From Bacilli bacterium (GTDB lineage Bacteria; Bacillota_I; Bacilli_A; RFN20; CAG-826): a stretch of DNA of 35,866 nucleotides. The stretch spans positions 1-35,866 of the forward strand of contig JAKSUY010000010.1 in the NCBI GenBank assembly GCA_024408495.1, read 5' to 3'. The first letter of the stretch is position 1. Each line of letters begins with the position of its first letter. A model generated the notes under the pieces. That model saw nothing but the letters and a program-made list of their open reading frames with translations, searched no databases and had not been told where the DNA came from. This document shows positions 1-35,866 of the stretch, piece after piece. The position numbers were made by a program, and so were the translations under genes.

Positions 1-2
1 TA

Positions 3-227
3 TCATGCGACATTGGTATTGACACTCAAAGAAAACAATTAGTCGCTACCAAACATGATGTAGGCACATTAAAATTAAAATATTGGGATATACTCAACAT
101 GAAAGAACCACGTAAAGATGGTTATCGATTCTTAGGTTGGTATAATGGCAATACACCTATAGAATTCACTAAACATTTTGAAATTCTTGAAGATATGAAC
201 GTTACCGCTCATTGGGAAGAACTATAA
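3..227 (+). CDS. C-terminal end of an InlB B-repeat (Listeria-Bacteroides repeat) surface protein
   Basis: The reading frame is open from the window edge and stops at TAA 225-227, so only about 74 C-terminal residues are present. The last 40 residues read KDGYRFLGWYNG...TPIEF...EDMNVTAHWEE. This is the Listeria-Bacteroides repeat (InlB B-repeat/Flg_new) pattern: K-x-GY-x-FxGWY, then a hydrophobic stretch and 'VTAxW'. Such repeats are found in extracellular surface proteins of gut Firmicutes and in internalins, usually in tandem. The N-terminus, signal peptide and anchor are outside the window. The next complete gene on the same strand also encodes a surface lipoprotein, so this looks like part of a surface-protein cluster. 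Domain assignment is firm and function is unknown. Confidence 0.8.
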   Translation, partial: SCDIGIDTQRKQLVATKHDVGTLKLKYWDILNMKEPRKDGYRFLGWYNGNTPIEFTKHFEILEDMNVTAHWEEL

Positions 228-235
228 CATTCGCC

Positions 236-251
236 TTCTATACCTATAGAA
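236..251 (+). terminator. weak stem-loop after the InlB-repeat gene
   Basis: A 7-bp perfect stem (TTCTATA / TATAGAA, 2-nt loop) lies 9 nt after the stop codon. It is followed by a T/C-rich stretch rather than a clean T-run. It may end transcription of the surface-protein gene, but the AT-only stem is weak. Confidence 0.25.
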
Positions 252-256
252 ATAAC

Positions 257-446
257 CTATTTCTTCTTATTCTTCTTATCTAACCCCTTTGCCCATCTAA
301 AATAAGTCATATAAGATATCTTAAATTCTCTCGCTACACTAGTTGCACTCTTTTCACCAAGTCTAACTAACACTACCGCGTCTTTAAATATACCCTTATA
401 TTTACCCTCTCTTTTCGCGACCGCTATTTCTTCCACTCTAATATAT
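257..446 (-). pseudogene. decayed C-terminal remnant of a serine recombinase
   Basis: The minus strand reads YIRVEEIAVAKREGKYKG, then SATSVAREFKISYMTYFRWAKG, ending at a stop (257-259). This matches the C-terminal tail and helix-turn-helix of the intact recombinase at 10435-10995, and the remnant at 1825-2070. The N-terminal catalytic domain is missing, no ATG start is evident, and about 9-10 residues between GKYKG and the HTH are deleted relative to the intact copy. It is more diverged than the 1825-2070 copy, so it is probably the oldest relic. It fills most of the gap between the two surface-protein genes; nothing else is apparent there except the promoter of the next gene. Confidence 0.75.
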
Positions 447-474
447 AGAAATCCCTCATACCCCTCTTTTTGTG

Positions 475-480
475 TATAAT
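475..480 (+). promoter_or_regulatory. -10 box of the BspA-like lipoprotein gene
   Basis: TATAAT sits within the string TTTTTGTGTATAAT. The same string, or a close variant, precedes the lipoprotein genes starting at 13380 and 12178. The ATG is 20 nt further on, with GAGG about 9 nt before it as ribosome binding site, so this gene is not leaderless. No convincing -35 box is seen. Confidence 0.55.
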
Positions 481-500
481 AAAAACCGAGGTATTTAATT

Positions 501-1805
501 ATGAAGAAATTAGGATTATTAGTAATGCCTTTAATGGCAGTATCTCTTTTAGCTAGTTGTGGACCAAAAAAATATCACATTAATTTTGATGGCGGGGAAT
601 ATTTAACAATTGACATAAGCGAATGTGAACATCAAAAAGAATTGCATGCAAAGATTTCGGTAAAAGATGAGTATCATAATAAGTATGAAGTTCCTCAAGA
701 TGAATGCTATTACGATATTACTAGAGGCGATATTAAAATAAATAATTATGACATTTCCAACACTGATGATTACAATGCGGCATATTTAATAATTCCTAAA
801 GAAGAAATGACAGGAGATATATCTATTAAAGTCGAAGGATTCTGTCATTATTTAACATTCAGTGGAGAAGAAGGTGCGACAATTCATTATGAATCGGTTG
901 GCGAATTTACTGCAAATCCTCATATCCAATATTGTGATGATTTAAATAATCTTAATTGGAAAGATTGGCAAAGCGGTGAGGCAAACGCGATTGTCTTAGA
1001 TAAACCTATTTATGTAAAAAACACTTTAAATACACTTTCTGAAAGTTGGAAGCGCAGTGTCTATTTTGTTACAGGTGATGAAAATGCCCCTAAAGTATCC
1101 GCTAGCGGTAATATAATGTCTTTACTTAATTTTAACAATCTAAGTGCTTATTGCTTTTATGGTTTGTTTGAAGGATGCAAATCATTAATATCAGCTCCTA
1201 CGTTACCTGCATTCATTTTAGCTCCCTATTGTTATCAAAATATGTTTTACGAATGTTTTTCGTTACTAAAATGCCCTGTTTTGCCTGCTATTTCGCTGGA
1301 ATCTGAGTGTTATCTTAATATGTTTTATTACTGCTCGGCATTATTAGCAGCACCTGATTTACCAGCAACCACACTAGCAAATGATTGCTATCGCGCTATG
1401 TTTGCGATGTGTACTTCATTAAAAGAGATACCTATGGAGTTACCTGCAACCACGTTAGCGGATGGTTGTTACGGCTTTATGTTTAATGGTTGTTCATCCA
1501 TAAAAACAGGGCCTAGTTTACCAGCAACCACGTTAGCGGAAAACTGCTATCTAGCAATGTTTGCACATTCATCTTTAGTTGAACCGCCCTTTCTACCCGC
1601 AACAACATTAGCAGATTTTTGTTATGCGAATATGTTTTTAGGTTGTCAAGATTTAAAAATTAACCAAACTGGTGAAGGAACAAAGTTTTTTGAATTCCCG
1701 GTAGATGCTTCTAAGAGTTGTTGTGGCGATATGTTTAGTGACACTGGAGGAACTTTTACAGAAGATCCTCAACCAGGTAAATCTTATTACTACACTTTGG
1801 ATTAA
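501..1805 (+). CDS. BspA-like repeat surface lipoprotein
   Basis: This 434-aa protein begins with a lipoprotein signal peptide (MKK, hydrophobic core, lipobox LLASC, lipidated Cys20). It should be exported and anchored to the outer face of the membrane. Residues about 30-210 form an N-terminal region with no recognised domain. Residues about 214-385 hold roughly seven 23-24-residue repeats of the type 'LPATTLA-x2-CY-x2-MF-x-GC-x-SL-x3-P', related to the BspA/DUF285 leucine-rich repeats of gut and oral bacteria. Repeats 3-7 are most regular. Cys recurs at fixed positions in each repeat (CY and GC), which is notable for an exported protein. BspA-type repeats are often linked to adhesion, but no ligand can be named. 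The signal peptide resembles that of the lipoprotein at 11162-12178 (both contain MPLMA-x-SLL). Confidence 0.85.
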   Translation: MKKLGLLVMPLMAVSLLASCGPKKYHINFDGGEYLTIDISECEHQKELHAKISVKDEYHNKYEVPQDECYYDITRGDIKINNYDISNTDDYNAAYLIIPKEEMTGDISIKVEGFCHYLTFSGEEGATIHYESVGEFTANPHIQYCDDLNNLNWKDWQSGEANAIVLDKPIYVKNTLNTLSESWKRSVYFVTGDENAPKVSASGNIMSLLNFNNLSAYCFYGLFEGCKSLISAPTLPAFILAPYCYQNMFYECFSLLKCPVLPAISLESECYLNMFYYCSALLAAPDLPATTLANDCYRAMFAMCTSLKEIPMELPATTLADGCYGFMFNGCSSIKTGPSLPATTLAENCYLAMFAHSSLVEPPFLPATTLADFCYANMFLGCQDLKINQTGEGTKFFEFPVDASKSCCGDMFSDTGGTFTEDPQPGKSYYYTLD

Positions 1806-1821
1806 CTAATCTCAAACCTCT

Positions 1822-1837
1822 CACTCACCTATGAGTG
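1822..1837 (+). terminator. possible terminator after the BspA-like gene
   Basis: A 6-bp stem (CACTCA / TGAGTG, 4-nt loop CCTA) is found 16 nt after the stop, followed by TTCCATTTTCTCTT. It overlaps the 3' end of the recombinase relic on the other strand. The stem is short and the T-run is interrupted. Confidence 0.35.
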
Positions 1838-2070
1838 TTCCATTTTCTCTTATTCTCTAACCTCTTCTTCCATCTAAAATATGTCATATAAGAAATCTTA
1901 AATTCTCTTGCTACACTAGTGGCGGTCCTTTTTCCTTCTTTAACATCTTTAACTGCTTCTTTAAACTTAACCTTATCATATTCTTTAGGCGCTTTACCTT
2001 TATATTTACCCGCTTTCTTAGCGATCTCTATTCCTTCTACTTGTCTTGTTCTTATATATTCAGCTAACAC
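1825..2070 (-). pseudogene. truncated serine recombinase, C-terminal 80 residues only
   Basis: The frame encodes the last part of the E-helix and the C-terminal HTH of a resolvase/invertase-type recombinase (GIEIAKKAGKYKGKAP..., then TATSVAREFKISYMTYFRW). It is about 90 percent identical by eye to the same part of the intact gene at 10435-10995. The catalytic domain with its RVSS serine is absent. An in-frame TAG stands directly before the only possible GTG start. The end is also altered (RLENKRKWNTHR instead of AKKVK). It is therefore a 5'-deleted copy. A short DNA-binding protein could still be made from the GTG, but no ribosome binding site supports it. Confidence 0.75.
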
Positions 2071-2132
2071 CTAAACATAAAACGACTGTTTATAGAGGAG
2101 AATGTTTTGAGGCCTTTAAGTAAAACTTGTAC

Positions 2133-2160
2133 TTGCACTCCAAAAAATACTTAATATAAT
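2133..2160 (+). promoter_or_regulatory. promoter of the AAA_14 ATPase gene
   Basis: TTGCAC (2133-2138), a 16-bp spacer and TATAAT (2155-2160) form a good sigma-A-type promoter. It is followed by a short leader with the ribosome binding site TGAGG before the ATG at 2179. Confidence 0.6.
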
Positions 2161-2178
2161 ATTATTGAGGAAACAAAG

Positions 2179-3405
2179 ATGATTAAAAGAACTATATATA
2201 AGTATATTATCGATAAAATAAGAACAAAACCGGTGGTTGTTATAACCGGTTCAAGGCAAGTTGGTAAATCTACTTTATGCAAAATTCTAGTTGAAAAAGA
2301 GCATTTTAATTACGTATCACTAGACAATACTAGAGATTTAGCTTCTGCAGTTAATGATCCAGCCGCATTTTTAAAGGAACATAAATTTCCTCTTATCATT
2401 GACGAAGTTCAAAAATGTCCTGCGATTTTCTTAGAAATCGAATCAATTGTTAATAAACGTAAATTTGATGGATTCGCAAATGAAGGGATGTATGTTCTTA
2501 CTGGGAGTCAATCTTATAATTTAATGGAAAATGTCACTGAATCACTAGCGGGAAGAGCTGCTTTTGTCACCATGTCTCCACTTAGTAATAAAGAGATATT
2601 AAACAAGAAAGAATTACCATTTGAAATTAACCCATCTATAAACAGTAAAAACGAAAACAAAGATACAATTGATGATCTTTATAAAAACATTGTTCGTGGA
2701 TTTTATCCTGAAATATTTGACAAAAATATAATTGACACCGAATCATTCTACTCTGATTACGTAATGAGTTATATCGAAAGAGACGTATCACAAATTATTA
2801 ATTTAAAGGATAAATTACAATTTCAGAGATTTATGGAAGTTGTTGCGTCTTCAACTGGCGAAGAATTAATTTCTGATAATCTTGCAAAAATTATCGGAGT
2901 AACATCTAAAACCATTGATTCTTGGATCAGCATACTTGTATCGGGTAATGTAATCACTCTTCTTCAACCCTATTATGAAAATTCGGTTACGAAACGAGTT
3001 GTTAAAAGACCCAAACTTATTTTTAATGATACCGGCCTTGCATGTTATTTAGCGGGGTTAAATAATCCAACTGTATTAAAAAAATCTAGATTTAATGGAA
3101 GATTTGTCGAAACTTATATAATCAACGAAATCATTAAATCTTTTAATAATAACGGGATTAACGCTAAATTTTATTATTATCGAGATACCAATCAACACGA
3201 AATCGATTTGATTATCAGACATAACGGAATTTTAAATCTAATCGAATGCAAATCAGGTGTCATGTATAGCGCATCGGATATTAAAGCTTTTGACCAATTA
3301 AAAAATTCCGCTTTCCAAATACGTGGAAGTGGAATCGTTTGTAATACCGATAAACCATATTCATTAAAGCCTGGTTTTTACGCTATCCCAATTAATTCTC
3401 TTTAA
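2179..3405 (+). CDS. AAA_14 / DUF4143 ATPase
   Basis: This 408-aa protein has a P-loop at residues 24-32 (GSRQVGKST), a Walker B with D75-E76 (PLIIDEVQ) and a GSQ sensor-like segment. It matches the AAA_14 family of ATPases common in gut Firmicutes and Bacteroidetes genomes. The C-terminal part fits DUF4143. It contains E341-x-D343 followed by E356-C-K358, the arrangement seen in PD-(D/E)xK nuclease-like folds. The biological role of this abundant family is not established; multicopy, mobile-like distribution is typical. It is expressed from its own promoter and a Shine-Dalgarno site. It stands between a recombinase relic and a conjugation-ATPase fragment, which suits an accessory region. It looks intact. 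Confidence 0.8.
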   Translation: MIKRTIYKYIIDKIRTKPVVVITGSRQVGKSTLCKILVEKEHFNYVSLDNTRDLASAVNDPAAFLKEHKFPLIIDEVQKCPAIFLEIESIVNKRKFDGFANEGMYVLTGSQSYNLMENVTESLAGRAAFVTMSPLSNKEILNKKELPFEINPSINSKNENKDTIDDLYKNIVRGFYPEIFDKNIIDTESFYSDYVMSYIERDVSQIINLKDKLQFQRFMEVVASSTGEELISDNLAKIIGVTSKTIDSWISILVSGNVITLLQPYYENSVTKRVVKRPKLIFNDTGLACYLAGLNNPTVLKKSRFNGRFVETYIINEIIKSFNNNGINAKFYYYRDTNQHEIDLIIRHNGILNLIECKSGVMYSASDIKAFDQLKNSAFQIRGSGIVCNTDKPYSLKPGFYAIPINSL

Positions 3406-3428
3406 AAGAATTATCAGTTGCAAACAAC

Positions 3429-4010
3429 GTGAACAGCATTCCGTTTTGGGGTGGATGTCAACCCAAATACGGAACCTATGGTGGTTTTGATGAAATCAAA
3501 AACGGCCAAATGTTATTAATCACTAAATACTTAATGAAAGAAATAATTAATAATTATGAACGTAACTATAATAATCCTAATTCTAAAAGAATTGTCCTAG
3601 TGGTAGACGAAGCTCATAACTTTATTGATCCAAACTTCCCAGTAGCATTAGATATGATGAAGAATATGGCTAAACGAATCCGTAAATACTCTGGATCCTT
3701 ATGGGTCGCTACCCAAAACATTGCTGACTTCATCGGCTTTGATATAAATACAAGGACTAAAGCCACTGCAGTTATTAATAACTGTCAATACACCTTCCTC
3801 TTTGGACTAAAACCCGATGACATTGACCAAGTAAAGACAATGTACTCTAAGAGTACAGTTGGAGCATTAACCGAAGAAGAAATCGACTTCCTCTCTATGG
3901 CAGGACAAGGTGATGCACTCTTAATGGTAGACGCAACTACCCGCATTTCCTTCCACGTATCCTTAAAGGATATAGAAAAAGAAGAATCATTAATTCTTCA
4001 CAAAGAATAA
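3429..4010 (+). pseudogene. C-terminal fragment of a VirB4/TraE-like conjugation ATPase
   Basis: The 193-residue frame contains the Walker B region RIVLVVDEAHNFIDP, then AKRIRKYSGSLWVATQNIADF, INNCQYTFLFGLKP and AGQGDALLMV. This is the order found in the C-terminal RecA-like half of VirB4-type ATPases that drive type IV secretion in conjugative elements. The P-loop and the whole N-terminal half (normally over 400 residues) are missing, and an in-frame stop at 3393-3395 cuts off any 5' extension. The GTG at 3429 has no ribosome binding site. It is therefore most likely a relic of an integrative conjugative element, cut off where the ATPase gene at 2179-3405 now ends. The 3' end abuts the next convergent gene with no gap. 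Confidence 0.7.
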
Positions 4011-5015
4011 TTAATATTTGTATAAAGAACAAATATCTTTAATGTCTTTTGATAATGACGCTTTATCTTTAACTAAAGGGCCATTAAATGTGAAATTAGA
4101 GATATATGTTTGTATGTCTTGTAAATTGATACTGTCACTATTTGAAATAGCTAGAAGTTTCATTTCTAATCCATAATTTACAAATATTTTGTAATCCATG
4201 TCTTTGAATCTTCCGTTTTCATCAATGTAAATACCATTATTACGATTCTCTAGAATAGTTAGGCACAATATGAAAGCTAAATAGAATTCATTCATGCATA
4301 AAAGAACTTTGTAAAGTATTTTTAACATCCAAGAGTGCATATATTTGTGTTGATCATAATCTTTCATTAGTAATACACAAATAATTTGGAGCGCAACATT
4401 ATATTGTTGTCTTTCTATATATATCTCTGCTAAATCGCAAACTTGTTTGGCGTTTAAATATTGGCCTTCACCAACTGGCACATCCTCTGGATTAGGATCA
4501 TCACTAGAAAACGTGACATGTTTTTGGTGGCAAAATGGAATTATTGAACCACAAACCAAATTTAAAAAATCTAAATCAAAAATCCGAGGTTTCTTCGATG
4601 GATTAGAAGGTACATCAATATTTTTAAATATTGTGTCATCAATATTATCTTCTGGATTTTTACTTTTAAGTTTGCCGATTATTTTTTGATAAATTTTATA
4701 CTCGCTCTCAAAGGCTTCACTTTTGTCGCCATATATTATTTTGTATTCTATACTAGGCGTCTTAGAATCATAATAAACTTTAGTTATCAAACAATAATAC
4801 TTATTGTTAATTAATTTTAATATCTCGCTATTTCTCTCTTTTTCCACGAATCCCAATTTTTTATTGTTTACATCGTAGATACCAATAGCGTTTTTATCGT
4901 ATTCGTTTGTTGGCTCGTGTACTAACTTAAGGTAGTCGCCTTCTTTATAATCAAATATCTCGCTTTTATTAATATGAAAGGTTATACCTTTGATTTTTCC
5001 AATAACTGTTTTCAT
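4011..5015 (-). CDS. HIRAN-domain protein
   Basis: Residues 1 to about 100 of this 334-aa protein match the HIRAN domain: G-x-F/Y-x(n)-GD-x-LKLVHEPTNEYDKNAIGIYD, then KLGFVEKE. HIRAN domains bind single-stranded 3' DNA ends in the eukaryotic HLTF/Rad5 remodellers. In bacteria they occur alone or beside helicases and nucleases. The middle (about 105-190) has no recognised domain. Residues about 195-330 look all-helical, with TPR-like stretches such as LAEIYIERQQYNVALQIICVL. The gene is divergent from the zinc-ribbon and helicase-protease genes and shares a 48-bp intergenic region with them, so joint function is plausible. A TATAAT (minus strand, 5034-5039) lies 18 nt before the ATG without a Shine-Dalgarno site. 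The stop codon abuts that of the upstream convergent fragment. Confidence 0.75.
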   Translation of the reverse strand: MKTVIGKIKGITFHINKSEIFDYKEGDYLKLVHEPTNEYDKNAIGIYDVNNKKLGFVEKERNSEILKLINNKYYCLITKVYYDSKTPSIEYKIIYGDKSEAFESEYKIYQKIIGKLKSKNPEDNIDDTIFKNIDVPSNPSKKPRIFDLDFLNLVCGSIIPFCHQKHVTFSSDDPNPEDVPVGEGQYLNAKQVCDLAEIYIERQQYNVALQIICVLLMKDYDQHKYMHSWMLKILYKVLLCMNEFYLAFILCLTILENRNNGIYIDENGRFKDMDYKIFVNYGLEMKLLAISNSDSINLQDIQTYISNFTFNGPLVKDKASLSKDIKDICSLYKY

Positions 5016-5063
5016 TTTTTAGCAACCCGTTTTATTATATCATTATCAAAAGGATATCTTGTT
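5016..5063. promoter_or_regulatory. divergent promoter region between the HIRAN and zinc-ribbon genes
   Basis: The minus strand carries TATAAT at 5034-5039 for the HIRAN gene. On the plus strand AAAGG, about 10 nt before the ATG at 5064, is a ribosome binding site for the zinc-ribbon gene. There is room for only one compact regulatory region, so the two transcription units are likely co-controlled. Confidence 0.4.
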
Positions 5064-5207
5064 ATGAAATGTCCAATTTGTGGAACTGAAATGTGGGTAG
5101 ATTATTGCCCTAAATGTGGCTATTCTTTAAAAAAGGATATTGAGACCGATAGCGAAGATATCTTCGAAGAAGATAATGAAAGAAATAACAACGAAGAAGA
5201 TAAATAA
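5064..5207 (+). CDS. small zinc-ribbon protein
   Basis: This 47-aa protein starts MKCPICGTEMWVDYCPKCGY. The two C-P-x-C-G knuckles are 11 residues apart and would bind one zinc ion, the usual zinc-ribbon fold. The rest is very acidic (DIETDSEDIFEEDNE...). I chose the ATG at 5064 because AAAGG lies upstream and because the frame upstream of it is antisense to the HIRAN start. It ends 18 nt before the helicase-protease gene and is probably expressed with it. It may be an adaptor for nucleic acid or for the neighbouring proteins, which is inference only. Confidence 0.7.
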   Translation: MKCPICGTEMWVDYCPKCGYSLKKDIETDSEDIFEEDNERNNNEEDK

Positions 5208-5211
5208 GTTA

Positions 5212-5217
5212 TATAAT
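5212..5217 (+). promoter_or_regulatory. -10 box directly before the helicase-protease gene
   Basis: A perfect TATAAT ends 8 nt before the ATG at 5226. Transcription from it would start at or next to the ATG and give a leaderless mRNA. There is no Shine-Dalgarno sequence. Confidence 0.5.
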
Positions 5218-5225
5218 CTAATACA

Positions 5226-8200
5226 ATGAAGTGCAAACTCTCAGAAATAAGTAATATACAAACAACTAAAGGTTTCCCGTCTTTATCATCTAGACTCTTT
5301 GTTTTTATTTGTTGCATCGCAAGCGAATACCTTATTTCAGAAAACGGATTAAATAAAAAAGATGGGAAAATGTTTAATACACTTCGTGCGTATTTTATTT
5401 CATCAGATTATTCCACTACATCATATTTTAAAAGCTTAAGTGAAAATGAAGAACTTTCTAGGTTCCTATCTTATTTTCCTAAAAATAAAAAGGATTTCGA
5501 TCAATGGGAGAATGCCAAAAACATCTTTTGGGAAAATGATGGAGAATTTAACATATTTACTTTAGGTAAAGAAACAATAAAAGTTAAGCAATCATTTATT
5601 ACATTAGGCAAAAAAGATAATAAGTATTACGCCTATAAGGCGGCTTACAATAAAGATGGTTTTGAGTGTTTTAAAGCTATTGGTGAAAACAACATTACTA
5701 CTGAAGAAGGAAATCATTATGATTTCCCATCGCTAAAACTTTCTGATAATGATATAAACTCAATGACGGAAGCAGACTTCTTCAATTCCTGTGAAGATCT
5801 TATTAAACTTTCTGATGAACAGCGCAAAGCCGTCACATATAACAAAAATAAGAATCTAGTTATACTAGCAGGTGCCGGAAGCGGTAAAACGAGGACATTG
5901 TCTTCTCGTTTCCTCTATTTACATTTTGTAAAACATATCAAGTTAGATCGACTTCTATTAATTACGTTTACTAGAAGAGCTCGATCTGACATGCAAGATA
6001 AGACAATTAAACTTTATAAAAAAGTTTTAAATAATCCAAATGCTAAAACCGGACTAATTAAAGCCAAAACGATTGATTCATTTTATCGGTATCTTATTAC
6101 CACCTATTATGCAGATATTGGTTTTAGTAAATGTCCTACATTTAAACTAGATGCTAAAAGTAGTGAAACCTATAAACATCTTATTGAAAAAATTATCCAA
6201 AAGAACAGGATGACTAGGTCGTTCTTTAAAGACAACAAGATGAACATTAGTCGTGCGTTTATGCATGTTTTGGATACGCACATGAGAGGCAATGTTACTC
6301 TTGATTCAAATTATAAGTCTTTGGCTAGGTTAGTTGTTGATTGGCAACTTGAGCATAACGAAATTTATACCTTTGCTTCAGCCACCGCCATATTAGCATC
6401 CGCCCTTAGTTCTAATACAGAATTAAGAAAAAAGGTAAATTCATTATATGAATATGTATTAATCGATGAGTTCCAGGATATCAACGATATCCAAGACAGT
6501 ATCTTTAAACATATGTATGACGATGAACGTGTACATTTCACATTTGTTGGAGATGATGACCAATCCATTTACTTCTGGCGTGGTTCTAATAATGATATTA
6601 TTAAAAACATTGCTAAACGCGATGATACGGATCAAGTATTATTAAATACGAACTATAGAAACAACCCATATATCGTTAAAGCGGGTAATGCGATTCTTAA
6701 GAAGATTGACACTAGAGCGAAAGAAAATAATGAGATTTTCTCGTTCCAAAAGGCCGGATCTAAAATTAGAGTAACTAATATTAAAGAAGACTATAGTAAG
6801 TTGGCTCAAGAGATCCAAAGTCTTATTGATGTAGGGACACAACCAGGCAAGATTGCTATCTTATCAAGACTAGCAACATCGCGTCTTACAGATGAGAAAA
6901 AACCATTAGACCATGTTTTAGACGCTTTAGAAAGCGCTGGAATTGCTTATGATATAAAGTTACCAGAAGTTGAGTTCAACACCTTATATGACCTGTTTAA
7001 GTTCTTTTTGCTAGGACTAGCGAAGTCAGAAGAAACATATTCTTTTGCTACACAGATTATTGAAGATCTGAGAGTTGAGGGCGCCTTTAGACCAGAATTA
7101 GTAGAAATCTTATCTCCTTCTCGTTTGTGTGAAATCATCTTTGATGATGGTGAGATTAATAACAAAATGTTTGACAAGAAGGCAAAAGACTATTTGGAAA
7201 CATTAATTAAAATTAAAAATACATTTGCTAATTTAGACGAATGTGAGATTGAAGAGATTTTTAATAGATATTGTCTTGCTGCATCGGCTGAATTATTACA
7301 TTCCAATACAAATAAAGCTTTAAAATATCCTATTTTCACCCAGTTAAACACTTATGTAATTAATAATCCACTAAAGTGGCCTACTACTAAAGATAGAATT
7401 GCTTCATACTTCGAGTCTTTTGAGGATTCTTTAGAATTAACAACTGATACCAACGATTTAAATATGGATGATTTAACAACTGTTAAAGTATCTACTATCC
7501 ATAGTTTTAAAGGTCTTGAATTTGAAGTGGTCTTCCTCATAGGGTTAAATTCGGATCAATTCCCAAACACTCAAAGATTAGCGAGAGAACGATATAGAAA
7601 GGAACAAGATCTTAAGATTCTTATTCAAACATCGAAAACTCTTCAGGAACAAACAAAGCCAGAATTAGTTAAACTATTTACCTCGTTAACGAGTGGAGGC
7701 AAAGAGATTTCATGCGAATCTCAAAAATTTAACAACTCTTATATTCAATTCATTGAATACATTAAGGAAGAGGCTAATCTAATCAATAATATTGATTCAA
7801 ATAGTTTAGATAATTATTGCCAAGCATACAGCGATTTTATTCTTCCTTATATTAATAAGACAAAAGAAGCCCTAGCGAACTTAAGGAATGAAATAGATAC
7901 ATTGATACATAAGCATGAAGTTTATATTCGTGAACAGGCTATGACTAATTCCGCTGAAGCGCTTGATAAAATTAAAGCAATTAAAGATAAAGAAATAAAT
8001 GAAAGCTTAGCGCCTTTGCTTAATAAATTAAGAACATATGACTCTTTATTACGACAAATTGAAAACAGCACAATTGAGGCCAGAGCCCTTAATGATTTGT
8101 CAGAAATAGCGATGGGATATTTAGAAAATATCGCTAAAATAAATGAACTTGAAAATTACGTAAAGATGCTTGATGAAGAATTAATCAAGAAAATCGAAGA

Positions 8201-9920
8201 AGAACGTAAGCTCTTCTATGTTGCTATTACAAGACCAAGCGATGTTTTATACCTTGTATATTCCGCAATTGTTGATTCAGAATACGTCCAATCCGAATTT
8301 ATAAAAGATATTCCTAATGAATATAAGATGGAATATAAGATTGAATCAATTGCGGAAAGACGCGAAGCTTATAAATCCATCAAAAAGATTGAACAAATAT
8401 ACGATACCTCTAATGGGGCTACCATCGATGATAGTAAGCAAATCCAAGAGTCTAATAAATTGTTTAATAATGATTTATTTAGAGAATACCTTATAAAATG
8501 TGAGAATAAATTCTATAACGACAATCCGCTTTATAACATTTTGACTGGCGCTCCTCGTGATTACTTTGTAAATGCTTTATACCATTTATTCTTGCAAGAT
8601 TATCTAGGAAAAGACTTTACAACTGAATTTTTATTCAATATGCAAAGATCTGCAGAAGAGTTCCTAAAGGAAATGACTGGAGACGATGCCACTTTCCCTG
8701 TTGTTAATGATAAAACTAAAGTTAACGGTTATGTAGATCAAATCTGTTCTGTTACTAAGGCGTGTATAACAAATCCACCAACTCATGATGATACAAGAAA
8801 GTTCTTATGCATTAAACATGATGATTGGAAAACTAAATTAAAGAAGTGCGGCATTATACATTACTTTGTAAGAAGCGGTAAATTCCCAGAGATTAAAAAA
8901 CAATATGCTAAAGGATATAAGTATCCTTCAATGAAAAATGATGCTGATGAATTCCTCAAAGCAATAATTGATATAAGCAATTATAGAAATACCTTTGCAC
9001 ATAATCATGCACCTGTATGGAACGGGGATCCGAAAGACGATGTTCTGAGATTTTTCGCTACTATCATTCGTAATTTCTATACCGAAGAAGAAATTAACAA
9101 CCAAGTAACCATTATAGCTAACAATAAAGCTAAGAGAAAACATATTGAACTAGGCGCTAAGGTTTATTCTAAAGAATATGGCGTAGGCTTCGTTAAAAAA
9201 ATCTTCCGTGAATCACCAGATTATAAATATCAAATCGATTTTGAATCTCAGAAAACAAAAATATTATTCGATGACTCTTTTGAAGTCATAGGTAATGAGG
9301 GAAATGCTCCAGAATCCTTTGAAAAGTCTCCCAAACAGATATTTAAATCATCAATTGGGAAGATTTTTAGTATTGAAGCCGTGTTCCCTGATGATTCTGT
9401 TTCTTTAGGAACAGGATTCTTAATAATGAATAACTATGTATTAACTAACGCCCATGTTATTACTAAATTATTTAGTGATGGCGATGCATTCTGCTCTGAT
9501 CAAATTACGGGATGTTTCTATAATCAGTCTTATAAAATAAGACTTCGCGTAATTAATTATGACATTAATGATGATATAGCCATATTAGAATTAGGGGAAG
9601 AATACAATTTCCCAGGATTGCATTTAACCTCAGTACCATTAGAGATAGGTGATACGGTTTATGCTATTGGTAATACTAAAGGTCAAGGGTTGTGCCTTCT
9701 AGATGGAATGGTTAGTGATATCGATCGTAAATTAGGCAATAACACATACTTTATGTTTAACGCAGGAATATCTAATGGTAATTCTGGTGGCCCCGTATTA
9801 AATAGTAGAGGCGAAGTAGTAGGTATTGCCTCCGCGGGCGATAAGAACGTTCAAAATATGAACTACGCTATACCTATTAAAGTTATAAATTCTTTCTTAG
9901 AAAGAAATAAGATTAAATAA
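5226..9920 (+). CDS. UvrD/PcrA-type helicase fused to HEPN-like, Tudor and trypsin-like protease domains
   Basis: This is an unusually large 1564-aa fusion. Residues 1-190 form an unassigned N-terminal domain. The SF1A helicase core follows: Q-motif DEQRKAVT near 197, P-loop GAGSGKT 216-222, motif II DEFQD from 414, motif III GDDDQSIYFWRG 442-453, NYRNN, motif V STIHSFKG 756-763 and motif VI VAITRP from 999. About 235 residues separate motifs V and VI, because a long charged helical or coiled-coil insert occupies about 785-985. A helical region (about 1116-1285) contains YRNTFAHN, with R1254 and H1259 forming the R-x4-H motif typical of HEPN RNases. Residues about 1308-1352 (GAKVYSKEYGVGFV...) match the PcrA C-terminal Tudor-like domain. 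Residues 1377-1564 are a trypsin/HtrA-like protease: TNAHV H1410, DDIAILEL D1450, GNSGGP S1520. No signal peptide is seen, so it is cytosolic. The frame is unbroken. Probable role: a nucleic-acid-sensing protease/nuclease effector in defence. Confidence 0.85.
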   Translation: MKCKLSEISNIQTTKGFPSLSSRLFVFICCIASEYLISENGLNKKDGKMFNTLRAYFISSDYSTTSYFKSLSENEELSRFLSYFPKNKKDFDQWENAKNIFWENDGEFNIFTLGKETIKVKQSFITLGKKDNKYYAYKAAYNKDGFECFKAIGENNITTEEGNHYDFPSLKLSDNDINSMTEADFFNSCEDLIKLSDEQRKAVTYNKNKNLVILAGAGSGKTRTLSSRFLYLHFVKHIKLDRLLLITFTRRARSDMQDKTIKLYKKVLNNPNAKTGLIKAKTIDSFYRYLITTYYADIGFSKCPTFKLDAKSSETYKHLIEKIIQKNRMTRSFFKDNKMNISRAFMHVLDTHMRGNVTLDSNYKSLARLVVDWQLEHNEIYTFASATAILASALSSNTELRKKVNSLYEYVLIDEFQDINDIQDSIFKHMYDDERVHFTFVGDDDQSIYFWRGSNNDIIKNIAKRDDTDQVLLNTNYRNNPYIVKAGNAILKKIDTRAKENNEIFSFQKAGSKIRVTNIKEDYSKLAQEIQSLIDVGTQPGKIAILSRLATSRLTDEKKPLDHVLDALESAGIAYDIKLPEVEFNTLYDLFKFFLLGLAKSEETYSFATQIIEDLRVEGAFRPELVEILSPSRLCEIIFDDGEINNKMFDKKAKDYLETLIKIKNTFANLDECEIEEIFNRYCLAASAELLHSNTNKALKYPIFTQLNTYVINNPLKWPTTKDRIASYFESFEDSLELTTDTNDLNMDDLTTVKVSTIHSFKGLEFEVVFLIGLNSDQFPNTQRLARERYRKEQDLKILIQTSKTLQEQTKPELVKLFTSLTSGGKEISCESQKFNNSYIQFIEYIKEEANLINNIDSNSLDNYCQAYSDFILPYINKTKEALANLRNEIDTLIHKHEVYIREQAMTNSAEALDKIKAIKDKEINESLAPLLNKLRTYDSLLRQIENSTIEARALNDLSEIAMGYLENIAKINELENYVKMLDEELIKKIEEERKLFYVAITRPSDVLYLVYSAIVDSEYVQSEFIKDIPNEYKMEYKIESIAERREAYKSIKKIEQIYDTSNGATIDDSKQIQESNKLFNNDLFREYLIKCENKFYNDNPLYNILTGAPRDYFVNALYHLFLQDYLGKDFTTEFLFNMQRSAEEFLKEMTGDDATFPVVNDKTKVNGYVDQICSVTKACITNPPTHDDTRKFLCIKHDDWKTKLKKCGIIHYFVRSGKFPEIKKQYAKGYKYPSMKNDADEFLKAIIDISNYRNTFAHNHAPVWNGDPKDDVLRFFATIIRNFYTEEEINNQVTIIANNKAKRKHIELGAKVYSKEYGVGFVKKIFRESPDYKYQIDFESQKTKILFDDSFEVIGNEGNAPESFEKSPKQIFKSSIGKIFSIEAVFPDDSVSLGTGFLIMNNYVLTNAHVITKLFSDGDAFCSDQITGCFYNQSYKIRLRVINYDINDDIAILELGEEYNFPGLHLTSVPLEIGDTVYAIGNTKGQGLCLLDGMVSDIDRKLGNNTYFMFNAGISNGNSGGPVLNSRGEVVGIASAGDKNVQNMNYAIPIKVINSFLERNKIK

Positions 9921-10418
9921 TTATTTTAAAAGATCTAAAACTCTACCAAGGACACTTTTAAGAGGGCTATTTTCTTCACATAATGTAGCTTCAGGTTTTT
10001 TATTTACAGTTCTTTGAATTTCTTTCCTGTTTCCAGTAGGCTTATCAGCAATTACATTAAATGCTATAGCGCTATTGTATAGTTTTCCTTTTTTCTTTGT
10101 AAATTGAACTGTAAAATAATACTTTTCTAAAGTGTTAGTATTTTGACCATATGCATCTAACGTAAAACTATAAATGTTTCCGTTATATGAAATAAACTCA
10201 CTTAATAAAGCATATAATTGCTCGGTTTCATCAACAGAAGGGTGAGGGCCATCAAAAAGACCATAAAATACAACATCTTTAGTAGCAAAAGCAAAACAGC
10301 TACCGCCTCCATAACCATAGAAAAACTTTTGGCCCCACATTGACATAGATAGATCTACAAAATCTTTTGGTAGCTTAGTAGCAAGCACATATTTGCCGCC
10401 TCTGTATTCACAAAACAT
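9921..10418 (-). CDS. hypothetical protein, 165 aa
   Basis: I do not recognise the family. The protein has no signal peptide or membrane segment. It is rich in aromatic and small residues near the N-terminus (KFFYGYGGGSCFAFATKDVVFYGLFDG) and looks alpha/beta, with alternating beta-like stretches in the middle. The final 30 residues are charged and probably flexible. A TATAAT box ends 6 nt before the ATG, so the message may be leaderless, although AAGGAG lies further upstream. Its stop codon touches that of the helicase-protease gene tail to tail. It sits between that gene and the recombinase, so it may be part of the same accessory island. Confidence 0.6.
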   Translation of the reverse strand: MFCEYRGGKYVLATKLPKDFVDLSMSMWGQKFFYGYGGGSCFAFATKDVVFYGLFDGPHPSVDETEQLYALLSEFISYNGNIYSFTLDAYGQNTNTLEKYYFTVQFTKKKGKLYNSAIAFNVIADKPTGNRKEIQRTVNKKPEATLCEENSPLKSVLGRVLDLLK

Positions 10419-10424
10419 ATAAAT

Positions 10425-10430
10425 ATTATA
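10425..10430 (-). promoter_or_regulatory. -10 box of the 165-aa hypothetical gene
   Basis: TATAAT on the minus strand ends 6 nt before the ATG (10416-10418). AAGGAG precedes it immediately, so an alternative transcript from further upstream, with a distant Shine-Dalgarno, cannot be excluded. Confidence 0.4.
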
Positions 10431-10434
10431 CTCC

Positions 10435-10995
10435 TTACTTAACCTTCTTGGCCCATCTAAAATATGTCATATAGGAAATCTTAAATTCTCTTGCTACACT
10501 AGTCGCGGTCCTTTTTCCTTCTTTAACATCGTTAACTGCTTCTTTAAATTTAACCTTATCGTATTCTCTAGGCGCTTTACCTTTATATTTACCTTGTTTC
10601 TTAGCAATCTCTATACCTTCTGCTTGTCTAGCTCTTATATTCTCACGTTCAAGTTCCGCTAATCCGCCAAACACGGTAATCATAAACTTACCAGATGGAG
10701 TGGCAGTATCTACTTTCTCTTTTAGAGAAACGAATGACACTTTCTTCTTTTTAAGCTTATCTACTATAGTAAGTAGGTCGATCGTATTACGTGCGATACG
10801 AGAGAACGACTCGCAAATAACAACGTCCCCTGCTCTTGCGAATTCTAACATCTTATTTAATTGAGGACGATCTTTAGCGTTCTTACCAGACATCTTATCA
10901 ATAAAAAGTTTTTCGGCCTTACATTCCTTAGCCATTTCTTTCTGTCTTGCAATGTTCTGATCAAGGCTACTAACTCTTATGTAAAAAATCTTCAT
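10435..10995 (-). CDS. serine recombinase (resolvase/invertase family)
   Basis: This 186-aa protein has the resolvase N-terminal catalytic domain: FYIRVSS with Ser9 as nucleophile, DKMSGKNAKDRPQLNKML, GDVVICESFSRIARN, and FGGLAELERENIRARQAEG leading into the E-helix. It ends in an HTH (TATSVAREFKISYMTYFRW). The length and order are those of Tn3/gamma-delta resolvases and Hin-type invertases, which cut and rejoin DNA at a specific dimeric site. I chose the ATG at 10995 rather than an upstream in-frame ATG at 11013, because the -10 box lies between them. The promoter is overlaid by an inverted repeat that could be the recombinase's own site. Two truncated relatives lie at 257-446 and 1825-2070. 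It may be an independent element or a genome-wide family that inverts or resolves surface-gene regions. Confidence 0.88.
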   Translation of the reverse strand: MKIFYIRVSSLDQNIARQKEMAKECKAEKLFIDKMSGKNAKDRPQLNKMLEFARAGDVVICESFSRIARNTIDLLTIVDKLKKKKVSFVSLKEKVDTATPSGKFMITVFGGLAELERENIRARQAEGIEIAKKQGKYKGKAPREYDKVKFKEAVNDVKEGKRTATSVAREFKISYMTYFRWAKKVK

Positions 10996-11003
10996 ACATG
11001 CAT

Positions 11004-11032
11004 AGTATAACATTGGGGTGGTCGATTTTCAA
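11004..11032 (-). promoter_or_regulatory. promoter of the serine recombinase gene
   Basis: On the minus strand, TTGAAA (11032-11027), a 17-bp spacer and TATACT (11009-11004) form a near-consensus promoter. The -10 box is 8 nt from the ATG at 10995, implying a leaderless message. Both boxes overlap arms of the inverted repeat described next. Confidence 0.6.
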
Positions 11033-11110
11033 TGTTATAACTTTAGACCCCTATCCCACTTTAATGTTACACTTTTATAACGTTATCATAAGGGTATACC
11101 TAATGTTACA
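11006..11110. repeat. cluster of inverted and direct AATGTTAYA repeats (putative recombinase site/operator)
   Basis: The 9-bp arms TATAACATT (11006-11014) and AATGTTATA (11031-11039) are perfect inverted repeats 16 bp apart, lying over the -10 and -35 boxes of the recombinase gene. Further copies of AATGTTACA occur at 11063-11071 and 11102-11110, in the same orientation as the second arm. TATAACGTT at 11076-11084 is an imperfect inverted partner. A row of related inverted sub-sites next to the gene is the layout of res sites bound by Tn3-type resolvases, which also repress their own promoter. Function here is inferred. Confidence 0.5.
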
Positions 11111-11161
11111 CAAAAAGAAATGGCCACGAAGAGCAATCTCTAAAATAAGTCCAATTATTAA

Positions 11162-12178
11162 TTAAATACAGAAAGCAGGAGCAACTGCTTGCGCACTATT
11201 ATAAACTTCGTAACTGCTGCTAAAGTCGCCATCGACATAGACACTCCACGCTTCGACATTGCCATCAGTACTAGGCGAGCGGAGCCAAGAGAGACCGCCC
11301 TCAGTACTATCTGATTTAGAGTTATAACCTGCATAACTAGAAACTTTGTCTCCATAAGTTTGGCCCTCGCTATTTGGGATTTCACTAAAAGATGTGCTTT
11401 CATCATTACCTTTAATTTGTTTCTTAACCCTATTAATCTTCTCAGCATCTTTATAATAAGAATATGTAGTGGTATGAGGCTCTTCATGTTCAGTATCTTT
11501 TGTGTCACACATTTCTTTTGGCGAAAGCAAGAATAATTTATCTTCAACTATTTGTTCTTTCCAACCACCATCATAAATGTTTATATATTTAGCAGGAGTC
11601 TTTAATATACCCTCTTTTGTTAATTCATTTGGAAACATATCTAATACTGATTTGGTATAAGTCTTTGACCAAGATGTATTTTTTTCTTTAGTATACTGAG
11701 CCCATAAAATATGCCCGTTGCCTTCTCCAGTTAAAGCCTTCCTGATAGATGAATTTCTATAATCATGATTAGCGGCACCAGTATCATTAGTATCATTCCA
11801 TTGGGTTGCTAAGGAGTAACCATTTGCATCACTAATTAAATCAACAAATTCAAAAGTAATACCTATCGCTTTACCAGGATCAGGTTTACTTCCGTCGGTT
11901 GGTAATTCAGTATAATCTTCATTAATACCGATAATTCTAACCGTTTGATATAATTCACCATCATCAATTATTCCATTGTTGTTGGTGTCTTGGTGCTTTA
12001 ACTGAAGCTTCTTAGTATCGCCTACTTTAAACCACTCATTAGCCTTACCAGCTTTGCTTACTTGACTAATCTTTTCCCAACTACATTCTTCTAGTGGTTT
12101 AGGTGTTCCTAAGTTTTCACTGCAACCCGTTAAAAGAGATAGAGCCATTAATGGCATAACAAATATAAACTTCTTCAT
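11162..12178 (-). CDS. DUF6273-type surface lipoprotein
   Basis: The 338-aa product begins with a lipoprotein signal (MKKFIFVMPLMALSLLTGC, lipidated Cys19). The mature part has an acidic D-x-NNNGIIDDGE stretch (about 70) that resembles a calcium-binding or dockerin-like loop. It ends with the DUF6273 signature GGLSWLRSPSTDG...AWSVYVDGDFSSSYEVYNSAQAVAPAFCI. DUF6273 is common in cell-surface and phage-associated proteins of gut Firmicutes; its role is unknown. The -10 box is 8 nt before the ATG with no Shine-Dalgarno site. The neighbouring gene on the same strand also encodes a lipoprotein, with its own promoter. Confidence 0.8.
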   Translation of the reverse strand: MKKFIFVMPLMALSLLTGCSENLGTPKPLEECSWEKISQVSKAGKANEWFKVGDTKKLQLKHQDTNNNGIIDDGELYQTVRIIGINEDYTELPTDGSKPDPGKAIGITFEFVDLISDANGYSLATQWNDTNDTGAANHDYRNSSIRKALTGEGNGHILWAQYTKEKNTSWSKTYTKSVLDMFPNELTKEGILKTPAKYINIYDGGWKEQIVEDKLFLLSPKEMCDTKDTEHEEPHTTTYSYYKDAEKINRVKKQIKGNDESTSFSEIPNSEGQTYGDKVSSYAGYNSKSDSTEGGLSWLRSPSTDGNVEAWSVYVDGDFSSSYEVYNSAQAVAPAFCI

Positions 12179-12186
12179 ACATTAAA

Positions 12187-12192
12187 ATTATA
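12187..12192 (-). promoter_or_regulatory. -10 box of the DUF6273 lipoprotein gene
   Basis: TATAAT on the minus strand lies 8 nt before the ATG, within TTTTTTTTGTATATAAT. This is a variant of the TTTTTGTGTATAAT string seen before two other lipoprotein genes. Confidence 0.5.
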
Positions 12193-12267
12193 TACAAAAA
12201 AAGAAAAATGAGATATCTGTTTATGATAGATGTTTTTCACCCGATTATATCGTCGTAAGGGTTTACT

Positions 12268-13380
12268 TTAATCATCATACCCATAGGTATCGTAGATTTC
12301 GGTTTTAACTTTTCCGTTTTCTATTTTTTGCTCTTCGGATGCGAATAAACGGTTCTTAGAATCATATTTATTTTTTATGAATTTTAGGCTTTCACTACCG
12401 CCGGTACTGCTACGGTTATAAGTTAATTCAAAGGCTTTTTGGCTGAAGTTATTATTGTTGTAGTAAACAGTGTAATCTTCAATCAATGTTGTGTCAGTGC
12501 CGACTAATAAATCATAGGTTTGATGTGAATATTCATAACCATTATCGTAAAATTCAGCGTAGGTTTCCGTTTTAGTGTGTTTAGTTTCTATTCGGCTTTC
12601 ATTATATTCAAACATTTCATCTAAGCGATGAGTTGGATAACCATGATTATCTAATTCGTTGGTGATAGATGTTTTAGACTCTAATACATCACCATCAAGG
12701 ATATTATGGATTTCTTCTTGATAAGTTACATATTGTTTATAATCACCTTGATAGGTATAAGTAATTATTCTTTTATGTTTATCAGCCACTTCACTTGGAT
12801 CTTTGTCAGAGTAATGAGTTGCGATGATTTCTGAAGTTAATAAACGGGATTTATTATCATAAGTGTTAGTGGTAGTACCAACATAGTTATAATGTCCAAC
12901 GCTTGCATTACCGCATCGTGAATCTTTGCTAGTTAAGATATTGCCCGCATTATCATAGGTATATTCATAATCGTTAAAGGCGCCTAACTCACCTTTTTGT
13001 GTTACTCTCGTATGAGTTACATTATGATGAGAATCATACGTATTAGTCGTAACCTTAGTTAATGGATCATCCGGATCATCTATATCATAGGTTGTACTAA
13101 CGTGTTCTATTTCATCATTACCATCAAATTTATAAGTATCTTTGGCATAAGAATCAATTAAGCCATCTTTATCATAATTAGTGCCATCAATTTGAACGAT
13201 ATGGTGATTTTCCCAAGTGATTTTTTCTTCTTTAATAAGAGAATTTTTATTATATAAAACATGGGTAGTGTATTCACTTAGTTCATCATGGGTAGGTTCA
13301 GGATCTGGTTCGGGATTCTTATTTCCACAACTAAAGAGTACCAATACACTTAATAAAGGTAGTAAGAATATTTTCTTCAT
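12268..13380 (-). CDS. YD/RHS-like repeat lipoprotein
   Basis: The 370-aa protein starts MKKIFLLPLLSVLVLFSCGNK, a lipoprotein signal with lipobox LFSC (Cys18). I chose this ATG rather than an upstream in-frame start (13431) because the -10 box lies between them and the lipobox requires it. The mature part is a series of beta-hairpin-like units, such as YEYTYDNAGNILTSKD, TNTYDNKSRLLTSE and KNKYDSKNRLFASEE. These match the YD/RHS repeat pattern Y-x-YD-x-x-G/N-x-L. Only about 8-10 units are present and no toxin tip is attached, unlike Rhs toxins. It is likely an extracellular beta-rich lipoprotein of unknown function. Confidence 0.8.
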   Translation of the reverse strand: MKKIFLLPLLSVLVLFSCGNKNPEPDPEPTHDELSEYTTHVLYNKNSLIKEEKITWENHHIVQIDGTNYDKDGLIDSYAKDTYKFDGNDEIEHVSTTYDIDDPDDPLTKVTTNTYDSHHNVTHTRVTQKGELGAFNDYEYTYDNAGNILTSKDSRCGNASVGHYNYVGTTTNTYDNKSRLLTSEIIATHYSDKDPSEVADKHKRIITYTYQGDYKQYVTYQEEIHNILDGDVLESKTSITNELDNHGYPTHRLDEMFEYNESRIETKHTKTETYAEFYDNGYEYSHQTYDLLVGTDTTLIEDYTVYYNNNNFSQKAFELTYNRSSTGGSESLKFIKNKYDSKNRLFASEEQKIENGKVKTEIYDTYGYDD

Positions 13381-13389
13381 ACAATTTAA

Positions 13390-13403
13390 ATTATACACAA
13401 AAA
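13390..13403 (-). promoter_or_regulatory. promoter element of the YD-repeat lipoprotein gene
   Basis: The minus strand reads TTTTTGTGTATAAT, identical to the element before the BspA-like gene at 501. The TATAAT ends 9 nt before the ATG at 13380, so the message is likely leaderless. Confidence 0.5.
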
Positions 13404-13442
13404 GATAGTAAGTGTAACAAAGACACACCATATTGTTGTAAC

Positions 13443-14996
13443 TTACTTTATTATCAAAGAAATAATGTAATTCGCTAATAATAGACCAGCAGTCGATGGA
13501 ACAAACATCATTGAAGTTACTAATGGTTTATCTTTAATTGGAGTCTCGTTTGAAGTTACAACTTTAATTTTAGAAATATCAATCTTATCTTTCTTTAATT
13601 CATTGCGTAACTTCTTAGCTAATGGATCATCGTGTGTTTTGTCTAAAGTAGTAATCACTAACTTACTTGGATTAAAGCGGTTGCCCATTCCTAACGAAGA
13701 AATAAACGGAATCTTCTTTTTTAATAAATATTTAATTAAAGTAATTTTACTAGGAATCGAATCAATCGCATCAATTACATAATCAAATTTTTCAAAGGGT
13801 AGTTCCTTAATATTATTTTCATCTAAGAATTTTTTATAAATGTGAACTTTAACTTCTGGATTAATTTGATTAAAGCGTGTTTTTGCGACTTTAACTTTAT
13901 CTTTCTTTAAATCGTTTTTAGTAAATAATATCTGGCGGTTTAAATTAGAGGCGTTTACTGCATCATGATCTATTAAATATAAATGAGAGACCCCTGATCT
14001 CAGTAAAGCTTCAGCAGCCGTACCACCAACACCACCAATCCCAAATACTGCAACACTAGTTTTTTTAATTGCTTTTAAATTATCTTTGCCAATTAATGCT
14101 TCAGTACGTGAATCAATATCGTTATTAGTTAAATCAGAAATAATATCTTTAGCGCTTTTAATCCATTTCACTTTGTCACCATATTGATAACGAATGAATG
14201 TTAATTGGCGTTTTGCGTAATGTCTTGTGTTCTTTTGAATTAATTCAGTAATTTCTTGTTTGCTCTTATCTTTATTTTCAATTATTTCTTTATAGCCGAT
14301 TGCTTTAAGTGATTGTAAATCCGCTCCGTATTTCTTTTCTAAACTTAACGCTTCTTTAATCAATCCGCCTTCAACCATTTTAACCACGCGTTCATTAATT
14401 CTCTTATAAAGAACTTCTTTATCAACATCCGTAGAATAAATATATACATCATCATAGATGATTTTGTGTGATTGTTCTTTTTCTATAGCGCTTTTGCTTT
14501 TACCATATGCATAATAAATTTCTAACGCTCTTAATACTCTTCTACGATTATTTGGATGAATCTTTTTGGCGGATATCGAATCAACCTTTTTTAATTCTTT
14601 ATGAAGTTCTTCGTTGGTGAATTTATCAAACTTCTTAAGATCAACTTTCTTCTCGTTATCTTTAAATTCATAATCAAATAACACTGAACGAATATATAAA
14701 CCAGAACCCCCTACTAAGATAATGTTTTTCTTTTGCTTTAACAATTTATCAATTAATGCACGTGCATCTTTTTGATAATCATAAATAGAGAAATTATCGG
14801 TCGGTTTTAAATATGAATATAAATGATGTTTTACTTGTTTAAGTTGATTACTAGTAGGCTTAGCGGTTCCGATATCTAATTCTTTATAAACTTGAAAAGC
14901 ATCCGCATTAATAATTTCAGCATTAAAAACCTTCGCTACATCAATTGCGATTTTACTTTTACTTGTACACGTAGGACCGGTAATAACAATTATCAT
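13443..14996 (-). CDS. miaA: tRNA dimethylallyltransferase MiaA fused to TcdA-like t6A dehydratase
   Basis: This single frame joins two tRNA-37 enzymes (numbering here is from an in-frame upstream ATG at 15008). Residues 5 to about 290 are MiaA: P-loop-like GPTCTSKS, INADAFQVYKELDIGTAKPT, GGSGLYIRSVL, NNRRRVLRALEIYY, and RHYAKRQLTFIRY near the end. MiaA adds dimethylallyl to A37 of UNN-reading tRNAs. Residues about 299-521 are an E1-like TcdA/CsdL domain: SRTEALIGKDNLKAI, GIGGVGG 323-329, LIDHDAVNASNLNRQI, INPEVKVH, DYVIDAIDSIPSK. TcdA cyclises t6A37 to ct6A37 in ANN-reading tRNAs. The P-loop has Ser where MiaA has Gly before the Lys, which is unusual. I prefer the ATG at 14996, since TATGAT ends 7 nt before it and overlaps the upstream ATG. 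Both halves look complete. Confidence 0.88.
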   Translation of the reverse strand: MIIVITGPTCTSKSKIAIDVAKVFNAEIINADAFQVYKELDIGTAKPTSNQLKQVKHHLYSYLKPTDNFSIYDYQKDARALIDKLLKQKKNIILVGGSGLYIRSVLFDYEFKDNEKKVDLKKFDKFTNEELHKELKKVDSISAKKIHPNNRRRVLRALEIYYAYGKSKSAIEKEQSHKIIYDDVYIYSTDVDKEVLYKRINERVVKMVEGGLIKEALSLEKKYGADLQSLKAIGYKEIIENKDKSKQEITELIQKNTRHYAKRQLTFIRYQYGDKVKWIKSAKDIISDLTNNDIDSRTEALIGKDNLKAIKKTSVAVFGIGGVGGTAAEALLRSGVSHLYLIDHDAVNASNLNRQILFTKNDLKKDKVKVAKTRFNQINPEVKVHIYKKFLDENNIKELPFEKFDYVIDAIDSIPSKITLIKYLLKKKIPFISSLGMGNRFNPSKLVITTLDKTHDDPLAKKLRNELKKDKIDISKIKVVTSNETPIKDKPLVTSMMFVPSTAGLLLANYIISLIIK

Positions 14997-15003
14997 TGTT
15001 AAT

Positions 15004-15026
15004 ATCATAACATTTACATATATAAT
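15004..15026. promoter_or_regulatory. overlapping divergent -10 boxes of miaA-tcdA and ilvA
   Basis: On the minus strand TATGAT (15009-15004) ends 7 nt before the MiaA ATG at 14996. On the plus strand TATAAT (15021-15026) ends 6 nt before the threonine ammonia-lyase ATG at 15033. The two starts are only 36 bp apart, so the promoters must overlap and polymerases compete. Both transcripts would be leaderless. Confidence 0.5.
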
Positions 15027-15032
15027 AGATAT

Positions 15033-16319
15033 ATGAAAATTACATTAAAAGACTTTAAAGATGCACAAGAAAGAATTAAATCTATTGTGCGTCATACTCC
15101 ACTCGATATTTCAAATACTTTATCGCAAATTAGTGAAGGAAAAATATATTTAAAATGCGAGAATCTACAAAAAACCGGTTCCTTTAAAATTAGAGGCGCT
15201 ACTAATAAAATCGCTAAACTCGCCAAAGAAAAGAAATGTAAAACAGTAGTGACTGCTAGTGCAGGCAATCACGCCCAAGGAGTCGCTTACGCTGCTAATA
15301 AATTTAAAATTAAACCGATTATTGTAATGCCAGAAATGACACCAATCGCCAAAGTTAAAGCTACCCGCGGGTATGGTGGAAATATTGTTTTAACTGGTTC
15401 GTGTTTTGATGATGCCTATAAAGCTAGTCAAGAGATTGTTAAAAAAGAAAAAGCTATCTATGTTCATCCTTATAACGATTTAGATGTAATTGCTGGTCAA
15501 GGAACCCTAGGATTAGAAATCTTAGAAGATTTAAAAGATGTCGATATGGTTATTGTCCCGGCTGGTGGTGGCGGCTTATTATCCGGTGTAGCAACCGCTA
15601 TTAAACTCTCTAATCCAAAAGTTAAAGTAATTGGAGTTCAAGCCGAAAACGCAAATGCCATTGCACAAAGTTTTAAGAAGAAAAAGAAAGTGGTAACTGA
15701 AACTTCTAAAACAATCGCTGAAGGAATTTCTGTTAAAAACCCAGGCGATTTAACTCTACCCTTAATATATAAATATGTAGATGATGTAGTAACCGTTAGC
15801 GAAGAAGAAATTGCAGGTGCTATTTTCTTTTTAATGGAACGCAACAAATTAGTAGTAGAAGGGGCTGGCGCTGTTAGTGTAGCCGCAATTTTAAACGATA
15901 AAATTAATGTCGCTAATAAAAAAGTTGTATGTATTTTAAGTGGAGGTAATATCGACTTCACTTTCATTAATACTTTATTAGAAAAAGCAATGTATAGCCA
16001 TAATCGCCGCGTTAAATTATTTGTTTTATTGCCTAATGATAGTAAAACAATTAACAATTTTTATTACTTATTAATGAAAACTAATATTAACATTTTAAAT
16101 TTACACATTGATACTTCTAGCGCTTTTGGCGCCATCGGTGAAACTCAATTAACTATTCTTTGCGAAATTGCTGATGCTCGACATAAGCAAAATGTAATTA
16201 AAGCTTTAAAAGATAACGGCTATCAAATCATGACTGAAAAAGAGTCCGGTGATCGCTATTTATACATTAGTAAAAAAGATCGCAAGAATTATTTTTCTAA
16301 CGATCCCATTAAAAAATAA
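15033..16319 (+). CDS. ilvA: threonine ammonia-lyase (threonine dehydratase)
   Basis: This PLP-dependent enzyme deaminates L-threonine to 2-oxobutanoate and ammonia in the cytosol. At 428 aa, it has the catalytic Lys52 in SFKIRGA, the AGNHAQGVA loop and the PLP-phosphate-binding glycine loop GGGGLLSG. A C-terminal region of about 90 residues (RRVKLFVLLPNDSKTINNFYYLL...) fits an ACT-like regulatory domain. This is the layout of the roughly 400-420-aa IlvA/TdcB-type enzymes of Firmicutes. No other isoleucine genes are nearby, so a catabolic role is as likely as a biosynthetic one. The 3' end overlaps the convergent miaB by 31 bp. Its start is leaderless-type (TATAAT 6 nt upstream). Confidence 0.9.
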   Translation: MKITLKDFKDAQERIKSIVRHTPLDISNTLSQISEGKIYLKCENLQKTGSFKIRGATNKIAKLAKEKKCKTVVTASAGNHAQGVAYAANKFKIKPIIVMPEMTPIAKVKATRGYGGNIVLTGSCFDDAYKASQEIVKKEKAIYVHPYNDLDVIAGQGTLGLEILEDLKDVDMVIVPAGGGGLLSGVATAIKLSNPKVKVIGVQAENANAIAQSFKKKKKVVTETSKTIAEGISVKNPGDLTLPLIYKYVDDVVTVSEEEIAGAIFFLMERNKLVVEGAGAVSVAAILNDKINVANKKVVCILSGGNIDFTFINTLLEKAMYSHNRRVKLFVLLPNDSKTINNFYYLLMKTNINILNLHIDTSSAFGAIGETQLTILCEIADARHKQNVIKALKDNGYQIMTEKESGDRYLYISKKDRKNYFSNDPIKK

Positions 16320-17719
16320 ATATGTTCTTCGTTTATTTTTACTTTAACGATTTTTCCAATTAAGTTCTTATTACCTTTAAAATTTACAATTTTATTATTA
16401 GGTAACCTTCCAGTTAACATTGTTTTATCAGTCTTAGAAACTCCATCTACCAAAACACTAAAAGCATGGTTGAGGAGTTTTTTATTATTTTCGCTCATTT
16501 GTTGTTTCAATATTTCATTTAATTTTTTAAATCTTTGAACTTTAGTCTGATAACTAATATTATCTTTCATTTTAGCCGCTGGGGTTCCGCTTCTTGGACT
16601 ATAAATAAAGGTAAATGCTGAATCATATTTAACTGCTTTTACAAGTTTTAAAGTATTCTTAAATTGACTATCCTTCTCATTTGGAAATCCCACAATAATA
16701 TCGGTAGAAATGGATAAATTGGGCATGACTCTTTTAGCATACTTTATAATTGATAGATATTTTTTAGAATCATATTTTCTCCCCATTAATTTAAGAATCT
16801 TGTCATCACCGCTTTGAAGTGGAAGATGTAAATAAGGTTGAATGTTTTTATGTTTCTTCATCACATCAATAATTTCGAGTGAGAAATCATATGGATGTGA
16901 AGTTAAAAAAGAAATACGAGGGATTTTAAGTTTTGCTACTTCATCTAATAATTTAGCAAAGCTATATTTCTTTTTTAAGTCTTTGCCGTAACTATCAACA
17001 TTTTGACCTAATAAGGTAATTTCTAAATAACCTTGTTTTACTAAATCTTTACATTCTTTAATAATATCTTTAGGATCTCTACTTCTTTCTCTTCCGCGTG
17101 TATAAGGCACAATACAATAGGTGCAGAATTTATCACAACCATAAGCGATATTCACAAACGCTTTAAAAATTGAATCTCTTACACTCGGTAGACGTTCATG
17201 GATATATCCAGAACCACTATTAACTTCGATTACTCGTTTATCTTTCTTTAGATGCTCTTCTAATAAATCAGGTAATTTAGCGATATCGTGTGTACCTAAA
17301 ATAATATCTACGTGATGGAACGTTTTAATTAATTCATTTACCATCACCTCTTCCATCGCCATGCATCCCGCGATGATGATCGTAATGTCTTTTTTATTTT
17401 TTAAACGTTTTAAATTACCAATCTCGCCTAATACTTTATTTTCAGCATTTTCTCTCACTGCGCATGTATTAATTAAAATAATGTTTGCATGATCAATATC
17501 AATGCTTGGTTTAAATCCAACTTCTTCTAAAATACCTTTAAATATTTCTGAATCACGGTAATTGGCTTGGCAACCATGAGTATAAATATAGTATTTCTTT
17601 CCTTTCGCGTATTTGCTTAAAAAAGACGAAATCTTAATCGAAGAATAGTCGGTAATTGTCTCTTTTCTTTCTCTCGCTAATTTAAGAGAAGGGCAGTGAT
17701 GAATAATCGCGTTCGGCAT
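16289..17719 (-). CDS. miaB: tRNA-2-methylthio-N6-dimethylallyladenosine synthase
   Basis: MiaB is a radical-SAM methylthiotransferase that turns i6A37, the MiaA product, into ms2i6A37. The 476-aa protein has the N-terminal UPF0004 domain with cluster cysteines (THGCQANYRDSE Cys50, NTCAVRENAENK, AGCMAMEE). It has the radical-SAM motif CDKFCTYCIVPYTRGRERSR (C-x3-C-x2-C) and a short C-terminal TRAM domain. The N-terminal 40-residue extension is usual in Firmicutes MiaB. It is convergent with ilvA and close to the MiaA-TcdA gene, so both steps of ms2i6A37 synthesis are encoded within 5 kb. TATAAT (minus strand, 17734-17729) ends 9 nt before the ATG, and there is no Shine-Dalgarno site. Confidence 0.93.
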   Translation of the reverse strand: MPNAIIHHCPSLKLARERKETITDYSSIKISSFLSKYAKGKKYYIYTHGCQANYRDSEIFKGILEEVGFKPSIDIDHANIILINTCAVRENAENKVLGEIGNLKRLKNKKDITIIIAGCMAMEEVMVNELIKTFHHVDIILGTHDIAKLPDLLEEHLKKDKRVIEVNSGSGYIHERLPSVRDSIFKAFVNIAYGCDKFCTYCIVPYTRGRERSRDPKDIIKECKDLVKQGYLEITLLGQNVDSYGKDLKKKYSFAKLLDEVAKLKIPRISFLTSHPYDFSLEIIDVMKKHKNIQPYLHLPLQSGDDKILKLMGRKYDSKKYLSIIKYAKRVMPNLSISTDIIVGFPNEKDSQFKNTLKLVKAVKYDSAFTFIYSPRSGTPAAKMKDNISYQTKVQRFKKLNEILKQQMSENNKKLLNHAFSVLVDGVSKTDKTMLTGRLPNNKIVNFKGNKNLIGKIVKVKINEEHIYFLMGSLEK

Positions 17720-17728
17720 ACGTTTATT

Positions 17729-17734
17729 ATTATA
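17729..17734 (-). promoter_or_regulatory. -10 box of miaB
   Basis: TATAAT on the minus strand ends 9 nt before the ATG at 17719, consistent with a leaderless transcript. No clear -35 hexamer is present. Confidence 0.45.
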
Positions 17735-17771
17735 AACAATTTTTCGATTTCTTTTTTTAAATAAAAAAAGC

Positions 17772-17777
17772 TATAAT
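17772..17777 (+). promoter_or_regulatory. -10 box of the sugar ABC transporter operon
   Basis: TATAAT lies 4 nt before the first ATG (17782) and 7 nt before the second (17785). The second spacing matches the other leaderless starts here, so ATG 17785 may be the real start. No operator-like palindrome is seen in the 62-bp gap to miaB. Confidence 0.5.
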
Positions 17778-17781
17778 AAAA

Positions 17782-19272
17782 ATGATGAGCAATTATATAC
17801 TTGAATTAAGTAAAATTGTTAAAACGTTTGGTTCAGTGGTTGCACTAAATGGTGTTAATTTTCAATTACGCCCTGGTGAAATTCATTGTTTAATGGGTGA
17901 AAACGGCGCTGGGAAATCAACATTTATTAAGATTATTACCGGTGTTCTACAACCAAACTCTGGAACTATTTTGTTAAATGGAAAACGCGTTGAATTCGCT
18001 AATTCAATTGAGTCTTCTAAGAAAGGAATTGCAGCCATTTATCAACATCCTGCTATTTTCCCTTCTTTAAGCGTGACCGAAAACATTTTTATGTCACAAG
18101 AAATTTTGACAAAAATGAAAACCTATAATTACCCGAAGATGAGAAAAATCGCAAGAAGCATCCTGTCAACGCTTGATAGCAGAATTAATGTTAATGCTCC
18201 AATGTCATCTTTATCAGTAGCGGAGCAACAATTAGTAGAAATCGCTAAAGCTTTATCGCGTAATGCAAAAATCTTGATTCTTGATGAACCTACTGCATCT
18301 TTAACTAAATTTGAATGCGAACAACTTTATAAAATACTTGATGATTTAAAGAAAAAAGGTGTTTCAATGATATTTATCACACACCGTTTTGAAGATATGT
18401 ATCGGATGGCGGACCGTGTAACGGTTTTTCGTGATGCGACCTATATCGGTACTTGGGACATGAAAGGAATTAAAGAAAACGATTTGATCAAAGCAATGGT
18501 CGGTCGTGAATTAACTACTTTATATCCAAAGCGCGATGTAAAAATTGGCAAAGAAGTTTTACGAGTTAAAAACATTTCGAAAACTGGATATTTCAAAAAT
18601 ATTTCCTTCAGTGTGCGTGCTGGCGAAGTCTTGGCTTTAACTGGACTAGTTGGCAGCGGTCGAACTGAGGTGTGCCAAACAATTTTTGGCATTAATCACT
18701 ATGATTCAGGTAAATTATATTTAAATAAAGAAGAGATATACGTTAAAAATCCTAAACATGCTCTAAAACTCGGCATCGGACTTTTACCTGAAGATCGTCA
18801 ATTAACTGGATTATTACTCAACTTACCAATTTATCAAAACGCTAGTTCTATGGCGCTAGATAAATTTGCGCGATTCTCTTTACTAAACAAGAGCAAAGAA
18901 ATTAAAAGCGCAGAAGAGTTAGCTGTTGATCTTCGTTTAAAAGCTAGTAGCGTGATGGCTCCTCCATCTAGTCTCTCTGGCGGCAATCAACAAAAAGTTG
19001 TTTTTGCTAAGTTATTAAATCGGGATTTAAAAGTTTTAATTCTAGATGAACCAACCAAAGGTGTAGATATCTTAGCAAAGTATTCAATCTATGAAGTTAT
19101 TAACGATTTAGCTAAACAAGGCTATGCCATCATCATGATAAGCAGCGAAATGAGCGAAGTTCTAGGTATGGCGGACCGAATCATTGTTATGCGTTCTGGT
19201 CGTATTGCTAAAGAAATGTCAATTAAAGTGGCTACTCAGGAAAAAATTATGGAGGCTTCAGTAAAACAATAA
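17782..19272 (+). CDS. sugar ABC importer, ATP-binding subunit (RbsA/RhaT type)
   Basis: This 496-aa protein has two ABC modules in tandem, as in RbsA, MglA and RhaT. The first has Walker A GENGAGKST (residues 39-47), a signature with SLSVAEQQLVEIAKALS and Walker B ILILDEPTASLT. The second has the degenerate Walker A GLVGSGRTE, LPEDRQLTGLL, SLSGGNQQK and VLILDEPTKGVD. It powers uptake through the two permeases encoded next. The operon is head-on to the fucose/rhamnose catabolic operon, which suggests L-fucose or L-rhamnose as substrate. That assignment rests on context. Confidence 0.9.
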   Translation: MMSNYILELSKIVKTFGSVVALNGVNFQLRPGEIHCLMGENGAGKSTFIKIITGVLQPNSGTILLNGKRVEFANSIESSKKGIAAIYQHPAIFPSLSVTENIFMSQEILTKMKTYNYPKMRKIARSILSTLDSRINVNAPMSSLSVAEQQLVEIAKALSRNAKILILDEPTASLTKFECEQLYKILDDLKKKGVSMIFITHRFEDMYRMADRVTVFRDATYIGTWDMKGIKENDLIKAMVGRELTTLYPKRDVKIGKEVLRVKNISKTGYFKNISFSVRAGEVLALTGLVGSGRTEVCQTIFGINHYDSGKLYLNKEEIYVKNPKHALKLGIGLLPEDRQLTGLLLNLPIYQNASSMALDKFARFSLLNKSKEIKSAEELAVDLRLKASSVMAPPSSLSGGNQQKVVFAKLLNRDLKVLILDEPTKGVDILAKYSIYEVINDLAKQGYAIIMISSEMSEVLGMADRIIVMRSGRIAKEMSIKVATQEKIMEASVKQ

Positions 19273-19273
19273 T

Positions 19274-20329
19274 ATGAAAAAATCTTTTACGAATGCACTT
19301 CATCGAACTGCTGATATTAGTAAAACAGTAGGCAAAAAAATTATTAACTACAAGGGTTTTGGTTTATCCTGTAGCATTGTTATCCTTCTTATTTTATTTG
19401 CTGTTTTACCTATTGGAATTCCAAATTTCCCTTCTTTTTATAATTTTTCCAATTTCTCAATGATGATGTCAAACAATTCTGTGTATGGCATTTTAGCGGT
19501 TGGCATCATGATGGTTTTACTAACAGGCGGTATCGACATTTCAATTGGATCAACTTTAGCAGTCTCGGCGGTTACTACTGCCCAATTATCATTTATTTAT
19601 CCAAATGTTAACCCAGTAGTTTGGGTTCTTCTAGCCATTGTAATCGGTGCAGCTTGCGGATTAGTAAACGGCTTTTTGGTTGGCAAATTGAAAGTTGTTC
19701 CACTGATTGCTACTCTCGGTACAATGTACGCCTATCGTGGTTTAGCATTTTTAATCACTGGTGGCAAATGGTATATCGATACAAAGATTTCTGACTCATT
19801 CCGAGCGATTGCTAAATCATCTTTCTTAGGTTTTGACTCGATTGTTTGGATTTTAGTTGGTGTAATTATTCTAGCTGCTATCTTCTTAGCATTAACTAAA
19901 CCCGGTCGTCGTTTATACGCTGTTGGTACTAACGAACAGTCATCTATTATTTCTGGTATCAATACGGGTAATGTCAAAATCATGGCTTACACCATTTGCG
20001 GCGCTTTAGCTGGATTAGCTGGAATTTTATACGCTAGTAACGATGCTTTAGCTCATTCAGAAATCGGTATTAATTATGAAATGACCGCGATTGCAATTTG
20101 CGTTATTGGCGGTGTAGCTAACACTGGTGGTAAAGGCCGCGTAGACTGTTTAGCTTTGGGTATTCTTTTTATGACTTTCCTCAGCAAACTATTAGCCAGT
20201 TTAGGTGATATGACTAACTTTGAAGACGTATTTAAAGGCGGAGTAATCATTGTCGCTGTTATTATCAATATTACTAATGAAAATATTAAGTCTCGACGAG
20301 AAGTTCTGGAAATGGAGAAGCGATTATGA
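19274..20329 (+). CDS. sugar ABC importer permease 1 (RbsC/RhaP type)
   Basis: This 351-aa integral membrane protein belongs to the BPD_transp_2 (RbsC/AraH) family. Hydrophobic segments start near residue 30. It has the family motifs LTGGIDISIGSTLAVSA, CGLVNGFLVGKLKVVPLIATLGTM, AVGTNEQSSIISGI and AIAICVIGGVANTGGKG. It follows the ATPase gene after one nucleotide and overlaps the second permease by 4 bp (ATGA), so the subunits are translationally coupled. It should form a heterodimeric channel with permease 2, as RhaP/RhaQ do. Confidence 0.9.
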   Translation: MKKSFTNALHRTADISKTVGKKIINYKGFGLSCSIVILLILFAVLPIGIPNFPSFYNFSNFSMMMSNNSVYGILAVGIMMVLLTGGIDISIGSTLAVSAVTTAQLSFIYPNVNPVVWVLLAIVIGAACGLVNGFLVGKLKVVPLIATLGTMYAYRGLAFLITGGKWYIDTKISDSFRAIAKSSFLGFDSIVWILVGVIILAAIFLALTKPGRRLYAVGTNEQSSIISGINTGNVKIMAYTICGALAGLAGILYASNDALAHSEIGINYEMTAIAICVIGGVANTGGKGRVDCLALGILFMTFLSKLLASLGDMTNFEDVFKGGVIIVAVIINITNENIKSRREVLEMEKRL

Positions 20330-22116
20330 GTACGAAAGCAAGTGCATTCACCACTCTTCGTTTACGCCATCGAAAGTTTGATAAGTCATTTTTCTATAGT
20401 TGGGAAATGATTTTAATTTATTTATTTGTTTTTATTAACATCCTATTAATGTCCGCGCTTCCTGATATCTATTTTTCTAGCGGTTCAATTCAAACTATCA
20501 TTCGCTCTGGAATGGATTTATCCATAATGGTACTTGGGATGACCTTTATCTTAATCCTAGGCGAAATCGATGTTTCAGCTGCCTCGATTATGTTAGTTTC
20601 GGCTATGGTAATCGGATTATCATGTGGAGCAGGAGTACCTGAACCAATCGCAGTCATATTAGGTATTATTGCTGGTGGCGCATGCGGATTAATTAATGGT
20701 TTATTAGTTTCGCTTTTAAATATGCCATCGGTGATAGTAACTATCGCAACTAGCATGCTCTTTAGAGGATTAGTTCGCGTTGTGTTAAAAGATTCTTATT
20801 TAAACACTTTCCCTGATTTCTTTGTTAATTTAGCATGGGATGATTTAGGTGGTGTGATTCCTATCTCTATGATTGTATTCTTATGTTTAGCGGTTATATT
20901 TGGTATTGTTCTCCATCGTAGTAAATTTGGCCGCCAATTATATATCATTGGTAACAGCAAGGATGTCGCTAAATATTCTGGAATTAAATCAAATAAAATT
21001 CGGATTATAGCCTTTGTAATTATGGGAGTTACAGCTGCATTATCAAGTATGATATTCGTCGGACGTCTTGATGGTATTACTTTCTCAATGGGTACTGGTT
21101 ACGAATTAAAAGTTATTGCGATTGCTGTGTTAGGTGGTGTATCCACTCTCGGCGGTAAAGGAAAAATATACGGACCAGTCATTGCTACTTTCATTATGGC
21201 GTTTTTAACTAAATCATTAGATTTATTTGAAGTTCATCCAAATGTTCAAAAAATTGCCATTGGTGTTATTCTTGTTTTAGCGGTATTAATTCCACGCCTT
21301 AATAAAGAAACCTTTAAGAAAATCAGAAATAAATTTAAAATTCGTGAAATTCGCCGACTAGAAAGCGCAGATGTTCCTTATAACATTGAAAAAGCTCGTC
21401 AAGCAGTAATCGGCACAAGAATGCATCGAATGAATGAAAAGGAATTTATTCTTTTCGTAAGAAACATCCAATTAACTTCCGAAAAATTGGATTTTGATGG
21501 CATTTATCCTAAATACAATAAAGCTAAAACAGATTATAAACACTATAAAGCCTATGTTAAAAAATTAAATAAACACGATAGTAATTATCAAAAAGCTCAA
21601 GAAACTTTAGCGAAGAAAAAAGCATTATACATAGAGCTATATCGAATGTACAAACTATGTATTGATATCTATCGCTTATCCGTTAAGACTAATGCTCAAT
21701 TAATTAAATTAAACACCAAATGTGTAATGAATGAAATTACTGACAGCATCAATCGTCATTACGAAGGCTATCAATATAAATACGCATCAATTCCTGATTA
21801 TGAAACATATCGCAAAAATCTTCGCTTCACCACTTGGGATATTCGAAATAACATTACTTACAATAAAATTAGACAACTACGAAATAAAGCTATTGTATCT
21901 ACTTTAAACGCGAATTATTTATATCTAATTACTCATTTAAAATATGCTACTAAATTAACCGCAAAACGCGATTACGATCGCTTCTATTATTTATTCAATA
22001 AAGAGCAAGTTCGAATCGCCAAATACTATAATAAACAAATCAAATTGTTTGATAAGTCCATGACTAAATTAAAGGAAAAGATTGAACGAGGGGAATTGAA
22101 ACATGAAGAAAAATAA
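20326..22116 (+). CDS. sugar ABC importer permease 2 (RhaQ type) with long C-terminal cytoplasmic extension
   Basis: Residues 1 to about 328 are a normal RbsC-type permease: LILGEIDVSAASIMLVSAMVIG, CGLINGLLVSLLNMPSVIVTIATS, IGNSKDVAKYSGI, VIAIAVLGGVSTLGGKGK. Family members usually stop near 330 residues. This one continues for about 265 residues that are hydrophilic, very rich in Lys, Tyr and Asn, and predicted helical (for example RNKFKIREIRRLES, YNKAKTDYKHYKAYVKKLNK, KYYNKQIKLFDKSMTKLKEK). No known domain is recognised in it. The frame is continuous and the start overlaps permease 1 by 4 bp. The last 14 bp overlap the binding-protein gene, so the extension is not a separate gene read through by a frame error. 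Confidence 0.9.
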   Translation: MSTKASAFTTLRLRHRKFDKSFFYSWEMILIYLFVFINILLMSALPDIYFSSGSIQTIIRSGMDLSIMVLGMTFILILGEIDVSAASIMLVSAMVIGLSCGAGVPEPIAVILGIIAGGACGLINGLLVSLLNMPSVIVTIATSMLFRGLVRVVLKDSYLNTFPDFFVNLAWDDLGGVIPISMIVFLCLAVIFGIVLHRSKFGRQLYIIGNSKDVAKYSGIKSNKIRIIAFVIMGVTAALSSMIFVGRLDGITFSMGTGYELKVIAIAVLGGVSTLGGKGKIYGPVIATFIMAFLTKSLDLFEVHPNVQKIAIGVILVLAVLIPRLNKETFKKIRNKFKIREIRRLESADVPYNIEKARQAVIGTRMHRMNEKEFILFVRNIQLTSEKLDFDGIYPKYNKAKTDYKHYKAYVKKLNKHDSNYQKAQETLAKKKALYIELYRMYKLCIDIYRLSVKTNAQLIKLNTKCVMNEITDSINRHYEGYQYKYASIPDYETYRKNLRFTTWDIRNNITYNKIRQLRNKAIVSTLNANYLYLITHLKYATKLTAKRDYDRFYYLFNKEQVRIAKYYNKQIKLFDKSMTKLKEKIERGELKHEEK

Positions 22117-23263
22117 AATATTTTTAGCATTAATCACTTTCCCAATGGCGCTCTTTAGTTTATGCGCATGTGGCTCGCGTTTAAAAGATGCTAATGTTTT
22201 TATGTTTAAGATGACTGGCAATCATTTCGGCGAAACGCTTTATAGCGGTTTTGAAATGACCATGAAAGCGAATAATCAAAAATATTTTGATAAAAGTCCA
22301 AGTGAGGCTAATGTCGGAGCCCAAGTTCAAATGATTGAAACCTTAATGATGCAAAACGTAGGAAGCATAGTTGTGTCTGCTAGTGGAACGACTGGTTATG
22401 ACCAAGTTCTAAAACGGGCCACCGCAAAAGGGATTAAAATTGTTTCAGCCGATTCACCAGTTTCACCTAATTATCGTACTGTCCACGTTAATCATTGTGA
22501 TGAAAGAGATATTGGCACTTGGCTCGCTCGTGCCGCCGTACTTATCGCTTGTGGGATAAATTATGGATCAGATTGGAAAGCTGAGGAATTATTAAAACAA
22601 CCAGTTATCGATGCACTCGAAAAAAGAACTAGCGATTCTAATAAAATAGTTTTTGGTATTGTTTCATCAACGCAAGATTCTCCTTCACAAAATTTATGGA
22701 TTAAATACGTTAAGGAAGAATTACAAAATAGTAGAGATGGCATCAATTATGCTGGAAAAAATATTGATGTAGATCCTCATATTGAATATGGAGATGATGA
22801 AACAAAGAAGAGTAAAGATAAAGCTGATTACTTTATTCAACAAAAAGTTGATGTTATCATTGCTCCGACTACGGTTGCGATGGCGGCTTGTGCTACTGAA
22901 ATTAAAGATACTATGCAAAAAGATCCTACTTGTAAGGTCAAATTAACCGGATTAGGGATGCCTAGTGAATGTTATGGTCAAATGCCAACTAAAGAAGATG
23001 ATAACGATATGAATTATATTTGTCCTTACATGATGCTTTGGGATGTTGTTAAATTAGGCGAAGTTGCAGCAGCTGCAACACTTAAAGCTCGCGAAGGCAA
23101 TTTTGGCAAAATTGGCGACTCTGTTACATTGACCATCCCTAATGAAGATCCTAAAACTTATGAAATCATTGAAGACATTGGTGATGGCGGCCCTAGAATT
23201 AATGCTTTACCTCCGCTACCGTTCACTAAATATAATGTCTTAGATTGGATTGAAAAATTATAA
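22103..23263 (+). CDS. sugar-binding lipoprotein of the ABC importer (RhaS-like)
   Basis: This 386-aa protein begins with a lipoprotein signal (MKKNKIFLALITFPMALFSLCAC, lipidated Cys23). The body fits the periplasmic-binding-protein family 4/1 used by ribose, rhamnose and autoinducer-2 importers: MIETLMMQNVGSIVVSASG, ATAKGIKIVSADSPVSPNYRTVHVNH, VDVIIAPTTVAMAACATEI, MLWDVVKLGEVAAAATLKA. It would capture sugar outside the membrane and deliver it to the two permeases. It ends the operon, 4 nt before a strong terminator. The ATG lies inside the end of permease 2, behind GAGGGGA as ribosome binding site. Confidence 0.88.
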   Translation: MKKNKIFLALITFPMALFSLCACGSRLKDANVFMFKMTGNHFGETLYSGFEMTMKANNQKYFDKSPSEANVGAQVQMIETLMMQNVGSIVVSASGTTGYDQVLKRATAKGIKIVSADSPVSPNYRTVHVNHCDERDIGTWLARAAVLIACGINYGSDWKAEELLKQPVIDALEKRTSDSNKIVFGIVSSTQDSPSQNLWIKYVKEELQNSRDGINYAGKNIDVDPHIEYGDDETKKSKDKADYFIQQKVDVIIAPTTVAMAACATEIKDTMQKDPTCKVKLTGLGMPSECYGQMPTKEDDNDMNYICPYMMLWDVVKLGEVAAAATLKAREGNFGKIGDSVTLTIPNEDPKTYEIIEDIGDGGPRINALPPLPFTKYNVLDWIEKL

Positions 23264-23266
23264 AAG

Positions 23267-23299
23267 AAAACGGGGTAATGATGATATGAGCCCCGTTTT
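23267..23299. terminator. bidirectional terminator between the transport and catabolic operons
   Basis: A perfect 9-bp stem AAAACGGGG (23267-23275) / CCCCGTTTT (23291-23299) with a 15-nt loop has a T-run on each strand. It sits between the convergent binding-protein and rhamnulokinase genes and should end both transcripts. Confidence 0.88.
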
Positions 23300-23307
23300 T
23301 ATTTTAT

Positions 23308-24609
23308 CTATTTAATAACTTCTATTTGAGTTTTGATATTACCAATCGTAGTTGCTTCCATTGGAATTGGAATAACTTGACACTTAGTTATTTCTTCGGT
23401 GAATTTATTAAGAGCCTTGTTATTGGCACCACCGCCAACGATGCAAATTCGATTATATCTTTGAGCGAGGTTATCAGATAATTCATTACACACTTTAAGA
23501 TAAAACGTGGCTAAAGAACGCAAAATCGCACGATATAGATCGCCATCGCTCTTCGGTGGATTGTTTGATGGTAATAATTTAATAATCGCTTCTTTCATAT
23601 CCGCGGGTGATAAAAGCGAATAGTCATTAACATCAAAAATTTCGTTATAGGTAGATGCTAATGCAAGGGCGCTAATTTCATCATAACCATATGTATGTTT
23701 CTTTTTTACTTCAGTATAAAGCCATAACCCCATAACATTCTTAAGATAACAAATAAAGTCTTTGCCACCTTCATTTGTAAAATTAGTCTCAAGACTACGA
23801 ATTGAATTGTTGCCTTGCTTTAATTTCACGCCAACAAGTGACCAAGTGCCACTTGAAATGATTACTGAATCTAAATCAACATCAATCGCATGGAAAGCAG
23901 AAGCAGTATCATGGGTTAAAGGAAGTACTACTTGAGCGTTGCTTCCAATTTGCTCAGCAATTTCTGGTTTTAATGAACCAAGAATATATCCCGGTTTCAC
24001 TAAAGGTTTAAATAATTGCTTAGGGAAATTGAGTTTATTAATAATTGCTTCAGAATATTCACCGGTCTTTATATCAACCATTCCGGTTGTAGTAGCCATG
24101 GTATATTCATGCGCCTTATTCCCAGTTAATAAATAAGAGAAATATTCAGGGATAAATAAGAAATCTGCTGCTTTAGCGAAACGGCCTTGTTTATGATCAT
24201 CCATAAATTGATAAATAGAATTCACTAAATTCTTTTGGATGCCAGTAATAGAATAAAGTTCGTTAAAAGGAATAATTTTATGAACTTCTTCCATCGTTCT
24301 TTGTGCTCTAGAATCGCGATAAGAATAGACTGGTAAAATTGGTTGATTATTATTATCTAATAAAACATAATCAACACCCCAGGAATCAATTCCAATTGAA
24401 GTGATCGTGTGATATTTTTCAACTGCTTTCTTAAGGCCGATTAAGATGTTATTCCAAATCTTATCTATGTCCCAAGTAAAAACACCATTATCGTTTTTTA
24501 AATAATCCTTGAAACGATAAACTTCATCAAGGTGGCGCCCATCATTGGAAACAATGATGCGTCCGCTAGTTGCGCCTAAATCAACGGCTACATAATTATT
24601 TAATGGCAT
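23308..24609 (-). CDS. rhaB: rhamnulokinase-type L-rhamnulose/L-fuculose kinase
   Basis: This FGGY-family kinase phosphorylates the ketose made by the isomerase at C1. The 433-aa protein has the RhaB N-terminal phosphate-binding motif VAVDLGATSGRIIV, GIDSWGVDYVLLD, YRDSRA, SSGTWSLVG and VGGGANNKALNKF. It stops after PMEATTIGNIKTQIEVIK. RhaB proteins normally continue about 40 residues beyond the matching GNI-x-Q segment (E. coli RhaB is 489 aa), so the C-terminal helix is missing. The start overlaps rhaD by 14 bp, and the stop is followed at once by the terminator. In this operon the likely substrate is L-fuculose, L-rhamnulose or both. Confidence 0.85.
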   Translation of the reverse strand: MPLNNYVAVDLGATSGRIIVSNDGRHLDEVYRFKDYLKNDNGVFTWDIDKIWNNILIGLKKAVEKYHTITSIGIDSWGVDYVLLDNNNQPILPVYSYRDSRAQRTMEEVHKIIPFNELYSITGIQKNLVNSIYQFMDDHKQGRFAKAADFLFIPEYFSYLLTGNKAHEYTMATTTGMVDIKTGEYSEAIINKLNFPKQLFKPLVKPGYILGSLKPEIAEQIGSNAQVVLPLTHDTASAFHAIDVDLDSVIISSGTWSLVGVKLKQGNNSIRSLETNFTNEGGKDFICYLKNVMGLWLYTEVKKKHTYGYDEISALALASTYNEIFDVNDYSLLSPADMKEAIIKLLPSNNPPKSDGDLYRAILRSLATFYLKVCNELSDNLAQRYNRICIVGGGANNKALNKFTEEITKCQVIPIPMEATTIGNIKTQIEVIK

Positions 24610-25423
24610 CGAGTTGTTTATACACTCCTTTCATTGGTTTAAGATTCCAAAGCTTACATAGACCTACTAGTACACTTACTGGAATCACATTCACTACGTG
24701 TCCTAACGAAATCATATAAACCATTGCGGTTTTTTCTACAGTTTCAATTAATCCAAACGCTTCATCAATATCCTTACCGCAACCATAAATACCATGGTTT
24801 GTCCAACTCACGATTCTAAAATTCTTCATTTTCTTAGCAGTCGCAATACCAATTTCGTTTGTGCCGCAAAGCATACAAGGAAGTACACCGATACCTTCTG
24901 GGAAAACGACAATTGCTTCTGTATTACTTGTCCATAGACGTTTAGTAAATTCTTTTTCGTTAACAGGCACTGAAGCACCCATACACATTGTGTAAGTTGG
25001 ATGAGTATGCATAATAATACGGTTGTCAGGATTAACCTTTAAGCGCTCCGCATGACACATAATATGGGCTGGGAATTCACTGGTGAATTTGCCCCCATCT
25101 TTATAACCCCAAAGTAAGTTAGCGACCTTTCCACTTTTATCAATTCTTACTAACCCTAAATTGGTTTCTGGATCTTTAATAACATTTTTAAAATATTTAC
25201 CAGTACCAGTAACTAAAAAGCACTTACCGCGAACAATTGGATCAGCGGCAAAGCCCATTGGGATTTTACGAATAACTTTTTCTTTTGGAAAATATTGTTT
25301 AATGTATTTTTCATCAATTAAATAAGAAATATTACCACCGTTTCTTTCATCCCATCCCTGACGATACATATTGGCAGTTATTTCTGCCACTTCTTTAACA
25401 AATTTTGAATCAATAAATTTCAT
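24596..25423 (-). CDS. rhaD: rhamnulose-1-phosphate aldolase-type class II aldolase
   Basis: The 275-aa protein aligns by eye with E. coli RhaD (274 aa) over its length: GWDERNGGN, FLVTGTGKYFKNV, PAH-x-MCH, IIMHTHPTYTMCMG with the zinc-binding His pair, VVFPEGIGVLP and NHGIYGCGKDIDEAFGLIETVEK. It splits the ketose 1-phosphate into dihydroxyacetone phosphate and L-lactaldehyde. It is longer than FucA (about 215 aa) and carries the RhaD-specific N-terminal region, so I call it RhaD-type. It must serve L-fuculose 1-phosphate if FucI works on fucose. A strong AAGGAG site precedes the ATG. Confidence 0.9.
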   Translation of the reverse strand: MKFIDSKFVKEVAEITANMYRQGWDERNGGNISYLIDEKYIKQYFPKEKVIRKIPMGFAADPIVRGKCFLVTGTGKYFKNVIKDPETNLGLVRIDKSGKVANLLWGYKDGGKFTSEFPAHIMCHAERLKVNPDNRIIMHTHPTYTMCMGASVPVNEKEFTKRLWTSNTEAIVVFPEGIGVLPCMLCGTNEIGIATAKKMKNFRIVSWTNHGIYGCGKDIDEAFGLIETVEKTAMVYMISLGHVVNVIPVSVLVGLCKLWNLKPMKGVYKQLDAIK

Positions 25424-25433
25424 ATTATCTCCT

Positions 25434-25760
25434 TTATTTAAAACTAAATACTTTTTTTAATTTTGGTTGAGCGACCTTTTTACTAACTTTCATCATCATA
25501 ACATCTTTCATATATTCGTTCCAGCGCTTAACCACAGGCGAATTGTTTTGAATTTTCATTGCATACGCTATGCCTTTTGTGCATTCATAATAACCGAAAA
25601 GACGATTATCATCACCTAGCCATATGGTGTAATTAACAATTCCTGCTTTTGCTAGAACTTGTTTCATCTCTGGCCAAATATTTTGATGACGTTTAATATA
25701 TTCCGCTTGTTTGTTAGGAAGAATACAAGCTGACCAAGAAAATTTCTCAACCTTTTTCAT
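25434..25760 (-). CDS. rhaM: L-rhamnose/L-fucose mutarotase (RhaM family)
   Basis: This 108-aa protein belongs to the RhaM/YiiL family that interconverts anomers of 6-deoxyhexoses. The conserved region KRHQNIWPEMKQVLAKAGIVNYTIWL, with the catalytic-type His in RHxxIWPE, and the segment RLFGYYE are present. Its ATG overlaps the fucO stop (TAATG), so translation is coupled. FucU, a second mutarotase of an unrelated fold, is encoded 3 kb upstream, so one of the two may serve a different sugar. Confidence 0.88.
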   Translation of the reverse strand: MKKVEKFSWSACILPNKQAEYIKRHQNIWPEMKQVLAKAGIVNYTIWLGDDNRLFGYYECTKGIAYAMKIQNNSPVVKRWNEYMKDVMMMKVSKKVAQPKLKKVFSFK

Positions 25761-26905
25761 TATAGTAACGATTTATAAAGTTTAATAATGTCGTTCTTAG
25801 TCGGAGTACGTGGATTACCTGGAGTGCAAGCATCCTTCATCGCGTTCTCAGTTAAAAAGTTGATATCTTCCGCTTTCATAATCTTTTTTAAATCAGCAGG
25901 AATACCAACATCTTTACTTAATTTCGCGACGGCTTTAATGGCGGCTTCACGGTACTGTTTTTGAGTCATCTTGTCAACATTCTTCACTCCCATTGCACGA
26001 GCGATTTCACGATACTTCTCTCCGGTTGCTGGAGCATTATATTTCATAATCGTTGGAAGTAAGATTGCATTCGCAACACCGTGTGGGGTGTCATAAAGCG
26101 CGCCTAAAGAGTGCGCCATTGAGTGAACAATACCTAATCCCACGTTACTAAAGCCCATACCAGCAATGTATTGACCTAAGGCCATGCCTTCACGTCCTTC
26201 TTTAGTGTTATTAACTGCACCACGTAAATGTTTGCTAATTAAACGAATCGCTTCAAGATGGAACATATCGCTTAATTCCCAAGCACCTTTTGTGATATAA
26301 CCTTCAATTGCATGAGTTAAAGCATCCATACCAGTTGAAGCAGTTAAACCTTTTGGCATTGTGCTCATCATGATTGGATCAACAATCGCAACTACTGGAA
26401 TATCGTGTGGATCAGCACAAACGAATTTACGTTTTTTCTTAACATCTGTGATTACATAGTTAATCGTAACTTCTGCTGCAGTACCCGCCGTAGTTGGGAT
26501 CGCAATGATTGGTAAAGCTTTCTTTTTGCTTTTTTCTGCGCCTTCTAATGAACGAACACCAATATGCTCTGGGTTCGCCATAATGATACCAATACCTTTA
26601 GCAGTATCAATTGCGCTACCGCCACCGATGGCGATTAAATAATCCGCTTTTGCTTTTTTCATCGCTTTAATGCCGCATTGGACATTTTCGATGGTTGGAT
26701 TAGGCTTAATGTTGCTATAGATTTCATAAGGAAGTTTAGCCTTCTTTAATAAATCAGTAACATTATCAACAACTTTGAATTTAATCAATTCTGGAGTTGT
26801 ACAAATGAGCGCTTTCTTTAAGCCTCTCATTTTGATTTCTTTGGTGATGCTTTTAATTGCACCATGACCATGGTAACTAGTTTCGTTTAAGACAAATCTA
26901 TTCAT
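25760..26905 (-). CDS. fucO: lactaldehyde reductase (iron-dependent alcohol dehydrogenase)
   Basis: This 381-aa protein is the length of E. coli FucO. It shows the Fe-ADH family features: GGGSAIDTAKGIG for NAD(H) binding, PTTAGTAAEVT, DALTHAIEGY, and metal-binding His in GIVHSMAHSLGALYDTPHG. It reduces L-lactaldehyde from the aldolase to (S)-1,2-propanediol, re-oxidising NADH under anaerobic conditions. No lactaldehyde dehydrogenase is nearby, which suggests fermentation to propanediol. GGAGG precedes the start, 12 nt after fucI. Confidence 0.92.
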   Translation of the reverse strand: MNRFVLNETSYHGHGAIKSITKEIKMRGLKKALICTTPELIKFKVVDNVTDLLKKAKLPYEIYSNIKPNPTIENVQCGIKAMKKAKADYLIAIGGGSAIDTAKGIGIIMANPEHIGVRSLEGAEKSKKKALPIIAIPTTAGTAAEVTINYVITDVKKKRKFVCADPHDIPVVAIVDPIMMSTMPKGLTASTGMDALTHAIEGYITKGAWELSDMFHLEAIRLISKHLRGAVNNTKEGREGMALGQYIAGMGFSNVGLGIVHSMAHSLGALYDTPHGVANAILLPTIMKYNAPATGEKYREIARAMGVKNVDKMTQKQYREAAIKAVAKLSKDVGIPADLKKIMKAEDINFLTENAMKDACTPGNPRTPTKNDIIKLYKSLL

Positions 26906-26917
26906 AATTTTTCCTCC

Positions 26918-28720
26918 TTATTTACGAATATTTTTATACATCGGACCATAGGTTTCGCATGCGCGATAATCTTGGCCCTCTTTGCACATACCAAATGCAT
27001 TCCACGCAGCTGGACGATAAATCTTATCTTCTTCTACATTATGATAGGCAACCGGAATGCGAAGAATTGAACACATTGTAATTAAGTCTTGACCAATGTG
27101 ACCATAAGAAATAGCTCCGTGGTTAGCGCCCCAGTTATTCATAACATCATAAGCCGACTTAGCTGGACCACTCTTAGTTACTCTTGGAGTAAACCAAGTA
27201 CACGGCCAGGTATAATCAGTACGTTTATAAAGGATATCACTTACTTTATCAGGGAGTTTAACGGTCCAACCTTCAACAATCTGCATAACCGGACCTAATC
27301 CTTTAATAATATTAAGACGCGCCATGGTAGCAGGCATTTCGGCGCGAGTTACAAAGCGAGAAGAAAAACCTCCACCACGGAAATAACCTAAATCAGCCGC
27401 TGGCCAAGTTGTGTGATCCATCATAATTTTAATATCCTTATTAGTTACTTTCCACCACTCTTTCATCACCGACACACCGTTTTCTTTTACTTCACCACAC
27501 GCGTCCACGCAGCATGCACCAGAATTAATTAGGTGAATAATTCCACCCGCATCTTTAGCGTGACCAGTCAATTCATAATTAGTAACACGTTTCACTGAGT
27601 TTGTTGACCAATAGGTACGGACATCCGCAAACATCTGTGCGCGACCAGTTAATAGTTTCATAAATAACATGGTTGTAGCATTTAAAGTATCATTTTCAGT
27701 TCCTAAGATATAAGGTTCTCTTGCTCCGTTCCAATCAAACGATGAATTAAGAATTGATTCAGGGAAGTCGCAGTTAGGATAGAAATCAGTCCATTGTCTT
27801 TGACCTTGGAAGCCACCCACAATTGCGTTATGGCCAACCATCTCTTCTTCACGACCGACTGGTAAATTCTTATTGCCGTTGAATAAATCTTTAATAATAC
27901 ATGCCATCTTAACTGTAAATTCCCAATCTTTGTTCTTTTCCGCTTTACTCTTTTGGAATTGTTTAGGATTTTTATCAAAATCAGGATGACAATTTTCTTT
28001 TACCCATGCTAACGCTTTAGCATATTCTTTCTTATCATAAATTCCTTGTTCCATGCGAAGGATGATTTCAACTTCATCAACTGATTCTATTCTCATACCA
28101 AGATAGTCCTCAAAGAAATTAGGATCAATAATTGACCCACCAATGCCCATCGTAACACTACCAATTTGTAAATAAGATTTGCCACGCATTGTAGCAGCAG
28201 CAACCGCACAACGAGCGAATCTTAAAATCTTTTCGCTAACATCATTTGGAATTGATGTGTCATCCATATCTTGAACTTCATGACCATAAATGCCAAATGC
28301 CGGTAATCCTTTTTGGGCGTGAGTTGCTAAAACACTAGCTAAATAAACCGCACCCGGTCTTTCGGTTCCGTTAAATCCCCAAACCGCTTTGATGGTCATT
28401 GGATCCATATCCATGGTTTCCGCACCATAGCACCAGCAAGGGGTTACAGTTAAAGTAATATCAACACCAGCCTTTTTAAATTTATCAGCACATGCAGCTG
28501 CTTCCGCCACACGACCAATAGTAGTGTCGGCAATGATAACTTTTACTTTTTCACCATTAGAATATCTGACATTATCTTCAATTAATTTCTTAGCAGCTTT
28601 TGCCATATTCATCGTTTGGTCTTCAAGCGATTCACGGACTTTAATTTTGCCACGTCGTCCATCAATAGTTGGGCGAATACCGATTACTGGATAGCTACCA
28701 ATTAATCTTGATTTAGCCAT
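26918..28720 (-). CDS. fucI: L-fucose isomerase
   Basis: This 600-aa enzyme (E. coli FucI has 591 aa) converts L-fucose to L-fuculose with Mn2+ as cofactor. The FucI signature regions are present: [53 protein letters not shown] and [15 protein letters not shown]. The metal ligands are in [20 protein letters not shown] (Glu and Asp) and in the GH of [11 protein letters not shown]. It is the first gene of the catabolic operon and has a strong AAGGAGA ribosome binding site. In the upstream leader that site can pair with an inverted copy. No RhaA is present, so FucI is the only isomerase here. Confidence 0.95.
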
Positions 28721-28724
28721 AAAA

Positions 28725-28802
28725 AATCTCCTTATAGTCTACAAAATAAATATATCACAATTAAATAGATATATCTATTTAGAAAGATTATATAAGGAGA
28801 TT
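28725..28802 (-). promoter_or_regulatory. inverted repeat that could mask the fucI ribosome binding site
   Basis: TATAAGGAGATT on the minus strand (28736-28725) contains the fucI Shine-Dalgarno site. Its exact reverse complement AATCTCCTTATA lies upstream in the same transcript (28802-28791), so a 12-bp stem could form in mRNA that reads through from rny-fucU. Transcripts starting between the arms would lack the upstream arm and have a free site. The effect on translation is inferred. Confidence 0.45.
28762..28781. promoter_or_regulatory. 20-bp perfect palindrome upstream of fucI (operator candidate)
   Basis: The half-site TAAATAGATA (28762-28771) is followed directly by its reverse complement TATCTATTTA. 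It lies 41 bp upstream of the fucI start, in the only gap of the operon that could hold a promoter. Perfect symmetry suggests a dimeric regulator site. No regulator gene is encoded nearby, and no copy was seen before the transporter operon. Such AT-only palindromes also arise by chance. Confidence 0.4.
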
Positions 28803-28806
28803 AATT

Positions 28807-29229
28807 TTACTTAATTACACCTTTTTTAATAATGATATTACCGTAGATTCTTTCTTCTCCGGTTTGAATAACTAGATAAGCATCTTTACTTCTTTCGTAG
28901 AAAGCGAAACGCTCAAGCATTTTCTTTTTTACATTCTTATCTAATGACTTAGCAATCTTATCAAATTCTTTCCAAATCGTAGGAGTTGGATCGCCATTAG
29001 TCGTTTTCATTAACATAAAGTTTTCTTTTGCGTATGTATCTAAAGGAATAACCATTAATACCGCTTTAAGCATATCAGTACCTGAAATGCCATCCGCGCG
29101 TATTACGTGTTTATTCATTTTATGTGCAGGAAAATTTGCATCTGCAATTACTACTTCATCACCATGTCCCATTTCACTTAAAGCTTTAAGTAATTCAGGA
29201 CTTAATAATTTTGGTAAATTCTTTAACAT
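28807..29229 (-). CDS. fucU: L-fucose mutarotase (FucU/RbsD family)
   Basis: The 140-aa protein matches FucU: LPKLLSPELLKALSEMGHGDEVVIADANFPAH at the N-terminus (His in MGHGDE and FPAH), PLDTY, and a C-terminal ERFAFYERSKDAYLVIQTGEERIYGNIIIKKGVI. It interconverts alpha- and beta-L-fucose so that FucI receives its preferred anomer. The ATG stands 2 nt after the rny stop with no separate promoter, so it is expressed from the rny transcript. It is cut off from fucI by an 86-nt gap with its own regulatory signals. Confidence 0.92.
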   Translation of the reverse strand: MLKNLPKLLSPELLKALSEMGHGDEVVIADANFPAHKMNKHVIRADGISGTDMLKAVLMVIPLDTYAKENFMLMKTTNGDPTPTIWKEFDKIAKSLDKNVKKKMLERFAFYERSKDAYLVIQTGEERIYGNIIIKKGVIK

Positions 29230-29231
29230 AA

Positions 29232-30794
29232 TTATTTAGCGGTCTCAGTCGCACGATATTCACGAATTACGTTAATTTTGATTTCACCAGGATAAGTAAC
29301 ATCGCTTTGAATCTTTTCTTTTAAGGTTCTAGCAAGTTTATAAGCGGCTTCATCATTAATTTGTTCTGGCACTACCATAACGCGTACTTCACGTCCAGAT
29401 TGCATCGCGAAAGCCTTAGCAACACCTGGATAAGAAGTACAAATCTTTTCAAGTTGTTCAATACGTTGGACGTAGGTTTCAAGGGTTTCACTTCTTGCAC
29501 CTGGTCTAGCGGCTGATAAGGTATCAGCAGCTGCAACTAAAGTGGCAATAACGAATTTACTTTCTTCATCACCATGGTGAGATGCGATTGAATTAACCAC
29601 AACATCAGGTTCGCCAAATTTCTTGGCTAAACGAGCGCCTAGTTCAACGTGGGTGCCATCGACCTCATAGTCAATCGCTTTACCGATATCATGGAGTAGA
29701 CCAGCGCGTTTAGCGACGGTTTGATCTAAGCCTAATTCAGCAGCCATAATGCCAGCTAAATAAGCAACATCCATTGAGTGGTCATAAGCATTTTGACCAT
29801 AACTAGTTCTAAATTTAAGACGGCCAACATAGTCTAATAATTCATTAGCGATATGCGGTAAGCCAAGTTTAAAGGCGGCTTCTTGACCAGCTTTATGAAT
29901 TTGTTCATTCATCTCTTCGGCGGCTTTCTTCGCGAATTCTTCAATACGAGATGGTTGAATTCTTCCATCCTTAATTAAATACTCTAGAGTTCTCTTGGCG
30001 ATTTCTCTACGAAGTGGGTTGAAGCTAGAAACGGTAATTACTTCGGGTGTATCATCAATAATTAAATCCACACCGAGTAATTGTTCTAAAGTACGAATGT
30101 TACGACCTTCACGACCGATAATTCTACCTTTCATTTCATCGCTTGGAAGTTGCACACTAGTGACGCTATGCATCGTGATTTCATCTTGCGCATACTTGTT
30201 CGTAGCAAGAGCGATAAGATTGCGCGCTTTATCGGCTGCGCTTTCTTCCGCCTCTTCTTCACGCTTTTTCATGTACGCGGTGATTTCATGATCCATTTTC
30301 TCTTTCACGCGTTCAAGCACTTCTTGTTTGGCTTCGCTTTGAGACATCTTAGCGACTTTCTCTAATTCAACGATAATTGAATCAATTTTCGCTTGAAGTT
30401 CTTTCGCCTTCTCTTCATTCATCTTAATGCCACTATCTAATTTCTCTGATTTAGCATTTAAGATTTTTTCTTTTTCGGAAAGATTAGCATCGCGTCTCTC
30501 AATGCTGTTCTCCCGTTGATTAAGTTTGTTTTCAATACTAGCAATTTCTTGCTTTCTCTCCTTAATCTCTTTGTCAACCTCTTGCTTAGCTTCATAAGTT
30601 GTTTGTTTTGCTTCAACTTGGGCGGTATGAATAATCTTCCGGCCTTTCTCTTCAGCATCGGCAAGGAGCTTTTCTGCTTTCTTCTCTGCGCTTGCGCCTT
30701 TTTTGTTTTGGCGGACAATGTAGTAAACTAATCCACCACACGCTAAAATGGCGACAATCGCTAGGGCTAAGAAAACACCTGTTAAAATGTCCAT
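29232..30794 (-). CDS. rny: ribonuclease Y
   Basis: RNase Y is the membrane-bound endoribonuclease that starts mRNA decay in Firmicutes. The 520-aa protein has one N-terminal membrane helix (residues about 5-27) and a long charged coiled coil (about 30-205). A KH domain follows (DEMKGRIIGREGRNIRTLEQLLG), and then an HD domain with AGLLHDIGKAID and SHHGDE. Its length and layout match B. subtilis Rny (520 aa). TAGGAG serves as ribosome binding site. The 143-bp AT-rich gap upstream (30795-30937) holds several TATAAT-like sequences but no pair of boxes I can assign with certainty. Confidence 0.95.
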   Translation of the reverse strand: MDILTGVFLALAIVAILACGGLVYYIVRQNKKGASAEKKAEKLLADAEEKGRKIIHTAQVEAKQTTYEAKQEVDKEIKERKQEIASIENKLNQRENSIERRDANLSEKEKILNAKSEKLDSGIKMNEEKAKELQAKIDSIIVELEKVAKMSQSEAKQEVLERVKEKMDHEITAYMKKREEEAEESAADKARNLIALATNKYAQDEITMHSVTSVQLPSDEMKGRIIGREGRNIRTLEQLLGVDLIIDDTPEVITVSSFNPLRREIAKRTLEYLIKDGRIQPSRIEEFAKKAAEEMNEQIHKAGQEAAFKLGLPHIANELLDYVGRLKFRTSYGQNAYDHSMDVAYLAGIMAAELGLDQTVAKRAGLLHDIGKAIDYEVDGTHVELGARLAKKFGEPDVVVNSIASHHGDEESKFVIATLVAAADTLSAARPGARSETLETYVQRIEQLEKICTSYPGVAKAFAMQSGREVRVMVVPEQINDEAAYKLARTLKEKIQSDVTYPGEIKINVIREYRATETAK

Positions 30795-30937
30795 AATAGG
30801 TCTCCTAAAAAATATGTACAGTTATATAAGATAAATTATATGAATATATTAATTGTTAATTAATAGAATAATTTATACGCAATATACGTACTTAGTTATT
30901 ATAGAACAAAATATTACGAATATTTTAAGAATTAAAA

Positions 30938-30957
30938 AGAGACCCTTTAGGGTCTCT
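30938..30957 (-). terminator. rho-independent terminator of the 215-aa protein gene
   Basis: A perfect 9-bp stem (AGAGACCCT / AGGGTCTCT, 2-nt loop) is followed on the minus strand by TTTTT. It stands 22 nt after the stop of the gene at 30980-31627 and insulates it from rny. Confidence 0.85.
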
Positions 30958-30979
30958 AATTATTACTTTTTTAACTACT

Positions 30980-31627
30980 TTACTTAAGCAGGCTCTTAAC
31001 CTTGCTCTTATAGTCTTTAATATGTTCGAAGAAAAATTCCTTCATTTTATTGACCGCAATCATGGGGTCTTCTTTTTCCATGCGCTTATCAACCGTAAGG
31101 AAGGCTTCATATAATTCAGCAAAATCTCTTAATAAGTATTCTTGAATCTTCATCTTCTTACCTAGTTTAGTAGCGACTTGGAAAGCTTTCATAATGCGTA
31201 CTTTAATTGGCTCAACGTATTCAAAGATACAAGTCTTAAAGTATAAAACATCATCCGGTAGTTGATCAGGGAGCATTAAATAAGTGCATTTAAAGCGTTT
31301 ATCACTCTTTTTAAGAGTGTCCGCTAAGTAGTGGTCTAATCTAACCTCTAAATCGCCAATATCCGCGACATAAAGCATTTCTAGATAAGAAACCTTATCA
31401 CTAGTAGTGCCAGCATCTAGTAATGCGTATTGAACTAACGCATTAAAGTCTTTACGCATATTCTTAAATCCCATTGATTCAGGATCATCATTAAGTTTCT
31501 TGCTCTTATCTTGAAATAATTCTTTTCTAGCCTTTAATGGTAAGATTTTGTAAATCTCAAAAAGCTTTAAGCATAATTCATCGTAGGCGACTTTGCCCCT
31601 TCTAAATATATCTGGTATTTGTTCCAT
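30980..31627 (-). CDS. hypothetical helical protein, 215 aa
   Basis: I do not recognise the family. The protein is predicted almost entirely helical and highly charged, without signal peptide or membrane segment. The middle holds conserved-looking hydrophobic segments such as NALVQYALLDAGTT, YLEMLYVADIGDLEVRLDHYLADTL and CTYLMLPDQLPDDVLYFKTCIFEYV. It is transcribed alone: a good promoter and GAGGT ribosome binding site lie upstream and a strong terminator downstream. Its place between rny and the Sfp/recA genes suggests a lineage-specific housekeeping gene rather than a mobile one. Confidence 0.7.
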   Translation of the reverse strand: MEQIPDIFRRGKVAYDELCLKLFEIYKILPLKARKELFQDKSKKLNDDPESMGFKNMRKDFNALVQYALLDAGTTSDKVSYLEMLYVADIGDLEVRLDHYLADTLKKSDKRFKCTYLMLPDQLPDDVLYFKTCIFEYVEPIKVRIMKAFQVATKLGKKMKIQEYLLRDFAELYEAFLTVDKRMEKEDPMIAVNKMKEFFFEHIKDYKSKVKSLLK

Positions 31628-31647
31628 AGTGTTACCTCTTTGGTGTT

Positions 31648-31677
31648 ATTGTAGCAAAATCAAGTTATCAATTTCAA
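31648..31677 (-). promoter_or_regulatory. promoter of the 215-aa protein gene
   Basis: On the minus strand TTGAAA (31677-31672), an 18-bp spacer and TACAAT (31653-31648) form a near-consensus sigma-A-type promoter, 20 nt before the ATG. Confidence 0.6.
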
Positions 31678-31688
31678 ATTTTTCTAAG

Positions 31689-31716
31689 AAGCACCTAAAG
31701 GTGCTTATTTTTTTAT
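31689..31716 (+). terminator. orphan plus-strand terminator upstream of the PPTase gene
   Basis: An 8-bp stem AAGCACCT / AGGTGCTT (2-nt loop) is followed on the plus strand by ATTTTTTTATTTTT. It points toward the phosphopantetheinyl transferase gene, but no gene lies upstream on that strand for several kilobases. It may block antisense or read-through transcription, end a small RNA, or act as an attenuator. Confidence 0.7.
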
Positions 31717-31730
31717 TTTTATAGTTGTGG

Positions 31731-31736
31731 TATAGT
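31731..31736 (+). promoter_or_regulatory. -10 box of the PPTase gene
   Basis: TATAGT lies 16 nt before the ATG at 31753. The implied leader is about 10 nt and has no Shine-Dalgarno site. The -35 region is not clear. Confidence 0.4.
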
Positions 31737-31752
31737 ATAAAAAGATTAAATT

Positions 31753-32367
31753 ATGCTTAAAGTTTACTATGCTAAAATCGATCCGTTATACAACCAAGAA
31801 AAGTATTTAGCATACTATCAAGCGCTACCAAAAACTCGTCAAAAAAGAACCGATAACTATGTTGATGCAGAAGACAGAATGAGAAGCGTAGCAGCATTTA
31901 CTTTATTGCTAAAACTATTAAATGATAATAAAGTTTCCTATCAAAACGATGATTTTAAAATCGATCAATATGGAAAATTATATTTGGTTAACTCTGATGT
32001 ATATCTTAATTTATCGCATAGTGGAAGTTATGTGATTGCTGCAATTAGCGATGCTCCCGTCGGTGTCGATGTCGAACATATTGAAAAGAATCATAAAATC
32101 AAAGAACTTATTAAATATGTACTAGATAACAAAGAAATCGAAGAGTTTAGTAAAAGCAAAAATCAAATCAAAGATTTCTATCTTATGTGGACCAAAAAAG
32201 AAAGCTATACCAAATGCATTGGCAAAGGCTTATCCGCAGGGATGAACACAATAAACATAAATAAGATAAAAGACTTCCACTTTAAATGCTTTGATAAAGA
32301 GAATCACCAGTTCGCCATATGCTATAAGGCTAAACTGGTGATCGATAGTAAAGAAATAGAACTTTAA
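31753..32367 (+). CDS. 4'-phosphopantetheinyl transferase, Sfp type
   Basis: This enzyme moves the phosphopantetheine arm of CoA onto a serine of a carrier protein. The 204-aa protein has the Sfp/HetI/AcpT motifs: RMRSVAAFTLL, LYLVNSDVYLNLSHSG, GVDVE with Mg2+-binding Asp106 and Glu108, and FYLMWTKKESYTKCIGKGL with Trp146-Lys149-Glu150. No carrier protein or NRPS/PKS gene is nearby. It may therefore be the general acyl-carrier-protein synthase of the cell, as Sfp-like enzymes are in some lineages without AcpS. Its stop abuts that of recA with no gap. Confidence 0.9.
   Translation: MLKVYYAKIDPLYNQEKYLAYYQALPKTRQKRTDNYVDAEDRMRSVAAFTLLLKLLNDNKVSYQNDDFKIDQYGKLYLVNSDVYLNLSHSGSYVIAAISDAPVGVDVEHIEKNHKIKELIKYVLDNKEIEEFSKSKNQIKDFYLMWTKKESYTKCIGKGLSAGMNTININKIKDFHFKCFDKENHQFAICYKAKLVIDSKEIEL
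32303..32342 (-). terminator. inverted repeat at the end of the PPTase gene, possible recA terminator
   Basis: ATCACCAGTT (32303-32312) and AACTGGTGAT (32333-32342) form a perfect 10-bp stem, extended inward by GCC/GGC. On the minus strand it lies 26 nt beyond the recA stop and is followed by TCTCTTTATC. It is inside the PPTase coding sequence. The T-run is imperfect, so it may act as a weak terminator or a 3'-stabilising hairpin. Confidence 0.4.
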
Positions 32368-33378
32368 CTATTCTTTATCTTTTTTATCTTCTTCTTTTTT
32401 ACTAGCTTTAATACGAGCAAGAAGGTCATCAACTAATGCTTGGTGTTCATTTAAATATCCGACGGCAGTATCGCGACCTTGACCAATCTTTTCACCATCA
32501 AGTTCATACCATGAACCAGATTTCTTAATAAAACCCTTTTCGATGGCGATATCAAGAATCTCACCTTTCGCTGAAATACCAGTGCCATAGATGATATCAA
32601 TGTTACAAGTTTTAAACGGGGGAGCGACTTTATTCTTAACCACTTTAACTTTAACAGTGTTACCGATAATGTCGTTACCGTCTTTGATTGCTTCACTACG
32701 TCTAATATCTAAACGCACTGATGCATAGAATTTAAGCGCACGACCACCGGTAGTAGTTTCTGGATTACCATACATTACACCAACCTTTTCTCTTAATTGG
32801 TTAATAAAAATCACGGTGGTTTCGGTTTTGTTTAATACGCCTGCTAACTTTCTCATAGCCTTGCTCATTAAACGAGCTTGTAGACCAACTTGGTTATCCG
32901 CCATTACTCCATCAAGTTCGGCTTGAGGGACTAACGCTGCTACTGAGTCGACTACAATAATTGAAATCTCACCCGATTGCGCTAATAATTCAGTAATTTC
33001 TAACGCTTCTTCACCGCTATCTGGTTGCGATAAGATTAATTCATCAATATCAACTCCGAGTTTCTTGGCATAGACCGGATCGATTGAATGCTCTGCATCC
33101 ACAAACGCAGCCTTGCCTCCTTTCTTTTGCGCTTCCGCAATCGCGTGTAACGCTAAAGTGGTCTTACCACTACTTTCAGGACCATAGATTTCGATGATCC
33201 TTCCTTTTGGATAACCACCAACGCCTAATGCATTATCAAGTAATAATGAACCAGTGGAGATGGTATCAATGTCAATGTTAGGTCTTTCGCCTAAACGCAT
33301 GACACTACCTTTGCCATAAATCTTTTCGATGTTCTTAATGGCATTCAGTAGATTTACATTTTTTTCTTCTTTTGACAT
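32368..33378 (-). CDS. recA: recombinase A
   Basis: RecA forms filaments on single-stranded DNA for strand exchange and repair. The 336-aa protein has the P-loop GPESSGKT, the Walker B segment [12 protein letters not shown], the L1/L2 loop region ([31 protein letters not shown]) and a typical Lys/Glu-rich acidic tail. AGGAGG precedes the ATG. No LexA/SOS-box-like CGAAC-N4-GTTCG is visible upstream. It follows pgsA-cinA, the usual order in Firmicutes. Confidence 0.97.
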
Positions 33379-33411
33379 AAATGTCCTCCTATATAGTTAT
33401 ACACAAAATGA

Positions 33412-33885
33412 CTATTTCAAAATCTCAAAAATGAGCGAAATTGCATCATTTACAACGGCCTCTCTTATCGAGTTTCTCGAGCCTTTATACACTTTTGTAA
33501 AATTTTTTATCAATGCCACGTTTGGTTTACATAATATGGCTATATGCACTCTTCCTACTTCTGCGCCTCCTGGCTCCTTAGTAGGACCAGCATTTCCGGT
33601 AAAGGAAACAACGATATCGCTTTTAAGTAATTTACTACCTTCTTTAGCCATTAAAGTAGCGATTTCTTTACTAACAACTCCATATTTCTTAATGGTTTCT
33701 TTTTTAATACCTAATAAAGATGTTTTTAAGCTTGATTGATAAGTAATTAAGCCGCCTCTTACTACTTTACTAGCGCCTGGAACGTTCGCTAATGTAGCGA
33801 TAAACAAACCAGCCGTTAATGATTCAACACTAGCAATCGTTAACTTCTTCTTATTTAGAAGATCTACGAGCTTTTTTGCTTCCAT
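33412..33885 (-). CDS. cinA: CinA C-terminal-domain protein (NMN amidohydrolase, PncC type)
   Basis: The 157-aa protein corresponds to the C-terminal domain of CinA alone: TIASVESLTAGLFIATLANVPGASKVVRGGLITYQ, KYGVVSKEIATLMAKE and VSFTGNAGPTKEPGGAEVGRVHIAI. In PncC this domain deamidates nicotinamide mononucleotide to nicotinate mononucleotide. The N-terminal molybdopterin-binding-like domain of full-length CinA (about 410 aa) is absent. The start overlaps the end of pgsA by 35 bp and is preceded by AAGG. The stop lies 33 nt before recA. The small-domain form is common, so this need not be a truncation. Confidence 0.9.
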   Translation of the reverse strand: MEAKKLVDLLNKKKLTIASVESLTAGLFIATLANVPGASKVVRGGLITYQSSLKTSLLGIKKETIKKYGVVSKEIATLMAKEGSKLLKSDIVVSFTGNAGPTKEPGGAEVGRVHIAILCKPNVALIKNFTKVYKGSRNSIREAVVNDAISLIFEILK

Positions 33886-34537
33886 TAGTTAATACCTTAC
33901 GATTCTGAACAACATATATCACACCTGATACTAGCGATAAGATAGTAGTAATATAGACAAAGAAAGCGACGATGCGTAAATCACGAGGCCAATTAAAATC
34001 AAAATAAGAGAACGGCCATCCATTAAGTAGGATTAGCGGGATTGTAATCATTTGCGCTACCGTTTTAGCCTTACCAAATATATTCGCAGCAATTACTACA
34101 TCTTTCTTAGCAGCTACAAAACGTAAACAATCAACTACAATATCTCTCCCGACCATTAAAACAACACAGAAGAAAGGGATGCAATATTGATTAACGTTTG
34201 TGTACGCTCTCATAAATCCGCCAACGGTTAAGAAGACTAAAAGAGAATTGACTAATAATTTATCTGCTACTGGATCTAGGAACTTACCTAAATCAGTTAC
34301 TTGGTTATTTTTTCTTGCTAAATAACCATCAAGTGCATCAGTAGAGGCAGCGATGATAAATACAATACATACCGCTAAATAAACAACATTAATATGGGAA
34401 TCACCAATTAATATTCCAAATGTTTGTGACACTAAATGAGGATTAACTCTTCCGATGATATCAATGACGGTTAAAAATAAAATCATTATTACCACTAAGA
34501 TAATACGAGAAAAGGTAATTTTAGTCGGCGTATTCAT
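33851..34537 (-). CDS. pgsA: CDP-diacylglycerol-glycerol-3-phosphate 3-phosphatidyltransferase
   Basis: PgsA makes phosphatidylglycerol phosphate, the committed step to phosphatidylglycerol. The 228-aa membrane protein has the CDP-alcohol phosphotransferase motif D-G-x2-A-R-x(n)-G-x3-D-x3-D (TDALDGYLARKNNQVTDLGKFLDPVADK) and about six hydrophobic segments. I chose the ATG at 34537 rather than an upstream in-frame ATG at 34555, because TATAAT (34552-34547) lies between them, 9 nt before this ATG. The sequence MNTPTKITFSRI is also the normal family start. An extra loop of about 50 residues near the N-terminus (GRVNPHLVSQTFGILIGDSH) makes it longer than B. subtilis PgsA (193 aa). Confidence 0.92.
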   Translation of the reverse strand: MNTPTKITFSRIILVVIMILFLTVIDIIGRVNPHLVSQTFGILIGDSHINVVYLAVCIVFIIAASTDALDGYLARKNNQVTDLGKFLDPVADKLLVNSLLVFLTVGGFMRAYTNVNQYCIPFFCVVLMVGRDIVVDCLRFVAAKKDVVIAANIFGKAKTVAQMITIPLILLNGWPFSYFDFNWPRDLRIVAFFVYITTILSLVSGVIYVVQNRKVLTNGSKKARRSSK

Positions 34538-34546
34538 AACTAAAAT

Positions 34547-34552
34547 ATTATA
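34547..34552 (-). promoter_or_regulatory. -10 box of the pgsA-cinA unit
   Basis: TATAAT on the minus strand ends 9 nt before the chosen pgsA ATG and overlaps an upstream in-frame ATG, which helps decide the start. Confidence 0.5.
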
Positions 34553-34580
34553 CAATAATATTTTGAAATAAGCACAAAAG

Positions 34581-34799
34581 TTATCGCTTATTCAATTGCT
34601 CGAATAAAGAAAAAACCGATAGCGGTGAATCCCCGTATAGACCAGTTTCATTATTCGATAATATTAACGATACTTTCGATTTATAAAACATTTCGCGTGC
34701 TTCATCTAACGAAACTTTATATTTGTTAGCAATCATTTTTGTTACTTCACTAACAATAATGGTTCTTGCTAATGAGTGATCTTCTTTATTTGACTTCAT
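34581..34799 (-). CDS. small protein of the DUF3990 cassette
   Basis: The 72-aa protein contains YKVSLDEAREMFYKSKVSLILSNNETGLYGDSPLSVFSLFEQL. I associate the 'ETGLYG-x-SPL-x-VFSLF' ending with short proteins encoded next to DUF3990 genes; that link is from memory of such loci and not a named family. I chose the ATG at 34799. A TTG four codons upstream is possible. It overlaps the DUF3990 gene by 14 bp, so the two are co-translated. Being small and coupled, it could be an antitoxin-like partner. Confidence 0.7.
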   Translation of the reverse strand: MKSNKEDHSLARTIIVSEVTKMIANKYKVSLDEAREMFYKSKVSLILSNNETGLYGDSPLSVFSLFEQLNKR

Positions 34800-35280
34800 A
34801 AGATTTAACAAATTTTAATGTTTTTAACGATTCGTCTGTGCAAAAAGCAATTTGACTATTAATTTTTTGGAAACGCAAGCGTTTAATAGCATCTTCTTTT
34901 CGCATTACTCCACGAACTACAAAAAGAATGGTTTCGCCTACATTATCATCCGCAATTTTTCCTTTTACAATATCATAATCATGTTTAAAAGAAACTTCGC
35001 TTCGACACTTAATTACCATATTTAGCCAATTTAAATCTGCATCTTTATATTCTTTATATTTAAAACGAGACACATCTTCATCCCAATCAAAGACACTTAC
35101 CACTGCTTTTGCATTTTTCTCACCAGTTATTATTTTTTGCTTTTGCTTTCTTTTTGCCATTCGTTCGGCTTGTTCTTTAATCGGTGTCACATAAAAAGCC
35201 GGACCAAAATCGCGTCCTTTATCTTGAACAATAATTTTTGGTTGTTTAACAATTACATTAGATCCGTGATATAAAATCAT
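34786..35280 (-). CDS. DUF3990 protein, ADP-ribosyltransferase-like
   Basis: The 164-aa protein begins MILYHGSNVIVKQPKI and continues DFGPAFYVTPIKEQAERMAKRK. It ends SQIAFCTDESLKTLKFVKSYEV. This is the DUF3990 pattern (LYHGS near the start, DFG-x-x-FY-x-T, QI-x-F-x-T near the end). The early His and Tyr fit the H-Y pair of the PARP-like ADP-ribosyltransferase fold, so a NAD-using toxin is plausible but not shown. The start overlaps the upstream HTH gene by 4 bp (ATGA). Confidence 0.82.
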   Translation of the reverse strand: MILYHGSNVIVKQPKIIVQDKGRDFGPAFYVTPIKEQAERMAKRKQKQKIITGEKNAKAVVSVFDWDEDVSRFKYKEYKDADLNWLNMVIKCRSEVSFKHDYDIVKGKIADDNVGETILFVVRGVMRKEDAIKRLRFQKINSQIAFCTDESLKTLKFVKSYEVK

Positions 35281-35723
35281 AATTCCTTCTTTAATGATAC
35301 ATCAAAATATTCGTTAAGTGAGTTCACACTCATACCATGCATATCTTCATAATCACTATTTAATAAATTAATTAATCCGTTTTTCTTAAACAATCTATAT
35401 ATCTCACTGGCATTTTTATTTTTATATGATGCATATAATTCAACACACATAATAATAAATTCGTTTATCTTTTTATCTAAAGCGGTAATTCTCCTAGTTG
35501 CGCGAAAACGTGCATTCAACGTTGATGATTGCCTTAATTCTAACGATAACCCTAATAATTTCATTAATCGTAAATAGGTTGAAAATGAACTATTTGATTT
35601 GCCTTTTTCAATTGACCACAAAGTAGCGCGCGTAATATTCGCCTTATGTGCAACATAATCCATAGATAAATTTAAGGCTAGGCGATGTTGTTTAATTTCT
35701 TGTCCAATTAATTTTTCATCCAT
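35277..35723 (-). CDS. XRE-family HTH protein fused to DUF3791
   Basis: Residues about 7-65 of this 148-aa protein form an XRE/Cro HTH (EIKQHRLALNLSMDYVAHKANITRATLWSIEKGKSNSSFSTYLRLMKLLG). Residues about 78-140 (INEFIIMCVELYASYKNKNASEIYRLFKKNGLINLLNSDYEDMHGMSVNSLNEYFD) fit DUF3791, a small domain usually encoded just before DUF3990. Here it is fused to the DNA-binding domain. This suggests that the protein represses its own operon and binds or controls the DUF3990 partner, as antitoxins do. It has a near-consensus promoter and no Shine-Dalgarno site. Confidence 0.82.
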   Translation of the reverse strand: MDEKLIGQEIKQHRLALNLSMDYVAHKANITRATLWSIEKGKSNSSFSTYLRLMKLLGLSLELRQSSTLNARFRATRRITALDKKINEFIIMCVELYASYKNKNASEIYRLFKKNGLINLLNSDYEDMHGMSVNSLNEYFDVSLKKEL

Positions 35724-35729
35724 ACAATT

Positions 35730-35757
35730 AGCATAACATCTTAAAAGTTAATGTCAA
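35730..35757 (-). promoter_or_regulatory. promoter of the HTH-DUF3791/DUF3990 operon
   Basis: The minus strand has TTGACA (35757-35752, perfect consensus), a 16-bp spacer and TATGCT (35735-35730). The -10 box ends 6 nt before the ATG, so the message should be leaderless. This is the best -35 box in the window, which fits a gene needing strong but repressible transcription. Confidence 0.72.
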
Positions 35758-35785
35758 ATATATTAAACATTATCTTATAAATAAA

Positions 35786-35806
35786 AATCTACCATTTTGG
35801 TAGATT
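35786..35806 (-). terminator. rho-independent terminator of the RNase P RNA gene
   Basis: A 9-bp stem AATCTACCA / TGGTAGATT with a 3-nt loop is followed on the minus strand by TTTATTTAT after the A:T-ending stem. It lies directly downstream of the rnpB 3' end. Confidence 0.8.
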
Positions 35807-35813
35807 ATTAATA

Positions 35814-35866
35814 GGTCTCCAATCCGATAAGCCATGTTCTGTCGAGGGTGACAATTTATCTAAGCT
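35814..35866 (-). ncRNA. rnpB: RNase P RNA, 3' end (partial)
   Basis: The minus strand reads GACAGAACATGGCTTATCGG, then ATTGGAGACC. 'ACAGAA-x-x-GGCTTA' is the universally conserved 3' strand of the P4 helix of bacterial RNase P RNA, placed as usual about 20-25 nt before the 3' end. The remainder, including the 5' P4 strand, is beyond the window. The RNA cleaves 5' leaders from pre-tRNAs together with RnpA. A terminator follows directly. The exact 3' end is approximate. Confidence 0.82.

Follow-up and report, generated by a model that had tools for sequence, protein, structure and literature searches.

How fucI (L-fucose isomerase) and the catabolic genes behind it could stay off, although they lie directly behind rny and fucU, is the question raised by this locus of a Bacilli bacterium (CAG-826, assembly GCA_024408495.1). 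That RNA from rny-fucU reads through into fucI we infer from the gene order. The window analysed here is the whole 35,866-nt stretch of contig JAKSUY010000010.1, and its genome is labelled G000 in the comparison of the genus.

Layout of the fucI leader

Upstream genes, leader elements and downstream genes all share the minus strand and are arranged as follows, in the direction of transcription:

29232 to 30794, minus strand: rny (RNase Y), a co-oriented housekeeping gene (Pfam RNase_Y_N, HD, and KH_1), 2 nt before fucU
28807 to 29229, minus strand: fucU (L-fucose mutarotase-like; Pfam RbsD_FucU), the final gene ahead of the leader
28791 to 28802, minus strand: 5' arm (anti-Shine-Dalgarno), AATCTCCTTATA, exact complement of 28725 to 28736
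28762 to 28781: perfect 20-bp palindrome TAAATAGATATATCTATTTA, putative operator of a dimeric regulator, overlapping the -35 region
28772 to 28777, minus strand: weak -35-like hexamer TAGATA within the palindrome (consensus scan, 9/12 together with 28754-28749)
28749 to 28757, minus strand: extended -10-like element TGA-TATATT (consensus scan; TGN-TATATT is kept in four genomes)
28740 to 28742, minus strand: putative own transcription start, placed from the -10 position, about 7 nt past it
28725 to 28736, minus strand: 3' arm with the fucI Shine-Dalgarno (SD) sequence AAGGAG, TATAAGGAGATT, exact complement of the 5' arm
28721 to 28726, minus strand: run of six T, a terminator-like U-tract between GGAGA and ATG, its first two T being part of the 3' arm
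26918 to 28720, minus strand: fucI (Pfam; NCBIfam fucI above cut-off)
23308 to 26905, minus strand: whole block of downstream catabolic genes (Pfam and NCBIfam profiles), made up of the next four entries
25760 to 26905, minus strand: lactaldehyde reductase
25434 to 25760, minus strand: RhaM-type mutarotase
24596 to 25423, minus strand: rhamnulose-1-P aldolase type
23308 to 24609, minus strand: rhamnulokinase type

The fucU product scores 134.6 bits against the NCBIfam L-fucose mutarotase model, slightly below the 141-bit cut-off, and the fucU stop codon lies 4 nt from the 5' arm. All four genomes of the genus that carry fucI preserve the linkage of rny and fucU (2 nt apart in the window, 28807-30794; L102, L103, L104), even with fucI separated from the pair. 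Elsewhere in the window, 10435-11013 encodes a resolvase with a C-terminal HTH, and a shorter ORF (1825-2070) ends in nearly the same HTH sequence; we take them to be, perhaps, two copies of an IS607-like element.

The complementary arms and their predicted fold

A preliminary description of this DNA had stated that 28802-28791 (AATCTCCTTATA) and the segment holding the fucI ribosome binding site (28736-28725, TATAAGGAGATT) are exact reverse complements of each other, which was confirmed to the base. As background, 143 SD-bearing gene starts were scored in 421,892 bases of the same genome (the window and 20 further stretches). Within -120 to -25, the longest stretch able to form Watson-Crick pairs with the SD region measures 12 nt at fucI and at most 8 nt at the other 142 starts. 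The 6 nt preceding the start codon are all T at one start, again that of fucI, which is the only outlier for arm length and T-run alike. When the leader was resampled by a first-order model trained on the leader itself, complements of at least 12 nt arose in 37 of 50,000 rounds. G000 and G002 each contain a single copy of the pair AATCTCCTT N{36,66} AAGGAGATT, the other three genomes of the genus contain none, and reversed-pattern controls returned zero.

RNA folding, which had been proposed as a check, gave -27 kcal/mol for 28720-28806 (z -6.8, with 0 of 200 shuffles as good). It also favours the earlier claim that read-through RNA would hide the ribosome binding site. Opening the SD region is predicted to cost 15.5 kcal/mol in read-through RNA versus 6.4 in RNA from the putative own start (14.2 versus 5.5 in G002), and the unpaired probability of AAGGAG in read-through RNA is 0.0 (RNAfold). 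Part of the SD is also paired in own-start RNA, less strongly. In G004, which has no arm, the cost is 6.8 kcal/mol for RNA coming from its GH gene. With 8 nt of RNA hidden in the polymerase, the folded stem already extends to the last exposed base, a condition needed for intrinsic termination.

The palindrome and the putative fucI promoter

The palindrome at 28762-28781 (TAAATAGATATATCTATTTA) is perfect over 20 bp, as had been described. Five other perfect 20-bp palindromes occur in the 421,892 bases, all composed of A/T only, and the fucI palindrome is unique in its genome at up to three mismatches. Allowing 0-1 mismatches and W at the centre, it is found at one place each in G000, G002, G003, and G004, upstream of fucI, while G001 holds none within one mismatch. 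The earlier suggestion that it could bind a regulator has thereby gained weight, since the element is operator-like and kept in four of four fucI-bearing genomes of the genus, arms or not. In all four genomes TGN-TATATT follows directly at a constant distance, and the sole -35-like hexamer (TAGATA) sits inside the palindrome; the -35 region is the usual place for a repressor site. As the palindrome is retained with or without the arms, directly before the conserved TGN-TATATT, its most likely role is that of a DNA operator covering the promoter of fucI itself. Its retention in the arm-less G003 and G004 rules out that it acts solely as an RNA structure, and the survival of palindrome and TGN-TATATT there indicates that operator and arms are separate devices. 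With the promoter-like element between the arms, fucI's own transcripts would be without the 5' arm.

The number of promoter-like hits in the region (6) does not exceed the 7.9 expected from shuffles, and extended -10 motifs, counted crudely, showed no excess across this genome. A candidate promoter at TATAAT (28793-28788) was dropped because it is not retained in G002, and a plus-strand gene using the mirrored SD was rejected because no start codon lies close behind the mirrored AAGGAG.

As to the presumed regulator, UTRA proteins (PF07702), looked for as a test of a GntR/HutC-type operator, are encoded in 0 of 5 genomes of the genus and in 8 of 14 control genomes. One LacI-family protein is present in each of the five genomes, including the fucI-less G001. 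The CcpA/LacI operator (cre) consensus is a palindrome with a central CG, and the fucI palindrome, which contains no CG, does not conform to it. The palindrome has no match in IMG/VR, and no riboswitch or other Rfam family reaches its gathering score in the window.

Comparison with relatives

fucI is present in four of the five genomes of the genus, fucU in the same four, and G001 has no fucI match. The gene order is rny-fucU-fucI in G000 and G002 and rny-fucU-GH127-type gene-fucI in G004; in G003, a YhhN-family gene on the opposite strand additionally lies between fucU and the GH gene. The arms are present only in G000 and G002, where rny-fucU stands directly upstream of fucI. In G003 and G004 the 5' arm is absent, TTTTCT takes the place of TTTTTT, and terminator-like GGCGAGA..TCTCGCC-T6/T7 elements, read by eye, lie between fucU and the GH gene.

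Between G000 and G002, identity amounts to 12/12 in the 5' arm, 20/20 in the palindrome, 6/6 in the -10 element, 11/12 in the 3' arm, and 7/7 in the T-run with ATG. The intervening stretches show 3/9 (the 9 nt next to the 5' arm) and 7/12; in fucI, 379 of 601 third codon positions are identical. The arms of G002, which are spaced differently from those of G000, keep 11 of 12 pairs, with one inner pair lost. Of the conservation with compensatory changes proposed earlier as a check, the arms themselves are found in two of the four genomes, and a compensatory change in them was not seen.

Across the wider family, fucI was found in 14 of the 196 genomes. The ten fucI leaders outside the genus have neither palindrome nor arm (nine were read by eye, and one is without a readable start). 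Among the 89 readable fucI leaders of 94 loci, an SD complement of at least 11 nt is found only in the window (L002) and in G002 (L005).

Terminator-like character of the stem

The SD arm leads directly into TTTTTT and ATG, so that the stem resembles an intrinsic terminator and an SD mask at once. This T-run had been overlooked in the preliminary description, and because of it termination is no less likely than SD masking alone. Judged by sequence, such a terminator would end at the start codon of fucI and hold the putative fucI promoter and operator in its loop. As in canonical terminators, the U-tract follows directly after the stem (GGAGA-TTTTTT). G000 and G002 both have a T-score of 4.56 after GGAGA, and G003 and G004 one of 3.64; three ordinary terminators score 4.98, 5.38, and 4.23. 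The loop, however, is structured and 54 nt long, where a canonical terminator has 3-8 nt, and the stem holds only three G-C pairs (the scan tool asks for at least three). Since the loop is that long and the stem is absent from the list of the standard terminator scan, it is terminator-like at most, not a canonical terminator.

Besides the 54-nt loop and the three G-C pairs, the position of the fucU stop codon, 4 nt ahead of the arm, is a weak point for termination, as a ribosome terminating there would cover the 5' arm. According to the accessible part of PMC4824070, an E. coli terminator placed several bp downstream of a gene is almost fully repressed, and the accessible part of PMC13323073 describes a polymerase that outruns the ribosomes in B. 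subtilis and related species. By analogy, the 4-nt spacing would be serious in E. coli and less so where the polymerase outruns the ribosomes.

Known systems

In IS10-type elements, transposase genes are protected from read-through, as outside transcription supplies a 5' arm that masks the start region. The fucI leader would resemble them in masking its start by an arm supplied from outside, although no transposon is present at fucI.

The translational half of the fucI design is of a known kind, represented by gene e of phage T4. As described in the accessible part of PMC3014915, longer upstream transcripts of gene e (and also of soc, 49, and I-TevI) bury the SD in a helix, and promoters just upstream of the ribosome site give translated RNA without the 5' strand. 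In the predicted fold, the fucI SD is likewise base-paired in RNA initiated upstream. Unlike gene e as presented there, the fucI stem is followed by six T at the AUG, a possible terminator, and an operator-like palindrome lies between its arms. Moreover, gene e is a phage lysis gene, whereas fucI is a chromosomal sugar isomerase gene adjoining rny. For the vmlR leader of Bacillus subtilis, the accessible part of PMC9226507 describes an intrinsic terminator together with an SD-sequestering hairpin ahead of a single gene. There, the two are separate, antibiotic-responsive hairpins, whereas at fucI one stem would serve for both and would be missing from the gene's own transcripts. Among open PMC papers, none was found on a single stem that is both terminator and SD mask with a promoter in its loop.

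Recurrence in the bacterial family

The pattern CTCCTT-gap-AAGGAG-N-TTTTT was searched across the 196 genomes of the family. It occurs at 11 places with gaps of 40-70 and at 92 places with gaps of 8-38, for which the reversed-pattern control gave 7; a control with scrambled 5' arm (TTCCTC) gave 12 places, of which four contain the arm because they read TTCCTCCTT. At 58 of the 102 distinct places, an ORF of 55 aa or more begins 0-8 nt after the T-run, some of those with TTG/GTG starts being doubtful. As the SD word itself favours starts, the test rests on the outer base pair, which the pattern leaves free and which was evaluated at 100 of the 102 places. This pair is Watson-Crick in 53 of 57 places of the ORF set (20 C-G, 16 T-A, 15 A-T, and 2 G-C; permutation mean 17.1, with 0 of 10,000 as high) and in 26 of 43 places without an ORF.

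Many of the hairpin genes are competence genes, namely ComEA-type (HHH_3, SLBB; NCBIfam ComEA HhH region above cut-off), DprA, and a peptidase C39 transporter. ComEA-like proteins are encoded in 181 of the 196 genomes, and 50 comEA leaders were read (the 30 best matches and 20 picked from other genera). A stem of at least 7 bp covers the SD in 27 of these leaders, from 11 of 22 genera (L245-L252, L256, L258-L261, L264, L265, L267, L269-L271, L273, L277, L283-L285, L289, L292, L294), whereas resampled upstream sequence gave a mean of 0.6 and a maximum of 3 in 200 rounds. The count is not phylogenetically independent, as g26 supplies 15 of the 27. At least three T follow in the next 6 nt in 26 of the 27. 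The stem is lacking in 23 leaders, including both from genus g1 (L275, L276). Stems with compensatory changes (CCTCCATC/GATGGAGG, ATCACCTC/GAGGTGAT, CCTCCTAA/TTAGGAGG, and CTCCTT/AAGGAG) and loops varying from 3 to 20 nt are more readily explained by RNA hairpins than by a protein site whose spacing is fixed.

The comEA and dprA hairpins share with fucI the SD as 3' arm, the T-run, the start codon 0-8 nt further on, and a promoter-like AT motif within the loop, read by eye in many comEA leaders. They differ in their loops (3-20 versus 54 nt), in belonging to competence genes, in that no long palindromic operator was seen, and in being missing from comEA of genus g1. Our tentative proposal, for which the balance is still slightly unfavourable, is that this small-genome family of gut Bacillota reuses one design at comEA, dprA, the C39 transporter gene, and fucI. 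The gene's own SD would form the 3' arm of a terminator and the promoter would lie in or across the loop, so that foreign read-through would end at the AUG and own transcripts would be hairpin-free.

Further observations were made at these places. At L163, L164, L165, L172, L177, L203, and L206, competence-type genes have an SD-covering hairpin with compensatory stem changes and variable loops, and the SD hairpin with T-run is possibly a regulon-wide leader design at such genes. The peptidase C39 transporter gene has the same hairpin at L164, L176, and L202, as does the gene of a conserved protein, about 60 aa long (..GEAITL..LPGGYKF..), at L143:1316-1498, L158, L166:352-534, L175, L178:383-565, L201, and L217. 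For this protein, Pfam (L178) and NCBIfam (L178, L143) gave no match; together with the transporter it perhaps represents a bacteriocin or peptide signal that shares its regulation with competence. In g26, at two places of L168 and at L174, the hairpin is followed by a similar short TTTATGRTTAACAAAG-like sequence with no long reading frame, possibly a small RNA or tiny peptide.

Proposed mechanism and alternative explanations

The features described at fucI are genuine and are conserved in the places where one would expect it, and their best interpretation is a promoter that keeps read-through silent. On balance, we think the leader probably acts as a self-insulating promoter, in which an operator controls fucI's own start and read-through is both terminated and SD-masked. 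The promoter would consist of the extended -10 element at 28757-28749 and a -35 region under the palindromic operator, and a dimeric regulator covering that region would switch fucI together with the downstream catabolic genes. Transcripts from this promoter would begin near 28741, without the 5' arm and the palindrome, leaving the SD free. RNA entering from rny-fucU would carry both arms; with the polymerase at the T-run, the 12-bp stem would close with its base at the U-tract, and the transcript would end at the fucI AUG. RNA escaping termination would have its SD buried. By termination and SD burial together, the inducible fucI operon would not be expressed by housekeeping transcription from rny. 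The earlier formulation that fucI is kept off unless its own promoter is active stands insofar as the SD is predicted to be folded away in read-through RNA; it had overlooked termination, and the arms are absent from two of the four genomes.

Pure translational masking, in which the SD of read-through RNA is hidden, no termination takes place, and the T-run is merely an unstructured spacer, would account for the difference in opening cost (15.5 versus 6.4 kcal/mol) and has its exact functional precedent in T4 gene e, as given in the accessible part of PMC3014915. The long loop and weak stem, which make termination doubtful, speak for it as well, as does the comEA leader L265 (G046, g17), whose 7-bp SD stem without T-run is the single case fitting masking alone. 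We nevertheless regard it as rather unlikely, because six T are rare before starts (1/143) and interrupted where the arm is missing, and because a T-run follows 26 of 27 comEA SD stems. It is improbable that the hairpin is an attenuator carried by every fucI transcript, also by regulated ones that start upstream, with a factor or a ribosome at the fucU stop choosing between termination and read-through. A ribosome could indeed open the 5' arm, 4 nt past that stop, and the vmlR leader bears both a terminator and an SD-masking hairpin (accessible part of PMC9226507), but operator and -10 element are kept without the arm in G003 and G004, and no Rfam family was found in the window, the folds examined being those of minimum energy.

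The palindrome does resemble a DNA operator, and one might ask whether the inverted repeats are all protein sites on DNA, arms included, their fit to the SD being incidental. The unequal arm spacing in G000 and G002 makes this very hard to accept, and so do the comEA loops of 3-20 nt with covarying stems, which would be difficult for a dimeric DNA-binding protein. Chance is a similarly faint prospect: the arms, present in two genomes only, would be a coincidence in an AT-rich leader, retained in G002 through recent ancestry, and some resampled leaders (37/50,000) do reach 12 nt. Against this, 14 identical nt around the 5' arm stand beside the 3/9 stretch and third codon positions identical at 379/601, the arm coincides with the six T, and its 12 nt compare with a next best of 8 among 143 starts.

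Implications

The wider interest comes from the recurrence at competence genes rather than from the single fucI leader. In small genomes, genes that must stay off, such as those for DNA uptake or an inducible sugar operon, sit tightly behind housekeeping genes, and a stop signal sharing bases with the SD of the next gene would protect them at zero space cost. Standard tools miss such signals because terminators are sought behind genes and SD masks in regulated leaders. The design predicts RNA 5' and 3' ends in these bacteria, and its covariation signature could be used to find more cases.
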